From Burkholderia savannae (GTDB lineage Bacteria > Pseudomonadota > Gammaproteobacteria > Burkholderiales > Burkholderiaceae), in the NCBI RefSeq assembly GCF_001524445.2, contig NZ_CP013418.1, positions 806,001 to 870,000 of the forward strand: DNA of 64,000 nucleotides. Direction: 5' to 3'. Under the pieces are notes generated by a model. The model was not told where the DNA came from. It was given only the letters and a program-made list of their open reading frames with translations, and did no database searches. Positions 1 to 64,000 of the stretch are shown here, one piece after another. Made by a program: the position numbers and the translations under genes. Position 1 is the first letter of the stretch, and each line of letters opens with the position of its first letter.

Positions 1-70
1 ACTAGTAAATACGTTTCTCTGCCTCGTGTCCGCAGATGCCCATGACGCCCCCCCAATTTGATGGCATGGC

Positions 71-224
71 CTATCGATCGGCAGATGAGACAATTTCAAG
101 TGCTTTAAGGACTATCGGTTTGTCGACCATCGTCCCGTCAACGGAGACTGCTTCGCCACCACTCGCCTGCGCGGCTCTTACGACACGGCGTGCCCATTCC
201 GTTTCCTTGTCGGAATAGGCGAAT
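71..224 (-). pseudogene. C-terminal remnant of a CoA-ester lyase (HpcH/HpaI, CitE-like)
   Basis: Reading the minus strand from about 224 to the TAG at 71-73 gives about 50 residues. They include [13 protein letters not shown], the typical C-terminal strand-loop of HpcH/HpaI/citrate-lyase-beta family enzymes (usually written as a DGxMVDxP motif), followed by a short helix and a natural-looking stop. The upstream part of the gene is gone: the reading frame meets IS3-type transposase sequence at about 225. Family members cleave or form malyl- or citramalyl-type CoA esters, but this fragment cannot be active. It marks the left side of the IS-mediated rearrangement that also cut nifE. Confidence 0.6.
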
Positions 225-350
225 GGCCTCGGCGCGGCTGCGGAACCATTCCCGGTTCAGCAATTCGTCACGCAGCTTGCCGTTGAAGCTCTCGACGAAC
301 CCGTTTTGCCACGGACTGCCCGGTGCGATGAAGGCAGGACCGATGGCTAC
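225..350 (-). mobile_element. IS3-family transposase remnant (integrase core end)
   Basis: The minus strand encodes [19 protein letters not shown] followed by [16 protein letters not shown]. This is the segment around the last catalytic Glu (in VESFNGK) of the DDE integrase domain of IS3/IS407-type transposases. About 40 residues remain. The frame is lost upstream, next to the truncated nifE, and downstream, where the CoA-lyase tail begins. No terminal inverted repeat was seen at this end. It is a scar of an insertion followed by deletion, not a mobile element. Confidence 0.75.
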
Positions 351-365
351 AAGAAACGTCTCAAG

Positions 366-1643
366 TCAGTGGCGCTCCTGGTTGATGTCGAGCCACGGCA
401 TCCGCGCCTTCAGCGCGACGAACTGCGAGCGGCCGCCCGACAGCATGATGTTGGCCTTCGCGTCGCGCAGCATCGCGTACATCTCGCGCGGCGTCATGTC
501 GTCGATCATGTGCGCGTCGTCGCCCATGATCTCCTTGATTTTTTCCTTGTCTTCCTTCGTGCTCTTCTTGATGCTGGTGCCGACGATCTCCATCCCCGCC
601 TCCTGCAGCGCGGCGACGACCGACCACGACTTCACGCCGCCCGTGATCAACAGCACGCGCTTGCCGGTGAGGCGCGCCTTGTAGTGCGCGATACGCTTCC
701 ACGCACGCGCTTCCTCGGCCTCGATCAGGCGCTCGGTGCGATCGATCAGGCCGGCGTGCGCGCCCTGCTGCACGAGCAGCTTCGCGATCTGCCGCAGCGT
801 GTCGCTCATGTCGCCGATGCCGTAGAACGAACCTTCAAAATACGGAATGCCGTAGCGCTGCTGCATCTTCGTCGCGATGTTGATCATCGACTTCGAGCAC
901 ACCATCATGTTGACCTTCGCGCGGTGCGAGGCGGCGATCTCGTTGTAGCGGCCGTCGCCGGAGATGCACGACAGGACCCGGACGCCGAGCGCGTCGAGGA
1001 GCGGCTTCGTCTGCCACAGCTCGCCCGACAGGTTGTACTCGCCGATGATGTTGATGTCGTACGGCGTCGTGTACGCGGGCTCGCGCGTGCCGATCACGTA
1101 GTCGAGGATCGCCTCGCCGCCGAGCTTGTTGCCAAGGTTCTTCGGCCCGGCGAAGCCGGGCGAGTTGACCGGGATCACCGGCTTGCCGAACTTCTCGGAC
1201 GCGCGCTTGCAGACGGCCTCGATGTCATCGCCGATCAGCGCGGTCACGCAGGTTTGATAGACGAACACAGCCGGCGGATCGTATTTCTCGATGATCTCGC
1301 GCACGCTCTTGAAGAGCCGCTTCTCGCCGCCGTAGACGACGTCGAGCTCGTTGATGTCGGTCGTGAAGCCCGTGCGGTAGAGCTGCGATCCGGACGAGGC
1401 CGAGTGCCGGTTGTCCCACGAGTTGCCTTCGCACGCGATCGGGCCGTGCACGAAATGGGCGACGTCGACGATCGGCTGCAGCGCGATCTTCGCGCCGTCG
1501 AACGCGCAGCCGCCCCCGGCTGCGCCGGGCGACAGCTGCTTCGTGCAGCCCTTCTTGCGCTGCTTCTCGCTCTTGCCCTGGTTCTTGTCGCAACCCGGCT
1601 CGTCGAACACTTCGGCGATCTTGGCTTTCAGCGATGCGGACAT
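366..1643 (-). CDS. nifE: NifE, FeMo-cofactor scaffold subunit, C-terminally truncated
   Basis: This 425-residue protein matches NifE, which pairs with NifN as the scaffold on which the nitrogenase FeMo cofactor is assembled. Visible family features are an N-terminal GCAFDGAKIALQPIVD stretch and HGPIACEGNSWDNR, a VFVYQTCVTALIGDD segment with a conserved Cys, and the C-terminal nitrogenase-fold block with LSGGRSQFVALK and PWLDINQE. NifE proteins normally run about 450-480 residues and continue past QERH with a tyrosine/glycine-rich tail. Here a TGA follows QERH, exactly where IS-derived sequence begins. The start at 1643 has a good AAGGAG. No nifN, nifH, nifD or nifK is in the window, so the protein has no visible partner and is probably a relic despite its open frame. 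Confidence 0.85.
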   Translation of the reverse strand: MSASLKAKIAEVFDEPGCDKNQGKSEKQRKKGCTKQLSPGAAGGGCAFDGAKIALQPIVDVAHFVHGPIACEGNSWDNRHSASSGSQLYRTGFTTDINELDVVYGGEKRLFKSVREIIEKYDPPAVFVYQTCVTALIGDDIEAVCKRASEKFGKPVIPVNSPGFAGPKNLGNKLGGEAILDYVIGTREPAYTTPYDINIIGEYNLSGELWQTKPLLDALGVRVLSCISGDGRYNEIAASHRAKVNMMVCSKSMINIATKMQQRYGIPYFEGSFYGIGDMSDTLRQIAKLLVQQGAHAGLIDRTERLIEAEEARAWKRIAHYKARLTGKRVLLITGGVKSWSVVAALQEAGMEIVGTSIKKSTKEDKEKIKEIMGDDAHMIDDMTPREMYAMLRDAKANIMLSGGRSQFVALKARMPWLDINQERH

Positions 1644-2229
1644 GTCGGGCTCCTTACGGGATCGGGCAACGGGATAGCCGCAAGTTCCATACCACGCGCC
1701 GGAACCGCATGAACACCGTGCGCAGCGGCACGCCGGACGGCGCGCGTTGTCGGTATCGAGACGCGCTTTGGACGATTTGAACGGATTGCGACAATCGACG
1801 GTGGCGCGCGGGCTCGGCGGCCGTCGCACGATCGACGACGGGGACGACACGCGCGCGACGCCGACCCGCTCAACCGTTCCCGCGCTCGATCGCGACCGCC
1901 CGCGCAATCGCTCGGGCGCGCGTCGAGCGACGCGCGGGATGACGCGGGCGCCTGCACCACCACATAGGCCGCGAGCGCGCGGCGCCACCACCCCGCCTTC
2001 GGGTGGTCGGCGGCGTCATGACCCGCGCCGCCATGCCCCCGCGGCGTAGTCGCACGCGCAGACGAGCAGCCACTGCTCGAAGCGTTGCGGCTGCGCATCG
2101 GCGCTCACGCGGTCGAGCAACGCCGCGCCCGCGCGCATCTCCGTCGCACGATGCACGCGGTCGTGCCTCGACAAGCGTGAGCGCCGTGAGATCCGTCACC
2201 GGCGGGGGCAGCTCGTTGCGCGAAGCGAT
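1644..2229. other. Gene-poor stretch between nifE and the fixC remnant
   Basis: No complete gene is recognised in these roughly 590 bases. On the minus strand, from about 2160 to a TGA at 2016-2018, one frame reads with Burkholderia-like codon use (it includes RAGAALLDRVSADAQ and ends AWRRGS). It loses plausibility upstream, so it may be the tail of a frameshifted gene of unknown family. The segment joins two oppositely oriented nif/fix remnants. Confidence 0.4.
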
Positions 2230-2559
2230 CGCGTCGCCGCCGAGACGGTCATCGCCGCGAAGGCGGCCGGCCGCGGCTATCGTGCGGGCGAGCTGAAGGC
2301 GTACAAGTCGAAGCTCGACGCGAGCTTCGTGATGAAGGATCTGCGCAAGTACCGCGACATGCCGAACACGCTGCACCGCAATCCGCAGTTCTTCACGACC
2401 TATCCGGATCTCGTCGCGAACGCCGCGCGCACGATGATCACCGTCGACGGCGTCGACAAGAAGAGCAAGGAGCGGTCGATCATGTCGAGCTTCCGCAAGA
2501 GCCGTTCGCTCGCCGGCCTCGTCGGCGACGCATACAAACTTTGGAGGGCATTTCGATGA
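2230..2559 (+). pseudogene. fixC: FixC, 3' fragment (ETF-quinone oxidoreductase)
   Basis: About 110 in-frame codons before the TGA at 2557-2559 match the C-terminal helical part of FixC, the flavin/iron-sulfur dehydrogenase subunit that passes electrons from FixAB to quinone or to nitrogenase. Visible pieces are an AAETVIAAKAAGRGYRAGEL helix, then SFVMKDLRKYRDMP and the NPQFFTTYPDLV region. The FAD-binding N-terminal roughly 320 residues are missing and the frame has no credible start, so the gene is broken. Its stop overlaps the fixX start (ATGA), as in intact fixCX operons. Confidence 0.8.
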
Positions 2560-2855
2560 GCACCGTGACAGTCAACGTCGAGGAGAAGCTGTTCCAGAAC
2601 CGCTACCGCGTCGACGCGGGCCGGCCTCACATCCGGATCAAGGATGCTGACGTCTGCCTGAACGAATGCGGTCTGAAGAGCTGCACGTTCGTCTGTCCGG
2701 CGTCGTGCTACAAGGCCGAGGGCAACGGCTCGGTGACGCTGATCACCGACGGCTGCCTCGAATGCGGAAGCTGCCGCATCCTGTGCAGCGACCATCAAAA
2801 CATCGAATGGGAGTATCCGCGGGGCGGCCACGGGGTGCTGTTCAAGTTCGGTTGA
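2556..2855 (+). CDS. fixX: FixX ferredoxin-like protein
   Basis: This 99-residue protein has the layout of FixX, the small ferredoxin of the FixABCX electron-bifurcating complex. It has an N-terminal Cys-containing half (VCLNECGLKSCTFVCPASC), then a 4Fe-4S motif CLECGSCRILC (C-x2-C-x2-C-x3-C), then the characteristic NIEWEYPRGGHGVLFKFG end. Length fits the family. The ATG at 2556 overlaps the stop of the fixC remnant and replaces an upstream in-frame ATG with a poorer context. With fixA, fixB and most of fixC absent, the protein has no electron partner here. It looks intact only because too little time has passed or because it is small. Confidence 0.88.
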   Translation: MSTVTVNVEEKLFQNRYRVDAGRPHIRIKDADVCLNECGLKSCTFVCPASCYKAEGNGSVTLITDGCLECGSCRILCSDHQNIEWEYPRGGHGVLFKFG

Positions 2856-3034
2856 GGGAACACTACCGCCAGCCGAACATAGCCTGTTATGGTGCGCCAG
2901 ACGCCTCGTCCATCTGCCGGTAACGTTTGATCCCAAGAGCGGCATTTGAACGGACAAGAAACCATTATCCCGTCGCGATTTGCCGCAACGAGGGGCAGGA
3001 CCGAACTACCTGGAGTGATGTCGAGGGACGATAC
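2856..3034. other. Short spacer after fixX
   Basis: About 180 bases between the fixX stop and the IS terminal repeat. No gene, hairpin terminator or repeat was recognised. Confidence 0.5.
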
Positions 3035-3285
3035 TGACCTGCCCCCTCGGTAAGGCCAACGGGCGTCTAGCAAAGTCCCTTCAAACCAGCTCCCGGAAAG
3101 CGGCAGGCGCATCCGCCGTTGCCGGAAGTTTCGCCGCGCACGCTGCAGGCGAAAGGCAATCCATCCAGTGCGCCGTGTCGCCTTGACTCGTTGTAGTCCA
3201 GGCGCCGGGCTGCGATAAGCACCTGGGCATGCGCGAGGCTCGTGAACCAGTGCTCGCTTAGGCAATCGAGCGCGCGAAGAATGAC
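3035..3285 (-). mobile_element. IS3-family element, 3' end remnant with terminal repeat
   Basis: On the minus strand CLSEHWFTSLAHAQVLIAA and RLDYNES match the end of an IS3/IS407-type integrase domain. A frameshift after GALDG moves the tail (LSPAACAAKLPATADAP, ending FRELV) to another frame, with TGA at 3081-3083. About 35 bases beyond the stop, TGACCTGCCCCC at 3035-3046 looks like the outer terminal inverted repeat of this group. The 5' part of the element is gone. Together with the fragment at 225-350, this brackets the nif/fix relic. Confidence 0.7.
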
Positions 3286-3488
3286 GAGGCGCGCGCTGCC
3301 CGAGCGGGCCGACCGACAATAATCTCCCGAGGATTTCCGGCGGCTGACGCTTCCCGCCGATGCTTGCGGAGCGCTGCTCCCGCGGGTGCGACGCCAGTCA
3401 AATCGAACGGGGCGACGGGCCCCTCCGAGCCCGTCGCCCCGCGCCCGCTGCTCGGCCTCGGCCCGAGGGCCGAGGCCGGCCAAGTCGT

Positions 3489-3974
3489 TCACGAAACCAC
3501 GCCCTGAATCTTGTGCGAGAAGCTCGCCCGTTCCGCCTTGTCCATCAGCGAGAGGAACTCGTCGCGATCCATGTGGACCAGCTCTTCATGGTCGCCGGCC
3601 TCGAAATACACGTCCGGCTGCTGCGCGAGGCTCTCGTCGAGGAACGTCTGCATCCCGTAGGCCATGCACACGGGCGGCAGCGCGCCCACGTCGCAGTCCT
3701 TGAACAGTTCGCGCAGTTCGACTTCCTTCGCGAGCACGAGATGGCGTCCGGTCTTCGCCCAGAGTTCCGAAAGCCGCACCGCGTGCGTGGTCGGCAGCAC
3801 GGCCGCGACGTAGCCCTGTGCGTCTTCGAGCAGCACGGTCTTCGCGAGACGGTCGCCTGGAATGTGCGCCGCCGCGGCCGCCTCCATGTTCGAGTGGCTG
3901 TAAGGATGATGGATGACTTCGTATCGCGAAGCCTTCTGGCGCAGGCAGTCCTGCAAAGTGACGGACATCGACAT
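3489..3974 (-). CDS. YbaK/EbsC-type aminoacyl-tRNA deacylase
   Basis: This 161-residue single-domain protein is of the YbaK/ProX superfamily, whose members hydrolyse mischarged Cys-, Ala- or Pro-tRNA. The conserved catalytic Lys sits in RLAKTVLLED (about residues 42-51). It is followed by the strand YVAAVLPTTHAVRL and the substrate-loop region GALPPV. Length is normal for a stand-alone editing protein, and no aminoacyl-tRNA synthetase domain is attached. The start has a GGAGGTGTGCC-type SD. It reads in the same direction as the cysteine-synthase-like gene upstream, with a gap of about 100 bases. The exact tRNA specificity cannot be read from the sequence. Confidence 0.85.
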   Translation of the reverse strand: MSMSVTLQDCLRQKASRYEVIHHPYSHSNMEAAAAAHIPGDRLAKTVLLEDAQGYVAAVLPTTHAVRLSELWAKTGRHLVLAKEVELRELFKDCDVGALPPVCMAYGMQTFLDESLAQQPDVYFEAGDHEELVHMDRDEFLSLMDKAERASFSHKIQGVVS

Positions 3975-4073
3975 GGCACACCTCCGTCTAACAAACGTTG
4001 ATCGCCGCCGGTTGGCAGGATGTCTCTAGAATAGGTCGCGCTCGCTCGTCCGAACAATGCGGCGGCGCCGCAC

Positions 4074-5048
4074 CTACGACGGCTCGAGCCCTCTTTCGCG
4101 CAGCCACTCGCGGTTGAAGAGCCGCGTGCGGTAAATGTCGCCGCGATCGCACAGCAGCGTCACGATCGTATGCCCCGGCCCCATCTGCCGTGCGAGCCAG
4201 ACGGCCGCCGCGACGTTGATTCCGCTCGATCCGCCGACGTACAGCCCCTCTTCGCGCAACAGCCGGTAGACCATCGCCACGCACGCCGGATCGTCGATGC
4301 GCACCGCGTCGTCGATCGGCGCGCCTTCCAGATTGGCCGTCACGCGGCTCGATCCGATGCCTTCCGTGATCGAGTTGCCCTCGACCTTGATCTCGCCCGT
4401 CTTCACGTAGCTGTAGAGCCCGCTTCCGCACGGGTCCGCGAGCACGATGCGGATCTCGGGATCGCGCTCCTTCAGATAGCGGCTCACGCCCGCGAGCGTG
4501 CCGCCCGTTCCCGTCGCGCAGACGAACGCATCGACCGTGCCCGCCGTATCGCGCCAGATTTCCGGGCCGGTCGTCTCGTAGTGCGCCTGCCGATTGACGA
4601 GGTTGTCGAACTGGTTGGCCCAAATCGCGTTGTCCAGCTCGGCGGCGAGCCGCCCGGCGATCTTCTGATAGTTGTTCGGGTCCTTGTACGGCGCGGCCGG
4701 CACGGAGCGCACGTCCGCGCCGAGCGTGCGCAGCAGCGCCATCTTTTCCGGCGACTGCGTCTCGGGAATCACGATCACGCAGCGGTAGCCGCGCGCCGCG
4801 CAAAGATGCGCGAGCCCGATGCCGGTGTTGCCGGCCGTGCCCTCGACGACGGTGCCGCCCGGCTTCAGCGCGCCGCGCCGCTCGGCGTCTTCGATGATGT
4901 AGCGCGCCGCGCGATCCTTGACCGATCCGCCCGGGTTCATGAATTCGGCCTTGCCGAGAATGTCGCAGCCCGTCTCCGCGCTGAGCTTCGCCAGGCGGAT
5001 GAGCGGCGTGCGTCCCACGCAGTCGACGAAACCCTGCCGCACGTCCAT
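4074..5048 (-). CDS. Cysteine synthase-like PLP enzyme (possible Cds1-type desulfhydrase)
   Basis: A fold-type II PLP enzyme of 324 residues. The PLP lysine is K44 in NPGGSVKDR. The substrate-binding loop is TAGNTG at 71-76, and the phosphate loop GTGGT is present. The region SGLYSYVKTGEIK followed by EGIGSSRVTANLEGAPID resembles the Cds1 branch (cysteine desulfhydrases releasing H2S, pyruvate and ammonia) more than CysK or CysM, where TSGNTG is usual. So either O-acetylserine sulfhydrylation or cysteine breakdown is possible, and I lean to the catabolic role. Start ATG at 5048 is the only reasonable one; the protein begins directly with the VDCVGRTPLIRL strand. Confidence 0.85.
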   Translation of the reverse strand: MDVRQGFVDCVGRTPLIRLAKLSAETGCDILGKAEFMNPGGSVKDRAARYIIEDAERRGALKPGGTVVEGTAGNTGIGLAHLCAARGYRCVIVIPETQSPEKMALLRTLGADVRSVPAAPYKDPNNYQKIAGRLAAELDNAIWANQFDNLVNRQAHYETTGPEIWRDTAGTVDAFVCATGTGGTLAGVSRYLKERDPEIRIVLADPCGSGLYSYVKTGEIKVEGNSITEGIGSSRVTANLEGAPIDDAVRIDDPACVAMVYRLLREEGLYVGGSSGINVAAAVWLARQMGPGHTIVTLLCDRGDIYRTRLFNREWLRERGLEPS

Positions 5049-5235
5049 GATCGTTCCCCCTTCCCCGCCCGCGCGCCGGCGGCTCGACCTACATCAAGGA
5101 TAGGTGACGGCGCCGGCCGGCACCGCGCTTTCGCCGCCGCGAGCCGCGTACTAAGCTGGAAAGCGGCCCGAAAGCGACCGGGCCTGCGGCGCTCGCGCGC
5201 CGGTGCATTCGCGTCGCCACGAGACGAGGTGCGAC

Positions 5236-5724
5236 ATGCTGCAATTGCTTACCGTTGCGATCGACAAGCCCGAGACGACGAACTTCATTCTCGGTCAGAC
5301 GCATTTCATCAAATCGGTGGAGGACATCCACGAGGCGCTCGTCGGCACCGTGCCGGGCATTCGGTTCGGCCTCGCGTTTTGCGAGGCGTCCGGCAAGCGC
5401 CTCGTGCGCCGCTCCGGCACCGACGGCGAGCTGACCGAGCTTGCGTGCCGGAACGCGACCGCGATCGGCTCGGGCCACTGCTTTCTCGTGTTTCTCGGCG
5501 AGGGCTTCTATCCGGTCAACGTGCTGAACGCGATCAAGGCCGTGCCCGAGGTCTGCCGGATTTTCTGCGCGACCGCGAATCCGACCGAGGTCGTCGTCGC
5601 GCAGACCGATCAAGGACGCAGCATCCTCGGCGTCGTCGACGGCTTTGCGCCGCTCGGCGTCGAAAACGACGAGGATGTGAGCTGGCGAAAGGCGCTGCTG
5701 CGCAACATCGGCTACAAGGCGTAG
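5236..5724 (+). CDS. Adenosine-specific kinase family protein
   Basis: This 162-residue protein matches the adenosine-specific kinase (DUF355) family, conserved from archaea to proteobacteria and inferred from structures to bind adenosine/AMP. Recognisable blocks are HFIKSVEDIHEALVGTVPGI, FGLAFCEASGKRLVRRSGTD, the GSGHCFLVFLGEGFYPVN strand-loop, and a near-C-terminal RSILGVVDG. Length is normal. ATG at 5236 is preceded by GAGACGAGG; a GTG 33 bases upstream gives an unlikely leader. It is transcribed away from the cysteine-synthase-like gene. Confidence 0.85.
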   Translation: MLQLLTVAIDKPETTNFILGQTHFIKSVEDIHEALVGTVPGIRFGLAFCEASGKRLVRRSGTDGELTELACRNATAIGSGHCFLVFLGEGFYPVNVLNAIKAVPEVCRIFCATANPTEVVVAQTDQGRSILGVVDGFAPLGVENDEDVSWRKALLRNIGYKA

Positions 5725-6250
5725 CCGCCGGGCGGCGAACGACGCTTTGGGCCGATTTCCGGCCGATTTCGGGCTGATCGCGCGCTGCGTGGGATCGATG
5801 CGTTCGCGGGCACTTCGCGGGCACTTCGCGGGCACGTTTACCGCCCCGTTCACGGGCACGATGCGGCGTGCCGGCGTGCCTGCATGCCGGCTCGAATCAG
5901 ACGCTCGCCGCGCCGGCAATCGATGCCCGCCGTTCAACCGAGCGAGCCGCCCCGGCGCGCGCCGAACCGCTCGCCGCGCGGCAGACAAAACCGCGACGGA
6001 TCGAACGGGAACGCCACGCGCCGCGTGCGCCCCATGATCTCGCCGCCCCCTTCCGTCACCCCGCTCCATACCGCCGATTTCCGCTGAGGATTGCGTAGGA
6101 AAACGCCGACAAACCGCTGCAGCGGATGACGCGAAGTTCGTCGTCGGCTGATTGGATCGGTGCGGCCCGTGGACGATACTTGGGTCACAACAAAGAGAAT
6201 TTCATGTTTTGCGGCGGCGCTCGAGAAGCGCCGCAGCGAAGGAGACCAAC
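5725..6250 (+). other. Intergenic region with 11-bp repeat and leader hairpin
   Basis: About 525 bases with no convincing gene. At 5805-5836 an 11-bp unit (CGCGGGCACTT) occurs twice plus a partial third copy. At 6214-6234 the stem GCGGCGCT / AGCGCCGC with loop CGAGA sits just before the ribosome-binding site of the 46-codon frame at 6251. Confidence 0.5.
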
Positions 6251-6391
6251 ATGAGCCTCGCCGCGCAAGATCTGATCGAATTGCTCCGTCTCGCCCAAGG
6301 CGGCGCCGGCGCGCTCACGCAACACCTGCTGCGCGAAGTCGCCGGAAATCTCATCGCATGCGGCGTCGCCGACTGCCGCGAAGGCTGCTGA
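6251..6391 (+). CDS. Small Cys-containing peptide, unknown
   Basis: A 46-residue frame starting MSLAAQDLIELLRLA and ending GVADCREGC. It has a strong AAGGAGACC SD four bases before the ATG, and the first half reads as an amphipathic helix. There are three cysteines (in LIACG, ADC and the terminal residue) after a GG at about residue 17-18. An 8-bp hairpin lies directly upstream of the SD. I do not recognise the family. It could be a small regulatory or exported peptide; a peptide-natural-product precursor is conceivable, but no modifying enzyme is nearby. Confidence 0.45.
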   Translation: MSLAAQDLIELLRLAQGGAGALTQHLLREVAGNLIACGVADCREGC

Positions 6392-6681
6392 TTCGGCGGC
6401 GACCGACCGATGCGGGCGCAGGCGAGCGGCGCGCCCGCCTGTCGCCGAACGGGTGTCGAATCCCGGTTTTCGTTCGATCGATGATTCGCCGCGGCGGTTT
6501 GCATGCGTCGCCGCGATTGCATTGCATGCGATGCGCGTGTACTGACGCAATGCTCCGCCGATCGGCGCGGCGCGCGCCGCGCGGATCAACGCCGAAACGC
6601 ATGACGACCGCATGACGACGACGTCCGACGTCGCTCCTCTGCCGCGGGAAGCCGCCTGAATGCCGCGGCTCGCCCGGTTCC

Positions 6682-6706
6682 TGACAGACTTGTCACCGCG
6701 CGGTCA
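6682..6706 (+). promoter_or_regulatory. Putative IrlR box 1
   Basis: TGACA-GACT-TGTCA at 6682-6695, then eight bases and TCA at 6704-6706. The same 25-nt pattern recurs before czcC, the DUF4148 gene, the small RNA and the lipoprotein gene. A -10-like hexamer CACACT starts 47 bases from the box start. It lies about 75 bases upstream of the exported-protein start at 6780. Confidence 0.55.
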
Positions 6707-6779
6707 TCGCCACGCACCGCGCCGTCGTCACACTGGCCGGGTCCGCCGTTCCGGCGGCGACCACCAAGCGAGACATTCG

Positions 6780-7070
6780 ATGAAACGAGCAACATCCATG
6801 GCCGTCGCGGCGCTTTTCGCCGTCGCCGCCTCATCCGCGTTCGCGCACGGAATGCCCGAGCGCGTGTTCAAGGAGCGCAAGCCGATTCGCGCCGAAACGC
6901 CGCAGCAGCCGCAACAACCGCAGCGCGACGCGCAGTCGCCCGCCTGTGCGCGCGACTGCGCGGCCGGCGCGAAACTCTCGCAACGCAACGACGGCGCGCC
7001 GGGCGCGAACCCGCGTCCCGTCGATATCGAAACCGCCGCCGGCGCGCATTCGGCCGTCAGCGGCGGCTGA
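6780..7070 (+). CDS. Small exported protein, unknown
   Basis: This 96-residue protein has a clear signal peptide: MKR, then the hydrophobic run MAVAALFAVAASS and a cleavage site after AFA. The mature part is short, charged and Gln/Pro-rich (PQQPQQPQRD) with two cysteines in ACARDCAAGA. No domain is recognised. It precedes the czcCBA-irlRS operon on the same strand and carries the same box in front, so a periplasmic role in metal binding or sensing is a reasonable inference but not shown. ATG 6780 follows an AAGCGAGA stretch. Confidence 0.7.
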   Translation: MKRATSMAVAALFAVAASSAFAHGMPERVFKERKPIRAETPQQPQQPQRDAQSPACARDCAAGAKLSQRNDGAPGANPRPVDIETAAGAHSAVSGG

Positions 7071-7106
7071 GCGGTCGAGCGACTGAGCGGCGATCCGGCG
7101 TCACTG

Positions 7107-7186
7107 CATTACGGCATCACGGCATTACGGCATTACGGCGTCACGGCGTCACGGCGTCACGGCGTCACGGCGTCACGGCGTCACGG
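7107..7186 (+). repeat. 8-bp tandem repeat, 10 units
   Basis: Four degenerate units (CATTACGG/CATCACGG) run straight into six perfect copies of CGTCACGG at 7139-7186. The array lies between the small exported-protein gene and the czcC promoter. Eight-base units do not preserve reading frame, but no gene is present here. Confidence 0.9.
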
Positions 7187-7365
7187 CGTTCGACTCCAGC
7201 GCGCGTCCGCGCGCCGTCGCGACACATCCGCCATGTCCGGCTCGGCAGATGCGTTCCACCGCATCTGCCGCATCTGCCGCATCGGCCCTCGACACGCACT
7301 CCGCACTCCGCACTCCGCACGCCGACAAACCCCGCCGCACCGATCGCCCCCCTCCCGCGCGAACG

Positions 7366-7390
7366 TGACAAAAATGTCATGTTCGCCTCA
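7366..7390 (+). promoter_or_regulatory. Putative IrlR box 2 and czcC promoter
   Basis: TGACA-AAAA-TGTCA at 7366-7379, eight bases, then TCA at 7388-7390. TCATGTT recurs 11 bases on (at 7377 and 7388), the direct-repeat spacing typical of OmpR-family regulators. TAGCAT at 7414-7419 lies 48 bases from the box start and can serve as the -10. The czcC ATG is at 7450. Confidence 0.6.
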
Positions 7391-7449
7391 TGTTTGCATT
7401 GCGGCACGCCCCGTAGCATCGATCGCGTTTCACCCAAACTCGATCACCC

Positions 7450-8817
7450 ATGCCCAAGCGTATCTTCGCCGCACTCGTGTCGGCCGCGATCGCGGCGTCG
7501 GCGGTGCAGGCGCAAGCGCAGTCCGCACCGCCCGCCGTCGCGCCCGGCCGGCCGGCCGCCATGCCCGCCGACGCCGGCGCGCCTTCCGCGCCGACGCCGC
7601 CCGCGTCCACCGCCGAGTCCGCCGCCGCCCCGCCCGCGCTGTCGCTCGACGACGCGCTGAACCTCGCCGCGGCGAACAACCCGCTGCTCAAGAGCGCGCA
7701 ATCCGACGCCGATGCGTCCGTCGGCGCGCTCGTCCAGGCGGGCGCGCGGCCGAATCCAAGCGTGTCGCTCCTGCAGGAAGGCTTCGAGCGGCAGGAGCGG
7801 ACGACGACCGGCCTCGTCAACCAGACGATCGAGCTGGGCGGCAAGCGGCGCTCGCGCGTCGACGCCGCATCGTACGGCCGCGAGTTCGCGCTCGCGTCGC
7901 TCGACGGCCGCGCGAGCGCGCTGCGCGCCGATGTGACGAGCGCGTTCTACGGCCTGCTCGCCGCGCAGCGTCAGTTGCAGGTCGCCGAGGAATCCGCGGC
8001 GATCGCCGCGCGCTCGGCCGACATGGCGGACAAGCGCGCGCGAGCCGGCAAGGTGTCGCCCGTCGAGGCGACGAAGGCGCGCGTCGCGCAGACGGCCGCG
8101 CAGATCGAGCTGTCGAACGCGCAGACGCGCGTGACGGCGGCGCTCGCGCGGCTCGCCAACGTGACGGGCAGCGCCCTCGTGCGCGAGCGCGCCGCGTCGG
8201 GCGACCTCGATGCGCTGCCCACCGTCGAGCCGTTGCCGCAATTGCTCGGACGGCTCGACGACGCGCCGCTCTCTCGCGCGGCGAAGGCCGCCATGCTGCG
8301 CACGAACGCGCAGATCGCGATCGAGCGCGCGAAGCGCGTGCCGGACATCACCGTGAGCGCGGGCGTCAAGCGCGTCGTCACGGGCGGCGCGCCGGACAAT
8401 CAAGCAGTCGTCGGCATATCCATTCCGCTGCCGCTGTTCGATACGAACAAGGGCGCGATTCTCGAAGCGGTCCACAAGGCCGCGAAGGCGAGCGCCGATT
8501 TCGACGCCGAGCGCGCGCGCCTGCGGCTCGATCTCACGCAGGCCTACGCGAACTTCGAGCGCTCGACGAACGAAGCGCGGCGGCTGAAGGCCGACGTGCT
8601 GCCGGCCGCGCGGCAATCGCTCGACGCGATGTCGCGCGGCTACCAGCTCGGCAAGTTCAGCTTCCTCGACGTGCTCGACGCACAGCGCACGCTGTTCGAC
8701 GCGCAGTCGCGCTACGTGCTGGCGCTCGCCGACGCGCACCAGTCGTACGCGGACATCGATCGCCTCGTCGGCGCGCCGTCGCGCGACGCGTCCCGCCCCC
8801 TCGCCCAACTTCGCTGA
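7450..8817 (+). CDS. czcC: CzcC-type outer-membrane efflux protein
   Basis: A 455-residue TolC/OEP-family protein with a signal peptide (cleaved near VQAQA) and an Ala/Pro-rich linker to about residue 65. It then has the two repeated efflux-protein halves. In the first, SLDDALNLAAANNPLLKSA opens the coiled-coil hairpin. In the second, RLRLDLTQAYANFERS and the LGKFSFLDVLDAQRTLFDA motif are visible. It forms the outer-membrane channel of the CzcCBA heavy-metal efflux complex. It is followed 24 bases later by czcB. The operon promoter with its box lies directly upstream. Confidence 0.88.
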   Translation: MPKRIFAALVSAAIAASAVQAQAQSAPPAVAPGRPAAMPADAGAPSAPTPPASTAESAAAPPALSLDDALNLAAANNPLLKSAQSDADASVGALVQAGARPNPSVSLLQEGFERQERTTTGLVNQTIELGGKRRSRVDAASYGREFALASLDGRASALRADVTSAFYGLLAAQRQLQVAEESAAIAARSADMADKRARAGKVSPVEATKARVAQTAAQIELSNAQTRVTAALARLANVTGSALVRERAASGDLDALPTVEPLPQLLGRLDDAPLSRAAKAAMLRTNAQIAIERAKRVPDITVSAGVKRVVTGGAPDNQAVVGISIPLPLFDTNKGAILEAVHKAAKASADFDAERARLRLDLTQAYANFERSTNEARRLKADVLPAARQSLDAMSRGYQLGKFSFLDVLDAQRTLFDAQSRYVLALADAHQSYADIDRLVGAPSRDASRPLAQLR

Positions 8818-8841
8818 ACCCATTTCACTGAAGAACTCGCC

Positions 8842-13609
<4,768 letters not shown>

Positions 13610-13615
13610 AACCAG

Positions 13616-14299
13616 ATGCGAATACTGATAGTGGAAGACGAGCCGAAGACGGGCATGTATCTGCGCAAGGGGCTGACCGAAGCGGGCTTCATCGCGGACT
13701 GGGTCGATGACGGCGTGACGGGCCTGCATCAGGCCGAAACCGAGGAGTACGACCTGATCATCCTCGACGTGATGCTGCCGGGCCACGACGGCTGGACCGT
13801 GCTCGAGCGGCTGCGCCGCGAGCACTCGACGCCCGTGCTGTTCCTCACCGCGCGCGACGACGTCGGCGACCGCGTGAAGGGGCTCGAGCTGGGCGCCGAC
13901 GATTACGTCGTCAAGCCGTTCGATTTCGTCGAGCTCGTCGCGCGCGTGCGCTCGATCCTGCGCCGCGGGCAGGGGCGCGAATCGACGATCCTCAAGATCG
14001 CCGATCTCGAGCTCGACCTCACGCGGCGCAAGGCGACCCGCCAGGGCGACGTCGTGCTGCTGACCGCGAAGGAATTCGCGCTGCTGTGGCTGTTGATGCG
14101 CCGCGAAGGCGAGATCCTGCCCCGTGCGACGATCGCGTCGCAGGTGTGGGACATGAATTTCAACAGCGACACGAACGTCGTCGACGCGGCGATCCGCCGG
14201 CTGCGCTCGAAAATCGACGACGCATACGAGCCCAAGCTGATCCATACGGTGCGCGGGATGGGCTACGTGCTCGAAGTGCGGAGCGCGCCGAGCCGATGA
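13616..14299 (+). CDS. irlR: IrlR, OmpR-family response regulator
   Basis: A 227-residue response regulator of the CopR/CzcR branch. The receiver domain has the acidic pair in VEDEP, the phospho-acceptor D51 in [10 protein letters not shown], and K100 in VVKPFD. The C-terminal winged helix shows [18 protein letters not shown] and the recognition region [15 protein letters not shown]. It matches the irlR product of B. pseudomallei, first found as part of a locus affecting invasion of epithelial cells and resistance to heavy metals. It starts six bases after czcA and overlaps irlS (ATGA). It is the obvious candidate to bind the boxes described around this cluster. Confidence 0.9.
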
Positions 14300-15687
14300 T
14301 CAAGCGCCTGTTGCCCCGTACGCTGCGCGCGCGCCTGACGGCGCTCATCATCCTGTCGACCGCGGCGACGCTCGCGCTGAGCGGCATCGCGCTCTACAGC
14401 GCGCTGCACAATCGGCTGGCCGGCATGTCGTCGTACGAAATGTCGGCGACGCTCGCGGCGATGCGCACGCATCTCGTGAACGTGCGAAGCGTCGACGAAA
14501 TTCCGCGCAAGTCGGATCTGTGGATCGATCAGCTGCACGGCCATCAGAATCTGGATCTGGCGATCTACGGCGCAGACGGTCGGATGCTGTTCGCGACGCG
14601 CGGCTTCGTCGCGACGCAGCCCGCGCTCGGCGCGCCGCAAGCGCGCGTGCCGGCGAGCGCGACGCACGCCGGCACGACTTACAGCTATCTCGCGGGCGAC
14701 GCGCCGCTTCGCGACGCCAACCGGACGGCGCGCATCGTCGTCCAGTACGACGGCAGGAACGATCACGCGCTGCTGCGCGCGTATGCGTACACGGTGGTGG
14801 TGATCGAGGTGCTCGCCGTCGCGCTGACCGCGGCGCTCGCGTACGGCATCGCGATGCTCGGCCTGAGCCCGCTGCGCCGGCTCGTCTCGCGCGCCGAGCA
14901 GATGTCGTCGAGCCGGCTCGCGCATCCGCTGCCGGAGCTCCACACGTCGGGCGAGCTCAAGGAGATGGAGCATGCGTTCAACGGCATGCTCAAGCGGCTC
15001 GACGAATCGTTCGTACGCCTGAGCCAGTTCTCGTCGAATCTCGCGCACGACATGCGCACGCCGCTCACGAATCTGCTCGCCGAAGCGCAGGTCGCGCTAT
15101 CGAAGCCGCGCACGGCCGACGAATATCGCGACGTGATCGAATCGAGCATCGACGAATATCAGCGCCTGTCGCGGATGATCGAGGACATGCTGTTCCTCGC
15201 GCGCTCGGACAACGCCGAGAGCCATCTGGCGATCCGCACGCTCGACGCGGCCGCGGAGGCCGAGCGCGTCGCCGGCTACTACGAGCCGATGGCGGAGGAC
15301 GCGGAGGTGAATATCGTCGTGCGCGGGCAAGCGGCCGTGCAGGCGGACGCGCTCCTCTATCACCGCGCGCTCAGCAACCTGATCAGCAATGCGCTCAATC
15401 ACGCGCCGCGCGGCTCGACGATCACGATCGAATGCCGGCAGGCGGGCGGTGCGACGACGATCAGCGTTTCGGATACGGGCCGCGGGATCGAGCCGCAGCA
15501 TCGCGAGCGGATCTTCGAGCGGTTCTACCGCGTCGATCCGGCGCGGCACAATTCGGCGTCGGGCACGGGGCTCGGCCTCGCGATCGTCCGCTCGATCATG
15601 GACAACCACGGCGGCGCGTGCGGCGTCGACAGCGAGCCGCACGTGCGCACCACGTTCTGGCTCACGTTCCCCGCGCACGCGGCCTGA
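14296..15687 (+). CDS. irlS: IrlS, heavy-metal sensor histidine kinase
   Basis: A 463-residue sensor kinase of the CusS/CzcS type. TM1 lies at about residues 14-36, with a periplasmic sensor domain of about 125 residues, TM2 at about 165-188, and HAMP to about 241. The H-box is [15 protein letters not shown] (phosphorylated H251). N-box [12 protein letters not shown]1 DTGRGIEP and G2 GTGLGLAIV are all intact. The periplasmic part contains two His in LHGHQN but no obvious metal-binding cluster. The protein is encoded immediately after its regulator, last in the czc operon, and is followed by a hairpin. Confidence 0.9.
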
Positions 15688-15776
15688 CCGGCTGCGTCGC
15701 GCGACGCGGCGCAGCGCGCGGCCCCTGCGGCCCCCACTTCGGCCCCTACGGCCGCTATCGGGTGCGCGGGGTGCGT

Positions 15777-15795
15777 GGCCCGCGCGACGCGGGCC
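15777..15795. terminator. Hairpin between irlS and the convergent DUF4148 gene
   Basis: A perfect 8-bp stem GGCCCGCG / CGCGGGCC with loop CGA. It has no T-tract and is placed to end both convergent transcripts. Confidence 0.5.
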
Positions 15796-15819
15796 GCGCA
15801 CGCGTCGATGGTCCGCGCA

Positions 15820-16092
15820 TCAGCGCGCAACCGTGCGGTCATGCTGATCGAGCGCCACGTTCGTCTTGCCGCCGTGAACCGAGATCGCATGCAACTGCTT
15901 GTTGCGCTCGACGAGCGCCGGGCTCGGCGGATAGTCGTTCTTCCCCGCGGGCACGATGCCTTCGTGCTGCGCGCGGATCAGCTCCTGCCGGACTTCGGCG
16001 CGCGTCTTGCCTTGCGCGAATGCGGCGGGCGCGACGGCCAGCGTCGTCAGTGCCGCGGCGGCGGCCCATGTCATGAGTTTTGTCGTGTTCAT
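15820..16092 (-). CDS. DUF4148 exported protein
   Basis: A 90-residue protein with a signal peptide (MNTTKLMTW, then an Ala-rich core, cleavage after AFAQG). The mature domain is typical of DUF4148, a family abundant in Burkholderia: TRAEVRQELIRAQHEGIVPAGKNDYPPS. These small periplasmic proteins often accompany metal or stress two-component systems; function is unknown. A copy of the putative IrlR box lies 76-100 bases upstream, with a -10-like CAAAGT at the same spacing as in the czc promoter. Confidence 0.85.
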   Translation of the reverse strand: MNTTKLMTWAAAAALTTLAVAPAAFAQGKTRAEVRQELIRAQHEGIVPAGKNDYPPSPALVERNKQLHAISVHGGKTNVALDQHDRTVAR

Positions 16093-16167
16093 CGTTCGTT
16101 CTCCATCGAGTTGATCACTGTCGTGCGACAGTAGCCTCCACTTTGAACGCCGAACGGTACGCGGCCA

Positions 16168-16192
16168 TGAGCGCGAGATGACAAATTCGTCA
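16168..16192 (-). promoter_or_regulatory. Putative IrlR box 3
   Basis: Reading the minus strand: TGACG-AATT-TGTCA (16192-16179), eight bases, then TCA (16170-16168). It has one mismatch in the first half-site. CAAAGT begins 47 bases from the box start. The downstream gene is the DUF4148 protein. Confidence 0.55.
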
Positions 16193-16234
16193 TCCGCGCC
16201 GTGCTCGGAATCGAGCGTGCGCGACGCGCGCGCA

Positions 16235-16259
16235 TGACGAAAATTTCACGTTCGCGTCA
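16235..16259 (+). promoter_or_regulatory. Putative IrlR box 4, in front of the candidate small RNA
   Basis: TGACG-AAAA-TTTCA at 16235-16248, then CGTTCGCG and TCA at 16257-16259. The segment aligns closely with the czcC box. TAGCAT at 16282-16287 is 47 bases from the box start, the same hexamer as in the czc promoter. Confidence 0.55.
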
Positions 16260-16293
16260 GCGTGGCGCTGTGTCGATCCTTTAGCATCTGTAT

Positions 16294-16424
16294 TCCAAGA
16301 TCGCCGATCAGACGAGATTGGACCGAGGCGCTTGGTTCCCCCCCTCGAGCACGCGAGGCGCATTGGCACCAGCAGGTGCCGTCGCACTTATGCCGGACAG
16401 TCTCCCCCTGTCCGGCATTTTTTT
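16294..16424 (+). ncRNA. Candidate small RNA with intrinsic terminator
   Basis: Downstream of box 4 and its TAGCAT -10, about 130 bases lack a convincing reading frame but fold into three successive hairpins. They are CCTCG/CGAGG at 16343-16358, GGCACC/GGTGCC at 16365-16380, and a terminator stem of 11 perfect pairs at 16390-16418 followed by seven T. The terminator is the best intrinsic one in the window and there is no gene immediately upstream that needs it. The 5' end is inferred from the -10 position. It could instead be an attenuated leader of the lipoprotein gene at 16841. Confidence 0.55.
16390..16424 (+). terminator. Rho-independent terminator
   Basis: ATGCCGGACAG / CTGTCCGGCAT, 11 perfect base pairs with a 7-base loop (TCTCCCC), then a run of seven T at 16418-16424. 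Confidence 0.85.
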
Positions 16425-16549
16425 GCGCGCACACGTGGCAAGGGCGCGGCTTGCGGATGCGCGCCGCGCGTGTCGATCGGCGGCGACGCGAAGCGATCGG
16501 CGGCGCTTTCGCTTTCATGTTCACTTGCGTTCGCGTTTGCGCTTGCGTC

Positions 16550-16592
16550 TTCGGCGAAGGCCCGGCGTCGCGTTCGCCTGGCCTTCGCCGAA
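16550..16592. repeat. Perfect 13-bp inverted repeat
   Basis: TTCGGCGAAGGCC at 16550-16562 and its complement GGCCTTCGCCGAA at 16580-16592, separated by 17 bases. It lies between the candidate small RNA and the lipoprotein promoter. The rest of 16425-16658 holds no recognisable gene. Confidence 0.7.
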
Positions 16593-16658
16593 AGCGCTTT
16601 GCTTGGTTCTCCGATGCATCCGCATCGCTCACGTCGAACGCGTCTCGCCTCGCTTCGC

Positions 16659-16683
16659 CGACAACTTTGTCATGTTCGGATCA
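16659..16683 (+). promoter_or_regulatory. Putative IrlR box 5
   Basis: CGACA-ACTT-TGTCA at 16659-16672, then TGTTCGGA and TCA at 16681-16683. TCATGTTC / TCACGTCC form the 11-base direct repeat. CAACAT starts 47 bases from the box start. The next gene is the small lipoprotein at 16841. Confidence 0.55.
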
Positions 16684-16840
16684 CGTCCGCGCAGCGTCGC
16701 CCGCGCAACATGTGAGCACATCGAACGACGCGCTCCGCATCCGGCGATTCGCGCACCCGGCGGCCCGAACCGGCGCCGACGCGATCGCCTCGCAGCGAGC
16801 GCCGAATTCGAATCGAACGACATACGACAAGAGGAACATC

Positions 16841-17089
16841 ATGAAAGCGCCGATCATCGCAGTCGCGTTCGGCATCGCGCTGGCAGCCTGCGCCCCGCTT
16901 CGCCAGGATCTCCGGTCCGGCGAAGCGGGGCCATCCGTCGCATCGTCGAAGCCCGGCGACGACGGCGGCGTGAAACGCGAATCGCGACGCCCGGCGAACG
17001 AGGTCGTCGACTACGCCGGACGCCCGTGCGTCAATCAAACCCTGTACGTGAAGATGCATCCGTGCATCTTTCCGCGGTTGCAGCGCTGA
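16841..17089 (+). CDS. Small lipoprotein, unknown
   Basis: An 82-residue protein with a lipoprotein signal: MKAPIIAVAFGIALAAC, with lipobox LAAC and lipidated Cys17. The mature part is basic and ends in YAGRPCVNQTLYVKMHPCIFPRLQR, carrying two cysteines. No family is recognised. GAGGAAC is the SD. The preceding box suggests co-regulation with czc-irl. The location would be the periplasmic face of a membrane. Confidence 0.7.
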   Translation: MKAPIIAVAFGIALAACAPLRQDLRSGEAGPSVASSKPGDDGGVKRESRRPANEVVDYAGRPCVNQTLYVKMHPCIFPRLQR

Positions 17090-17417
17090 ACCGCCTGGCG
17101 CGTGCGGCGTACCGCACCGCACGGCGCGTCGCCGCACGCCGTCGCGAGCCGATGCACGAAGCGATGCGCTGGGCGACCGCCGCGCCGCGCGCCCATCCGA
17201 CGTCGCGCCGCGCGAACCGCCCGCGCGCGGCTTCTCCCCGATCTCCGGCCTCGAACCACGGCCGCTTCCCCGCTCCCCCTCGCTTGCCGCCCGGCCGCGT
17301 CGATTGCTTATCGCCTTGCGCTTCATAACGAATCGCAAACTGCTTCTTTGTGTTTTGCGGGCCTGCTTCGTATAACTGCGACTTCCCGTCCGAACCGCCC
17401 CGACCGAAGAGCATCCC

Positions 17418-18869
17418 TTGAGCACACTCGATCTCGACGCGCCGATCTCGACGCCGATCCGTTCCGCGAGCGACGTCTCGCGCCTCATCAACTCGTCGGG
17501 CTCGCGCTCCGGCCATGCGCGCGTGATCGTCCTGCTCGCGCTCGGCGGCGTGTTCCTCGACGCGTACGATCTGACGACGCTGTCGTACGGCATCCAGGAC
17601 GTGACTCGCGAATTCGCGCTGACGCCCGCGCTGAGCGGGCTCGTCAGCTCATCGATCATGATCGGCACGATTCTCGGCAGCCTGATCGGCGGCTGGTTCA
17701 CCGACAAGATCGGCCGCTATCAGGTGTTCATGGCCGACATGCTGTTCTTCGTCGTCGCGGCGATCGCCGCCGGGCTCGCGCCGAACGTGTGGGTGCTGAT
17801 CGCCGCGCGCTTCGTGATGGGGCTCGGCGTCGGCATCGATCTGCCGGTCGCGATGGCGTTCCTCTCCGAGTTCTCGAAGTTCAGCGGGCGCGGCAACAAG
17901 GCGTCGCGGCTCGCCGCGTGGTGCCCGATGTGGTACGCGGCGTCGTCCGTATGCTTCCTGATCGTGTTCGGGCTGTATTTCCTGCTGCCCGCCGAGCACG
18001 CGGGCTGGCTGTGGCGCGCGTCGCTGATCTTCGGCGCGGTGCCGGCGCTCGTCATCATCATGGTGCGCAGCCGCTACATGAACGAATCGCCGCTGTGGGC
18101 CGCGAATCAGGGCAAGCTGAGCGACGCCGCGCGCATCCTGCGCGAATCGTACGGAATCCGCGCGCATGCGGCCGACGACGACGCGCGCCCCGCGCCGACG
18201 CAGCCGCGCGTCAGCTTCCGCGAGCTGTTCAGGCAGCCGTATCTGCCGCGCACGCTCGTCGCGAGCGCGATGAATCTGTGCATTCCGTTCGAATACACGG
18301 CGATCGCGTTCTTCCTGCCGACGATCCTGTCGCAGTTCCTCGGCGCGGGCGTGTTCGAGACGATCGCCGCGACGCTCGCGCTCAACGTGCTGTTCGCGCT
18401 GACAGGCGGGCTGCTCGGGATGCGGCTCGCGTACCGACAGCCGTCGCGGCGCGTCGCGATCGCCGGCTTCGCGCTGCAAGTCGTCGCGCTCGTCGCGCTC
18501 GCGCTGCTCGGCCATCCGCAGACCGCGCTCGGGATCGGCGTCGCGGTGCTGATGCTCGGGCTGTGGCTCTTCGCCGAAGGCTTCGGCCCCGGCGCGCAGA
18601 TGATGATCTATCCGGCGTTGTCGTATCCGACGTCGATTCGCGGCACGGGGCTCGGCTTCGGGCGCTCGCTGACCGGTATCGGCAGCGCGTTCGCGCTCTT
18701 CGTGCTGCCGATTCTCAACGCGCGCCTCGGCACCGGGATGTTCTGGATCGTGTCGATCGCGGCGTTCGTGCCGATCGTGTTTCTGGCCGCGATTCGCTTC
18801 GAACCGACCGCGCGCGACGTCGATATCGATGTCGAAGGCGATCGCGAGATCGCGCGCGAAGCGGCGTAG
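17418..18869 (+). CDS. MFS transporter, sugar/aromatic-acid porter type
   Basis: A 483-residue major-facilitator protein with twelve predicted membrane segments. The N-terminal signature is LGGVFLDAYDLTTLSYG, and the loop 2-3 motif is GGWFTDKIGRYQVF. It has a large central loop (about residues 225-270) and the C-terminal RGTGLGFGRSLTGIGSA. Acidic residues in TM1 (DAYD) are typical of proton symporters for organic acids or sugars. The start appears to be TTG at 17418 with upstream AAGAG; the first in-frame ATG would lose TM1 and TM2. The substrate is not evident. The flavoprotein gene 550 bases downstream on the same strand may act on it. Confidence 0.85.
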   Translation: MSTLDLDAPISTPIRSASDVSRLINSSGSRSGHARVIVLLALGGVFLDAYDLTTLSYGIQDVTREFALTPALSGLVSSSIMIGTILGSLIGGWFTDKIGRYQVFMADMLFFVVAAIAAGLAPNVWVLIAARFVMGLGVGIDLPVAMAFLSEFSKFSGRGNKASRLAAWCPMWYAASSVCFLIVFGLYFLLPAEHAGWLWRASLIFGAVPALVIIMVRSRYMNESPLWAANQGKLSDAARILRESYGIRAHAADDDARPAPTQPRVSFRELFRQPYLPRTLVASAMNLCIPFEYTAIAFFLPTILSQFLGAGVFETIAATLALNVLFALTGGLLGMRLAYRQPSRRVAIAGFALQVVALVALALLGHPQTALGIGVAVLMLGLWLFAEGFGPGAQMMIYPALSYPTSIRGTGLGFGRSLTGIGSAFALFVLPILNARLGTGMFWIVSIAAFVPIVFLAAIRFEPTARDVDIDVEGDREIAREAA

Positions 18870-18887
18870 GCGATGTCGCCGCGCGGT

Positions 18888-18999
18888 GTTCGGTGTTCGG
18901 TGGTCGGTGTTCGGTGGTCGGTGTTCGGTGGTCGGTGTTCGGTGGTCGGTGGTCGACGTTCGGCGTTCGACGTTCGACGTTCGACGTTCGACGTTCGGC
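18888..18999 (+). repeat. Degenerate heptamer array (TCGRYGN)
   Basis: About fifteen consecutive 7-bp units. The first half alternates TCGGTGT/TCGGTGG and the second half is mostly TCGACGT. It begins just after the MFS stop. The remaining sequence to 19422 contains no gene I can support. Confidence 0.85.
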
Positions 19000-19422
19000 G
19001 CGACGGCACCGCGATGTGTTCGCGACATCCGGGGCGGCTGCCGTGGCGGTCCCGACTTCTTCGCGATGCCGCCATGACATCGCGCGATCCGCATGGGTCG
19101 AGCGTCGCTTACCGCCGCATCCGGCATTTCGGCGGCGTCATCTGCGATACGCGATACGCGATTCGTGCGGCGCATCGCCACACATCGCGATGCGCCGCAC
19201 ATGGCAAGCGCCCTACGGCGAACGATGCATGTGCATTCGCCGTCGATCGTCCGCGCGTCTGCGCCCTCAACGACGGCAACGCCCGGATGCGCGAAAGCCG
19301 GATCGCCGAACCGCCCGATGCCGCCCCGCCGCGCCCGATTTCTCGCCCGGGCGACGTACAACACGCAAGCCGCCCCACATCCGTCGAATCTCCTTTTCGA
19401 TCATTCACCCGAGGACCCAGCC

Positions 19423-20685
19423 ATGCCCCAGACACTTCCCGATCATCCGCTCTCGACCGGCACCGACTACGAAACGCTCGCGGCCCGCTTCCGCCCGATC
19501 TTCGCGCGCATCGCCGCAGGCGCGATCGAGCGCGACCGCACGCGCACGCTGCCGCACGAGCCGATTCGCTGGCTGAAGGAAGCCGGATTCGGCGCGGTGC
19601 GCGTGCCCGTGCAGGCGGGCGGCGCCGGCGCGTCGATTCCGCAGCTCTTTCGCTTGCTGATCGAGCTCGCCGCCGCCGACTCGAATCTGCCGCAGGCGCT
19701 GCGCGGCCACTTCGCGTTCGTCGAGGACGCGCTGAATGCGCCGCCCGGCCCCGCGCCGCAGGCATGGTTCGACCGCTTCGCGAGCGGCCAGCTCGTCGGC
19801 AACGCGTGGACCGAGGTCGGCGACGTCGCGCTCGGCGAAGTGAAGACGCGGGTGTCGAAACGCGACGGCCGCTGGATCGTCAACGGCGCGAAGTACTACA
19901 GCACCGGGGCGATCTTCGCCGACTGGATCGACGTCTACGCGCAGCGCGCCGACGACGGCAGCCCGGTGATCGCCGCGGTCGCCACGCATCAGGCCGGCGT
20001 GATCCGCGACGACGACTGGGACGGCTTCGGCCAGGCGACGACGGGCAGCGGCACGACGCGCTTCGTCGACGCGCACGTCGACGAAGCGCACGTGACCGAC
20101 TTCGCGCGGCGCTTCAAGTATCAGACCGCGTTCTATCAGCTGTTCCATCTCGCGACGCTCGCGGGCATCGGCCGCGCGGTCGAGCGCGACGCGAGCGCGC
20201 TCGTGCGCGAACGCAAGCGGATCTACAGCCACGGCAACGCGCCGCGCGTGAGCGACGATGCGCAGATCCTGCAGGTCGTCGGCGAGATCTCGGCGTGGGC
20301 GTATGCGGCCGAGGCGGTCGCGCTGCGCGCCGCGCAGCCGTCGCAACGCGCATACGAGGCCCGCTTCGGCGGCGACGCCGCCGCCGAGCACGATGCGAAC
20401 GTAGCGGCCGAGATCGAATCGGCGCAAGGGCAACTGGTCGTGTCGGAGCTGGTGCTGCGCGCGGCGACGCATCTGTTCGACGCGCTCGGCGCGTCGGCGA
20501 TCAGCTCGGCGAAGGCGCTCGATCGTCATTGGCGCAACGCGCGCACGGTCGCGTCGCACAATCCGCTCGTCTACAAGGCGCGGATCGTCGGAGACCGTGC
20601 CGTCAACGGAACCGAGCCGCCGTACGTATGGCAGATCGGCGCGGGGGCCGGCAAGCGAGAAGAAGAAAAGGAAAAGGCGGCGTGA
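19423..20685 (+). CDS. Acyl-CoA dehydrogenase-fold flavoprotein (SfnB/DszC-like)
   Basis: A 420-residue protein of the acyl-CoA dehydrogenase superfamily. It has an N-terminal helical domain (HEPIRWLKEAGFGAVRVPVQAGGAG), a middle beta domain with the FMN/FAD strand GNAWTEVGD and WIVNGAKYYSTGA, then a C-terminal helical domain. The pattern is closer to SfnB/DszC-type flavin monooxygenases used in sulfur or xenobiotic scavenging than to true beta-oxidation enzymes. The usual catalytic Glu near the C-terminal helix is not evident. The C-terminus ends in a charged KREEEKEKAA. ATG 19423 follows GAGGACCC. The neighbouring MFS transporter suggests uptake plus oxidation of a small organic compound. 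Confidence 0.78.
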   Translation: MPQTLPDHPLSTGTDYETLAARFRPIFARIAAGAIERDRTRTLPHEPIRWLKEAGFGAVRVPVQAGGAGASIPQLFRLLIELAAADSNLPQALRGHFAFVEDALNAPPGPAPQAWFDRFASGQLVGNAWTEVGDVALGEVKTRVSKRDGRWIVNGAKYYSTGAIFADWIDVYAQRADDGSPVIAAVATHQAGVIRDDDWDGFGQATTGSGTTRFVDAHVDEAHVTDFARRFKYQTAFYQLFHLATLAGIGRAVERDASALVRERKRIYSHGNAPRVSDDAQILQVVGEISAWAYAAEAVALRAAQPSQRAYEARFGGDAAAEHDANVAAEIESAQGQLVVSELVLRAATHLFDALGASAISSAKALDRHWRNARTVASHNPLVYKARIVGDRAVNGTEPPYVWQIGAGAGKREEEKEKAA

Positions 20686-20719
20686 CGCGCGCAGGCGCTG
20701 CGGCGTGCGCGCCGCGCAT

Positions 20720-20752
20720 GCCCGCCCGGCGCCCGTGCGGCGCCAGGCGGGC
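20720..20752. terminator. Compound hairpin between convergent genes
   Basis: Outer stem GCCCGCC / GGCGGGC (20720-20726 with 20746-20752) enclosing GGCGCC / GGCGCC (20728-20733 with 20739-20744). It has no T-tract and is placed between the flavoprotein gene and the convergent 107-residue gene. Confidence 0.5.
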
Positions 20753-20772
20753 CGATCGCTAGCGCCGCGCCG

Positions 20773-21096
20773 TCACGTATTGGAGCCGACGACGTTCAGC
20801 CCACCCGACCCGCTGAACGTCAGCGTGTTGTTGGTGTTCAGCACGTTGTCCCAGGTGCTGCCGCGCGCCGTCACGATCTGCGCGCCGTTCGAGAACGCGC
20901 CGTTCGCCGCCGACGTGATGACGAGCCCGTTCAGGTACGGATTCTGACTGTTGCCGTATTCGACCGTCTGCTTTCCGTTGGCAGCCAGCGATACGGTGAT
21001 CGTCGCGCCGGATTGGCTGGGATCGGAGCCCTGACGGGTCACCAGTTCGATGCTGAGCGGCAATCCACTTTGATTGACGAGATTCTTGTAAGCCAT
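20773..21096 (-). CDS. Hypothetical 107-residue beta-rich protein
   Basis: This protein starts MAYKNLVNQSGLPLSIELVTR and is rich in Asn, Ser, Thr and Gly with alternating hydrophobic residues, so an all-beta sandwich is likely. It contains no Cys, no signal peptide and no recognised motif. GGGAG six to seven bases before the ATG supports the start. It stands alone, on the opposite strand to its left neighbour. Composition resembles small lectin-like or inclusion proteins, but I assign no function. Confidence 0.65.
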   Translation of the reverse strand: MAYKNLVNQSGLPLSIELVTRQGSDPSQSGATITVSLAANGKQTVEYGNSQNPYLNGLVITSAANGAFSNGAQIVTARGSTWDNVLNTNNTLTFSGSGGLNVVGSNT

Positions 21097-21391
21097 GTCG
21101 CATCTCCCGAGGCGGGCCAGGTCATGGCGGCTGGCGGCGCCGGCCCGCCGGAGCGCGCCCCGCCAGTCCGTGAAGCCAGTACGAATACTAGGTCACATCG
21201 CCCGCGGCGCGAACCTAGCATTTCTGGTAGGTGTCCGAACGCGTCGCGCGCGAACCGGCAACGCGCGGGCGCGGCGTTTCGATTCGGATAGCGAGCGCCG
21301 GCCCGGCGCGCGGCCGGCGAAAAGATGAAACCGCGCGATGTCGATCGGCGCGATCGGCGCGATCGGGCCGGCCGATGCGCGCCTGCGCGCA

Positions 21392-22105
21392 TCAGAAGAT
21401 GCCCGGGATCACCCGATAGCGGACCGAACGCCGGTAAGCGCGATACGCGGCGTCCTCCGACAGGACCCGCTCCTCGCGATGAATTCGGCCGACCTGCAAG
21501 CCGATCTGCAGCGCGACCGCGATCAGGTTGCGCACGCTGAAGTTCGTCAACAGGAAGCCCGTATCGATGATCAGGTACCCGAGATACATCGGGTGCCGAA
21601 CGAACCGGTATGCGCCGCGCGACACGACGCCGCGGTTCGCGGGCAGGATGCCGAACGATTTTCTCAGCGACGCCTTCGCGAACAGTTGCCAGAACAGGCC
21701 GAACAGCTGGATCGCCGCGCCGATCGTCTCCGGGATCAACTGGTGGCTCGCGCTCAACTGGAAGACGAGATAGTAGAACGTGCCGCCGAGCGAAAAGAAC
21801 AGCGCGACCGGGCTCCAGTCCCGCTGTTTCGGCGGCTCGGCGAACAGCGACAAGCCGACCGTCAGCGTCGTCGAGACCGCGAGCAGGATCAGCGTGATCC
21901 GCGACGGATCGAGCCGCCACTGCATGTACGCCGCATACGCGAAAATTCCTAGCGCGAGCGCCGCGGCGACGCGCGCGAACACTTCGATCAGGATGCCGGC
22001 GAAACCCTCGGCGCCGTGCGCGGCGCCCGGGCGCGCAGCCGCCGCAAGCACGGCCGCCGCGCCGTGCCGCTTGGTGGCCCTCAGTGGCCGGATATCGTGT
22101 TCCAT
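21392..22105 (-). CDS. ICMT/PEMT-type membrane methyltransferase
   Basis: A 237-residue protein with about five membrane segments and the hallmark VVSRGAYRFVRHPMYLGYLI (around residues 175-194). This motif binds S-adenosylmethionine in isoprenylcysteine carboxyl methyltransferases and related bacterial proteins. Bacteria lack prenylated proteins of that type, so the real substrate is a lipid or small amphiphile. The start at 22105 (MEHDIRPLRATKR) has a G-rich SD; longer versions are poorly supported. No operon partner is visible. Confidence 0.8.
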   Translation of the reverse strand: MEHDIRPLRATKRHGAAAVLAAAARPGAAHGAEGFAGILIEVFARVAAALALGIFAYAAYMQWRLDPSRITLILLAVSTTLTVGLSLFAEPPKQRDWSPVALFFSLGGTFYYLVFQLSASHQLIPETIGAAIQLFGLFWQLFAKASLRKSFGILPANRGVVSRGAYRFVRHPMYLGYLIIDTGFLLTNFSVRNLIAVALQIGLQVGRIHREERVLSEDAAYRAYRRSVRYRVIPGIF

Positions 22106-22749
22106 CGCGAGCCCCCCGTTTCGTCGCCTCATTGTTTTCTGTCGATCGAGCTTATCACGCGGCTCGCGCACGCCGGCATGCCGAATCTAAAAATTAGGTT
22201 AAGTCCTTCGATAATAAATCGATGGTTTTCCCGATTCGATCAAATACAATCGTTTGCGAATGAACCGAAGAATCCGAGCGCATGATTCTCTTGCCAAAAG
22301 GCGCCACGCTCACGCCGCTCATTCGGGTTTTCCAGAAGCGAGCGCGCCTGTTCCGCGCCTGTTCCGCGCCGCTCCGGCCAAGGCTTCGGCGGCTTCCTTT
22401 CATCGGATCTTATTCGCGCGACGCCATTTTCCCATTCGCTTTCATTCATTCCATTTTGATTTATCGGATCGCCGGACAATTCATTCAGTATTGCTCCGGC
22501 ATCGGTTTTCATTACCCTGACAAAATCCGGATGACGGTCGAGGGTTAACACCGAGAGCCGAACGCCGAAAGCGTCCGCTTTGTCGCGGGTTCGCCGTCCG
22601 CGTCGATTCCCGCCCCGCATCTTTGCTTGTGCGGCCCGCGCATTTGCCGCAATCCCATAACCAAAGCACGAATCCATCGTTCCCTTCGCCGCCGCCGTTG
22701 CACAGAATCGTTCGTTCGTCTCAACGTCCGCACCGAACGCTCACGCACC
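22106..22749. other. AT-richer promoter region of the sugar ABC operon
   Basis: About 640 bases without a supportable gene. From 22190 to 22540 the sequence is clearly less GC-rich than its surroundings and contains the near-palindrome TCGAT-AATAA-ATCGA at about 22208-22222. The promoter of the ABC importer must lie in the last part. No regulator gene is adjacent. Confidence 0.5.
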
Positions 22750-23781
22750 ATGTCACGCCCGCTCCCGCCCCTCGCCCGCCTGCTGTCCACGCTGTTCGCC
22801 GCCGCGCTCGCGCTCGGTCTGGCCGCCGCCTCCGTTCGCGCCGCTGCGCCCGAGCAGCCCGATCGCGCGCCGCCGCTCGCCGGCAAGCGGATCGGCATCA
22901 CGGTAGCCGGCACCGATCATTACTGGGACTTGCAGGCGTACCAGGGCGCCGTCGACGAAGTGAAGCGCCTCGGCGGCACACCGATCGCGCTCGACGCCGG
23001 CCGCAACGACAGCCGCCAGATCGCGCAGATCCAGACGCTGATCGCGCAGAAGCCCGACGCGATCATCGAGCAGCTCGGCACCGCGTCCGTGCTCGAACCG
23101 TGGCTCAAGAAGATCCGGCAGGCGGGCATACCGCTCTTCACGATCGACACCGCGTCGCCATCGAGCCTGAACGTCGTCACATCGGACAACTTCGTGATCG
23201 GTTCGCAGCTCGCGCTCAAGCTCGTCAACGACATTCGCGGCGAAGGCAACATCCTCGTCTTCAACGGCTTCTACGGCGTGCCCGTCTGCGCGATCCGTTA
23301 CGACCAGCTGAAGGCCGTGCTGAAGTGGTATCCGAAGGTGAAGATCATCGAGCCCGAACTGCGCGACGTGATCCCGAACACCGCGCAGAACGCGTATGCG
23401 CAGATCAGCCAGTTGCTGCAGAAGTATCCGAAGGGCTCGATCGCGGCGATCTGGGCCGCGTGGGACATCCCGCAGGTCGGCGCGACGCAGGCCGTCGACG
23501 CGGCCGGCCGCGGCGAGATCCGCACGTACGCCGTGGACGGCAGCCCCGAGGCGGTCGCGCTCGTGAAGAATCCGAAATCGAGCGCGGCGGCCGTCGTCGC
23601 GCAGCAGCCGGCGTTGATCGGGCGAACCGCCGTGCGCAACGTCGCGCGCTATCTGGCGGGCGACCGGTCGCTGCCGGCGTATACGTTCGTGCCGTCGGTG
23701 CTCGTCACCAAGGACAACGCGGGCGGCGCGCCGCGCACGCTCGGGCAGGCGTCCGCCGACGCCGAGGTCGCGCGGCGATGA
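22750..23781 (+). CDS. Sugar ABC transporter, periplasmic binding protein
   Basis: A 343-residue type-I periplasmic binding protein (RbsB-like). It has a signal peptide to about residue 34, then GKRIGITVAGTDHYWDLQAYQGAVDEVKRLGG, a typical first strand-helix of pentose/hexose binders. A second lobe shows ILVFNGFYGVPVCAIRYDQL and AIWAAWDIPQVGATQAVDAAGR. The substrate is probably a monosaccharide or polyol; no specificity motif is diagnostic. Its TGA overlaps the ATPase start (ATGA), so it is the first gene of a four-gene translationally coupled operon. Confidence 0.88.
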   Translation: MSRPLPPLARLLSTLFAAALALGLAAASVRAAAPEQPDRAPPLAGKRIGITVAGTDHYWDLQAYQGAVDEVKRLGGTPIALDAGRNDSRQIAQIQTLIAQKPDAIIEQLGTASVLEPWLKKIRQAGIPLFTIDTASPSSLNVVTSDNFVIGSQLALKLVNDIRGEGNILVFNGFYGVPVCAIRYDQLKAVLKWYPKVKIIEPELRDVIPNTAQNAYAQISQLLQKYPKGSIAAIWAAWDIPQVGATQAVDAAGRGEIRTYAVDGSPEAVALVKNPKSSAAAVVAQQPALIGRTAVRNVARYLAGDRSLPAYTFVPSVLVTKDNAGGAPRTLGQASADAEVARR

Positions 23782-25604
23782 CGGCGGCGCTTCCCGCCGT
23801 ATCCGCCGTATCCGCTGTATCCGCCGCGTCGACAGCCACGGCCGACGCGGGCGCCGCACGCGCGAAGAGTGACGCCGGCGCGCCGCTCGCGCTCGACGTG
23901 CGGCGCGTCGTCAAGCGCTTCAACGGCGTCGCCGCGCTGCGCGGCGCGTCGCTCGCGGTGACGCGCGGCACCGTGCACGGGCTGATCGGCCAGAACGGCG
24001 CGGGCAAATCGACGCTCATCAAGATGCTCGCGGGCCTCCACGCGCCGGACGAAGGCGAGATCGCGGTCGGCGGCGCGCCGCTGGCGACGCTCTCCGCCGC
24101 GGCGGCCGGCTCCGCTCGCGAGCGGCCCGCCCGCATCGGCTTCATCCATCAGGAACGCCTGCTGCCCGCGACGTTTACGGTCGCCGAGGCGCTGTTCTTC
24201 CCGCGCCCGCCGACGCTCGGCGGCGCGTCGCGGCTCGCCCGCCTGCTGCCGCTCGACGTCGGCCGGATGCGGCGCGACTGCCGCGCGGTGCTGCACGAGC
24301 AGTTCGGCGTCGATCTGCCGCCCGATCGCCTGATCGGCGAGCTCTCCGTCGCGGAGCAGCAGATCGTGCAGATCACGAGCGCGCTGATCGGACGCCACGA
24401 GATCCTCGTGTTCGACGAGCCGACCGCCGCGCTCGTGTCGAGCGAGGTCGACCGGCTGCTGCAGACGATCGAGCGGCTGCGCGCCGGCGGCCACACGATC
24501 CTCTACGTGTCGCATTACCTGAACGAGATCGCGCGCGTGTGCGATCGGGTGACCGTGCTGCGCGACGGCGTCGACGTCGCGCATCTCGACGCGCGCGACG
24601 CGTCGCGCGATGCGCTCGTCGCCGCGATGATCGGCGCGCCGCAAAACGCCGACGGCGATGCCGCCGATGCTACCGATGCTACCGATGCTACCGATGCTAC
24701 CGATGCTACCGATGCTACCGATGCTACCGCTCGCGGCGCGACGCCGCGCCGCGAGCGGGCCGCGCCGCGCACGCCGGGCGAGGTCGCGCTCGACGTGCGC
24801 GACCTCGCGCTGCCCGGCCGCTTCGGCCCGCTGTCGTTTGCGGTGCGGCGCGGCGAGGTCGTCGGCCTGACGGGCGTGCTCGGCTCGGGCGGCAAGGACG
24901 TGATCCGCGCGCTCTTCGGCCTCGCGCGCGGCGTGCGCGGCGGCGTCGCGCTCGACGGCCGTCCCGTGCGCGTGCGCCGGCCGCGCGACGCGGTCGCGCA
25001 CGGCATCGCGCTCGTGCCGGAGAACCGCGTCGCGCACGGCGTCGCGCTCGCGTTGTCGGTGCGCGAGAACGTCGTGCTCGCGAGCCTGCCGCGCGTGTCG
25101 CGCTTCGGCTTCATGCGCGGCCGCCGCGAAGCCGACGCCGCCGACGCGCTGATCCGCCGGCTCGACATCCGCCCCGCGCGCGCCGACTGGCCGGTGCGCT
25201 TCCTGTCGGGCGGCAACCAGCAGAAGGTCGCGCTCGCGAAGTGGCTCGGGCGCGCGTCGTCGGTCTATCTGCTCGACGAGCCGACGGTCGGCGTCGACGT
25301 CGGCGCAAAGGCCCAGATCTACCGGCTGATCGACGAGCTCGCGCGCTCGGGCGCCGCCGTGCTGCTGTTTTCGAGCGACCTGACCGAGCTGCTCGACGTG
25401 ACCGATCGCGTGTACGTGATGGCGCGCGGCGAGATCGTCGCGGCGCGCGCGTCCGCGCAAACGACGACGCAGGACGTGCTCGCGTGGGCGACGCTCGCGC
25501 GCGAGCCGCGGCAAGGCGATGCCGGCGCGCACGATGCGGCGGCCGCCGCCGACGCGTCGCGCGACGAGAAGCCGGCGCCGCCCGCCGCGGAGGCGGCGGC
25601 ATGA
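23778..25604 (+). CDS. Sugar ABC transporter, double ATPase (RbsA-like)
   Basis: A 608-residue protein with two nucleotide-binding domains. NBD1 has Walker A GQNGAGKST, signature LSVAEQQIVQI and Walker B ILVFDEPTAAL. NBD2 has the degenerate P-loop GVLGSGGKD usual for the second half of RbsA proteins, signature LSGGNQQKVALAKWL and Walker B YLLDEPTVGVDVG. It is longer than the usual roughly 500 residues for two reasons: an Ala-rich leader of about 35 residues, and a linker between the domains that contains seven Asp-Ala-Thr repeats encoded by a 9-bp tandem. Its stop overlaps the first permease start. Confidence 0.9.
   Translation: MTAALPAVSAVSAVSAASTATADAGAARAKSDAGAPLALDVRRVVKRFNGVAALRGASLAVTRGTVHGLIGQNGAGKSTLIKMLAGLHAPDEGEIAVGGAPLATLSAAAAGSARERPARIGFIHQERLLPATFTVAEALFFPRPPTLGGASRLARLLPLDVGRMRRDCRAVLHEQFGVDLPPDRLIGELSVAEQQIVQITSALIGRHEILVFDEPTAALVSSEVDRLLQTIERLRAGGHTILYVSHYLNEIARVCDRVTVLRDGVDVAHLDARDASRDALVAAMIGAPQNADGDAADATDATDATDATDATDATDATARGATPRRERAAPRTPGEVALDVRDLALPGRFGPLSFAVRRGEVVGLTGVLGSGGKDVIRALFGLARGVRGGVALDGRPVRVRRPRDAVAHGIALVPENRVAHGVALALSVRENVVLASLPRVSRFGFMRGRREADAADALIRRLDIRPARADWPVRFLSGGNQQKVALAKWLGRASSVYLLDEPTVGVDVGAKAQIYRLIDELARSGAAVLLFSSDLTELLDVTDRVYVMARGEIVAARASAQTTTQDVLAWATLAREPRQGDAGAHDAAAAADASRDEKPAPPAAEAAA
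24666..24728 (+). repeat. 9-bp tandem repeat (GATGCTACC) x7 inside the ATPase gene
   Basis: Seven perfect units encode Asp-Ala-Thr repeats in the linker between the two nucleotide-binding domains. The unit length keeps the frame, so copy-number changes alter only linker length. Confidence 0.95.
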
Positions 25605-26680
25605 GCCGCGGCGCATTCGATCTCGGCCGCCCGGCCACGACGACGCGGCGCGCGAATGACGCGGCGGCCGCGCAACGCCCGCACGCGCGCGGCCGCGCCC
25701 TCGGCCATGCGCTCGACCGCCGCGCCCTCCTTCGCGGCGGCGCATGGCTTGCGCTCGCTTTCGTATTCGCGGGCTTTTCGATCGGCTCGCCGCTCTTCCT
25801 GACATTCGCGAACCTCGGCAACGTGCTGCAGCAAAGCACCGTCACCGGCCTGCTCGCGTTCGGCCTGACGATCGTGATGATCGGCGGCGGCGCGGACGCG
25901 GTCAAAGGCGGGCTCGACCTGTCGATCGCGGCCAATCTCGGCCTGTGCGCGGCGGTGTTCGCAGTCCTCACGCGCGACGGGCACGGCGACGCGTTCGCGA
26001 TCGCCGCGACCTGCGCGACGGGCGTCACGGTCGGCGCGGTGAACGCGTGGGCGGTCGCGTGGCTGCGAATCCTGCCGCTCCTCGCGACGCTGACGACGAT
26101 GAACGTCTGCGCGGGCCTCGAGCTCGTGCTGACCGAGAACACGCCGGTGCCGTCGGCGAGCCCGCTGCTCGGCGCGCTCGTCGGCGCGGGCCCGTTCGGC
26201 GCGGCGTGGCTGGCTTACGCGCTCGTCGGCGTCGCGGCCGCGCTCGGCGTGCTCGTTCACCGAACCCGCTACGGGCTGCGGCTGCACGCGGTCGGCGCGC
26301 ATCGCGCGGCGGCGCTCGCCGCGGGCGTCGACGCGCGCCGCCACGTCGCGTCGAGCTATCTCGCAAGCGGCCTGTCCGCCGCGCTCGCCGCGCTCGCGTC
26401 GTCGGCGCTCCTGAGCGGCAGCGCGCCCGGCGCGGGCGACTACCTGCTGCCCGTCGTCGCCGCGGTGCTGCTCGGCGTGGCGTTCTCGCGACGGCTCGTG
26501 CCGACGATCCCCGGCACGCTCGTCGCCGTCCTGTTCGTCGGCGTGCTCGCGAACGGCTTTCAGTTGAACAACGTGTCGAGCTATTGGGTAAGCGGCGTCG
26601 AGGGCGCGCTGATTCTCTTCGTCGTCGCGGCCGTCGCGCTGCTGCGCCGGCGCCAGTCGGAGGGTCCCTTCGATGCATGA
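25601..26680 (+). CDS. Sugar ABC transporter permease 1
   Basis: A 359-residue RbsC/XylH-type permease with a basic N-terminal tail of about 45 residues and eight to ten membrane segments. It shows the family signature VKGGLDLSIAANLGLCAAVF (equivalent to the GGIDLSVG motif) and VGAHRAAALAAGVDARRH. The ATG overlaps the ATPase stop. It pairs with the second permease, presumably as a heterodimer. Confidence 0.87.
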   Translation: MSRGAFDLGRPATTTRRANDAAAAQRPHARGRALGHALDRRALLRGGAWLALAFVFAGFSIGSPLFLTFANLGNVLQQSTVTGLLAFGLTIVMIGGGADAVKGGLDLSIAANLGLCAAVFAVLTRDGHGDAFAIAATCATGVTVGAVNAWAVAWLRILPLLATLTTMNVCAGLELVLTENTPVPSASPLLGALVGAGPFGAAWLAYALVGVAAALGVLVHRTRYGLRLHAVGAHRAAALAAGVDARRHVASSYLASGLSAALAALASSALLSGSAPGAGDYLLPVVAAVLLGVAFSRRLVPTIPGTLVAVLFVGVLANGFQLNNVSSYWVSGVEGALILFVVAAVALLRRRQSEGPFDA

Positions 26681-27650
26681 CGCATTCGATCGCCTGCAAC
26701 GCTTCGCCGCCGTCGGCGCGCTGGTCGCCGTTCTCGCGTTCTTCGCGGTCGCGGCGCCCGGCTTCGCGACGCTCGCGAACGTCGAGCGCGTGCTCGTCAA
26801 CAACTTCGCCCTCCTCGCGATCGCCGCGCTCGGGATGACGCTCGCGCTGTCGATCCGCGCGATCGATCTGTCGCTCGGCACCGCGATCGACGTCGCGAGC
26901 CTCGCGTTCGTCGCGGCGCTCGCGCATCGCGCGGGCTTCGCACCCGCCGCGCTCGCGGGCCTCGGCGCGGCGCTCGCGGTGGGCGCGGGCAATGCGCTGC
27001 TCGTCACGCGGCTCGGGATCGCGCCGTTTCTCGCGACGCTCGGCACGCTCTTCATCGGCCAGACGATCCAGCAGCTCGCGACGGGCGGCGGACAGCCGAT
27101 CTACCTGCTGAGCGCCGCTCCGCCGCCCGCGTTCGACGCGCTCGCGCACGGCGTCTGGTTCGGCGTCGCGCTGCCGCTGTGGATCGTCGCCGCGCTCGCG
27201 ATCGCGCTGCATCTCGCACTCGAGCATTCGACGCTCGGCCGGCAGGCACGCGCGCTCGGCGCGCAACCGGGCGTCGCGCGCTACTCGGGGCTGCGCGTCG
27301 GCGCGCTCGCGGCGGGCGCGTTCGTCGCGAGCGCGCTGATCTACGGCACCGCCGGGCTCGTGTTGTCGTCGACGGTCAAGTCGTACGCGCCGCAAGCGGG
27401 CAACGCGTATCTGCTGAACGCGATCGGCGCGACGTTCATCGGCGCGACGCTATCCGCGACGCGCCGGCCGAACGTCGTCGGCACGCTGGTCGGCGTGCTG
27501 CTCGTCAGCTTCGTCGCGAACGGGCTGCTCCTCATCGGGTGGAATTTCTACTGGCAGCAGGTGGCGAGCGGCGCGCTCGTGTTCGCGGTGCTCGTGCTCG
27601 GGTCCGCATTCGGGCGCGGACGCCTCGCGCGCGAGGCGGGCCACGCGTGA
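26673..27650 (+). CDS. Sugar ABC transporter permease 2
   Basis: A 325-residue RbsC-type permease with the signature IRAIDLSLGTAIDVASLAF and the EAA-like LGAQPGVARYSGLRVG, and about nine membrane segments. It overlaps permease 1 by eight bases. Last gene of the importer operon. The downstream gene is convergent. Confidence 0.87.
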   Translation: MHDAFDRLQRFAAVGALVAVLAFFAVAAPGFATLANVERVLVNNFALLAIAALGMTLALSIRAIDLSLGTAIDVASLAFVAALAHRAGFAPAALAGLGAALAVGAGNALLVTRLGIAPFLATLGTLFIGQTIQQLATGGGQPIYLLSAAPPPAFDALAHGVWFGVALPLWIVAALAIALHLALEHSTLGRQARALGAQPGVARYSGLRVGALAAGAFVASALIYGTAGLVLSSTVKSYAPQAGNAYLLNAIGATFIGATLSATRRPNVVGTLVGVLLVSFVANGLLLIGWNFYWQQVASGALVFAVLVLGSAFGRGRLAREAGHA

Positions 27651-27659
27651 AGCGGCGGG

Positions 27660-27800
27660 CGCGACGTCCGCTGATGGCGAGTTGCCGGATGACGAGTTGC
27701 GGGACGGCGAGTTGCCGAATTGCCGGATGCTGAGTCGTCGGATGGCGAGTTGCCGGGTGTCGAATTGCCGGACGCGGAGCCGCCGGACGCCGAGTCGTCG
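27660..27800. repeat. Degenerate ~15-bp repeat region between convergent genes
   Basis: Imperfect repetitions of a unit like GCGAGTTGCCGGATG, mixed with shorter variants (GTCGTCGGATG). It separates the sugar importer from the ThuA-like gene and contains no gene of its own. Confidence 0.75.
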
Positions 27801-27830
27801 GCTGCCGCGCTCCGCCTCCAGAGCCGCCGC

Positions 27831-28700
27831 TCAGCGCAAGCCCGCCGCCCAGTCGATCGCCGCGTCGAACAGCGCGACGCCCTCCGGCGACAGATTGCCG
27901 AACGTGTCGTTGTTCAGGAAGAACATCACGCGCCGCGCGGGCGCGAGCGATTCGTAATCCATCGTCGCGCCTTTCTCGTAGGCGAAGATCGCCGCCTTGT
28001 CCGGCTCGCCGTAGACGGTCGCGACGATGCTCGCGCCGAGCCCGGGCTTGCCCCAGCTCATCGACGCCTGCCGGCCGTAGACGTTCGTCGTGCCCGCGGG
28101 CAGCCCCGCCGCGATCGGATGCGGCGCATTCACGAGCCACAGATAGCGCGCCTTGCCCGTCTCGCCGAAATCGACGTCGTGGCGCTTGCCCGTCATCGCG
28201 AAATCGTCGAGCAGATCGTTCTCCCACGTCAGCAGCGGCTTCGCGAGCGTGCGCCAGCCGCACGCGACGCGCTTGCTCGACACGCTCGACGACACGATCA
28301 CGAGATCGGCGTCGGCCGCGGCGTCGACGGGCTGCGCTTCGTCGACGAATCGCACCGCGTAGCCGCGCGATTCCAGATGCGCCTTCGCCCGCTCGTCCGT
28401 CTTCAGATTGGGCCCGCCGAGCTGGACGAGCATCGCGACGCGCTTGCCGGCAGCGGGCTTCGGCGAGCCGCCGGGCGCGCGCTGCGGCTGCCCGGCGGAC
28501 GCGGGCGTCGCCGCGGCCGCGGCTGACTGCGTGACCAACTGCGTGGCCGGTTGCGCGGTCAACTGCATGGCCGGTTGCATGGCCGGCTGCGCGACGACAG
28601 GCGTCGCCGCGCCCGCAAGGCCATATGCGAGCACTGCGCCGCCGAGGCCGCGCAGCACGCGGCGGCGCGCCTGCGCCACACGATCGAATCGTTGCTTCAT
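27831..28700 (-). CDS. Exported ThuA/GATase1-like protein
   Basis: A 289-residue exported protein. The signal region has RRRVLRGLGGAVLAYGLAGAA (twin-arginine-like) and is followed by a low-complexity Gln/Thr/Ala segment to about residue 75. The domain then starts KRVAMLVQLGGPNLKTDERA and has LVIVSSSVSSKRV, PLLTWENDLLDDFAMTG, and NVYGRQASMSWGKPG. The alternating strand-helix pattern resembles ThuA-like/class-I glutamine-amidotransferase folds. No Cys-His-Glu triad is evident, so it is probably binding rather than catalytic. GGAGAAACC is the SD. It lies 89 bases after the TonB-receptor stop on the same strand and may be its last operon partner. Confidence 0.6.
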   Translation of the reverse strand: MKQRFDRVAQARRRVLRGLGGAVLAYGLAGAATPVVAQPAMQPAMQLTAQPATQLVTQSAAAAATPASAGQPQRAPGGSPKPAAGKRVAMLVQLGGPNLKTDERAKAHLESRGYAVRFVDEAQPVDAAADADLVIVSSSVSSKRVACGWRTLAKPLLTWENDLLDDFAMTGKRHDVDFGETGKARYLWLVNAPHPIAAGLPAGTTNVYGRQASMSWGKPGLGASIVATVYGEPDKAAIFAYEKGATMDYESLAPARRVMFFLNNDTFGNLSPEGVALFDAAIDWAAGLR

Positions 28701-28789
28701 CGGTTTCTCCCGCGCGCCCGCGCCGTGCGCCGCACGGCACGAAGCGCGCTTCATCGATTCAAAAAATCCGCGATGGAAAACGCCGCCGC

Positions 28790-31477
28790 TCAGAACTGCA
28801 GCGTCGTCAGCAGCGACACCTGCCGCGCGTCGCCGATCGACACGAAGTAGCGGTTCACGCTCGACGGGTAGTAAGTCCGGTTGAACAGATTCTTCACGTT
28901 GAGCTGGAACTGCAGCTTCTGCTTGCCGATCCGCGTGTCGTAGGTCGCGAACGCATCGGCGGTCGCGTACGCGGGCAGCGTGAAGCTGTTCGCCGAATCG
29001 CCCGGCCGCGCGCCGACGTAGCGCCCCGCCGCGCCGATCCGCAGATCGTCGCCGCCGAACACCGTGCCCACGTCGTAGACGGCCGCGAGCGAGGCCGTGT
29101 GCCGCGCGACGTTCCACAGCCGGTTGCCCGCGTAGAGCGGGTCTTCGGTCGTCTTCGCGTCGATGTACGCATAGCTCGCGATCACGTTCCAGCGCTCGCC
29201 GATCCGCCCCGACACGTCGAGCTCGATCCCGCGCGAGCGCGCGCGGCCGGACGTGCGCCAGTCGGTCTGGCTCGTCGCGTCGTTGTACTGCGACACGAGC
29301 ACGTTCTTCTTGTCGATGTTGAAGAACGCGAGCGTGCCCGTCAGGCCGCTCGGCATGTCGAGCTTCGCGCCGAGCTCCCACGACGCGCCCTCCTCGGGCG
29401 CGGTCGAGCCGTCGATCACGTAGCCGCCCGTCATCGGCGCGATCTTCGAGGTCGGCTTGAGCGACTGCGTGTAGCTGCCGTACAGCGACAGCGCGTCGTT
29501 CCATTTGTAGACGATGCCCGCGCGCGGCAGCCACTTCGTGCCGCTCAGGTTCGTGTTGACCCGGAACGGCCGGCCGCGTCCCGCGATCTGGCTGTAGCGC
29601 ACGAAGCGCGCGCCGCCGACGAGAATCCACTTGTCGGTCAGGTGAACGCTGTCCTGAAAGAACAGCGACGCGGTGTGCAGCGTGTCGCTCTGATCGCTGT
29701 CGGACGCCGAGACGGTCGTCGACGGCGGAATCAGCCCGTACGTCGGATTCAGATAGCTGAACGGCGTCTTGATCGACTGGCGCAGCATGTCCGCGCGATA
29801 GACCCGCCGGTATTCGCTGTCGACGCCGAACTGCACGTCGTGCCGCATCCCGGCGAGCGTGACGCGGCCGTCGACGTACGCGATCCCGTAGCTGTCGGTG
29901 CTGCGCGAGCCGTGCGTCGCGTCGTTGCTGCGCGTGAGCGTGCCCTTGAGCGGATCGATCGCCGTGATGCGAATCTGGTTCGCATCGTAGGTCTCGCGGT
30001 TGTAGCTGTAGCCGAGGTGCACCTTCCAGTCGGGCGCGAGCCGATGGTCGACCGTTAGTTGCGCAAGATTCGATTCGCCGCGCATGTCGTTGAACGGCTC
30101 GTCGAGGCGCCGCCGCGCGGGAATCGCGAGCGGCTCGCCGGTGCGCGGATCGAGCGCGGTGCCCCGGTCGAACGGCATCAGGAAGCGCCGGTACTCGTAC
30201 GACAGCACCACCTGCGTATCGCGGCCGTACCACGCGAGCGACGGCGCGACGAGCGTCTCGCGATGCTCGCCGTAGTTGCGCCAGTACTGTTCGTTCGTCT
30301 GATCGACGATCAGGCGGTACGCGAGCCGCGAATCGCCGATCGCGCCCGTCGAGTCGAACGTGACTTCGCCGCCGTTCCTGCCGTGCCCGTAGGTCGAGCC
30401 GAGCACCGAGATCGCGTTGTAGCGCGCGAGCTGCGGCTGCTTCGTGACGACGTTGATCACGCCGCCCGGGTCCATGATCCCGTACAGCAGCGACGCCGGC
30501 CCCTTCAGCACTTCGACGCTGTCCGTCGTCGCGTTCAGCGAGCGCCCCTGCACGATCGGCATTCCGTTGCGCATCACCGAGCCGTCGCGGTTGTCGCCGA
30601 AGCCGCGCTTCATGACCGTGTCCTGCGTGCTGCCGAGCGTGTTGCCCTGCGTGATGCCGCTCACGTTCGCGAGCGCGTCGTCGAGGTTGCGCGGGCGCTG
30701 GTCGCGCAGCACCTGCTGCGGCACGATGTTGACGGCCTGCGGCACCTCGGCGAGCGGCGCGTCGCTGCGCAGGCCCGCGGCCTCGCGCGGCGGCCGGTAG
30801 CTGTCCGCGTGCAGGCCGCTCGCGCGCACCGAGACGGTGGGCAGCGTCGTGTCGGCCGCGAGCGCGGCGCCCGCGCCCGGCGCGGCCGGCGCGGCGGACA
30901 GCTTGACGAGCGTATAGCCGCCGCTCGGCTGCGTCACGGCCACAAGGCCCGTGCCCGTCAGCAGCCGGTCGAGCGCCGCCGCCGTGTCGGCGCGGCCGTG
31001 CAGGCCGGGGCTTTGCAAGCCGGCCGCCAGCTCGCCGGGGAACGACAACAGAATGCCCGCCTCGCGGCCGAAGCGGGTCAGCGCGGCGTCGAGCGGGCCG
31101 GCCGGGATGTCGTACGCGCGCATCGCGGCGGCCGGCTCGGCGGCCTTCGATGCGGCGGGCGCGGCGAACGCCGCGAACAGCGCGGCGGCGGCGACGCTCT
31201 TGACGATGCGACGGGGCGCGAACTGCGGCGCGGGCGCCTCGCTCCGCCGCTGCTCGCTTCGCTGCGCCGCATGCGCGCGGCCATGCGCACGAGACGGACG
31301 CGCGGCGTGCGCCGCCGGTTCAGCGGGTTCAGCGGGTTCAGCCGGTTCGGCCGGCACGAGCGCCGGGGCGGCAAACGCGCCGCCGCGCGCCTGGCGATAT
31401 TGGCGATATTGGCGATATTGGCGATATTGGCGATATTGGCGATATTGGCGATATTGGCGATTGCAGAATGAATCCAT
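28790..31477 (-). CDS. TonB-dependent siderophore receptor with STN signalling domain
   Basis: As read from ATG 31477 this is an 895-residue outer-membrane receptor. A typical export signal (RRIVKSVAAAALFAAFAAP) does not appear until about residue 89. In front of it lie seven Arg-Gln-Tyr repeats encoded by a 9-bp tandem and an Ala-Glu-Pro stretch, so the true start may be an alternative codon downstream. After the signal come the STN domain (YDIPAGPLDAALTRFGREAGI), the plug (VPQAVNIVPQQVLRDQRP, SVEVLKGPASLLYGIMDPGG) and the 22-strand barrel ending in an aromatic C-terminus (LLTTLQF). FecI and FecR genes upstream and a Fur box indicate iron-siderophore uptake with surface signalling. The ligand is not known. 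Confidence 0.87.
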   Translation of the reverse strand: MDSFCNRQYRQYRQYRQYRQYRQYRQYRQARGGAFAAPALVPAEPAEPAEPAEPAAHAARPSRAHGRAHAAQRSEQRRSEAPAPQFAPRRIVKSVAAAALFAAFAAPAASKAAEPAAAMRAYDIPAGPLDAALTRFGREAGILLSFPGELAAGLQSPGLHGRADTAAALDRLLTGTGLVAVTQPSGGYTLVKLSAAPAAPGAGAALAADTTLPTVSVRASGLHADSYRPPREAAGLRSDAPLAEVPQAVNIVPQQVLRDQRPRNLDDALANVSGITQGNTLGSTQDTVMKRGFGDNRDGSVMRNGMPIVQGRSLNATTDSVEVLKGPASLLYGIMDPGGVINVVTKQPQLARYNAISVLGSTYGHGRNGGEVTFDSTGAIGDSRLAYRLIVDQTNEQYWRNYGEHRETLVAPSLAWYGRDTQVVLSYEYRRFLMPFDRGTALDPRTGEPLAIPARRRLDEPFNDMRGESNLAQLTVDHRLAPDWKVHLGYSYNRETYDANQIRITAIDPLKGTLTRSNDATHGSRSTDSYGIAYVDGRVTLAGMRHDVQFGVDSEYRRVYRADMLRQSIKTPFSYLNPTYGLIPPSTTVSASDSDQSDTLHTASLFFQDSVHLTDKWILVGGARFVRYSQIAGRGRPFRVNTNLSGTKWLPRAGIVYKWNDALSLYGSYTQSLKPTSKIAPMTGGYVIDGSTAPEEGASWELGAKLDMPSGLTGTLAFFNIDKKNVLVSQYNDATSQTDWRTSGRARSRGIELDVSGRIGERWNVIASYAYIDAKTTEDPLYAGNRLWNVARHTASLAAVYDVGTVFGGDDLRIGAAGRYVGARPGDSANSFTLPAYATADAFATYDTRIGKQKLQFQLNVKNLFNRTYYPSSVNRYFVSIGDARQVSLLTTLQF
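31393..31455 (-). repeat. 9-bp tandem repeat x7 at the receptor N-terminus
   Basis: Seven perfect copies of GGCGATATT on the plus strand. In the receptor frame they encode Arg-Gln-Tyr repeats ahead of the signal peptide. The AT-richer unit contrasts with the coding sequence around it. Confidence 0.95.
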
Positions 31478-31591
31478 GATCGATGACTCGTTGACGATGG
31501 GTGGAATGCAGCCTTCACTTCCCATGTCACGCGAACATCGAAAACGGCTCAGGCCCGGCGAGATTTTTTTGTCCGAAGCGCTCGCAAGCGC

Positions 31592-32596
31592 TCATTCGCG
31601 CGCCGCGACGACCGTCACCCAGTAGCGGGTCACGTATTCGACGTCGACGGGCAGCGTCTCGCGCAACGTGTCGAGGATGCGGTCGGTATCGTCGAGCGGA
31701 TACGTGCCCGACACGCGCAGGTTCGCGACCGCCGCGTCGCAGCGCACGCGGCCCGCGCGGTAGCGGTCGATCTCGGCGAGCAGATCGGCGAGGCGCAGGT
31801 TCGACGCGACGAGAATCCCGTCGGCCCACGCGCCCGCGCCGCCGCCGATCGCGCGCGGCGGCCCGGCGAGCGCGTCGCGCGTGAAATCCGCGCCGTGCCC
31901 GGCCGTGACCCATGGCGCGTCGCCCGCCGCGCGCAGCGGCGCGATCCGCACCGCGCCCTCGAACACGTCGACGCGCGTCGCGTCGCCGCGCTCGCGCACC
32001 GAAAAGCGCGTGCCGACCGGCCGCACGTCGCCGTGCGCGGTCGCGATCACGAGCGGACGGGCGACGGCGCGCGCCGCGTCGTCGCCGCTCGTCACCATGA
32101 TCTCGCCACGCAACAGGCGCACGCGGCGGGTTGCGTCGTCGAAGCGGACGTCGATCGCGCTGGCGGTGTTCAGGACGACTGTCGTGCCGTCCGCGAGCGT
32201 GATCGTGCGCCGCTCGCCGATCGCCGTGCGCACGTCGGCGCCCCACGCGCGCCACGGCGCGTCGACATCGGCCATCCATGCGGCGCCGCCCGCGAACAGC
32301 AGCACCGCGAGCGCCTTGACCGCCGCGCGCCGCTCGCGCGAGCGCGGCGGCAACAGCGCGGCCCGGGCGGCCTGCGCGCTCAGCGCGTCTGCGACGCGGC
32401 CGAGCCGTCCGTTGACGGATTCGATGTGGCGCCACGCGGCGTCGTGCGCCGGATCTTCCGCGCGCCAGCGCGCCAGGCGCGCGCGCGTTGCGTCGGTCGC
32501 ATGCCCGGAGCCGAGCTCGACCCACCATTGCACCGCGCGGCGCGCGACGGGCGCGGGCACCGCGGGCGAGCCGCACGAGCGCTGCGCCCCGCTCAT
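31592..32596 (-). CDS. fecR: FecR-like anti-sigma / signal-transducing membrane protein
   Basis: A 334-residue protein. An N-terminal cytoplasmic DUF4880-type region (VQWWVELGSGHATDATRARLARWRAEDPAHDAAWRHIE) binds the sigma factor. A single membrane segment lies near residues 100-115. The periplasmic FecR domain shows GERRTITLADGTTVVLNTASAIDV and the C-terminal STN-contact region NLRLADLLAEIDRYRAGRV. Its ATG overlaps the fecI stop. It relays receptor occupancy across the inner membrane to FecI. Confidence 0.9.
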   Translation of the reverse strand: MSGAQRSCGSPAVPAPVARRAVQWWVELGSGHATDATRARLARWRAEDPAHDAAWRHIESVNGRLGRVADALSAQAARAALLPPRSRERRAAVKALAVLLFAGGAAWMADVDAPWRAWGADVRTAIGERRTITLADGTTVVLNTASAIDVRFDDATRRVRLLRGEIMVTSGDDAARAVARPLVIATAHGDVRPVGTRFSVRERGDATRVDVFEGAVRIAPLRAAGDAPWVTAGHGADFTRDALAGPPRAIGGGAGAWADGILVASNLRLADLLAEIDRYRAGRVRCDAAVANLRVSGTYPLDDTDRILDTLRETLPVDVEYVTRYWVTVVAARE

Positions 32597-33102
32597 GCGG
32601 CGATCGCGAAATAGCACTGCGCGCCCGCCTTCACGAGGTAGCGCTTGACGGTCGCGAGCGACACGCGCAGCTCGGCCGCGATCTGCGCATGCGTCATCCC
32701 GTCGAGCTGCGCGAGCAGGAACGCGCGCCTGACCGCGGCGGGCAGCCCGTCGAGCATCCGCTCGATCTCGACGAGCGTCTCGAACAGGATCGCGCGCGTC
32801 TCCGGCGACGGCGCGACCTCCTGCGGCAACTGCGCGAGCGCATCGAGATACGCGCGCTCGAGCCGCTCGCGCCGCCAGTGGTTGTACAGCACGCGCTGCG
32901 CGACCGTCGTCAGGAACGCGCGCGGCTCGGCCGCGTCGATTGGCTCGTCGCGCGCGAGGAGGCGGATGAACGTGTCGTGAACGAGATCGGCCGCGCGATC
33001 GCCGCAGCCGAGCTTCTTCGTCAGCCAGCCGTGCAGCCAGCCGCGATGGCCCGTGTAGAGCGCAGCGATCTCTCGCTGCAAAGGCAGAGTGTTGGCCGGC
33101 AT
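32593..33102 (-). CDS. fecI: FecI-like ECF sigma factor
   Basis: A 169-residue iron-starvation sigma factor. Region 2 is RAADLVHDTFIRLLARDEP and PRAFLTTVAQRVLYNHWRRER; region 4 is DGLPAAVRRAFLLAQLDGMTHAQIA with the helix-turn-helix ELRVSLATVKRYL. It overlaps fecR by four bases. A TATAAT -10 and a Fur-type box sit about 45-65 bases upstream, so the operon should be repressed by iron and then autoactivate the receptor. Confidence 0.92.
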   Translation of the reverse strand: MPANTLPLQREIAALYTGHRGWLHGWLTKKLGCGDRAADLVHDTFIRLLARDEPIDAAEPRAFLTTVAQRVLYNHWRRERLERAYLDALAQLPQEVAPSPETRAILFETLVEIERMLDGLPAAVRRAFLLAQLDGMTHAQIAAELRVSLATVKRYLVKAGAQCYFAIAA

Positions 33103-33146
33103 GGACGTGATCCCCCCGGACCGTCGCGCCGGGATGCGGTTTTGTA

Positions 33147-33165
33147 AATGAGAATGATTATTATA
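33147..33165 (-). promoter_or_regulatory. Fur box overlapping the fecI promoter
   Basis: AAATGAGAATGATTATTAT on the plus strand is close to the GATAATGATAATCATTATC consensus. On the minus strand a perfect -10 TATAAT occupies 33165-33160, inside the box, so Fur binding would block polymerase. Confidence 0.8.
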
Positions 33166-33180
33166 TACAAGCTTGTAATC

Positions 33181-34020
33181 GGACAGTTAGCATGGCCGCG
33201 CGATCTGTGGGGCCGCCGCCACTTTCCGGCGGCGGCGGCGGGCATTCGTGATCCTTGATTCGTCGCTTGATTCGTCGCTTGATTCGTCGCTTGATTCGTC
33301 GCGATGGCCGGCCGATCCCGATGCGCGTCGCGCCGATACGGCCGCCTCGCTCGTCGCATCAGGCAGGCGATTTACGGGGCCGACGCCAACGCGTACGAGC
33401 GACGGGCGCCGCACGCGCGAGCGCGTGCCCCCCGCCGACGGCCCCGCGATGAGCCATGCGATCGAATGCCCGACGCAGCCTCGCATCGACGTTCGCGACG
33501 GCTACCGCGCCCGCTCGGCGCGCCGATGCGCGATCAGCCGCGCCCCCATCCGCCGCGGATCGACGCAGGCCGCATTCCGGTTGAAGCGTGAACACGTGAC
33601 GAGCGAGCGCGTCATGGCGATCGTCGGCGTGCGGGCGGGCGCCCGGCGCGTCTCGAGCAGCCGCCGTGGTTCTGGTTCGACCCGTGCGATCGCCGGCTTC
33701 AGGCGGCCGGCAGCCCCTCACTCGGCGAACGCACCGTCGCAACGCCGGAATCCGTTTTCATTTCGCCGCGCGCGAGCGGCTCGCGCCGAGCGCGGCCACG
33801 GCCCGGCTTGCGGATTCGTCGACGCAATGACGCTCGCGCGGATGATCGTCGGGCACGGCGATGCGATCGCGCAGGACAAGCCCGTCGCTCCGACGATCCG
33901 AGATCGATGAACGGCGGTCGAGACGCGAGCGCGACGACGCCCGCGCCATTTTCCCTTCGGAGCGCGCGCCGAAACACTTGCGATCGACAAAGCAGCCGCG
34001 AAGGCCGCTTTGTCGCATCG
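33181..34020. other. Gene-poor region with 12-bp repeat
   Basis: No supportable gene in about 840 bases. At 33254-33301 there are four perfect tandem copies of a 12-bp unit, CTTGATTCGTCG. Several open frames cross the region on both strands, but none has an SD or recognisable protein. Confidence 0.55.
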
Positions 34021-34515
34021 TCACTGGCCGGCTGCTTCGGGCGCAAACGACTTCTGAACGATCCGCCCGGCGACTTGAAGCACCTCCTCCCGCATCGCGC
34101 CGTCGAACGATTGCGCGGCGACGCCAAGCTCCGACACCAGGGTCGCCGTCAGCGGGTTCGGTCCCGGCCACGGCCAGGGGTGGCCGGGAGGCCGCGTGCC
34201 GCACCAATCGTCGATGAAATCGGCGATGGCGACGTCGACGCTTCTGGACAGATCGCGGCGAGGCTGCCCTTCCGGCATTTGGCGCGCGACCTGGTTCAGA
34301 CCGATCGCCGAGATGAGAAAGGACGTTGCGGGCGACCAGGGATTCGGTTCGGGGTCGGCGGCAAACCACGGGGTCGGCGGCGGCTCCGACGCTCGCGCGG
34401 CGAGGTGCGCGCGCAAATGGTGCGGATGCCCGCCGCCGAGGGACGGATTATGAAGCAGCGCCTTGACCAGATCGTCCCACGAGCCCAAATAGGGTGGAAG
34501 CCATGGAGTACTCAT
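34021..34515 (-). CDS. Hypothetical 164-residue protein
   Basis: A soluble-looking protein, rich in Pro and Trp, beginning MSTPWLPPYLGSWDDLVKALLHNPSLGGG and containing HPWPWPGPNPLTATLVSELG. It has no Cys motif, signal peptide or membrane segment except a short hydrophobic ATSFLISAIG. GGAGGTGAGCG before the ATG is a strong SD, and codon use fits the genome, so I regard it as real. The family is not recognised. It is isolated between gene-poor regions. Confidence 0.6.
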   Translation of the reverse strand: MSTPWLPPYLGSWDDLVKALLHNPSLGGGHPHHLRAHLAARASEPPPTPWFAADPEPNPWSPATSFLISAIGLNQVARQMPEGQPRRDLSRSVDVAIADFIDDWCGTRPPGHPWPWPGPNPLTATLVSELGVAAQSFDGAMREEVLQVAGRIVQKSFAPEAAGQ

Positions 34516-35925
34516 CGCTCACCTCCGCAAATGAATTGCCGCTGGAGTTGCGGGGCCGATTTTTTTCAGGAGGACTGACGCCCGGCCCGATAGGCGATCA
34601 GCCGATCGACATGACGGGAAAACCGAATCATTGAGTGCGAGTAAATCGATCAAACTGAATCCTTGCGATGGAAATCCCCGTCACCGAAGCAGACAGAGAT
34701 GTCCGCCGGAATAGCCTTTTAACGAGTAGTGCTGCCCATCTCGAATCCGCGGCGGCGCAATGAAGCTATCGCACGAAAAAACCATTCAGCCCGGTTCCGT
34801 TTGAAATACACGCGGCGGAAACGGACGGCCGAACGTCTGGAGCGCGAGCGATGAGAAACCGCTCGGCGCTGTCCGGTTCGCCGGCGTCAAGCAAGCCGCA
34901 AAGCGCCGGCGAACCGGCGCTTCGACTCGCGATGCGAATCGCGCCGCGGACGCGCCCATATCGAATTCGGCGGAGTCTGTACGAATGGAAAAATTGGATT
35001 CCCGCCCATGGCGCCGAACCGGCTACACCTCTAAATTGGCCGGACCAGGCGTTCCCCGGCGCATCGACATACGCGGCTTGCCCTCATCAAATTTCGTGAA
35101 TTGACACGCGTTGCGTCAGTCATTATTCAGCGTGCGAAATCCCCCGGTAAGCGCCGCACGGATAAGGCGAGCCGATCGTTTCTTCTCGTCTGAAAAACAG
35201 CTCATGCCTACGAAGAATAAGCAGCAAAAACTGAATTGCAAGAGAATCGGCATCATGGTTTTCAACTACTTTATCAATCCGATTTCGCGCGCCGTCTCAC
35301 GGAAATTGATTCATTAAGCAGCTAGTCGATAAACGGGTAACACGGGAATATAGGAGATTATGCGAGCGGCGAATCGAGCTCCATGAACGGACATCCAACC
35401 TGCGTCGCTCATCGCTCCCTCCCGGCCGCTTGCCGTGCGCCGTGTCCGGCTGCAGGCGCTCGCGGCGCCGATGGCCATCCGCACAGAACGCGCGCCGCCC
35501 TCGGTCTAGATCGTTTTCGGGTCCGACCGCTCGCGCAAGAATCGCTTCGACGCGGCAACCCGATCGTCGGCCGAACACGCCTCCCGTGGGCACACTTGCG
35601 GGCATCGCGCTCGTGACGCAAGCGAGGCCGCCCTGTGCGCGCCACCGGTTCGCGTCGCGCGATCGAGCGAGCGCGTCGGCCGCACACGCGAAGCAACACC
35701 GGCGCGCATCGCGCGCATCATGGCCGGGGCCTGGCCGATACCGCCTTCACGATCGTTCCCGGCCGCCGCAACCGACACGATCGGCCATTCCCGGTGGGTT
35801 GGCGGGGTTGGCGGCGATTTCGAACGCGTCGGCCGCACGCATGCGCGAACGGCCGACGCCGACGCACCCGATCGGCGCTCATCCGTCGCGGCCCGCCCTC
35901 ACCCGCCCTCACCCGCCCTCGCCCG
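34516..35925. other. Long gene-poor, partly AT-rich region
   Basis: About 1.4 kb without a convincing gene. 34560-35370 has visibly lower GC than the rest and may be acquired DNA. A sigma-70-like promoter TTGACA (35101-35106) with TATTCA 17 bases later (35124-35129) reads rightward into it, but the only following frame is a basic peptide of 37 codons from 35204 that I do not trust. 35897-35925 has a CCGCCCTCAC repeat. Confidence 0.45.
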
Positions 35926-36285
35926 TCACGGCCTCGCGGCGTGCCACATGCCGCCGAAGCCGTCGCCGTTGTGCTGCCCCGGCTTCCTGTCGCCCGAGAA
36001 GCGATACAGCGGATGCCCCTTGTATGTCCACTGGAGCTTGCCGCCCGCCGCGGCGATGAGGCCTAGGTCGCCGCCCGGCTTGTCGTACGCGTCGGCGAGC
36101 GCGGCCGGCCAGTTCGCCGCGCAGCCGCCCGTGCACGCGCTCTTGCCGGGCATCGTGTCCCGGTCGAACGTGTAGAGCGTCATGCCGTCGTCGTCGACGA
36201 CCATCCCGTTCGCCGCCTTCGGCGGCTCCGCGAGCGCCAAGGCGGGCACCGCGCATGCGATCGCGATCAGCAAAATCTTCATCAT
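35926..36285 (-). CDS. COG4315-type secreted protein
   Basis: A 119-residue protein with a signal peptide (MMKILLIAIACAVPALALA). The mature domain is of the COG4315 / 'secreted repeat' family: VVDDDGMTLYTFDRDTMPGKSACTGGCAANWPA, then LQWTYKGHPLYRFSGDRKPGQHNGDGFGGMWH. The Cys pair in CTGGC and the closing MWH are hallmarks. Function is unknown; members are periplasmic or secreted and often sit in sigma-factor-controlled stress operons. GGAGAGTC supplies the SD. Last gene of the ECF-sigma cluster, 37 bases after the YceI gene. Confidence 0.85.
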   Translation of the reverse strand: MMKILLIAIACAVPALALAEPPKAANGMVVDDDGMTLYTFDRDTMPGKSACTGGCAANWPAALADAYDKPGGDLGLIAAAGGKLQWTYKGHPLYRFSGDRKPGQHNGDGFGGMWHAARP

Positions 36286-36322
36286 GATGACTCTCCTCCA
36301 ACGAAAAAAACGGGCGCGCCGG

Positions 36323-37297
36323 CTACGGATTCGCGCGCTCGCTGACGAATTCGGCGTCGATCCGCATCCGCACGTCGTCGCCGACGGCGGGCAGCCAGCG
36401 CGACAGCCCGAATGCGGACCGGCTGAAGTGGCCGTCGGCGACGAACGCGAGCGTGCGCGCAGCGCCCGGCGCGTCGCGCGAAAACCTGTCGCGCGGATCG
36501 GCGCCGGCGCCGCGCGCAACCGGGTCGGGCCGCTCGCCGCCGTACGGATTCGCGCCGCCATGAACGGCGCTGCGGGAATCGGCGTCGCGCACGTTCGCGT
36601 CGGGCGAATCGGCTTCGCGCGCGCCGGCGTCGCGCCTGTTCGTGCCCGGCGAAGCGGCTTCGCGCCGCCCCGCGTGCCGCACGTCGCCGCGCTCGCCGCC
36701 GCGCCAATCTCCGCTCCGCGGTTCGGCCGCGAACCGGACGGCGAGCGTGATCGGCCGCGTCGTCGCGCGGATCGTCAGCTCGCCGGACAAAAGGCCCGTC
36801 GTCGCGCCCGTGCGCTCGAAACGCGTGCCGACGAAGCGGATCTCCGGATAGCGGGCGACGTCGAGCATCGCCGAGCCCTTCACGAGCGCGGCGACGAACG
36901 GCACGTTCGCGCCGAGGCTCGCCGCATCGACCGTCACGTCGACGCGGCTCGCGACGAGATCGTCGTCGCCGCCGATCAGTTCCGCGCGCATTCGCGTGAA
37001 ACGCATCGTCAGGTGCGCGTGCCAGAAGTTGTCGACGCGAAACGTGAGCCCGGAGCGTTGCGGTTCGAGCCGGTAGCGCGGCACCGCGCGCCGCGACGCG
37101 TCGAGCGCGCCGGCCGGCTCGGCGGCTGCCGAATCGGCCGAGGCCACGGTCGCGGTCGCAACCGCGTTCGCGGGCGTGCCCGCCGCACTCGCCGCACTCG
37201 CCGCACTCGCCGTGAGCGCCGCACTCGCCGTGAGCGCCGTGATCACCGTGCACACGAGCATCGCGACGACTTTCGCGCATGAACCGGCGGCACCCAT
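36323..37297 (-). CDS. YceI-family protein with a disordered insert
   Basis: A 324-residue exported protein. The signal peptide has a repetitive Ala/Ser/Thr core. The YceI lipocalin-like barrel begins PRYRLEPQRSGLTFRVDNFWHAHLTMRFTRM, with SRVDVTVDAASLGANVPFV and YPEIRFVGTRFERTG, and ends FGLSRWLPAVGDDVRMRIDAEF. YceI proteins (usually about 190 residues) bind long isoprenoid chains. Here about 90 residues of charged, repetitive sequence (192-280) interrupt the barrel before its last strands, explaining the unusual length. GGAAGAG is the SD. Confidence 0.85.
   Translation of the reverse strand: MGAAGSCAKVVAMLVCTVITALTASAALTASAASAASAAGTPANAVATATVASADSAAAEPAGALDASRRAVPRYRLEPQRSGLTFRVDNFWHAHLTMRFTRMRAELIGGDDDLVASRVDVTVDAASLGANVPFVAALVKGSAMLDVARYPEIRFVGTRFERTGATTGLLSGELTIRATTRPITLAVRFAAEPRSGDWRGGERGDVRHAGRREAASPGTNRRDAGAREADSPDANVRDADSRSAVHGGANPYGGERPDPVARGAGADPRDRFSRDAPGAARTLAFVADGHFSRSAFGLSRWLPAVGDDVRMRIDAEFVSERANP
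36458..36724 (-). other. Low-complexity insert within the YceI gene
   Basis: It encodes an Arg/Asp/Ala/Gly-rich segment with repeats around EADSPDANVRDADS. It is absent from typical YceI proteins. The insert keeps frame and the flanking barrel strands are intact. Confidence 0.6.
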
Positions 37298-37338
37298 GAT
37301 CGACTCTTCCCGGCATCGACGCCGGCCCCGGTTCGCGC

Positions 37339-38163
37339 CTACCGCCATTGCTCCGGATGGCCGCCGAGCTCGCCGCAGACGTCGACCGCGATCGCGCGCA
37401 GCCGGTCCTCGGCGATCTGGCCCGAGAGCGCATACGCGGTGCGGTCGCTGACCCAGTAGAACGTGCGCCGCTCGCCGTCGCGCAGCAGCCGGACCGCCGT
37501 CTCGCGCTGCGCGGACGCGCTGACGTAGAGCGCGAGCCGCCCGCCCGCGGGGCTTTCGTACATGAACTGCGCGGCGGGGCCGGCCGTGCCGGGCAGCAGC
37601 CGGCCGCCGAGCAGCGCGAAGCCGTATTCGTCGAGCGACGGCGCGGCGATCCGCCGGCCCACGCGCGCCGACAGCCATGCGCCGAGCGCGCCGTCGCGGC
37701 CGGCCGCGATTTCGACCGGGTGCCGCGCTTCGGGCGCGTAGACCGCGTAGGCGAGATTCGCCTGGCGCGCGAACGCAGTCTGCGCGGCCGCGGGCGCGGC
37801 GAACGGTAATGCGAACTGCGGCGCGAGCTCGGGCGCGAACGCGCCGCCCAGCCAGCCGAGCGCGACGCCCGCCGCCAGCGCGCCGCCCGCGAGCGCGGCG
37901 CGCCGCCACCACGGCGTGCGCACGCGCAGCACGATGCACGGGCCGCTCGTCTGCGCGACGGGATCGGCGAATAGCGCGCGCAGCGCCGCACGCTGCGCGC
38001 GATAGTGCGACACGACGCCGGCCGCACGCGAATCGCCCACGAGCCGTTCGGCAACCGCGCGGCGCTCCGCCTCGTGCAGCTCGCCATCGACGAACGCCGA
38101 CAGCGAGAAGAGCCCCGGCTCGTCGGAATCCGGCGCGACGGTGGAATCGAAATCGTCGCTCAT
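37339..38163 (-). CDS. Anti-sigma factor (RskA/ChrR-like transmembrane)
   Basis: A 274-residue protein. The N-terminal cytoplasmic anti-sigma domain shows LSAFVDGELHEAERRAVAERLVGD. One membrane segment lies at about residues 88-105 (AALAGGALAAGVALGWLGG). A periplasmic domain has LAYAVYAPEARHPVEIAAG and RTAYALSGQIAEDRLRAIA. No zinc-binding HxxxCxxC is visible. Its ATG overlaps the sigma-factor stop. It presumably sequesters the ECF factor at the membrane. Confidence 0.85.
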   Translation of the reverse strand: MSDDFDSTVAPDSDEPGLFSLSAFVDGELHEAERRAVAERLVGDSRAAGVVSHYRAQRAALRALFADPVAQTSGPCIVLRVRTPWWRRAALAGGALAAGVALGWLGGAFAPELAPQFALPFAAPAAAQTAFARQANLAYAVYAPEARHPVEIAAGRDGALGAWLSARVGRRIAAPSLDEYGFALLGGRLLPGTAGPAAQFMYESPAGGRLALYVSASAQRETAVRLLRDGERRTFYWVSDRTAYALSGQIAEDRLRAIAVDVCGELGGHPEQWR

Positions 38164-38681
38164 CGATGATGTCCCATCGTTGTGAAAGACACCGGCCGTC
38201 GAAGCGGCGCGTCGGTCAGCAGCGCGCGCATGCGCTCGCGTGCGCGCGAGAGCCGCGACATCACCGTGCCGACCGGCAAGCCGAGCACCGCCGACGCCTC
38301 CTGATAGCTCAGCTCCTCGACGCAGACGAGCAGCAGCACCTCGCGCTGCTCGAGCGGCAGCCGGTACAGCATCCGCTGCACGTCGCGCAGCACGAGCGCG
38401 TCCACCTGGCCCGCCGGCGCCTCGAGCGTGCGCCACGGGCCCTCGTCGTCGTCGACGGCGAATTCGCGGCGCGCGCGCAACTGGTCGATGTACAAATGGC
38501 GCAGGATCGTCAGCAGCCACGCGCGCAGGTTGCTGTCGGGGCGAAACGCGCGCATCCGCTCGAGCGCTCGCTCGGCGGTGTCCTGCACCAGGTCGTCGGC
38601 CCATGCGGGGTCGCCCGTCAGCGCGCGCGCATAGCGCCGCAGTTGCGGCAGCCAGCCGACGACGTCCGTTTCGAAGCTCAC
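38160..38681 (-). CDS. ECF sigma factor
   Basis: A 173-residue sigma-70-family ECF factor. Region 2 is RRYARALTGDPAWADDLVQDTAERAL with NLRAWLLTILRHLYIDQLR; region 4 is LPLEQREVLLLVCVEELSYQEASAVLGLPVGTVMSRLSRARERM. It is translationally coupled to its anti-sigma gene. The YceI and COG4315 genes follow on the same strand and are probable targets, giving an envelope or oxidative-stress response module. Confidence 0.92.
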   Translation of the reverse strand: MSFETDVVGWLPQLRRYARALTGDPAWADDLVQDTAERALERMRAFRPDSNLRAWLLTILRHLYIDQLRARREFAVDDDEGPWRTLEAPAGQVDALVLRDVQRMLYRLPLEQREVLLLVCVEELSYQEASAVLGLPVGTVMSRLSRARERMRALLTDAPLRRPVSFTTMGHHR

Positions 38682-38696
38682 GCGCGGCGCCGTCGT

Positions 38697-38843
38697 TCAA
38701 TAGCCGCCGCCACTGCCTCGGCCGTAGCCGCTCGCCGGCGCCGCATGGCCGGACGGCGACATGTCGTCCGACGACGCGCAGCCCGCGGACAGCATCAGCG
38801 CGAGCAGCGCGCATACGACCGAAAGTATCCGCGTCGATTTCAT
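38697..38843 (-). CDS. Small lipoprotein ahead of the sigma factor
   Basis: A 48-residue peptide: MKSTRILSVVCALLALMLSAGC, a canonical lipobox LSAGC, followed by a short Ser/Gly-rich mature part ending RGSGGGY. The SD is GGAGG at good spacing. It precedes the ECF sigma gene by 15 bases and probably heads the operon. Function unknown. Confidence 0.7.
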   Translation of the reverse strand: MKSTRILSVVCALLALMLSAGCASSDDMSPSGHAAPASGYGRGSGGGY

Positions 38844-39250
38844 TTCCGCCTCCGGGCGGCGCGCCAGTCGGGTCCGGGCGTCGCGCGCACGCCGCGGCGG
38901 ACGGCGCCCCATGTGTACGAGAACGATCACCGCGCTTGTTTTATTCCGTTGTTTGCGGGACGCACTCACAACCACTCACAACGATACGCGGCTTCGCGGG
39001 CGTTGCACGTGCTGGAAAACGCGGTGGAACCGTTTCGGGATCGGATGGCGGGCGTTCCTGCGCGTCATCCCGCGCCGACGCGACGCCGATGCAAGCAAGC
39101 TGCGAGCGCGCCCGCCGCCGCGCGCCCAAACACGCGGCCGGCCCATGCCGCTCCCCCCGCGGCCCTTTTTTGCGACAATTCGACGATTGCCCGCCGCGCC
39201 GCCGCGCGCGGCCGACCGCACCATCCGCATCACGACAGCCCCGACCGCCC
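38844..39250. other. Divergent promoter region
   Basis: About 400 bases between the sigma-factor operon (left) and the AraC-type gene (right). No gene is supported. It should contain the promoters of both; a repeated ACCACTCACAAC... ACTCACAACG pair (about 38970-38985) is the only feature I see. Confidence 0.45.
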
Positions 39251-40216
39251 ATGCCGCCCACCCCAGCCAAGCCGCGCACGTACGCGATGCCCGAGCGCAG
39301 CGACCGCCTCGACTTCTACATCCGCGACGAGGCCACGCGCCAGGCGATCACCGAGCCGCACCGGCATGCTTACTTCCAGATCCAGTTCAACCTCGGCGGC
39401 GACACCGAGCAGCAGATCGGCGGGCTCACGCGGGCGTTCCCGCGCGGTGCGCTCGCGTTCGTGCTGCCGTACCGCGAGCACCTGATTGCGCATCCGCCGG
39501 GCGCGCACTTCGTCGTGATCAATTTTTCGCAGACGTTCCTGCGCGCCGATCTCGACGTCGACCCGCTCGATCTCGAAGACGTATCCGCGCAGCGCGCGCC
39601 CGAGCTCGCGCCGTTCCGCTTCCAGGAGCACCTCGACTTCATCCTGACGGGCGCGGCGTTCGACGACGCGCGCCGCCTCGCGCAGCGCATGCTCGAGGCC
39701 GACCGCGCGCGCACGTTCGGCTCGGTGCCGCTGCTGCGCGGCTATCTGCTGCAACTGATCGGGCTCGTCTGCACGCAGTACGCGGGCCCGCTCACGAAAC
39801 TCGCGCTAAGCGGCGCGCACCGCGCGGGCCGCCGCGACGCGTTCGCGCGCGTGCTGCGCCACGTGCGCGCGAACCTGACGAACGACGAGCTGACGCTCGC
39901 GGGCACCGCCCGCGCGGCGTTCCTGTCGCCGAACTACCTCGCGCACCTGATCCGCAAGGAAACGGGCAGCACGTTCACCGATCTCGTCACCGAGCGGCGG
40001 ATCGCGCTCGCGCAGTCGCTGCTCGCGCACACGACGCGGCGGATCGCCGACATCGCGCACGCGGTCGGGTTTCGCGACGAAGGCTATTTCTCGCGGCGGT
40101 TTCGCGCGTGCGTCGGGGTGTCGCCGAAGGAGTACCGCGAAGCGAACGGCGCGGCTGGCGCGGCCGGCGCGGCGAAAAGCGTGGCGCGGAGGGCCGCGAA
40201 ACCGCGCGCGTCGTAG
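39251..40216 (+). CDS. AraC-family transcriptional regulator
   Basis: A 321-residue protein. The N-terminal cupin-like ligand domain contains EPHRHAYFQIQFNLGGDTEQQIGG and ALAFVLPYREHLI. The C-terminal AraC domain has two helix-turn-helix motifs: LAGTARAAFLSPNYLAHLIRKETGSTFTDLV and RRIADIAHAVGFRDEGYFSRRFRACVGVSPKEYR. ATG 39251 was chosen because earlier in-frame codons lack an SD and coding character. An 18-bp palindrome separates it from the downstream hydrolase gene, the likely target. Confidence 0.88.
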   Translation: MPPTPAKPRTYAMPERSDRLDFYIRDEATRQAITEPHRHAYFQIQFNLGGDTEQQIGGLTRAFPRGALAFVLPYREHLIAHPPGAHFVVINFSQTFLRADLDVDPLDLEDVSAQRAPELAPFRFQEHLDFILTGAAFDDARRLAQRMLEADRARTFGSVPLLRGYLLQLIGLVCTQYAGPLTKLALSGAHRAGRRDAFARVLRHVRANLTNDELTLAGTARAAFLSPNYLAHLIRKETGSTFTDLVTERRIALAQSLLAHTTRRIADIAHAVGFRDEGYFSRRFRACVGVSPKEYREANGAAGAAGAAKSVARRAAKPRAS

Positions 40217-40270
40217 TTTTGTCCATGAACGCGACACATCCGTCGCATCGGCGTGCGCGCCGCATTGGTA

Positions 40271-40288
40271 TCGTCGACGGGTCGACGA
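40271..40288. promoter_or_regulatory. Palindrome between the AraC gene and the hydrolase gene
   Basis: TCGTCGAC-GG-GTCGACGA, perfect 8-bp arms, 89 bases before the hydrolase ATG. It is a possible regulator site, though AraC proteins usually bind direct repeats, and GC-rich palindromes arise by chance. Confidence 0.35.
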
Positions 40289-40376
40289 CGCCCGCCGCGA
40301 CGCACGAGCGGACGTCCCGCCCGCGAAGGCCGCTGCTAGCGCTTTCGCTTTCCGAACCCTTTTCCGAGACCAGAAG

Positions 40377-41081
40377 ATGACCGATTACGTTTTCGCGCCG
40401 CCCGCCGCTCCGTCCGTCGAAGTCGCCGGCTCCGCCGCGCGCTTTCCGGTGCGCCGCGTGTTCTGCGTCGGCCGCAACTATGCGGACCATGCGCGCGAGA
40501 TGGGCGCCGATCCGAACCGCGAGCCGCCGTTCTTCTTCACGAAGCCGGCCGATGCGATCGTGCCCGCGAGCGGCACGGTGCCGTATCCGACGCTCACGTC
40601 CGACCTGCACCACGAGATCGAGCTCGTGATCGCGATCGGCCGCGGCGGCCGCGCGATCGCCGCCGACGCGGCGCTCGATCACGTGTGGGGCTACGGCGTC
40701 GGCGTCGACCTGACGCGGCGCGATCTGCAGGCGCAGGCGAAGAAAGCCGGCCGCCCGTGGGACTGGGCGAAGGGCTTCGACGCATCGGGCCCGTTGACGG
40801 CGCTCCTTCCGGTCGCGTCGATCGGCCATCCGCTGCGCGGACGGATCTGGCTCGCGGTCAACGGCGAAACGCGCCAGCAGGGCGATCTCGCCGACATGAT
40901 CTGGCCGATTCCGGACGTCATCGCGTACGCGTCGCGCGCGGTCGAGCTGCGCGCGGGCGACCTGATCTTCACCGGCACGCCGGCGGGCGTCGCCGCGCTG
41001 CAGCCGGGCGACCGCGTGACGGGCGGCGTCGACGGCGTCGCGTCGTTCGAGTTCGTCGTCGGGGAAAAGCCCGCGGCGTGA
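40377..41081 (+). CDS. Fumarylacetoacetate-hydrolase family (fumarylpyruvate hydrolase-like)
   Basis: A 234-residue enzyme of the FAH superfamily. It shows FCVGRNYADHAREMG, PFFFTKPADAIVP, the metal-binding pair E80/E82 in DLHHEIELVIAIG, then VWGYGVGVDLTRRDLQAQAKKAGRPWDWAKGFD, a signature of fumarylpyruvate hydrolases (gentisate pathway, NagK/NagL type). The C-terminal LIFTGTPAGVAALQPGD completes the fold. The reaction would be hydrolysis of fumarylpyruvate or a similar acylpyruvate to fumarate and pyruvate. No gentisate dioxygenase or isomerase is nearby, so the route is uncertain. Confidence 0.87.
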   Translation: MTDYVFAPPAAPSVEVAGSAARFPVRRVFCVGRNYADHAREMGADPNREPPFFFTKPADAIVPASGTVPYPTLTSDLHHEIELVIAIGRGGRAIAADAALDHVWGYGVGVDLTRRDLQAQAKKAGRPWDWAKGFDASGPLTALLPVASIGHPLRGRIWLAVNGETRQQGDLADMIWPIPDVIAYASRAVELRAGDLIFTGTPAGVAALQPGDRVTGGVDGVASFEFVVGEKPAA

Positions 41082-41260
41082 GCGATTCCGCGCTCGCGCG
41101 GCGCGCACGCACGCAGACACTGCCCGCACGCGCGGCGCTCGCCTTCGCGTGCGCCGTGTCGTGCAGCGCGTCGTCCGCGCCGGCATTCGGGCAACGTCGC
41201 GCGCAGGGTCGAGCCGGACCGCGGCGGCGGCGCTGACGTCAGTGTCCGCGCCGCCCGACG

Positions 41261-41485
41261 TCACGCCCGATCCGGCCCCTCGGCTTGCGATCGTCTTTGC
41301 ATCGACGGGCAACGCACCGAGCCGTACGAGCAGAACACGCAGCAGTCGCCCGGCTTCGGACGCAGCAGCGCGCCGCACGCGCCGCATGCGTAATAGAACA
41401 GGCAGACGTCCTCGGGCATCGTCTCGCGCCGCGCGAAGCCGCAGTGCGGGCAGGTCAGCACGGATTCCCGCACAATCTCGTTCAT
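41261..41485 (-). CDS. Small zinc-ribbon protein (GDCCVFCSYG family)
   Basis: A 74-residue protein with CPHCGFARRE, CGACG and GDCCVFCSYGSVRCPSMQ. This is a conserved proteobacterial family often found near mercury or other metal-resistance and transport genes. The cysteine pairs suggest one or two metal sites. GAGGGAGCG is the SD for MNEIVRESV. The role is unknown; it stands alone here. Confidence 0.8.
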   Translation of the reverse strand: MNEIVRESVLTCPHCGFARRETMPEDVCLFYYACGACGALLRPKPGDCCVFCSYGSVRCPSMQRRSQAEGPDRA

Positions 41486-41922
41486 CGCTCCCTCCTCGAT
41501 ACGCGGCGCGGCGCGCGCGCGAACCGCGCCACACCGCACCGCACCGCGCTGCATCGCATCGCATCGCATCGCATCCAGAATATCGCCGCCGCCGCGAGCC
41601 ACCACGCAATCGCAACACGCCGTGTCGCGAGGCTCTCGCCGACGCCAGCGGCGGCAACGGCAGCGGCAACGGAGACGGCCCGCGCACACTCGGCGTCCGC
41701 CGTCGCACTCGCGCCGCGCCGCGCGGCGATACGGTCGCCTCGGCAGCCGTGATCTCGATGCGCCTCAAATCAGCGTCGCGGCGCCGTCGCCGGTCGCCCG
41801 CGCGCGGCGTCGACGGCAGTTGCTCGGACAAACGGCGCGTCGAACGAAGCCGCGCGGGCGGCCCGCGATTCCAATCGCGTTATGATGTGCGGCCTTTCAT
41901 CAGATCATTCGTGGTTCTATTC
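41486..41922. other. Intergenic region with 5-bp repeat
   Basis: About 435 bases without a supportable gene. GCATC occurs five times in tandem at 41551-41575, preceded by CACCGC repeats. The promoter of the downstream CPBP gene is expected near its right end. Confidence 0.5.
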
Positions 41923-42795
41923 ATGTCTGGCAACACCTTCTGGCTCGCGGCTCCGTGGGCCGCACTCTTTATCGCCGCGCTCGCGGCCGTCTGGTTTCCT
42001 AAGCTGCGCGCGGCAAGCCTCGGTTTCGGCGCGCTCGGCTATGCGGGCGCGTTCGCGACCGGCCTGATGGCGCCCGTCGCGCTCGCTCCGATCGCGCTCC
42101 TCGCAGCCGCCGCATACGCGGCCGCGCCGCGGCGCCACGCGGCCGTTCGCGTCGCGGGACACGCCGTCTTCGTCGTGCTCGCGATCGCGCTGATGCTTCA
42201 CTGGCTGCCGGGCTTTCACAACCCGCGCGTGATCGGCCCCGTGCGCTACACGCCCGACGCCGTGCCGTTCTCGATGTACCTGAATCTCGACAAGCCGCTC
42301 GTCGGCTTCTGGCTGCTGTGGGCGCTGCCGTGGCTGCAGCCGATCGACGATCGCGCGCGCGCATGGCGCACCGGCATCGTCGCGGCGATCGCGACGTCGG
42401 CGGTCTGCCTCGTGTTCGCGCTCGGCGTCGGCCTCGTCGGCTGGGCGCCGAAGTGGCCCGAATCGGCATGGCTCTGGTTCGCGAACAATCTGCTGCTCGT
42501 CTGCTTCGCCGAAGAGGCGCTGTTCCGCGGCTATCTGCAAGGCGGGCTGAGCCGCCTTCTCGCGAATCGCGTACCGGCGTCGGGCGCGGTCGCGCTCGTC
42601 GCGGCCGCGCTGCTGTTCGGCGCCGCGCACGCCGCGGGCGGCTGGCAGTGGGTCGCGCTCGCGACCGTCGCGGGCATCGGCTACGGAATCGCGTATCGCT
42701 TGGGCGGACTGCAAGCCGCGGTGCTCGCGCACGTCGGGCTCAATCTCGCGCATTTCGGCCTGTTCACGTATCCGATGCTCGCGGCCGCGCGCTAA
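41923..42795 (+). CDS. CPBP-family intramembrane metalloprotease
   Basis: A 290-residue protein with about eight membrane segments. The CPBP (Abi, Rce1-like) motifs are complete: EEALFRG at 197-203, then FGAAHAAGG and LAHVGLNLAHF supplying the conserved His/Asn residues. Such glutamate-type intramembrane proteases process prenylated proteins in eukaryotes; in bacteria some act in bacteriocin immunity or signalling. ATG 41923 follows an AT-rich stretch and gives a normal N-terminal helix. The substrate cannot be inferred. Confidence 0.87.
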   Translation: MSGNTFWLAAPWAALFIAALAAVWFPKLRAASLGFGALGYAGAFATGLMAPVALAPIALLAAAAYAAAPRRHAAVRVAGHAVFVVLAIALMLHWLPGFHNPRVIGPVRYTPDAVPFSMYLNLDKPLVGFWLLWALPWLQPIDDRARAWRTGIVAAIATSAVCLVFALGVGLVGWAPKWPESAWLWFANNLLLVCFAEEALFRGYLQGGLSRLLANRVPASGAVALVAAALLFGAAHAAGGWQWVALATVAGIGYGIAYRLGGLQAAVLAHVGLNLAHFGLFTYPMLAAAR

Positions 42796-42807
42796 GCGCC
42801 GTCCCAA

Positions 42808-42828
42808 GCGCGGCCGAACCGGCCGCGC
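42808..42828. terminator. Hairpin between convergent CPBP and MarC genes
   Basis: GCGCGGCCG / CGGCCGCGC, 9 perfect pairs with loop AAC, no T-tract. Confidence 0.5.
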
Positions 42829-42987
42829 GTTGCGTGAGTCGCACGCGCGCTCGCACCGGCCGCGCAACGCGCCTTGATGCGCGGCCGAGTCTGGCTGCCC
42901 GTCACGGCCTTTCGTACGCGCGCCGACCGGCCGTCACGCCGTTTCCCGCGCGGCCGCGCCGGCCGCGCGCCGCATTGATCGATGCCG

Positions 42988-43659
42988 TCACTTCATCTGG
43001 TCGGCGATCGGCTGCAAGAATTCCGAAAATCCCGTCAGCATGATCTGCACGCCGACGCACAGCAGCAGGAACGCCGACACGCGCATCGCGACCTTCGTCC
43101 CTTCGGTGCCGAGGTAGCGCGCGAGGAACGCGGCGCGGCTGTACGTGAGCCAGATCACGAGCGCCGCGAGCGCCGACACCGCGACCGACACGATGCTCGA
43201 CAGCAGGAACTCCGACAGCTTGTGCGTGCGGTTCGCGTTCAGCGCGATCGCGGTCGCGATCGAGCCGGGGCCCGTCGTCAGCGGAATCGTCAGCGGGAAG
43301 AACGCGCGCGCCATCGCGTTGCGCGGCTCGACGGGCTTCGCCGCAGAATCGCCTCCGCTCGGCACGTCGGGCTCGTTGAGCATCTGCCAGCCGGCCACCG
43401 CCACGGCAAGGCCGCCGCCGATGCGCAGCGCCTCGAGCGAGATTCCGAAGAAATGCAGGATCGGCGTGCCGACGAAGAACGCGGCGAGCAGCACCATGAA
43501 CGCGTTGATCGCCACCTTGCGCGCGAGCGCCGCGCGCTGCGCCTCGGTCAGCGACTCGGTGCGCTCGAGGAACAGGAACGCGATGCCGAACGGATTGATG
43601 ATGCCCATGAGGCCGGTGAAGCCGAACAGGATTTCGGAGATCAGGCGGTCGACGATCAT
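42988..43659 (-). CDS. MarC-family integral membrane protein
   Basis: A 223-residue protein with six predicted membrane segments. It shows the MarC/UPF0056 blocks LMGIINPFGIAFLFL, RKVAINAFMVLLAAFFVG and AFFPLTIPLTTGPGSIATAIAL (the NPxG and PLTxGPG motifs). It is probably an inner-membrane transporter of unknown substrate; despite the name it is not an antibiotic-resistance determinant. ATG 43659 gives the standard family N-terminus. Confidence 0.88.
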   Translation of the reverse strand: MIVDRLISEILFGFTGLMGIINPFGIAFLFLERTESLTEAQRAALARKVAINAFMVLLAAFFVGTPILHFFGISLEALRIGGGLAVAVAGWQMLNEPDVPSGGDSAAKPVEPRNAMARAFFPLTIPLTTGPGSIATAIALNANRTHKLSEFLLSSIVSVAVSALAALVIWLTYSRAAFLARYLGTEGTKVAMRVSAFLLLCVGVQIMLTGFSEFLQPIADQMK

Positions 43660-43978
43660 CGGGAAGCGGGAAGAACGAAGAAGGGTTATGGGGCGCCGCT
43701 CGCGCGGCCGCGCCATTGTAGAGCATGCTCGCCGCGCCGAGCCGCGGCCGACGGCACGCACGGCGGCCGAGCCGCACCGACGGCCTCGGCATTCCCGCCG
43801 CCGTTGCGTGTTGCGTGTTGCGTGTTGCCTTTGCGTGTCGACTTTACCCTTTGCGCGTCGCCTTTACGCATCCCCTTTGCGTGTCGGCTTCGTGCATCAC
43901 CCTTGCACGCCGCCTTTATGAGTCGACTTTACGCGTCGACTTTGCGTGCCGACGTCACCCGTTGCCGTCACGCGCCAC
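43660..43978. other. Spacer with repeated TGCGTGT and related units
   Basis: About 320 bases. From about 43802 the unit TTGCGTG is repeated three times, then diverges into GTCGACTTTA-like repeats up to about 43965. No gene is supported. Confidence 0.6.
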
Positions 43979-45316
43979 TCACGCCGCCTTCCCGCGCGTG
44001 TCGATCACGCGCCTCGCCTTGCCCGTCGCGGTCGTCGAAATCCCGCCCGCCGGCAGCACCGCGACGCCCGCCGACACGCCGACCATCGTCTTGATCCGGT
44101 GCCGCAGCTCGTGCGCGAGCGCCGCCCGGGCGTCGCCGCGCGCGCCCTCCGACGCGCCCGCCAGCGCGTCGGCGCGCAGCTCGACCGCGACGTCGAGCCG
44201 GTCCATGTGCCCGTCGCGCGAGACGGTCAGCTGGTAGCGGCCGGACAGTTGCGGCAGCGCGACGACGAGCTCCTCGATCTGGCTCGGAAACACGTTGACG
44301 CCGCGGATGATCAGCATGTCGTCCGAGCGGCCCGTGATCCGCGCGAGCCGGCGCATCGCGCGCGCGGTCGGCGGCAGGAGCGCGGTCAGGTCGCGCGTCC
44401 GGTAGCGGATCACGGGCAGCGCTTCCTTCGTGAGCGACGTGAACACGAGCTCGCCCTCGCTGCCGTCGGGCAACACCTCGCCCGTCGCCGGATCGACGAT
44501 CTCCGGATAGAAGTGGTCTTCCCAGACGGTCGGCCCGTCCTTCGTGTCGATGCACTCGCACGCGACGCCCGGCCCGATCACCTCGGACAGCCCGTAGATG
44601 TCGAGCGCGTCGATGCCCGCGCGCGCCTCGACCTCGTCGCGCAGCGCCTGCGTCCACGGCTCCGCGCCGAACACGCCGATCGCCAGCGACGACTTGGCGG
44701 GGTCCATCCCCTGCCGCGCCATTTCGTCGAGCAGGTTCAGCATGTACGACGGCGTGACGAGGATGATTCGCGGCTCGAAATCGCGAATGAGCTGCACCTG
44801 CTTCTCCGTCTGCCCGCCCGACATCGGCACGACCATGCAGCCGAGCCGCTCCGCGCCGTAATGAATGCCGAGCCCGCCCGTGAAGAGCCCGTAGCCGAAC
44901 GCATTGTGCAGCGTGTCGCCGGGCCGGCCGCCCGCCGCGCGGATCGAGCGCGCGGTCACGTTCGCCCACATGTCGATGTCGCGCGCGGTGTAGCCGACAA
45001 CCGTCGGCTTGCCCGTCGTGCCGCTCGACGCGTGCACGCGCACCACCTGCTCGCGCGGCACGGCGAACAGGCCGAACGGATAGTTGTCGCGCAAGTCTGC
45101 CTTCGTCGAGAATGGAAATTTCGCGAGATCGGCGAGCGTCGTCAGGTCGTCCGGATGCACGCCCGCCGCGTCGAAGCTGCGGCGATAGTGCCCGACGTTG
45201 TCGTACGCGTGGCGCAACGACCACTTGAGCCGCGACAGCTGCAGCGCCTGCAGCTCGTCGCGGCTCGCGGTCTCGATCGGCTCGAGTGCGCCGGCCGGGT
45301 GGGACGGTCGAGTCAT
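43979..45316 (-). CDS. paaK: Phenylacetate-CoA ligase
   Basis: A 445-residue adenylate-forming enzyme activating phenylacetate to phenylacetyl-CoA with ATP. The N-terminus is LQLSRLKWSLRHAYDNVGHYRRSFDAAGV. The AMP-binding loop is HASSGTTGKPTVVGYT (about 95-110), the aromatic pocket region is NAFGYGLFTGGLGIHYGAERLG, and the C-terminal domain hinge includes GRSDDMLIIRGVNVFPSQIE. Length is normal. No other paa genes are adjacent, so this is a solitary copy; the main paa cluster must be elsewhere. Its promoter carries a PaaR-like palindrome. Confidence 0.92.
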   Translation of the reverse strand: MTRPSHPAGALEPIETASRDELQALQLSRLKWSLRHAYDNVGHYRRSFDAAGVHPDDLTTLADLAKFPFSTKADLRDNYPFGLFAVPREQVVRVHASSGTTGKPTVVGYTARDIDMWANVTARSIRAAGGRPGDTLHNAFGYGLFTGGLGIHYGAERLGCMVVPMSGGQTEKQVQLIRDFEPRIILVTPSYMLNLLDEMARQGMDPAKSSLAIGVFGAEPWTQALRDEVEARAGIDALDIYGLSEVIGPGVACECIDTKDGPTVWEDHFYPEIVDPATGEVLPDGSEGELVFTSLTKEALPVIRYRTRDLTALLPPTARAMRRLARITGRSDDMLIIRGVNVFPSQIEELVVALPQLSGRYQLTVSRDGHMDRLDVAVELRADALAGASEGARGDARAALAHELRHRIKTMVGVSAGVAVLPAGGISTTATGKARRVIDTRGKAA

Positions 45317-45366
45317 TGGGGTCGCTCCTCCAATGGAGTGATGTCGTTCTGCGTTGTCGAGCGCGA

Positions 45367-45387
45367 ATTATAAACCGACCAGTCGGT
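45367..45387 (-). promoter_or_regulatory. PaaR-like operator and -10 of paaK
   Basis: ACCGAC-CA-GTCGGT at 45374-45387, perfect 6-bp arms, resembling the ACCGACCGGTCGGT site of TetR-type PaaR in beta-proteobacteria. On the minus strand TATAAT (45372-45367) follows directly, so binding would cover the promoter. The paaK start is about 50 bases further. Confidence 0.65.
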
Positions 45388-45586
45388 CGACAATAAAGAA
45401 GTATTCGCGGGCCGTTCCGCAAGGCACTTTTACCGTCCGCGCAAGCATCGGCGGCATGACGGCGGCGCTTCTTTTGCCTGTCCGCCGGCCGCTCGCCGAA
45501 GCGCCGCACGGCCCGCACGCCGGATTTCGGTGCCGGACCGCCTGTTAGAATCCCTGCTCGCGCCCCGCCACGACCAAGGACCCGCC

Positions 45587-46672
45587 ATGCCGATCTCTTC
45601 GCCCGCCCTCCCGCGCTGGACGCTCATCGCCCCGCTCGCCGCCTGGCTGGTGCTCGCGCTGTCGCGCGTCGTGCCGGCCGAAGGCTTCGCGATCGCATTC
45701 GTCGCCGCCGCGCTCGCGGGCGCCGTGTTCTCCGCCGTTCACCACGCCGAAGTCGTCGCGCACCGCGTCGGCGAGCCGTTCGGCACGCTCGTGCTCGCGA
45801 TCGCCGTCACCGTGATCGAGGTCGCGCTGATCGTGTCCGTGATGTTGTCGAGCGGCCCCGAGAAATCGGGCCTCGCGCGCGACACGGTGTTCGCCGCGGT
45901 GATGATCGTCTGCAACGGGATCGTCGGGCTGTGCCTGCTCGTCGGCGGCTGGAAGCACGGCGAGCAGGATTTCCAGGGCCGCGGCGCGACCAAGGCGCTC
46001 GCGGTGCTCGCGTCGCTGTCGGTGCTCTCGCTCGTGATGCCGAACTACCTGAGCGCCGCGCCCGGCCCGCGGCTGTCGACGTCGCAGCTCGCGTTCGCCG
46101 GCGTGTCGTCGCTGGTGCTGTACGGCATGTTCGTGTTCGTGCAGACGGTGCGCCACCGCGACTACTTCCTGATCGACGGCAGTGCCGACGAATCCATCCA
46201 TGCGGTGCCGCCGAGCGGCCGCACCGCGCTCATGAGCATCGTGTTCCTGTTCGTGAGCCTCGTCTCGGTCGTGCTGCTCGCGAAGCTCCTGTCACCCGCG
46301 GTCGAGCGCACCGTGTTCAGGCTCGGCGCGCCCGAAGCGGCGGTCGGCATCGTGATCGCCGCGCTGGTGCTGCTGCCGGAAGGGCTCGCCGCGGTCGGCG
46401 CGGCGCGCGCGAACCGGCTGCAGACGAGCATGAACCTCGCGCTCGGCTCCGCGCTCGCGAGCATCGGCCTGACGATTCCGACCGTCGCCGCCGTGTTCAT
46501 CTGGACGGGCGACCCGCTCACGCTCGGCATCGGCGGCATGGAGACGGTGCTGCTGTCGCTCACGCTGCTCGTCAGCACGCTGACGCTGAGCATGGGGCGC
46601 ACGACCGTCCTGCACGGCGTCGTGCACCTGTCGCTGTTCGCCGCCTATCTGTTCCTGTCGGTCACGCACTGA
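45587..46672 (+). CDS. ChaA-type cation/proton antiporter
   Basis: A 361-residue protein of the CaCA superfamily with ten to eleven membrane segments. Its first half contains GEPFGTLVLAIAVTVIEVALIVSVML, and the second carries the matching alpha-repeat AALVLLPEGLAAVGAARANRLQTSMNLALGSALASIGLTIP. The acidic residue in VIEVALI and the PEG motif are typical of ChaA (Na+/K+/Ca2+:H+). ATG 45587 has AAGGA six bases before it. It shares the intergenic region with the divergent paaK. Confidence 0.87.
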   Translation: MPISSPALPRWTLIAPLAAWLVLALSRVVPAEGFAIAFVAAALAGAVFSAVHHAEVVAHRVGEPFGTLVLAIAVTVIEVALIVSVMLSSGPEKSGLARDTVFAAVMIVCNGIVGLCLLVGGWKHGEQDFQGRGATKALAVLASLSVLSLVMPNYLSAAPGPRLSTSQLAFAGVSSLVLYGMFVFVQTVRHRDYFLIDGSADESIHAVPPSGRTALMSIVFLFVSLVSVVLLAKLLSPAVERTVFRLGAPEAAVGIVIAALVLLPEGLAAVGAARANRLQTSMNLALGSALASIGLTIPTVAAVFIWTGDPLTLGIGGMETVLLSLTLLVSTLTLSMGRTTVLHGVVHLSLFAAYLFLSVTH

Positions 46673-46830
46673 CACGCGTCGCCGGCTCGGGCGTTCCGCG
46701 GGAAGCTTCGCGCCGATCCCGGATGGCGGCGGGCAAGCTTGGATTTACATCGCGTGTCGCGCGCCCTTACGCGCCGCGGTTCGTGTTGCCGGAAAGAATC
46801 GGCGGCGGATAGAGCGGCCATCGCGCCTGC

Positions 46831-47061
46831 GTGCTTCGAGCGTGCTTCGAGCGTGCTTCGAGCGTGCTTCGAGCGTGCTTCGAGCGTGCTTCGAGCGTGC
46901 TTCGAGCGTGCTTCGAGCGTGCTTCGAGCGTGCTTCGAGCGTGCTTCGAGCGTGCTTCGAGCGTGCTTCGAGCGTGCTTCGAGCGTGCTTCGAGCGTGCT
47001 TCGAGCGTGCTTCGAGCGTGCTTCGAGCGTGCTTCGAGCGTGCTTCGAGCGTGCTTCGAGC
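46831..47061 (+). repeat. 11-bp tandem array, 21 perfect copies
   Basis: GTGCTTCGAGC repeated 21 times without interruption (231 bases). Because 11 is not a multiple of 3 and the unit has no stop in any frame, long spurious open frames run through it in several frames of both strands. It ends inside the left arm of the hairpin at 47051-47090. This is a typical hypervariable VNTR. Confidence 0.97.
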
Positions 47062-47090
47062 CGCTCGCTGCCACGAGCGGCTCGAAGCAC
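47051..47090. terminator. Perfect 17-bp hairpin ending the 11-bp array
   Basis: GTGCTTCGAGCCGCTCG (47051-47067), loop CTGCCA, and its exact complement (47074-47090). It lies between the convergent antiporter and LysR genes, so it is a likely bidirectional terminator. The first 11 bases of its left arm are the repeat unit of the array. Confidence 0.65.
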
Positions 47091-47246
47091 CGTGCCGGCC
47101 TTCCGTGCGCGACGGCAAACGAGCCGCACGTCCCTGCACGTCGCCGCCCGGCTCGATCGCCTAGTCGTCTCGATCGGATTGACCGCGCCGCGCGTCATCC
47201 GGCGCGCGGCGCATGATGCGCGATACGCTCACCGCCGCGGCAACGG

Positions 47247-48218
47247 CTACGCGACTTCGCGCAGCTTCTTCCCCGCCGCCGCGCCGTTCAGCCGATTGAG
47301 TTCCTTCAAATCGTTCTCGAGCGCGGGCGCGAGCGTCGTGCGCAGGTGATCGAGGAACGTGCGGATCTTCGCATCGAGATAGCGGCGCGTCGCATAGACC
47401 GCGTACACGCTCAGCGTGTCGAGCCGATAGTTCGGCAGCACGCGCACGAGCCGCCCTGCGCGGATGTCGTCGAGCGCCGTGTACAGCGCGATCGAGCCGA
47501 TCCCGCGCCCCGCGCGCACGGCCACCGACAGCGCATCCGGCACGTTCGCCTGGAACGGCGCGGGCGGCAACGCGTACACGGTCTCGTCGCCGTCGTCGCG
47601 CTCGAGCCGCCATTCGCCGCCCGGCGACGCCGGCGTATCGAGCCGCAGGCACACGTGCTTCGCGAGATCCTCGGGCGTCGTCGGCGTGCCGTGCCGCGCG
47701 AGATACTCCCGCGACGCGACGAGCACGCTGCAGCTCGTCCCGCAGGTCTGCGCGACGTAGCCCGAATCGGGCAAGTGCGACGCCGACACGATCGACACGT
47801 CGTAGCCCTCCTCGACGAGGTTCGGCATCCGCTGTGCGAGCGTGAGCTCGACCGACACGTCCGGGTTGTCTTCCTGATAACGCACGATGGACGACACCAC
47901 GTGGCTCTGCCCGAGCCCGGTCATCGCGTGAATCCGCAGCTTGCCGCTCGGCCGCAGCAGCGCGTTGCGCGCCTCGGCGTTCGCGTAGTCGATCTCGGCG
48001 AGAATCGATTTCGCTCGTTCGAAGTAGCGCTGACCGCTTTCCGTCAACCCGAGATGGCGGGTCGTCCGGTGCAGCAGGCGCGTCTGCACGTGCGCTTCGA
48101 GGTTCGAGACGGCGCGCGACACCTGGGCGGTGGTCGCGTCGATTTCCTTCGCGACCGCGGTGAAACTTCCGGCTTCGACGACGCGCACGAACAGGCGCAT
48201 GTTATCGAGCATGTCCAT
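47247..48218 (-). CDS. LysR-family transcriptional regulator
   Basis: A 323-residue regulator. The N-terminal winged helix shows MRLFVRVVEAGSFTAVAKEIDATTAQVSRAVSNLEAHVQTRLLHRTTRHLGLTESG and is followed by the linker helix and the type-2 periplasmic-binding-like effector domain. The subgroup resembles CrgA/DsdC-like regulators common in Burkholderia. The C-terminus has an extra Asn/Leu-rich tail of about 20 residues. It is transcribed away from the HPP-CBS gene across about 345 bases, which may be its target, but no gene assignment is possible from sequence alone. Confidence 0.88.
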   Translation of the reverse strand: MDMLDNMRLFVRVVEAGSFTAVAKEIDATTAQVSRAVSNLEAHVQTRLLHRTTRHLGLTESGQRYFERAKSILAEIDYANAEARNALLRPSGKLRIHAMTGLGQSHVVSSIVRYQEDNPDVSVELTLAQRMPNLVEEGYDVSIVSASHLPDSGYVAQTCGTSCSVLVASREYLARHGTPTTPEDLAKHVCLRLDTPASPGGEWRLERDDGDETVYALPPAPFQANVPDALSVAVRAGRGIGSIALYTALDDIRAGRLVRVLPNYRLDTLSVYAVYATRRYLDAKIRTFLDHLRTTLAPALENDLKELNRLNGAAAGKKLREVA

Positions 48219-48563
48219 GGGGATTGGCTTCGGGAATGAATGGGAAACGATGGCCGGCGAGACGCGGCTGGCGCCGCCGAGCGCGGCCGGGGACGGCTGA
48301 TCGACCGGATGCGCGGGCCATGAGACAGGCTAGGTGCGGGCATCGCGGGCGGCAAATGTCGTGATTCGTCGAGATCAGTTCGGGCGAATTGTACGCCGAT
48401 GCGCGCCGGCGCGCTCGCTCGCGCCCATTTTCCGCATCCTGAAACACCGACGGCCGGCCCCGCCATCGTCGGGGTCGGCAATTTATATCACAATGACATA
48501 TAATTTCGCGTTCGTCGCGCGACCGATCGGCGCACCCTCCATTTACGTTACGGCACTCCGACC
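48219..48563. other. Divergent intergenic region, LysR / HPP-CBS
   Basis: About 345 bases without a gene. It contains an AT-rich operator-like segment at 48483-48504, described separately; otherwise nothing is recognised. Confidence 0.5.
48483..48504 (+). promoter_or_regulatory. Inverted repeat overlapping a TATAAT -10
   Basis: TTATAT-N9-ATATAA at 48483-48503; the core TCACAATGA resembles the core of the MarR-gene palindrome at 49816-49840. A perfect TATAAT occupies 48499-48504. The HPP-CBS start at 48564 is about 60 bases further. It may be a second site for the nearby MarR protein. Confidence 0.5.
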
Positions 48564-49742
48564 TTGTCTTCGTCCCACGCGTTTCGTCATCGTCTCTTTC
48601 AGTGGCTCCTGCGCTTCGTCCCGATTCCCGTGACGCTCGGCTGGCGCGAGCGCCTGCGTTCGTGCGCGGGCGCGCTCGCCGGGATCGGCTGCGTCGGCGT
48701 GACGATGCGCGCGCTGCCGGGCATCCCGGGCGACATGCCGCTCCTCGTCGCGCCGATGGGCGCCTCCGCCGTGCTGCTGTTCGCGGTGCCGGCGAGCCCG
48801 CTCGCGCAGCCGTGGTCGCTGATCGGCGGCAACCTCGTCGCGGCAATGGTCGGCGTCGCGTGCGCGCGGTGGATCGCCGATCCCGTGCTCGCCGCGTCGC
48901 TCGCGATCGCGTGCGCGATCGGCGCGATGTTCGCGCTGCGCTGCGTGCATCCGCCGTCGGGCGCGGTCGCGCTGACGGCGGTCGTCGGCGGCCCGGCCGT
49001 GCATGCGCTCGGCTTTCGCTTCGTCGTCGAGCCGATCGCGCTGCAATCGACGGCGCTGCTCGGCGCGGCGCTCGTCTATCACGCGCTCACCGGCCACCGC
49101 TATCCGCACGGCGGCGCGCGCAAGCAGCCCGAGACGAACGCGCACGCCGCCGCGCCCCCGCTGCACGCGCGCTTCGTGCGCGCCGATCTCGAAGCGGCGC
49201 TGAAAAGCCGCGGCGAATGGCTCGACGTCGCGCCGGAAGACCTCGAATCGCTGTTGCGCGAAACCGAGCTGCGCGCGTATGCGCGCACGTTCGACGAACT
49301 GTCGTGCGCCGACATCATGTCGCGCCACCCGATCAGCATCGCGCCCGACACGCCGCTGCCCGCCGCGCTGACGCTGCTCGAGCGGCACCGGATCAAGGCG
49401 CTGCCCGTGGTCGACGCGGATGCGCGCGTCGTCGGCATCGTCACGCGCGCGGACTTGTCGAAGGCCGCGCCGCACGCGACGCCGGGCCTGTTGCGCCACC
49501 TGTCCGCGCGGCTGCCGCGCTCGCTCGTCGGCCCGGCGTTCGTCGCGCGCGCGGTGATGAGCGCGCGCGTGCGCACGGCGCGCACGACCACGCCGATCGC
49601 CGAGCTCGTGCCGCTCTTCGCCGATCACGGCCACCACCACATTCCGGTCGTCGACGCCGAGCAGAAGCTCGCCGGCATCGTCACGCAGGCGGACCTGATC
49701 GCCGGGCTCTACCGGCAATCTCAGGAGCGGCTCGCCGCGTAA
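48564..49742 (+). CDS. HPP-family membrane protein with tandem CBS domains
   Basis: A 392-residue protein. The N-terminal HPP domain has four membrane segments with MPLLVAPMGASAVLLFAVPASPLAQPWSLIGGN and the eponymous CVHPPSGAVAL. The C-terminal half has two CBS motifs (ADIMSRHPISIAPDTPL... KALPVVDADARVVGIVTRADL and the pair VMSARVRTARTT... HIPVVDAEQKLAGIVTQADL) that bind adenine nucleotides. HPP proteins are implicated in nitrite or anion transport. The start appears to be TTG at 48564; no ATG precedes the HPP domain closely enough. MarR and ClC-CBS genes follow. Confidence 0.85.
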   Translation: MSSSHAFRHRLFQWLLRFVPIPVTLGWRERLRSCAGALAGIGCVGVTMRALPGIPGDMPLLVAPMGASAVLLFAVPASPLAQPWSLIGGNLVAAMVGVACARWIADPVLAASLAIACAIGAMFALRCVHPPSGAVALTAVVGGPAVHALGFRFVVEPIALQSTALLGAALVYHALTGHRYPHGGARKQPETNAHAAAPPLHARFVRADLEAALKSRGEWLDVAPEDLESLLRETELRAYARTFDELSCADIMSRHPISIAPDTPLPAALTLLERHRIKALPVVDADARVVGIVTRADLSKAAPHATPGLLRHLSARLPRSLVGPAFVARAVMSARVRTARTTTPIAELVPLFADHGHHHIPVVDAEQKLAGIVTQADLIAGLYRQSQERLAA

Positions 49743-49815
49743 GCGCAGAGAGCCGAAGCGAAGAAAACCGAGACGGGACTCGACACCATGAGCACGAACG
49801 CGCCGGACACCGCCC

Positions 49816-49840
49816 AAATACATCACAACATGATGTATTT
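49816..49840 (+). promoter_or_regulatory. Perfect MarR-type operator
   Basis: AAATACATCA (49816-49825), five bases, TGATGTATTT (49831-49840): exact 10-bp arms, AT-rich in a GC-rich context, 29 bases before the MarR start. This is a classic autoregulatory site. Confidence 0.8.
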
Positions 49841-49869
49841 TCGCACTTTCCGATCACGTTGGAGCGTCG

Positions 49870-50283
49870 ATGACGAAACCGGCACGCGAGCTGCGCAAGG
49901 CGGATTTTGCCCAGCTTTCCGAATTCCGCTACCAGATGCGGCGCTTCGAGCGCTTCTCCGAGCGGGCCGCGCAAAGCGAGGGCATCACGCCGCTGCAATA
50001 CCTGCTGCTGCTGCACATCAAGGGCTATCCGGAGCGCGACTGGGCGACGGTCGGCGAGCTCGCCGAGCGGCTGCAGGCGCAGCATCACGGCGTCGTCGCG
50101 CTCGTCACGCGCTGCGAGGCGCTCGGCCTCGTGCGGCGCAAGACGAGCGAAACCGACCGGCGGCAAGTGGAAGTGCATCTGGAGCCGGCGGGCGAGCGCG
50201 TGCTGGCCCGGCTCGCGGAGCTGCACCGAGCCGAGCTGAAATCGCTGCGCGGCGCGTTCCAGGTGCCGCAAATCGATTACTGA
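49870..50283 (+). CDS. MarR-family regulator
   Basis: A 137-residue protein with the MarR winged-helix layout: FRYQMRRFERFSERAAQSEGITPLQYLLLLHI, recognition helix ELAERLQAQHHGVVALVTRCEALGLV, and wing RRKTSETDRRQVEVHLEPAGERVL. It lies between two CBS-domain transporter genes and 31 bases before the ClC gene, so it probably controls both through the palindromes described. Confidence 0.9.
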   Translation: MTKPARELRKADFAQLSEFRYQMRRFERFSERAAQSEGITPLQYLLLLHIKGYPERDWATVGELAERLQAQHHGVVALVTRCEALGLVRRKTSETDRRQVEVHLEPAGERVLARLAELHRAELKSLRGAFQVPQIDY

Positions 50284-50314
50284 TCCGACAATCAACGCAA
50301 TCTCCGCCGACATC

Positions 50315-52231
50315 ATGAGCATCGCCGATCCACATAAACGCGATTTCGCGACGAACGCAAGACTGCCGCGCATCGCGCTCCTCGCGCTCGCGATCGGCGT
50401 GCTCAGCACGTTCGCCGCGTTCGCGCTGCTGAGCCTCATCCATCTGTTCACGAACCTGTTCTTCTTCCAGCGGCTCTCGTTCGCCGACCGCTCGCCCGCG
50501 CTGAACACGCTCGGGCCGTGGGCGGCCGCGGTGCCGGTCGCGGGCGGCGTCGTCGTCGGGCTGATCGCGCGATTCGGCTCGGAGAAGATCCGCGGCCACG
50601 GCATTCCCGAAGCGATCGAGGCGATCCTGTTCGGCAAGAGCCGAATGTCGCCGAAGGTCGCGGTGCTCAAGCCGCTCGCGTCCGGCATCGTGATCGGCAG
50701 CGGCGGGCCGTTCGGCGCCGAAGGCCCGATCATCATGACGGGCGGCGCGATCGGCTCGCTGATCGCGCAGTTCGTGAAGGTGACGGCGGCCGAGCGCAAG
50801 ACGCTGCTCGTCGCGGGCGCGACGGCCGGGATGACCGCCGTGTTCGGCACGCCCGTGGCCGCCGTGCTGCTCGCCGTCGAGCTGCTGCTGTTCGAATGGC
50901 GGCCGCGCAGCTTCCTGCCCGTCGCGCTCGCCTGCGCGGTCGCGGGCTTCGCGCGGGCCGCGTTCTTCGGCGTCGGGCCGCTGTTTCCGCTCGTGACCGC
51001 GCCGCCGTCGGCCGCAGCGCTCGGCTCGTGCGCGGCGGCCGGGCTGCTGTCGGGCGCGCTCGCATGCGCTCTGTCCGTCGCGCTCTACAAAACCGAGGAC
51101 TGGTTCGGCAAGCTGCCCGTCCACTGGATGTGGTGGCCCGCGATCGGCGGCCTCGCGGTCGGGATCGGCGGGCTGATCGAGCCGCGTGCGCTCGGCGTCG
51201 GCTACGACGTGATCGGCGATCTGCTTCACGGCAATATCGCGCTGCAGTTCGCGCTCGCGATCCTCGTCGTCAAGGCCGTGATCTGGGTGATCGCGCTCGG
51301 CTCGGGGACCTCGGGCGGCGTGCTCGCGCCGCTGCTGATGCTGGGCGCGGGGCTCGGCACGCTGCTCGGGCCCGTGCTGCCGGGCGGCGAGCCGGCGCTA
51401 TGGCCGCTCGTGTGCATGGCCGCGACGCTCGGCGCCACGCTCGGCGCGCCGCTCACCGCGATCGTCTTCGCGCTCGGCCTCACGCACGATGCGAACGCGC
51501 TGCTGCCGCTCCTCGCGGCGACGCTCGTCGCGCACGGCTTCGCGACCGTCGTGATGAAGCGCTCGATCATGACCGAGAAGATCGCGCGGCGCGGCTATCA
51601 CATTTATCGCGAATACGGCGTCGATCCACTCGAGCGTCATTACGTCGACGAAGTGATGACGCGCGACGTCGTCACGATCGACGCGGACCTGAGTGTCGGC
51701 GTCGTGCGCGCGCGGTATTTCGGCGCGACGCAGGCGCACCGCGCCTATCCGGTCGTGCGCGACGGCGTGCTGATCGGCCTGCTCGATCGCGCGACGCTCG
51801 ATCGCGGCGGCGACGCGCACGCGGGCGATGCAAACGGCGGCGAAATGCGGGCGAGTGACGGGCGAGCGAAGCGAGAGCCGATGGCCGACATGCGGGTAGC
51901 CGACATGCGGGTGACCGACATGCGGGTGGCCGACGCACGAGTACCCGACCTGCCGGTGGCCGACCTGCTGCCGCGCCGCGCCCCGCCTTTCTCGCTCGCC
52001 GACGAAACGTGCCGCCTCGTCGCGACGCGGCTCGCCGTGCATCGGCTCGAGCGCCTGCCCGTGGTCACCGATCCCGACACGATGCGGCTCGTCGGCATCG
52101 TGTCGCGCAGCGATCTCGTGAAGCCGGCGCTGCGCCACTTCGACGACGAGCACAAGCGCGAACGCTTCCGCCGCGCGCATCCGGCCGCGTTCGTGAGGCG
52201 GCGCTTCGCGCCGGCGCGCAAGACGGGCTGA
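50315..52231 (+). CDS. ClC-type chloride channel/transporter with CBS domains
   Basis: A 638-residue ClC protein. The membrane domain to about residue 430 has the chloride-site motifs GSGGPFGAEGPII (gating Glu kept; Arg of the usual GREGP replaced by Ala) and GSGTSGGVLAPLLMLGAG. Two CBS domains follow (YVDEVMTRDVVTIDADLS..., and RLERLPVVTDPDTMRLVGIVSRSDL). Between them a segment of six five-residue repeats (pattern VADMR) is encoded by 15-bp units. It exchanges chloride or a similar anion, probably regulated by nucleotides. ATG 50315, 31 bases after marR. Confidence 0.9.
   Translation: MSIADPHKRDFATNARLPRIALLALAIGVLSTFAAFALLSLIHLFTNLFFFQRLSFADRSPALNTLGPWAAAVPVAGGVVVGLIARFGSEKIRGHGIPEAIEAILFGKSRMSPKVAVLKPLASGIVIGSGGPFGAEGPIIMTGGAIGSLIAQFVKVTAAERKTLLVAGATAGMTAVFGTPVAAVLLAVELLLFEWRPRSFLPVALACAVAGFARAAFFGVGPLFPLVTAPPSAAALGSCAAAGLLSGALACALSVALYKTEDWFGKLPVHWMWWPAIGGLAVGIGGLIEPRALGVGYDVIGDLLHGNIALQFALAILVVKAVIWVIALGSGTSGGVLAPLLMLGAGLGTLLGPVLPGGEPALWPLVCMAATLGATLGAPLTAIVFALGLTHDANALLPLLAATLVAHGFATVVMKRSIMTEKIARRGYHIYREYGVDPLERHYVDEVMTRDVVTIDADLSVGVVRARYFGATQAHRAYPVVRDGVLIGLLDRATLDRGGDAHAGDANGGEMRASDGRAKREPMADMRVADMRVTDMRVADARVPDLPVADLLPRRAPPFSLADETCRLVATRLAVHRLERLPVVTDPDTMRLVGIVSRSDLVKPALRHFDDEHKRERFRRAHPAAFVRRRFAPARKTG
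51884..51973 (+). repeat. 15-bp repeat x6 inside the ClC gene
   Basis: Six units like GCCGACATGCGGGTA, progressively diverging, encode VADMR-type pentapeptides within the CBS module. Frame is preserved. Confidence 0.85.
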
Positions 52232-52311
52232 GCGGCGCGCTCGCGCATGGCACATGGCGCCGGCGATCGCATCGGCGGATAATTCCCCGCTGCGAATCCG
52301 GCTGGCGCGCG

Positions 52312-52626
52312 ATGAAACACGAACTTGAGAATCAGATCGAGACACTACGCAAGCGCATCGTCAAAACCGGGGTGTCGAGCAAAACCCCGGATGAACGGTC
52401 GATCTGGCTTCGCGCCCGGGCGCGCGAAGTCGACGATTGGAAAAATCGGCTCGGCGGAGTCGATTTGACGCCGCCGGTCATTCAGGCGCTGCAAGCCCGG
52501 GCGGACGCATGCCTGCGTTGCGCGCAGCGCAAGGTTCGAACCGCGAACGAGGCCGACGAGCTGCGCGCCGAGGCCGGGGCGGTCATGCCGGCGCATCCTC
52601 CGCGCCTGCGACGCAAGCGGCTCTGA
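52312..52626 (+). CDS. Hypothetical 104-residue protein
   Basis: A basic soluble protein starting MKHELENQIETLRKRIVKTG, with helical segments (DERSIWLRARAREVDDWKNRLG) and two Cys in ACLRCAQRK. It ends in an Arg/Lys-rich tail (PPRLRRKRL). No family is recognised. It may be a small nucleic-acid-associated protein, but that is only suggested by charge. It lies 80 bases downstream of the ClC gene. Confidence 0.5.
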   Translation: MKHELENQIETLRKRIVKTGVSSKTPDERSIWLRARAREVDDWKNRLGGVDLTPPVIQALQARADACLRCAQRKVRTANEADELRAEAGAVMPAHPPRLRRKRL

Positions 52627-52717
52627 TCGGCCGCGCGCGGACGGCGAATCTGGCGCATTCCGTTTATCGATTCGCTTTCGCCTCGCCGCCGGGCGACGCC
52701 GCGCATCGGCGCCTCGA

Positions 52718-52948
52718 GTGAAGAGCGCCGCGACGCTGATGCTCACCTTCGCCGCCGAAACCTACATGCATTACGCGGCCGCGAAGCCGTGGGCCGTGAC
52801 GAACGCCTTCGTCATCGCGTCGTTCGCGGTCTGGGGCATCCTCGTCGGCATGCCGCTCGGCCGCGCGATTAACGTGGTCGCGCGCTGCGTCCGGCACGCG
52901 AACGAATCGCGCGGCAAGGACGGCGCATACACGTTCGATTCGAACTGA
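52718..52948 (+). CDS. Small membrane protein, hypothetical
   Basis: A 76-residue frame from GTG 52718 (or 69 residues from ATG 52739). One hydrophobic segment, TNAFVIASFAVWGILVGMPLG, precedes INVVARCVRHANESRGKD. No SD is obvious. Codon use is normal for the genome. Family unknown. Confidence 0.45.
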   Translation: MKSAATLMLTFAAETYMHYAAAKPWAVTNAFVIASFAVWGILVGMPLGRAINVVARCVRHANESRGKDGAYTFDSN

Positions 52949-52980
52949 CCCGATATGCGCGAGAACGCGGCGGTGCGCAA

Positions 52981-53015
52981 TCGGCGCGATCGGCGCGATC
53001 GGCGCGATCGGCGCA
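52981..53015 (+). repeat. 9-bp tandem repeat (TCGGCGCGA), 3 copies plus partial
   Basis: A short in-frame type simple repeat between the small membrane frame and the PNPOx-like gene. No coding sequence here. Confidence 0.9.
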
Positions 53016-53219
53016 GTCGCCGCGCGGCGATCGCGCCAGGCGCGCGGCGGCGTTCGGGCAAGCCGCGCCGGCCGATCGACGGGCTCGCCGTCGAGCCCGC
53101 GCCCGCCGATGCGCGCCCGATCGCACCGAATGCCGGCCGAGCACCTCGACACCGAAGACAGGAATCCCGCGCGGCCCGCATAATGACGAACCCATCGGCC
53201 GGATCACACAGGATCAACG

Positions 53220-53828
53220 ATGCTTCTCACGACCCTCGAACAACTCGAAGCGCACTACGGCAAGCCGAGCGACCGCTCTCTTTGGAAGGAAATCCCGCAT
53301 TTGAGCGACGACTACCGCGCGTTCGTCGCGAAATCGCCGTTCATCGTGCTTGCGTCGTCGGGCCCGGACGGCCTCGACTGCTCGCCGCGCGGCGATCGCC
53401 CCGGCTTCGTCCGCGTGCTCGACCCGCACACGCTCGCGATCCCCGATCGCCCCGGCAACAACCGCGTCGACACGCTGCGCAACATCGTCGCGAACGGACG
53501 CATCGGCGTGCTGTTCGTCGTGCCGGGCATAGGCGAGACGCTGCGCGTGAACGGCCGCGCGAAGGTGTCGATCGCCCCCGAGCTGCTCGCGTCGTTCGCA
53601 GTCGACGGCAAGCCGGCGAAGGCGGCGATCGTCGTCGACATCGAGGCCGTCTATTTCCATTGCTCGAAGGCATTCCTGCGCTCGCAGCTGTGGGATGCGT
53701 CGCGACACGTGCCGCGCGCGGAACTGCCGTCGCCGGGCGCGATCCTGAAGAAGCTCGCTCCCGCCGGATTCGACGCCGAGCAATATGAGCGAGAACTCGA
53801 GGAGCGTAATCGCACGCGGCTTTATTGA
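53220..53828 (+). CDS. Pyridoxamine 5'-phosphate oxidase-like flavoprotein
   Basis: A 202-residue protein of the split-barrel FMN-binding superfamily (the MSMEG_1061-like branch). It shows FIVLASSGPDGLDCSPRGDRPGFVRVLD, LAIPDRPGNNRVDTLRNIVANGRIGVLFVVPG and TLRVNGRAKVS. The N-terminus LEQLEAHYGKPSDRSLWKEIPHL is typical of the branch. It probably uses FMN or F420-like cofactor to reduce a small molecule; not pyridoxine biosynthesis, since PdxH motifs are absent. It stands alone. Confidence 0.85.
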   Translation: MLLTTLEQLEAHYGKPSDRSLWKEIPHLSDDYRAFVAKSPFIVLASSGPDGLDCSPRGDRPGFVRVLDPHTLAIPDRPGNNRVDTLRNIVANGRIGVLFVVPGIGETLRVNGRAKVSIAPELLASFAVDGKPAKAAIVVDIEAVYFHCSKAFLRSQLWDASRHVPRAELPSPGAILKKLAPAGFDAEQYERELEERNRTRLY

Positions 53829-54687
53829 TACCGCTTAGTCGATGCGGCTCTGTTGATTCGGCCACGTCGATTCGATCGACCGACACGCGCGGTGCGGACG
53901 AAGCGCGCCGTACCGCATCGCACGTGACGCGGCGCGGCGCTGCACGAGACGGCGGATGCCCGCGAACACACCTGCATCGACACGCACCGACACGAGATGC
54001 GCAAGCGACATGATCGCGATGCGCACCGTTCGCCCGAAGGCGAAACGGCGGCAAGATGAAACGGGAGCGCCGGCGGACGTTCCGCCTGTCAGACGGGAAG
54101 ACTGCTCGGAGATCGACTTTCGCTGTCCAAAGCGTCGGTCCCGTGAGTTGAAAGCATCGTCTGTTCAATGAGGGCCGCTTGCCCCGTCAAACGAGCGGCG
54201 CGCGCCAAACAATCTATGACAATCTTTTGCCGTCGATTTGAACGTGCTTAACAGTCATCGAGCGCATCCTTTGCCATCATGAACTCAACGAATACGAACG
54301 CGACGGGGCCACCGTTAGCATGCACCCTGCGCCAAGCGGCCGCAGAGCCGCGCGGCGCAGGCTGACGGTTTCAAAAGCGCGCCGCATCCGGCGCGACGGG
54401 TCGCACAGAATTCCCCGCTTCACTCCTTCGCAGCACCAATCCATTCATCCCATTCGTCCGCAAGCACGCGCGCGGCCTCGGCGACGCCGGGTCGTCGCGC
54501 GTGTGTGTGCGCCGCAGCAATCTCGCTGCGGCACTCTCGCGACGTGCGCAACGCACCCGATTGCGATTGGCAAGCTCCTTAACATCTTGTTTCCGAATCG
54601 TCGGAACATCGCCGACGATGCGCACTCAGACTGGATCGTAGTACCCGTTGAAACCCGATTCACGAATCACGACCAGAGGGAGATAAC
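53829..54687. other. Intergenic region, 860 bases
   Basis: No supportable gene. 54160-54320 is AT-richer and may hold a promoter; a 28-codon frame from 54279 is too short to trust. The segment before 54688 would be the 5' leader of the exported protein. Confidence 0.45.
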
Positions 54688-55041
54688 GTGAAATACTCAC
54701 CGTTCATCGCATTGATCATGGCAGCTTCGGTGGCAACTTCGGCCAGCGCCGCGAGCACCGATGTCCAAAACGTGGGACAGAGCCAGAAGCCTGCGCAGGA
54801 CGTCGCAACCTGCATCGCGAAGACCTGGGCCGACAAGGCGCAGCAGCAGGTCGTCACGCAGGAAGTGCTCGCGAACGGTCTCGCCGCTGACGTCTACGTG
54901 CCGGGCCAGCAGCCGCCGAACGGCGCAGCCGCGGTCGTGCGCCCCGCGCCCTCGGGCAACGCGAAGACCTGGGTCGGCTTTCGCGCGGGCAGCGGCGCCG
55001 CGGGCGGCGCTGCCGCGAGCGACATCAATAGCTGCCTGTAA
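54688..55041 (+). CDS. Exported protein, hypothetical
   Basis: A 117-residue protein starting at GTG 54688 behind AGAGGGAG. The signal peptide is MKYSPFIALIMAASVATSASA. The mature part has TCIAKTWADKAQQQVVTQEVLANGLAADVYVPGQQPP and two Cys (residues about 42 and 116) that could form a disulfide. Family unknown; secreted or periplasmic. Convergent with the gene at 55179. Confidence 0.65.
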   Translation: MKYSPFIALIMAASVATSASAASTDVQNVGQSQKPAQDVATCIAKTWADKAQQQVVTQEVLANGLAADVYVPGQQPPNGAAAVVRPAPSGNAKTWVGFRAGSGAAGGAAASDINSCL

Positions 55042-55074
55042 CGCCTGACCTGCCGGCGACGCCGGCATGCGCCG

Positions 55075-55110
55075 AACACGCCGGCGCGGCGGAAGTCGCG
55101 CCGGCGTGTT
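55075..55110. terminator. Perfect 13-bp hairpin between convergent exported-protein genes
   Basis: AACACGCCGGCGC / GCGCCGGCGTGTT with a 10-base loop. It has short A and T ends, so it could terminate both directions. Confidence 0.65.
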
Positions 55111-55178
55111 GCGCGTTTACCGCTCCCTCGCACCGCCCCGCCCCCTCGCGCGCCGACCGATCCGCATGCGCGACGCCT

Positions 55179-55928
55179 TCATCGAGTCAGCCCGTTTTCC
55201 GTCAGCCGCAGCCCTTTCACGTCGATGCCGATCATCTTGCGCGTCGACTGCCGCACGCCGTCACGCAACTGTTCGAGCGCGGGCGCGTTGCCGCTGCGGC
55301 GCAAGTCGTTCTGCGCCGTGACGGCGATCATCGCCAAATAGGCAAGCGTCTCGGCGAGCCGCTGCTTGTCGGCGTCCGACATCGCGCGAATGCGGTCGTC
55401 ACGAACCAGCGTCGCGCTCGACTTCGCGCGCAGCGCATCGACGCCCGCTTGCCGTCCGCGCGCGTCCTCTCCGTTGACGACCTCCCACGACATCACGACA
55501 TACGCGGCGAACACGTCGCCCAGATTGCGGCGATCGAACGCGCGGCGCGACGCCACGCGCTCGAACGCCTCGAGCAATTCGCCCTGCTCGACCACGCGCT
55601 TCGCCTCGTCGCGCCTGGACGCGTCGCCGTGCGCGAGGAAGTTCACGATATCGGCCTGCACCTGCCGGTGGACGGCGGCCGTCTCGGCGAACGTCAACGC
55701 CGCGGGCGCCGCATGCGGCGAAGCGGAACGCGCGCGATCGGCGCCGCCGCGCGCATCGCGCCCGGGCACCTGCGAGCCGCCCCCGAGATTGCCGCCGAGG
55801 TCGTCGTTCACGATCATGCCCCGCCCGAGATCCGCCGTCGCGCCCGGATCGTATTGTGCGAATGCGGGCGCCGCGACGAGCGAGGACAGCAGTTTCAGCG
55901 CGGCGGCGAAGCGAATGATTTTCTGCAT
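55179..55928 (-). CDS. Exported protein of the DUF6683 type
   Basis: A 249-residue protein with a signal peptide (MQKIIRFAAALKLLSSLVAAPAFA) and a Gly/Asp-rich linker. An alpha-helical domain shows FERVASRRAFDRRNLGDVFAAYVVMSWEVVNGE and MSDADKQRLAETLAYLAMIAVTAQNDLRR. This pattern matches a family annotated as DUF6683 in Burkholderia, to my recollection; function unknown. GGAGAAGG lies a little far from the ATG. The next gene upstream on this strand is the GFA protein, 180 bases away. Confidence 0.65.
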   Translation of the reverse strand: MQKIIRFAAALKLLSSLVAAPAFAQYDPGATADLGRGMIVNDDLGGNLGGGSQVPGRDARGGADRARSASPHAAPAALTFAETAAVHRQVQADIVNFLAHGDASRRDEAKRVVEQGELLEAFERVASRRAFDRRNLGDVFAAYVVMSWEVVNGEDARGRQAGVDALRAKSSATLVRDDRIRAMSDADKQRLAETLAYLAMIAVTAQNDLRRSGNAPALEQLRDGVRQSTRKMIGIDVKGLRLTENGLTR

Positions 55929-56108
55929 GAGCAACCCTTCTCCTGTTTCGGGAATCTGCGTAGACGCAACGCCTCGTGTTCGCGCATGTCGATCGCGCAG
56001 CGGCACGTCGACGCATCGGCGCGCCAATCCACGCATGTCGCGAGCATTGCGCGCCGCGCGCCGAGCATGCCGCGCCGAACACGCGGGCGGCGAGCGCCGT
56101 GGCCGCCG

Positions 56109-56612
56109 CTACTGCGCGCCGCGATCCCGCCTCGCGCGCAGCACGGCGCGCCGCTCGAGGCTCTCGGCCGACCACACTTCGTCGGACGCATAGTATTCGG
56201 GCACGGCGCGCGCGTCGGGCGGCAAGACCACCCACGGCTCTTTCGACGACGTGAAGATATGAATGTCGGGCGGCAGGCGGTCGGGATCGTCGAGCGTGCC
56301 GACGCGAACGAAGCTCACCGCGCCGCCGCCGCCCGCGTAATGACTCCACACCGCGATGCGGCAATGCGGACAGCGCGCGATCTTCTGGCCCTTGCCGCTG
56401 TTCGACGGCGTATCGACGATGTCGACTTCGCCGCGCAGCAGCAGCAAGCGGTCCGATTCGATCAGCGCGTTCAGCGCGAACGCGGTGCCGGTTTCCCGCT
56501 GACACCAGCGGCAATGGCAGCAATGCACGATGAGCGGCCGGGACGTCATCCGGTAGCGCACCGCGCCGCACGTGCAGCCGCCTTCGTAAATCGGGGGTTC
56601 GTCGGTTGGCAT
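56109..56612 (-). CDS. GFA-family zinc protein (CENP-V/GFA domain)
   Basis: A 167-residue protein. The GFA zinc fold is shown by GGCTCGAVRYRM, HCCHCRWCQRETGTAFALNALI and RCPHCRIAVWSHYA, giving the seven conserved Cys. The family includes glutathione-dependent formaldehyde-activating enzyme, but most members have unknown substrates. ATG 56612 gives a typical short N-terminus. Confidence 0.88.
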   Translation of the reverse strand: MPTDEPPIYEGGCTCGAVRYRMTSRPLIVHCCHCRWCQRETGTAFALNALIESDRLLLLRGEVDIVDTPSNSGKGQKIARCPHCRIAVWSHYAGGGGAVSFVRVGTLDDPDRLPPDIHIFTSSKEPWVVLPPDARAVPEYYASDEVWSAESLERRAVLRARRDRGAQ

Positions 56613-56852
56613 GCGTCGCCTCGCTTGAAAGGGGCACGATCGCCTGTGCGTCGCGCCATCCGATGATCGCCCTTCGCGCGATTCGTGTGAAGCGCCTTCT
56701 CTTGCTTCGCCCGGCCGAACCCGCCCGCGTCCGACGTCGCGCGCCCGTCGCGCCGCCGCGCCGCGCTGCGCCGCGCAACGAATCTGCGAAATCCCCGCGA
56801 ACGGTGGCATGATAACGACCTTGCGCGTCATTACACCCACCTGCATCCGAAC

Positions 56853-58154
56853 ATGTCGAACCTGATCGTTCACGGCGGCGCCCCGCTTCGCGGAGAAATC
56901 ACGCCGTCCGCCAACAAGAACGCCGTCTTGCCCATCCTGTGCGCGACGCTCCTCACCGATCGGCCGCTGCGGCTCGTCGGCGTGCCGGACATCACCGACG
57001 TCCGCAAAATCCTCGACATCTTCCGCACGCTCGGCAGCGACGTGTCGATCGACTACGCCACGGGCGTGCTCGACCTGCATCACCGCGCAACGGCGTTCGA
57101 TCCGGCCGTCCACCGGCTGCCGGAGGAAATGCGCTCGTCGATCATGCTGGTGCCGCCGCTGCTCGCGCGCTTCGGCGTCGCGCGGCTCGAGAACGACGTG
57201 AAGGGCTGCACGCTCGGCGTGCGCGAGATCGACCCGCACGTCGAGGTGTTCGAGCGCTTCGGCGCACGGATCGAGCGCACGTCCGATTCGCTGATCGTGC
57301 GCGCCGACGGCCCGCTCACGCCGAATCATCACTGGTTCGACTACGCGTCCGTCACGACGACCGAGAACTTCGTGCTGTGCGCGGCGTCGGCGAACGGCAC
57401 GTCGACGCTCGTCAACGCAGCGTCGGAGCCGCACGTGCAGGAGTTCTGCCGGTTCCTCGCGATGCTCGGCGTGCCGATCGAAGGCATCGGCACGTCGCAT
57501 CTGAGCGTTCAGGGCGGCCGCGCGCTCGCGGGCGGCGAGTACCGCTTCAACGAAGACTTCCACGAGATCGCGACGTTCCTCGCGCTCGGCGCGATCACGG
57601 GCGGCGACATCGCCGTGCGCAACGGCTCGCCCGAGCAGTTCCCGCTGATCGACCGGACCTTCGCGAAGTTCGGCGTGCAGGTCACGCACGAAAACGGCTG
57701 GTCGCACGCGCTGCGCGACGGTCCGCTGAAGGTGAAGCAGCCGTTCACGCGCAACATCCTGACGAAGGTCGAGGCCGCGCCGTGGCCTTACCTGCCCGTC
57801 GACCTGCTGCCGATCTTCATCGCGCTCGGCGTGCAGGCGCAAGGCAGCGTGATGTTCTGGAACAAGGTCTACGACGGCGCGATGGGCTGGACGGGCGAGT
57901 TGTCGAAGTTCGGCGCGCACGTGTTCCTGTCCGATCCGCATCGGCTGATCACGTTCGGCGGGCTGCCGCTCAGCCCGGCGCGCGTCGAGAGCCCGTACAT
58001 CATCCGCGTCGCGATCGCGCTGCTGATGGTCGCGGCTAGCATCGACGGGCGCTCGGAGATCCTGAACGCGCAGCCGATCCGCCGCGCGCATCCGCACTTC
58101 GTCGAGAATCTTCGCTCGGTCGGCGCGAACGTCGAGTGGACGAGCGGCGAGTAA
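56853..58154 (+). CDS. MurA-family enolpyruvyl transferase (paralogue)
   Basis: A 433-residue EPSP-synthase-fold enzyme. The UDP-GlcNAc enolpyruvyl transferase residues are conserved: K22/N23 in SANKNAVLP, Arg in EEMRSSIML, and the mobile-loop catalytic Cys119 in VKGCTLGVREIDPH (Cys kept, so fosfomycin sensitivity is expected). It is divergent in the rest. In Burkholderia the housekeeping murA sits next to the his operon and has a different N-terminus; here the neighbours are unrelated, so this is likely an accessory copy. It would catalyse the first step of peptidoglycan precursor synthesis or a related sugar nucleotide reaction. Confidence 0.85.
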   Translation: MSNLIVHGGAPLRGEITPSANKNAVLPILCATLLTDRPLRLVGVPDITDVRKILDIFRTLGSDVSIDYATGVLDLHHRATAFDPAVHRLPEEMRSSIMLVPPLLARFGVARLENDVKGCTLGVREIDPHVEVFERFGARIERTSDSLIVRADGPLTPNHHWFDYASVTTTENFVLCAASANGTSTLVNAASEPHVQEFCRFLAMLGVPIEGIGTSHLSVQGGRALAGGEYRFNEDFHEIATFLALGAITGGDIAVRNGSPEQFPLIDRTFAKFGVQVTHENGWSHALRDGPLKVKQPFTRNILTKVEAAPWPYLPVDLLPIFIALGVQAQGSVMFWNKVYDGAMGWTGELSKFGAHVFLSDPHRLITFGGLPLSPARVESPYIIRVAIALLMVAASIDGRSEILNAQPIRRAHPHFVENLRSVGANVEWTSGE

Positions 58155-58167
58155 ATCGATGCGCCGC

Positions 58168-58198
58168 GCGGGCGCTCGCGCAATCGCGACGCGCCCGC
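58168..58198. terminator. Compound hairpin between convergent murA-like and hisP-like genes
   Basis: GCGGGCGC-TCGCG-CAAT-CGCGA-C-GCGCCCGC: 8 + 5 pairs with one bulge. No T-tract. Confidence 0.55.
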
Positions 58199-58214
58199 AC
58201 GGCTTGCCGGCCGC

Positions 58215-58982
58215 CTACTTGAGCCGGCCGGACAGGAACGGCGCCAGCCGCTCGCTCTTCGGATTGACGAGCACGTCCTGCGGATGCCCCTCTTCCTCGA
58301 TCCGCCCCTGGTGCAGGAAGATCACATGATTCGACACGTTGCGCGCGAAGCCCATCTCGTGCGTGACGACGATCATCGTGCGCCCTTCTTCCGCGAGCGC
58401 CTGCATCACCTTCAGCACTTCGCCGACGAGTTCCGGATCGAGCGCCGACGTCGGCTCGTCGAACAGCATCACTTCGGGCTCCATCGCGAGCGCGCGCGCG
58501 ATCGCGACGCGCTGCTGCTGCCCGCCCGACAGATGCGACGGATATTTCGCCTCGACGCTCGGCGCGAGCCCCACCTTCCGCAAATACTCGCGCGCCCGCG
58601 CCTCGGCCTCGGCGCGCGGCAGGCCGAGCACGCTGACGGGCGCCTCGATCACGTTCTCGAGCACGGTCATGTGCGCCCACAGATTGAAGTGCTGGAACAC
58701 CATCGAAAGCTTCACGCGCATCCGCTGCAATTGCTTCGGATCGCCGATCTTCGGCGCGCCGCGCCTGTCGCGCGTCACGCGAATCGATTCGTCGCCGAGC
58801 GTGATCGTGCCCGCGCACGGCTGCTCGAGAAAGTTGATGCAGCGCAGGAACGTGCTCTTTCCCGAGCCGCTCGAGCCGATGATGCTGATCACGTCGCCCG
58901 CCTTCGCCTGCAGCGAGATTCCCTTCAGCACCTCGTTGTCGCCGAACTTCTTGTGCAGGTCGTCTACCGTGAGCTTGTACAT
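58215..58982 (-). CDS. hisP: Polar amino-acid ABC transporter ATPase (HisP-like)
   Basis: A 255-residue ATPase of the PAAT family. Walker A is [18 protein letters not shown], signature [16 protein letters not shown], Walker [15 protein letters not shown], and the H-loop [22 protein letters not shown]. The insert [19 protein letters not shown] is typical of HisP/ArgT-system ATPases. It energises the two permeases encoded upstream on the same strand. The promoter of the operon has a HutC-like palindrome, suggesting histidine as substrate. Confidence 0.9.
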
Positions 58983-59046
58983 TCGCCGTCGTCCTTGATC
59001 GTCGTGGAATTTCGTTGCTCGATGCCGCTGCGCGCCGCGTCGCGCA

Positions 59047-59760
59047 TCAATGCCCTTGGGGCTTCAGGAACGCGAGCCAGCGCGCCTCCATCCGGCGGAA
59101 CAGCCAGATGAGCGCGAACACGACGATCGCGTACAGCGCGGCCGCGATGCCGTACGCCTGAAACGATGCGTAGGTGGCCGAATTGACGTCGCGCGTGACC
59201 TTGAGGATGTCGGGCACCGTCGCCGTGAACGCGAGCGTCGTCGCATGCAGCATCAGGATCACTTCGTTGCTGTAGCTCGGCAGCGCGCGGCGCAGCGCCG
59301 AGGGCAGGATCACCCGCGTATACAGCTTGAACGGCGACATCCCGTATGCAAGCCCCGCCTCGATCTCGCCAGGCGACGTCGATTTGATCGCGCCCGCGAA
59401 GATCTCGGTCGCGTACGCGCATTCGTTCAGCGTGAACGCGAGCAGCGTGCAGTTCATCGCGCTTCTGAAGAAGCTGTCGAGCCACGCATGATCGTGCACG
59501 ACGCTCAGGCTGTAGATGCCCGTGTAGCAGAGCAGCAGTTGCACGTAGAGCGGCGTGCCGCGAAACACGTACGTATAGAGCCAGACCGCGCCCGACAGCG
59601 CGCGGTTGCTCGACGCGCGCGCGATCGCGAGCGGCACCGCGAGACCGAAGCCGAGCCCGATCGACACGACGAGCAGCCACAGCGTGATCGCGAGGCCGCT
59701 CATGCGGTAGCCGTCGCTGAACAGGTAGTTCTGCCAATATTGACCGATGATCTGAATCAC
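59047..59760 (-). CDS. hisM: Polar amino-acid ABC permease (HisM-like)
   Basis: A 237-residue permease with five membrane segments. The EAA loop is [32 protein letters not shown]. It starts at GTG 59760 overlapping the hisQ-like stop (GTGA). It resembles HisM/ArtM proteins. Confidence 0.88.
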
Positions 59761-60446
59761 AGCGCCAGCCTCCGCACACCCGCCGAATAGCGTTTTTCGA
59801 GGTACATCAACACGAGGTTCGACAGCGTCGTGATCGCGAGATAGATCGCGCCCGCCGCGAGCGTGAAGAAAAAGAAGTTCAGCGTGCTCTTGCCCGCGTC
59901 CTGCGCGGCTTTCACGACGTCGGCCAGGCCGATGATCGACACGAGCGCAGTGGCCTTCACGAGCACCTGCCAGTTGTTGCCGATGCCGGGCAACGCGAAG
60001 CGCATCATCTGCGGGAACATGATTCGTGCGAACACGCGCCACGAACTCATTCCGTATGCGAAGCCCGCTTCGAGCTGGCCGCGCGGCACCGCGAGAAACG
60101 CGCCGCGAAACGTCTCGGTGAAGTACGCGCCGTAGATGAAGCCGAGCGTGACGATGCCGGCGACGAACGGATCGATGTCGATCTGGTCGACGCCGAGCAT
60201 GTCGGTCGCGTCGTTCAGCAGGATCTGGATGCCGTAGAACAGCAGCAGCATCAGCACGAGATCGGGCACCGCGCGGATCAACGTCGTATAGAACGTGCCG
60301 ATGCCCGCCAGCATGCGATTGCGCGACAGCTTGGCCGCCGCGCCGGCGAGCCCGAGCGCGAGCGACGCGGCGAGCGAAAACACGGCGAGCTTGATCGTCT
60401 CGAGCGTGCCGGCCCACAGCAGCGGGCCGAAGCCTTGAAAGAGCAT
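59757..60446 (-). CDS. hisQ: Polar amino-acid ABC permease (HisQ-like)
   Basis: A 229-residue permease with five membrane segments and the EAA loop QLEAGFAYGMSSWRVFARIMFPQMMRFALPG. The N-terminus MLFQGFGPLLWAGTLETIKLA is typical HisQ; an earlier ATG gives an unlikely leader. First gene of the operon; no periplasmic binding protein gene precedes it. Confidence 0.88.
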   Translation of the reverse strand: MLFQGFGPLLWAGTLETIKLAVFSLAASLALGLAGAAAKLSRNRMLAGIGTFYTTLIRAVPDLVLMLLLFYGIQILLNDATDMLGVDQIDIDPFVAGIVTLGFIYGAYFTETFRGAFLAVPRGQLEAGFAYGMSSWRVFARIMFPQMMRFALPGIGNNWQVLVKATALVSIIGLADVVKAAQDAGKSTLNFFFFTLAAGAIYLAITTLSNLVLMYLEKRYSAGVRRLAL

Positions 60447-60552
60447 CTGCGATTTCCTCGATGTGCGCGGGCGCAGCGCGCCGTCGCCGTGAAGCGCGCG
60501 CGCAAGCTGTCCGTCGGGTTTCAGGGGGATTACGAATCGCTTCGGCGCGGCG

Positions 60553-60584
60553 ATTTCATGCCGCCGAAGTTGTATGTACAACTT
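60553..60584 (-). promoter_or_regulatory. hisQMP promoter with HutC-like operator
   Basis: AAGTTGTATGTACAACTT at 60567-60584 is a perfect palindrome around TG and contains TTGTATGTACAA, the core of histidine-utilisation (HutC) operators. On the minus strand TTGTAC (60581-60576) and TGAAAT (60558-60553) are spaced 17 bases, so the palindrome covers the -35. Confidence 0.7.
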
Positions 60585-61007
60585 TGCTTCGACCGAATTC
60601 GGCCGGCAATCAGTGTTTTTCTCTAATGTCCGGCCGGCCGCATCATGCTCAAGCGCGATGCGCGGGCCGCAGCGCGCGATCGTCGGGAGCGCGAATGAAA
60701 TTCGTCACGGGATGGACGAGTCGGTTCGTTCGTACGCACCTGCGCGCGGCCGTCTCATGTCTGATGTAATGGGTTCATCGCCTGTTCACCGGGATTCGCG
60801 GCAAAGCCCCTCGAGAGGGGTCGGCGATGTTCGGCGGCAGCGCAAGACAACGGCCCGCCGCTTTCGGCCGGCTCCGGACGACCGACGGATGCGGGAAGCC
60901 GAATCGTCGACAATCGGCGGGCGCGCCGCCATCATTGGCGGAAAGCGCGGAACAACGGGCTTCGACCGATGAGCCGAAGCCTCGTGTCCCGCAACGCGCG
61001 ACGTGGG
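60585..61007. other. Intergenic region upstream of hisQMP
   Basis: No gene. A short palindrome CCCCTC-GA-GAGGGG sits at 60807-60820; it could be part of a terminator for the porin gene on the minus strand or a chance repeat. Confidence 0.45.
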
Positions 61008-62123
61008 TCAGAAGGTATGCATCATCCCGACGTACGCGCCCGTCTGCGATTCACCCGCGAGCGGGCTCGTGTTCGGCGTCGCGTCGCGCGGCGTCGCGAG
61101 CAGCGAGAAGTTCGAATTCCCGCCGTTGCGCATGTAAGCGACCGTGCCGTACAGGAAGGTCCGCTTCGACAGGTTGTAAGTCGTCCCGAGCGCGTACAGG
61201 ATCGCGTGGCCGGACGGATCGTGCGCCGCGTCGCTGCCGTCGCCGCCGCGAACGCGCACGTAGTAGCCGCCGCCCGTCACCGCCCACTGCGCCGTGGCCT
61301 GATAGGTCGCGCCGAGCCAGAAGTGATCGGCGCGATCCGCAAGGCCCGCCGGCGTGTCGGGTGCCGCATAATGCGTATAGGCGCCCTGGATCTTGAACTT
61401 CTGCACCTTCACGTTCGCGCCGATGAAATACTCGCGCGAGCTCGAGAAGATATTGCTCATGCGGCCGTTGCTGTCGCGCAGTTCGTCGTACATGCCGCGC
61501 ACGTCGAGCATCGGCGAGTGATACGAGATCATCACGCCGTCCGAGCGGCCGAAGTCGCCCTGCGCGCCGTAATTGAAGCCGCGCGACTGGTTGCCGAACG
61601 CGTACTGCGCCTGCACGTCGAAGCCGCCGAACACCGGGCTGTGATACTCGACGTTGTTGCTCGTCTGCTGCCAGTTGCGCCCGCGCACGAGCGACGCCGA
61701 CGAGAACGCCTGCTGGACGAACGGATCGAATTCCCACACGCCGTCGCTGTCGATGAAGAGATTGCGGCCCGCCTGCAGCTTGCCCCACGTGTCGTTCGTC
61801 AAGCCGACGTACGCGCGCCGCGACCACATCCGGCCGCCGCCCGTCGTGCCGTTCATCACCTGGAACGCGGTCTCCAGGTTGAAGATCGCCGACGTGCCGC
61901 CGCCCAGATCCTCGACGCCCTTCAGGCCGAACATGCTCGTGCCCCAGTCGCCGCTCTCGGCGCTCCAGCGCGACGAGCTGCCGCCCGAGGGATTCGCGAT
62001 GTGATTCAGGTATTCGACGCCGCCGTCGACGCGGCCGTACAGCGTGACGCTCGTCTGCGCGCAAGCGAGCGCGGGCCCGGCCGCGACGAGCGCGGCCATC
62101 ATTTTCTTCGAATGAAAAACCAT
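61008..62123 (-). CDS. Gram-negative porin (OmpC/Porin_4 type)
   Basis: A 371-residue general porin typical of Burkholderia. The signal peptide (MVFHSKKMMAALVAAGPALACA) is followed by QTSVTLYGRVDGGVEYLNHI, the standard first strand. Then come WGLKG-type plug sequences (FGLKGVEDLGGGTSAIFNLETAFQV), SRRAYVGLTNDTWGKLQAGR and a C-terminal Phe in YVGMMHTF for outer-membrane assembly. It forms a trimeric 16-strand channel. ATG 62123 is the standard start. Confidence 0.92.
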   Translation of the reverse strand: MVFHSKKMMAALVAAGPALACAQTSVTLYGRVDGGVEYLNHIANPSGGSSSRWSAESGDWGTSMFGLKGVEDLGGGTSAIFNLETAFQVMNGTTGGGRMWSRRAYVGLTNDTWGKLQAGRNLFIDSDGVWEFDPFVQQAFSSASLVRGRNWQQTSNNVEYHSPVFGGFDVQAQYAFGNQSRGFNYGAQGDFGRSDGVMISYHSPMLDVRGMYDELRDSNGRMSNIFSSSREYFIGANVKVQKFKIQGAYTHYAAPDTPAGLADRADHFWLGATYQATAQWAVTGGGYYVRVRGGDGSDAAHDPSGHAILYALGTTYNLSKRTFLYGTVAYMRNGGNSNFSLLATPRDATPNTSPLAGESQTGAYVGMMHTF

Positions 62124-62175
62124 TGTTCTCCGCCTGTTGTCTTCTCTCAGGTTCAACACACGTCCGGCACGCCGC

Positions 62176-62589
62176 TCAACCGCGATCGAGCGAATAGCGT
62201 CCGGGGCCAGCCGCGCACAGAGCGAACAAGCCGCCCGTGATCGCGATGTTCTTGTAGAAATGGATCATCATGTTCATCTGCTCGGCGGCGGCCATCGACC
62301 AATAGTGATGGCCGATGAACGCGGTGCCGATCGTGTAGAGGCCGAGCAGCAGCGCGAGCGGCCGCGTGTAGAAGCCGATCAGGATCGCGATGCCGACGAA
62401 GAACTCCATCACGATCGCGACGACCGCCGCGATCGAGGGCAGCGGCGTGCCCTCGGAAGCCATGAACTGGGCCGTGCCCGAGAAATTCAGCAGTTTCTCC
62501 CAGCCGAAAATCACGAACAGGATGACGATCAGAATGCGGGAAAGCAGCAGCAGAGCGTCTTTTTGACGCGCAAGGAAAGTTTGTCTCAT
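62176..62589 (-). CDS. DoxX-family membrane protein
   Basis: A 137-residue protein with four membrane segments and the DoxX pattern: LLLLSRILIVILFVIFGWEKLLNFSGTAQFM, then EFFVGIAILIGFYTRPLALLLGLYTIGTAFIGHHYW. These proteins work with respiratory or thiol-oxidation systems. The cytochrome c gene upstream on the same strand suggests a joint role in periplasmic electron transfer. Confidence 0.87.
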   Translation of the reverse strand: MRQTFLARQKDALLLLSRILIVILFVIFGWEKLLNFSGTAQFMASEGTPLPSIAAVVAIVMEFFVGIAILIGFYTRPLALLLGLYTIGTAFIGHHYWSMAAAEQMNMMIHFYKNIAITGGLFALCAAGPGRYSLDRG

Positions 62590-62775
62590 CGTCGTGCGGA
62601 GCGGGAAGCGGGCGTCGCGCGCGCTGCGACGACGCGTCGCGCACGAGCCGGTTGCGAACCGAGGCGGCCCACGGCGCGCGCCGCGCGCCGCCTCCCTGTC
62701 GACTGCGACCTGCCACCGGACGGCCGCCCGGTGCGATGCCGTCCTCCTCGATCGCCGGATAACCCGACCCGTACG

Positions 62776-64000
62776 TTACTGCGCGGCGCGCAGCTTCGCA
62801 ACGTCCTGTTCGCTCACCTTCGCCGCCGGATTGCCGAACTGCCCGGTCAGATAGTTCGTGAGCGCGGCGATCTGCGCGTCCGACAACTCGTGGCGGAACG
62901 CCGGCATGCCGACGTCTTCCTTGCCCGCCTTGCGCGCGACGCCGTTCAGGATCACCTGCACGAGATTCGTCGGGTTCGGCGCGCCGACCGTCGAATTGTG
63001 GAAGAGCGGCGGATAGTAGCCGTCCGGCGTGCCCTTGCCCTGCATCTGGTGGCAGCTCGCGCAGTTGCCGAGATACAGACGCGCGGGATCGACGCCCGTC
63101 GACGCGAGCGCGACCCCGCGCAGCCGGATTCCGTCCTCGGCCGGCTTGCCCCATGCGGCGCGCGCCTTCGCGCTGCCGTCGGCGACGGCGGGCACCGTGC
63201 GGGCGTACGTCGCGATCGCGCCGATGTCCGCGTCGGTCATCTGCGAGAAGCTGTGCTCGACCGCCTCGGCCATCGGCCCCGCCGCCTGCGCGAGACCCGG
63301 CACGCTGCCCGTGCGCAGGTACTGCACGAGCTGCTGCTGCGTCCAGCCGCCGATCCCCGCGTTCGCGTCCGACGTGATGTTGTAGCCGTCCCAGCCCGAG
63401 AGCACCGAGCCCGCGAGGAAGCTGCCGCCCGTCTCGTCGAGCGATTTCTCCTGCAGCGCGACGCCGCGCGGCGTGTGGCACGTGCCGCAGTGCGCGAGGC
63501 CCTGCACGAGATACGCGCCGCGGTTCCATTCGACGCCGCGCTCCGGCTTCGGCTGGTACGCGCCGTCCTTCAGGAACAGCAGGTTCCAGATCTTGAGCGG
63601 CCAGCGCATGCTCAGATACCACGGGATCTCGTTCTTGCGCGCAGGCTGCCTGACCGGCTCGACGCCGTGCATGAAGTACGCGTAGAGCGCCTTCACGTCG
63701 TCGTCGCTGACCTTCGCGTACGACACGTAAGGCATCGCCGGATACAGGTTGTCGCCGCTCTTCGCGACGCCGTGACGCACCGCGCGCTCGAAATCCGCGA
63801 ACGTCCAGTCGCCGATGCCCGTTTCCTTGTCGGGCGTGATGTTGGTCGTGTAGATCGTGCCGAGGACGGGCGCGCGCATCGGCAAGCCGCCCGCGAACGG
63901 CTTGCCGCCCTTCGCGGTGTGGCACGCCATGCAGTCGCCCGCGACGGCCAGATAGCGGCCGCGCTCGACGAGCGCGGCGTCGGCGGAAGGCGCGGATGTC
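62776..64000 (-). CDS. Tri-haem cytochrome c (membrane dehydrogenase subunit), 5' end outside window
   Basis: At least 408 residues, continuing past 64000. Three CxxCH haem sites are visible: GDCMACHTAKGG near the left end of the visible part, CGTCHTP, and NCASCHQMQGKG. This is the layout of the cytochrome c subunit of alcohol, gluconate or sorbose dehydrogenases, which passes electrons to the quinone pool or terminal oxidase. The catalytic subunits are presumably further right. The C-terminus ends EQDVAKLRAAQ without a membrane anchor. A porin and a DoxX gene follow. Confidence 0.9.
   Translation of the reverse strand, partial: TSAPSADAALVERGRYLAVAGDCMACHTAKGGKPFAGGLPMRAPVLGTIYTTNITPDKETGIGDWTFADFERAVRHGVAKSGDNLYPAMPYVSYAKVSDDDVKALYAYFMHGVEPVRQPARKNEIPWYLSMRWPLKIWNLLFLKDGAYQPKPERGVEWNRGAYLVQGLAHCGTCHTPRGVALQEKSLDETGGSFLAGSVLSGWDGYNITSDANAGIGGWTQQQLVQYLRTGSVPGLAQAAGPMAEAVEHSFSQMTDADIGAIATYARTVPAVADGSAKARAAWGKPAEDGIRLRGVALASTGVDPARLYLGNCASCHQMQGKGTPDGYYPPLFHNSTVGAPNPTNLVQVILNGVARKAGKEDVGMPAFRHELSDAQIAALTNYLTGQFGNPAAKVSEQDVAKLRAAQ

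What the first reader, a model, noticed from the sequence alone, without database searches (positions are those of the whole stretch)
6682..16683. Five copies of one 25-nt box suggest a local IrlR metal regulon
TGACR-N4-TKTCA-N8-TCA occurs at 6682, 7366, 16192 (minus), 16235 and 16659, allowing one or two mismatches per site. All lie before genes of the czc-irl block: a small exported protein, czcCBA-irlRS, a DUF4148 protein, a candidate small RNA and a lipoprotein. In each case TCA repeats 11 bases on, the spacing of OmpR-family regulators. An A-N3-T hexamer follows 47-48 bases from the box start; it is TAGCAT in two of them. I know of no description of this site or regulon.
Basis: partly seen in the sequence, partly recalled or inferred. 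Interest (0 to 1): 0.78.

Follow-up and report, generated by a model that had tools for sequence, protein, structure and literature searches.

The report
Metal-sensor DNA box driving small RNA
Five copies of one DNA switch sequence sit in front of metal-efflux genes, small exported proteins and a previously unremarked small RNA, and much of this layout recurs in related bacteria; the switch is of a known type, but the small RNA appears to be new.

Summary
Four sites match the stated pattern exactly, the fifth with one mismatch. They are the only exact matches in the 7.43 Mb genome. A relaxed form gives five; the fifth precedes the DUF4148 gene beside the paralogous irlR2S2. All five window sites have A-N3-T 47-48 bases from the box start.

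The site is of a known kind: an inverted repeat plus promoter-proximal direct repeat, like the Cupriavidus AgrR box (PMC7380067). IrlR belongs to the matching regulator family.

The box with its -10 stands before czcC in 42 of 44 examined relatives. The fourth box precedes a predicted ~130-nt terminator-ended RNA. A covariance model of that RNA, box excluded, gave 46 strong hits in 44 of 65 genus genomes; 45 carry the box upstream, against 0 of 19 weak hits. RNA and irlS co-occur: both in 43 genomes, one alone in 2, neither in 20.

Best reading: IrlR-family regulators activate metal efflux, DUF4148 proteins, a lipoprotein and a Burkholderia-specific sRNA. Binding, metal response of the newly assigned units, and RNA targets are untested here.

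The parts
6682..6706 (+). box 1, exact match
   Evidence: also in G017; no box-like match found in the 500 bases searched upstream in L009 and L010
6729..6734 (+). CACACT, -10-like, offset 47
   Evidence: CACACT or near variants at the same spacing in positional relatives
6780..7070 (+). small exported protein, no Pfam match; diverged relative of a DUF4148 protein
7366..7390 (+). box 2, exact match, before czcCBA-irlRS
7414..7419 (+). TAGCAT, -10-like, offset 48
   Evidence: TAGCAT in 40 of 42 relatives with a site
7450..8817 (+). czcC-like outer-membrane efflux protein (OEP, PF02321)
8842..10302 (+). czcB-like adaptor
   Evidence: TIGR00999 below its cut-off, TIGR01730 above
10376..13609 (+). 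czcA-like heavy-metal RND pump
   Evidence: TIGR00914, 1705 bits, cut-off 701
13616..14299 (+). irlR, OmpR-family heavy-metal response regulator
   Evidence: (TIGR01387, 340 bits, cut-off 279)
14296..15687 (+). irlS, heavy-metal sensor kinase
   Evidence: TIGR01386, 575 bits, cut-off 293
15820..16092 (-). DUF4148 exported protein
   Evidence: PF13663
16140..16145 (-). CAAAGT, -10-like, offset 47
16168..16192 (-). box 3, exact match, before DUF4148 gene
16235..16259 (+). box 4, exact match, before the RNA
16282..16287 (+). TAGCAT, -10-like, offset 47
16295..16424 (+). predicted small RNA, about 130 nt; ends inferred from -10 and terminator, not mapped
16347..16357 (+). conserved core of the RNA, GAGCACGCGAG; CACGC is present in all 27 aligned sequences
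16390..16424 (+). intrinsic terminator (11-pair stem, T run)
16659..16683 (+). box 5, one mismatch, before lipoprotein gene
   Evidence: like sites in L009, L010 and visible in L061
16706..16711 (+). CAACAT, -10-like, offset 47
16841..17089 (+). small predicted lipoprotein, no Pfam match, conserved C-N-x2-LYV-x2-HPC motif

Best explanation
The 25-base box is the operator of IrlR-type (CopR/CusR/CzcR/AgrR-like) response regulators. A dimer binds the inverted repeat TGACR-N6-TCA, and the TCA one helical turn on serves as an extra direct half-site next to the -35 position. With a -10 element 47-48 bases from the box start and no recognisable -35, the bound regulator recruits RNA polymerase as a class II activator. 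Zinc or cadmium sensed by IrlS would switch on czcCBA-irlRS (positive feedback), DUF4148 proteins, a lipoprotein and a small RNA. The RNA is most likely a trans-acting base-pairing regulator; its targets are unknown. Shown by computation: the sites, their specificity, conserved spacing, the RNA family and its link to the box. Inferred: binding, metal response of the newly assigned units, class II activation, RNA function.
For: Genome-wide specificity: exact pattern 4 of 4 in this block; relaxed pattern 5 sites with reversed control 0, the fifth beside irlR2S2 and before a DUF4148 gene with CAAAAT at offset 47. Conservation: czcC site in 42 of 44 loci (38 exact), A-N3-T in 42 of 42, TAGCAT in 40; among 39 single-candidate loci the third TCA in 36 and A-N3-T at offset 47 in 39, against a mean of 0.20 and at most 3 for TCA at other offsets. 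DUF4148 site in 37 of 44 (32 exact), A-N3-T in 36 of 37; in 28 single-candidate loci TCA in 28 and A-N3-T at 47 in 28. Regulator: IrlR above the cut-off of TIGR01387; its DNA-binding domain is closest among solved structures to PcoR (29 of 36 residues alike in the recognition region). RNA: 46 strong hits in 44 of 65 genomes, 45 boxed; of 19 cores not identical to a training core in the first 60 bases 18 are boxed; 0 of 19 weak hits boxed. Co-occurrence with irlS 43/1/1/20, Fisher p 1.5e-14. Pair changes: 9 of 21 pairs with changes on both sides, covariation 0.150 against 0.089 in shuffles (0 of 500) and at most 0.072 for slid partners. No sigma-70 consensus promoter in 15700-17200. Printed evidence seen: the operon BPSS1039-BPSS1043 of B. 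pseudomallei is expressed upon zinc exposure (PMC3772027, passage).
Against: No binding or expression data for these sites. At two mismatches the pattern is near background genome-wide. Other one-mismatch places are not obviously metal promoters, and the one 393 bases before irlR2 has no A-N3-T at the expected place. Box 1 was not found upstream of the related protein in L009 and L010. G002 keeps boxes and RNA without irlRS, so another regulator may act there. G014 has irlRS and boxes but no RNA hit. The RNA training set was chosen because of the box, and 25 of the 44 other strong-hit cores are identical to training cores over 60 bases, so the box count is partly circular. Without its terminator the window RNA is not unusually stable (z -1.0), and the alignment behind one search was fitted to a model. 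The RNA's ends are not mapped.
Confidence: 0.78

Rival explanations
1. The RNA is not a free regulator but a 5' leader or attenuator of the lipoprotein gene, whose terminator meters read-through.
For: In L012 and L032 the terminator hairpin lies just before the lipoprotein reading frame with no second box between.
Against: In the window, L009 and L010 the lipoprotein has its own box downstream of the terminator. In the 20 examined loci of the other arrangement (L016-L052 and L063) the RNA lies on its own box; in those where the lipoprotein was placed, such as L019, it is on the opposite strand and convergent with it.
Confidence: 0.12
2. The box is read mainly by another response regulator of the same family (IrlR2, or a CopR/CusR-like paralogue), or by several in common, rather than by IrlR.
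For: IrlR2 is 73% identical and its locus has a box; G002 keeps boxes and RNA without irlRS; boxes stand before a 62% paralogue's own gene in L164 and L167. In Pseudomonas three regulators share one palindrome (PMC11195947, passages).
Against: In the window genome the four exact sites surround irlRS, and the RNA tracks irlS in 43 of 44 genomes.
Confidence: 0.3
3. The box is a chance or compositional repeat without regulatory meaning.
For: At two mismatches counts approach the reversed control.
Against: Exact and relaxed counts, reversed controls and conservation at fixed spacing across loci.
Confidence: 0.02

Closest known systems
AgrR box of Cupriavidus metallidurans (PMC7380067)
   Same: Inverted repeat with 4-base spacer, consensus ATKACANNNNTGTMAT, plus an in-phase direct half-site on the promoter side; position fits a class II activator; the regulator is of the same heavy-metal OmpR subfamily.
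   Different: Silver and copper context; consensus ATKACA rather than TGACR; no DUF4148 gene or small RNA among the targets in the passages seen.
CopR/CusR/CzcR sites of Pseudomonas (PMC11195947) and PcoR/CopR sites
   Same: Palindromic operators shared by related regulators beside metal genes; IrlR's DNA-binding domain is closest to PcoR among solved structures.
   Different: ATTCATnnATGTAAT-type half-sites with shorter spacing in Pseudomonas; different gene content.
B. pseudomallei IrlRS (BPSS1039-BPSS1043) and IrlR2S2-DUF4148 (PMC7549894, PMC13037405, PMC3772027)
   Same: Same gene order; zinc-expressed operon; DUF4148 genes beside both regulator pairs.
   Different: PMC7549894 says the DUF4148 neighbourhood 'may be coincidental'; the shared promoter box found here argues that it is not. 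No operator or small RNA is described in the passages seen.
Rfam RF02837 (anti-hemB) and RF02278 (double-hairpin, 'toxic' small RNAs)
   Same: Short Burkholderia or betaproteobacterial RNAs with hairpins and a similar terminator.
   Different: Matches of 21-25 bits (RF02837) and 17 bits (RF02278), far below gathering scores of 49.5 and 50; the window copy gives no match up to E 1.

Membership tests
CopR/CusR/AgrR-type heavy-metal box | Inverted repeat of TGAC/TKAC-type half-sites with 4-base spacer | tested here: met
   at least four of five window sites exact; consensus compared with PMC7380067 section 18
CopR/CusR/AgrR-type heavy-metal box | In-phase direct half-site on the promoter side (in some operators) | tested here: met
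   TCA 11 bases on in all five; 36 of 39 and 28 of 28 relatives
CopR/CusR/AgrR-type heavy-metal box | Position fitting class II activation (box abutting -35, fixed -10) | tested here: met
   A-N3-T at offset 47-48; transcription starts not mapped
CopR/CusR/AgrR-type heavy-metal box | Bound by a regulator of that subfamily | not testable with these tools
   IrlR is in TIGR01387, but binding was not measured
Heavy-metal response regulator (TIGR01387) | Score above curated cut-off | tested here: met
   IrlR 340.5 bits, cut-off 279.2
Rfam RF02837 / RF02278 | Score above gathering threshold | tested here: not met
Trans-acting base-pairing small RNA | Own promoter and intrinsic terminator, no conserved reading frame | tested here: met
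   of 9 sequences checked, 3 have some frame of 8 or more codons and these are not alike
Trans-acting base-pairing small RNA | Discrete transcript that pairs with target mRNAs, usually with Hfq | not tested
   No expression data; targets not predicted
DUF4148 (PF13663) | Score above Pfam cut-off | tested here: met
   15820-16092 and the gene beside irlR2S2; the 6780-7070 protein does not match Pfam

The most novel reading that the evidence does not exclude
A CzcR-type metal-efflux regulon of Burkholderia carries its own dedicated small RNA family, moved with its box between two positions and strands, that couples zinc or cadmium sensing to post-transcriptional shut-down of envelope or metal-uptake genes, together with DUF4148 proteins as a periplasmic arm.
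Probability: 0.4. Interest if true: 0.72.

Novelty: new variant of a known kind. Interest (0 to 1): 0.58.

Why it matters
It gives a sequence rule for a metal regulon in a genus with many uncharacterised two-component systems and ties DUF4148 proteins, one of them a reported virulence factor (PMC7549894), to irl-type regulators by a shared promoter. It also supplies a candidate metal-regulated small RNA: work on P. aeruginosa suspected a zinc-regulated sRNA behind Hfq-dependent porin repression and knew none (PMC5083921, passages).

Tried and rejected
Chance repeat: rejected by genome-wide counts and conservation. RNA as coding: no frame of 8 or more codons in 6 of 9 sequences; the other three differ. 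Membership in Rfam families: below thresholds. Sites with one mismatch elsewhere in the genome: seven such listed places include box 5 and the irlR2S2 DUF4148 site; the others showed no clear box promoter in the printed stretches, and I did not annotate all their genes. RNA outside the genus: in 150 family genomes the only hits outside the genus were two weak, unboxed ones, with at most 32 candidates scored per genome. G009 keeps an RNA-type box promoter but the sequence after it did not look like the RNA. Prior report of the RNA: PMC10987360 and PMC10175445 hold none of the metal or locus terms searched; PMC5688073 Table 1 lists 15 candidate RNAs by coordinates that I could not place, and its supplements were not seen; PMC4035088 Table 2 lists B. 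thailandensis RNAs, such as BTH_s35 (133 nt), that I could not place, so earlier detection is not excluded. Searches behind 'not in print': (open-licence PMC only). sRNA target prediction was not attempted.
Full report
Observation. The pattern TGACR-N4-TKTCA-N8-TCA occurs exactly at 6682, 7366, 16168-16192 (minus) and 16235 and with one mismatch at 16659. In the whole genome it has 4 exact matches, all here, and 11 places with up to one mismatch, 5 of them here; with two mismatches it is near the reversed control, 120 against 92. About 0.12 exact matches are expected from base composition. Dropping the TK requirement gives five sites and none for the reversed control: the four above and one at C2:2550810 (minus), before a DUF4148 gene (L067:4392-4733) next to irlR2-irlS2, with CAAAAT at offset 47. 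So the pattern is rare and tied to irl-type loci in this genome.

Promoter anatomy. All five window sites have A-N3-T at offset 47 or 48, TAGCAT in two. Fifty-one loci encoding an IrlS relative were found in named genomes. For the promoter comparison I used 44 (L009-L058 without L033, L044, L054, L055, L057, L058, dropped before the count as short or distant). The czcC site is present with up to one mismatch in 42 of 44 (38 exact), with A-N3-T at the right place in 42 and TAGCAT in 40; the DUF4148 site in 37 of 44 (32 exact), A-N3-T in 36. Some one-mismatch DUF4148 matches may be spurious. Judged by the inverted repeat alone, among loci with a single candidate, the third TCA is there in 36 of 39 (czcC) and 28 of 28 (DUF4148), and A-N3-T stands at exactly 47 in 39 of 39 and 28 of 28; TCA at other offsets averages 0.20 (at most 3) and 0.57 (at most 15). 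In the three dropped Thiobacillus loci a perfect box also stands near the match. No sigma-70 consensus promoter was found in 15700-17200. This is the layout of a class II activator.

Regulator. IrlR scores 340.5 bits against TIGR01387 (cut-off 279.2) and IrlS 574.6 against TIGR01386 (292.6). Among solved structures the DNA-binding domain is closest to PcoR (133 bits), alike at 29 of 36 residues in the recognition region; IrlR2 at 28 of 36. AgrR of C. metallidurans binds ATKACANNNNTGTMAT with an additional in-phase direct half-site; changing either element impairs activation (PMC7380067, section 18 read). The box is therefore a new member of that kind of operator, not a new kind.

Genes. Box 1 precedes a small exported protein with no Pfam match. 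At the corresponding place L011, L021, L043, L053 and L056 have a box followed by DUF4148-like proteins, to which the window protein is weakly similar (tblastn E 2e-5 for L011 and 3e-4 for L021), so it is probably a diverged relative. In L009 and L010 a relative of the protein exists but no box was found in the 500 bases searched. Box 3 drives a DUF4148 protein, box 5 a small predicted lipoprotein with a conserved HPC motif, seen in 11 sequences by motif search, one of them a second copy of the window gene.

The RNA. Box 4 is followed by TAGCAT and, about 130 bases on, a strong terminator. Related loci show the same RNA in place (L061, L009, L010, L012, L032) or, in L016-L039 loci of the other type, L050, L052 and L063, behind its own box on the opposite strand. 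CACGC is invariant in all 27 aligned sequences. A model of the 74-position core, box excluded, found 46 hits with E at most 5.1e-5 in 44 of 65 genus genomes; the next best hit had E 0.0066. The box stands upstream in 30 of 30 top hits (perfect, 81-83 bases before the core), in 13 of the next 14 (9 perfect, 4 with one mismatch; L132 not) and in the window and G017, 45 of 46 in all. Since training sequences were chosen for the box this is partly circular; of 19 cores not identical to training over 60 bases, 18 are boxed. None of 19 weak hits is boxed. Scoring 43 genomes with both the RNA and an irlS orthologue (E at most 5.9e-180), one with irlS alone (G014), one with the RNA alone (G002) and 20 with neither gives Fisher p 1.5e-14; in 41 pairs on one contig the median distance is 974 bases. 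Relatedness of the genomes was not corrected for.

Structure. On 45 distinct sequences, 9 of 21 pairs show changes on both sides; the covariation score is 0.150 against 0.089 in shuffles (0 of 500) and at most 0.072 when partners are slid. The alignment was fitted to a model, so this leans towards the structure. Folding z-scores of eight RNAs are -2.7 to -7.3 with the terminator and -0.3 to -4.3 without; the window RNA falls from -3.1 to -1.0. The firm parts are the terminator and the second hairpin.

Against a pure IrlR regulon. G002 keeps the DUF4148, lipoprotein and RNA boxes at a place without czcCBA-irlRS; its best IrlR relative is 65% identical. In 12 genomes the relaxed pattern occurs 1 to 12 times; recurrent extra sites stand before a DUF3331 gene (seen around L160-L163, L168, L169; Pfam tested for L160 only) and before a 62% paralogue's own gene (L164, L167). 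Several regulators probably share the box, as in Pseudomonas (PMC11195947, passages).

Printed evidence. The operon BPSS1039-BPSS1043 of B. pseudomallei is expressed upon zinc exposure (PMC3772027, passage). PMC7549894 (abstract and passages) notes DUF4148 genes beside both irl pairs and calls this possibly coincidental; the shared box argues otherwise. PMC13037405 (passages) finds no change in metal MICs in an irlR2 mutant, so the irlR2 branch may not be metal-responsive. PMC5083921 (passages) suspects but does not know a zinc-regulated sRNA in P. aeruginosa. I found no description of this box or RNA in the ten literature searches made, which cover open-licence PMC papers only; two published RNA lists could not be matched by place.

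Verdict. A real, specific, conserved operator of a known type, with two new points: DUF4148 genes as recurrent members and a Burkholderia small RNA family under the same box. The species of the window is not given; gene order suggests the B. pseudomallei group (inferred), so bench tests with its own genes are referred.

Noticed in passing
window 7096-7189: Tandem array of about 11.8 copies of CGGCGTCA between the small exported gene and czcC, upstream of box 2; a possible length-variable element.
   Followed up: no
L067:4811 (minus), G000:C2:2550810: Box with CAAAAT at offset 47 before the DUF4148 gene next to irlR2S2, the place of the reported virulence factor BPSS1996 in B. pseudomallei (PMC7549894).
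   Followed up: yes
L160-L163, L168, L169: In several sampled genomes a box precedes a small protein; the one in L160 matches DUF3331 (PF11811).
   Followed up: partly
L164:3703 (minus), L167:3567: Box about 75-86 bases before the gene of a 62% IrlR paralogue, suggesting autoregulation by the same kind of site.
   Followed up: no
L165:3273: RNA-type box promoter kept in G009 although no RNA follows it; possibly a relic.
   Followed up: partly
L054, L055, L058 at 9232 (minus): Perfect boxes near IrlS relatives in Thiobacillus, outside the family.
   Followed up: no
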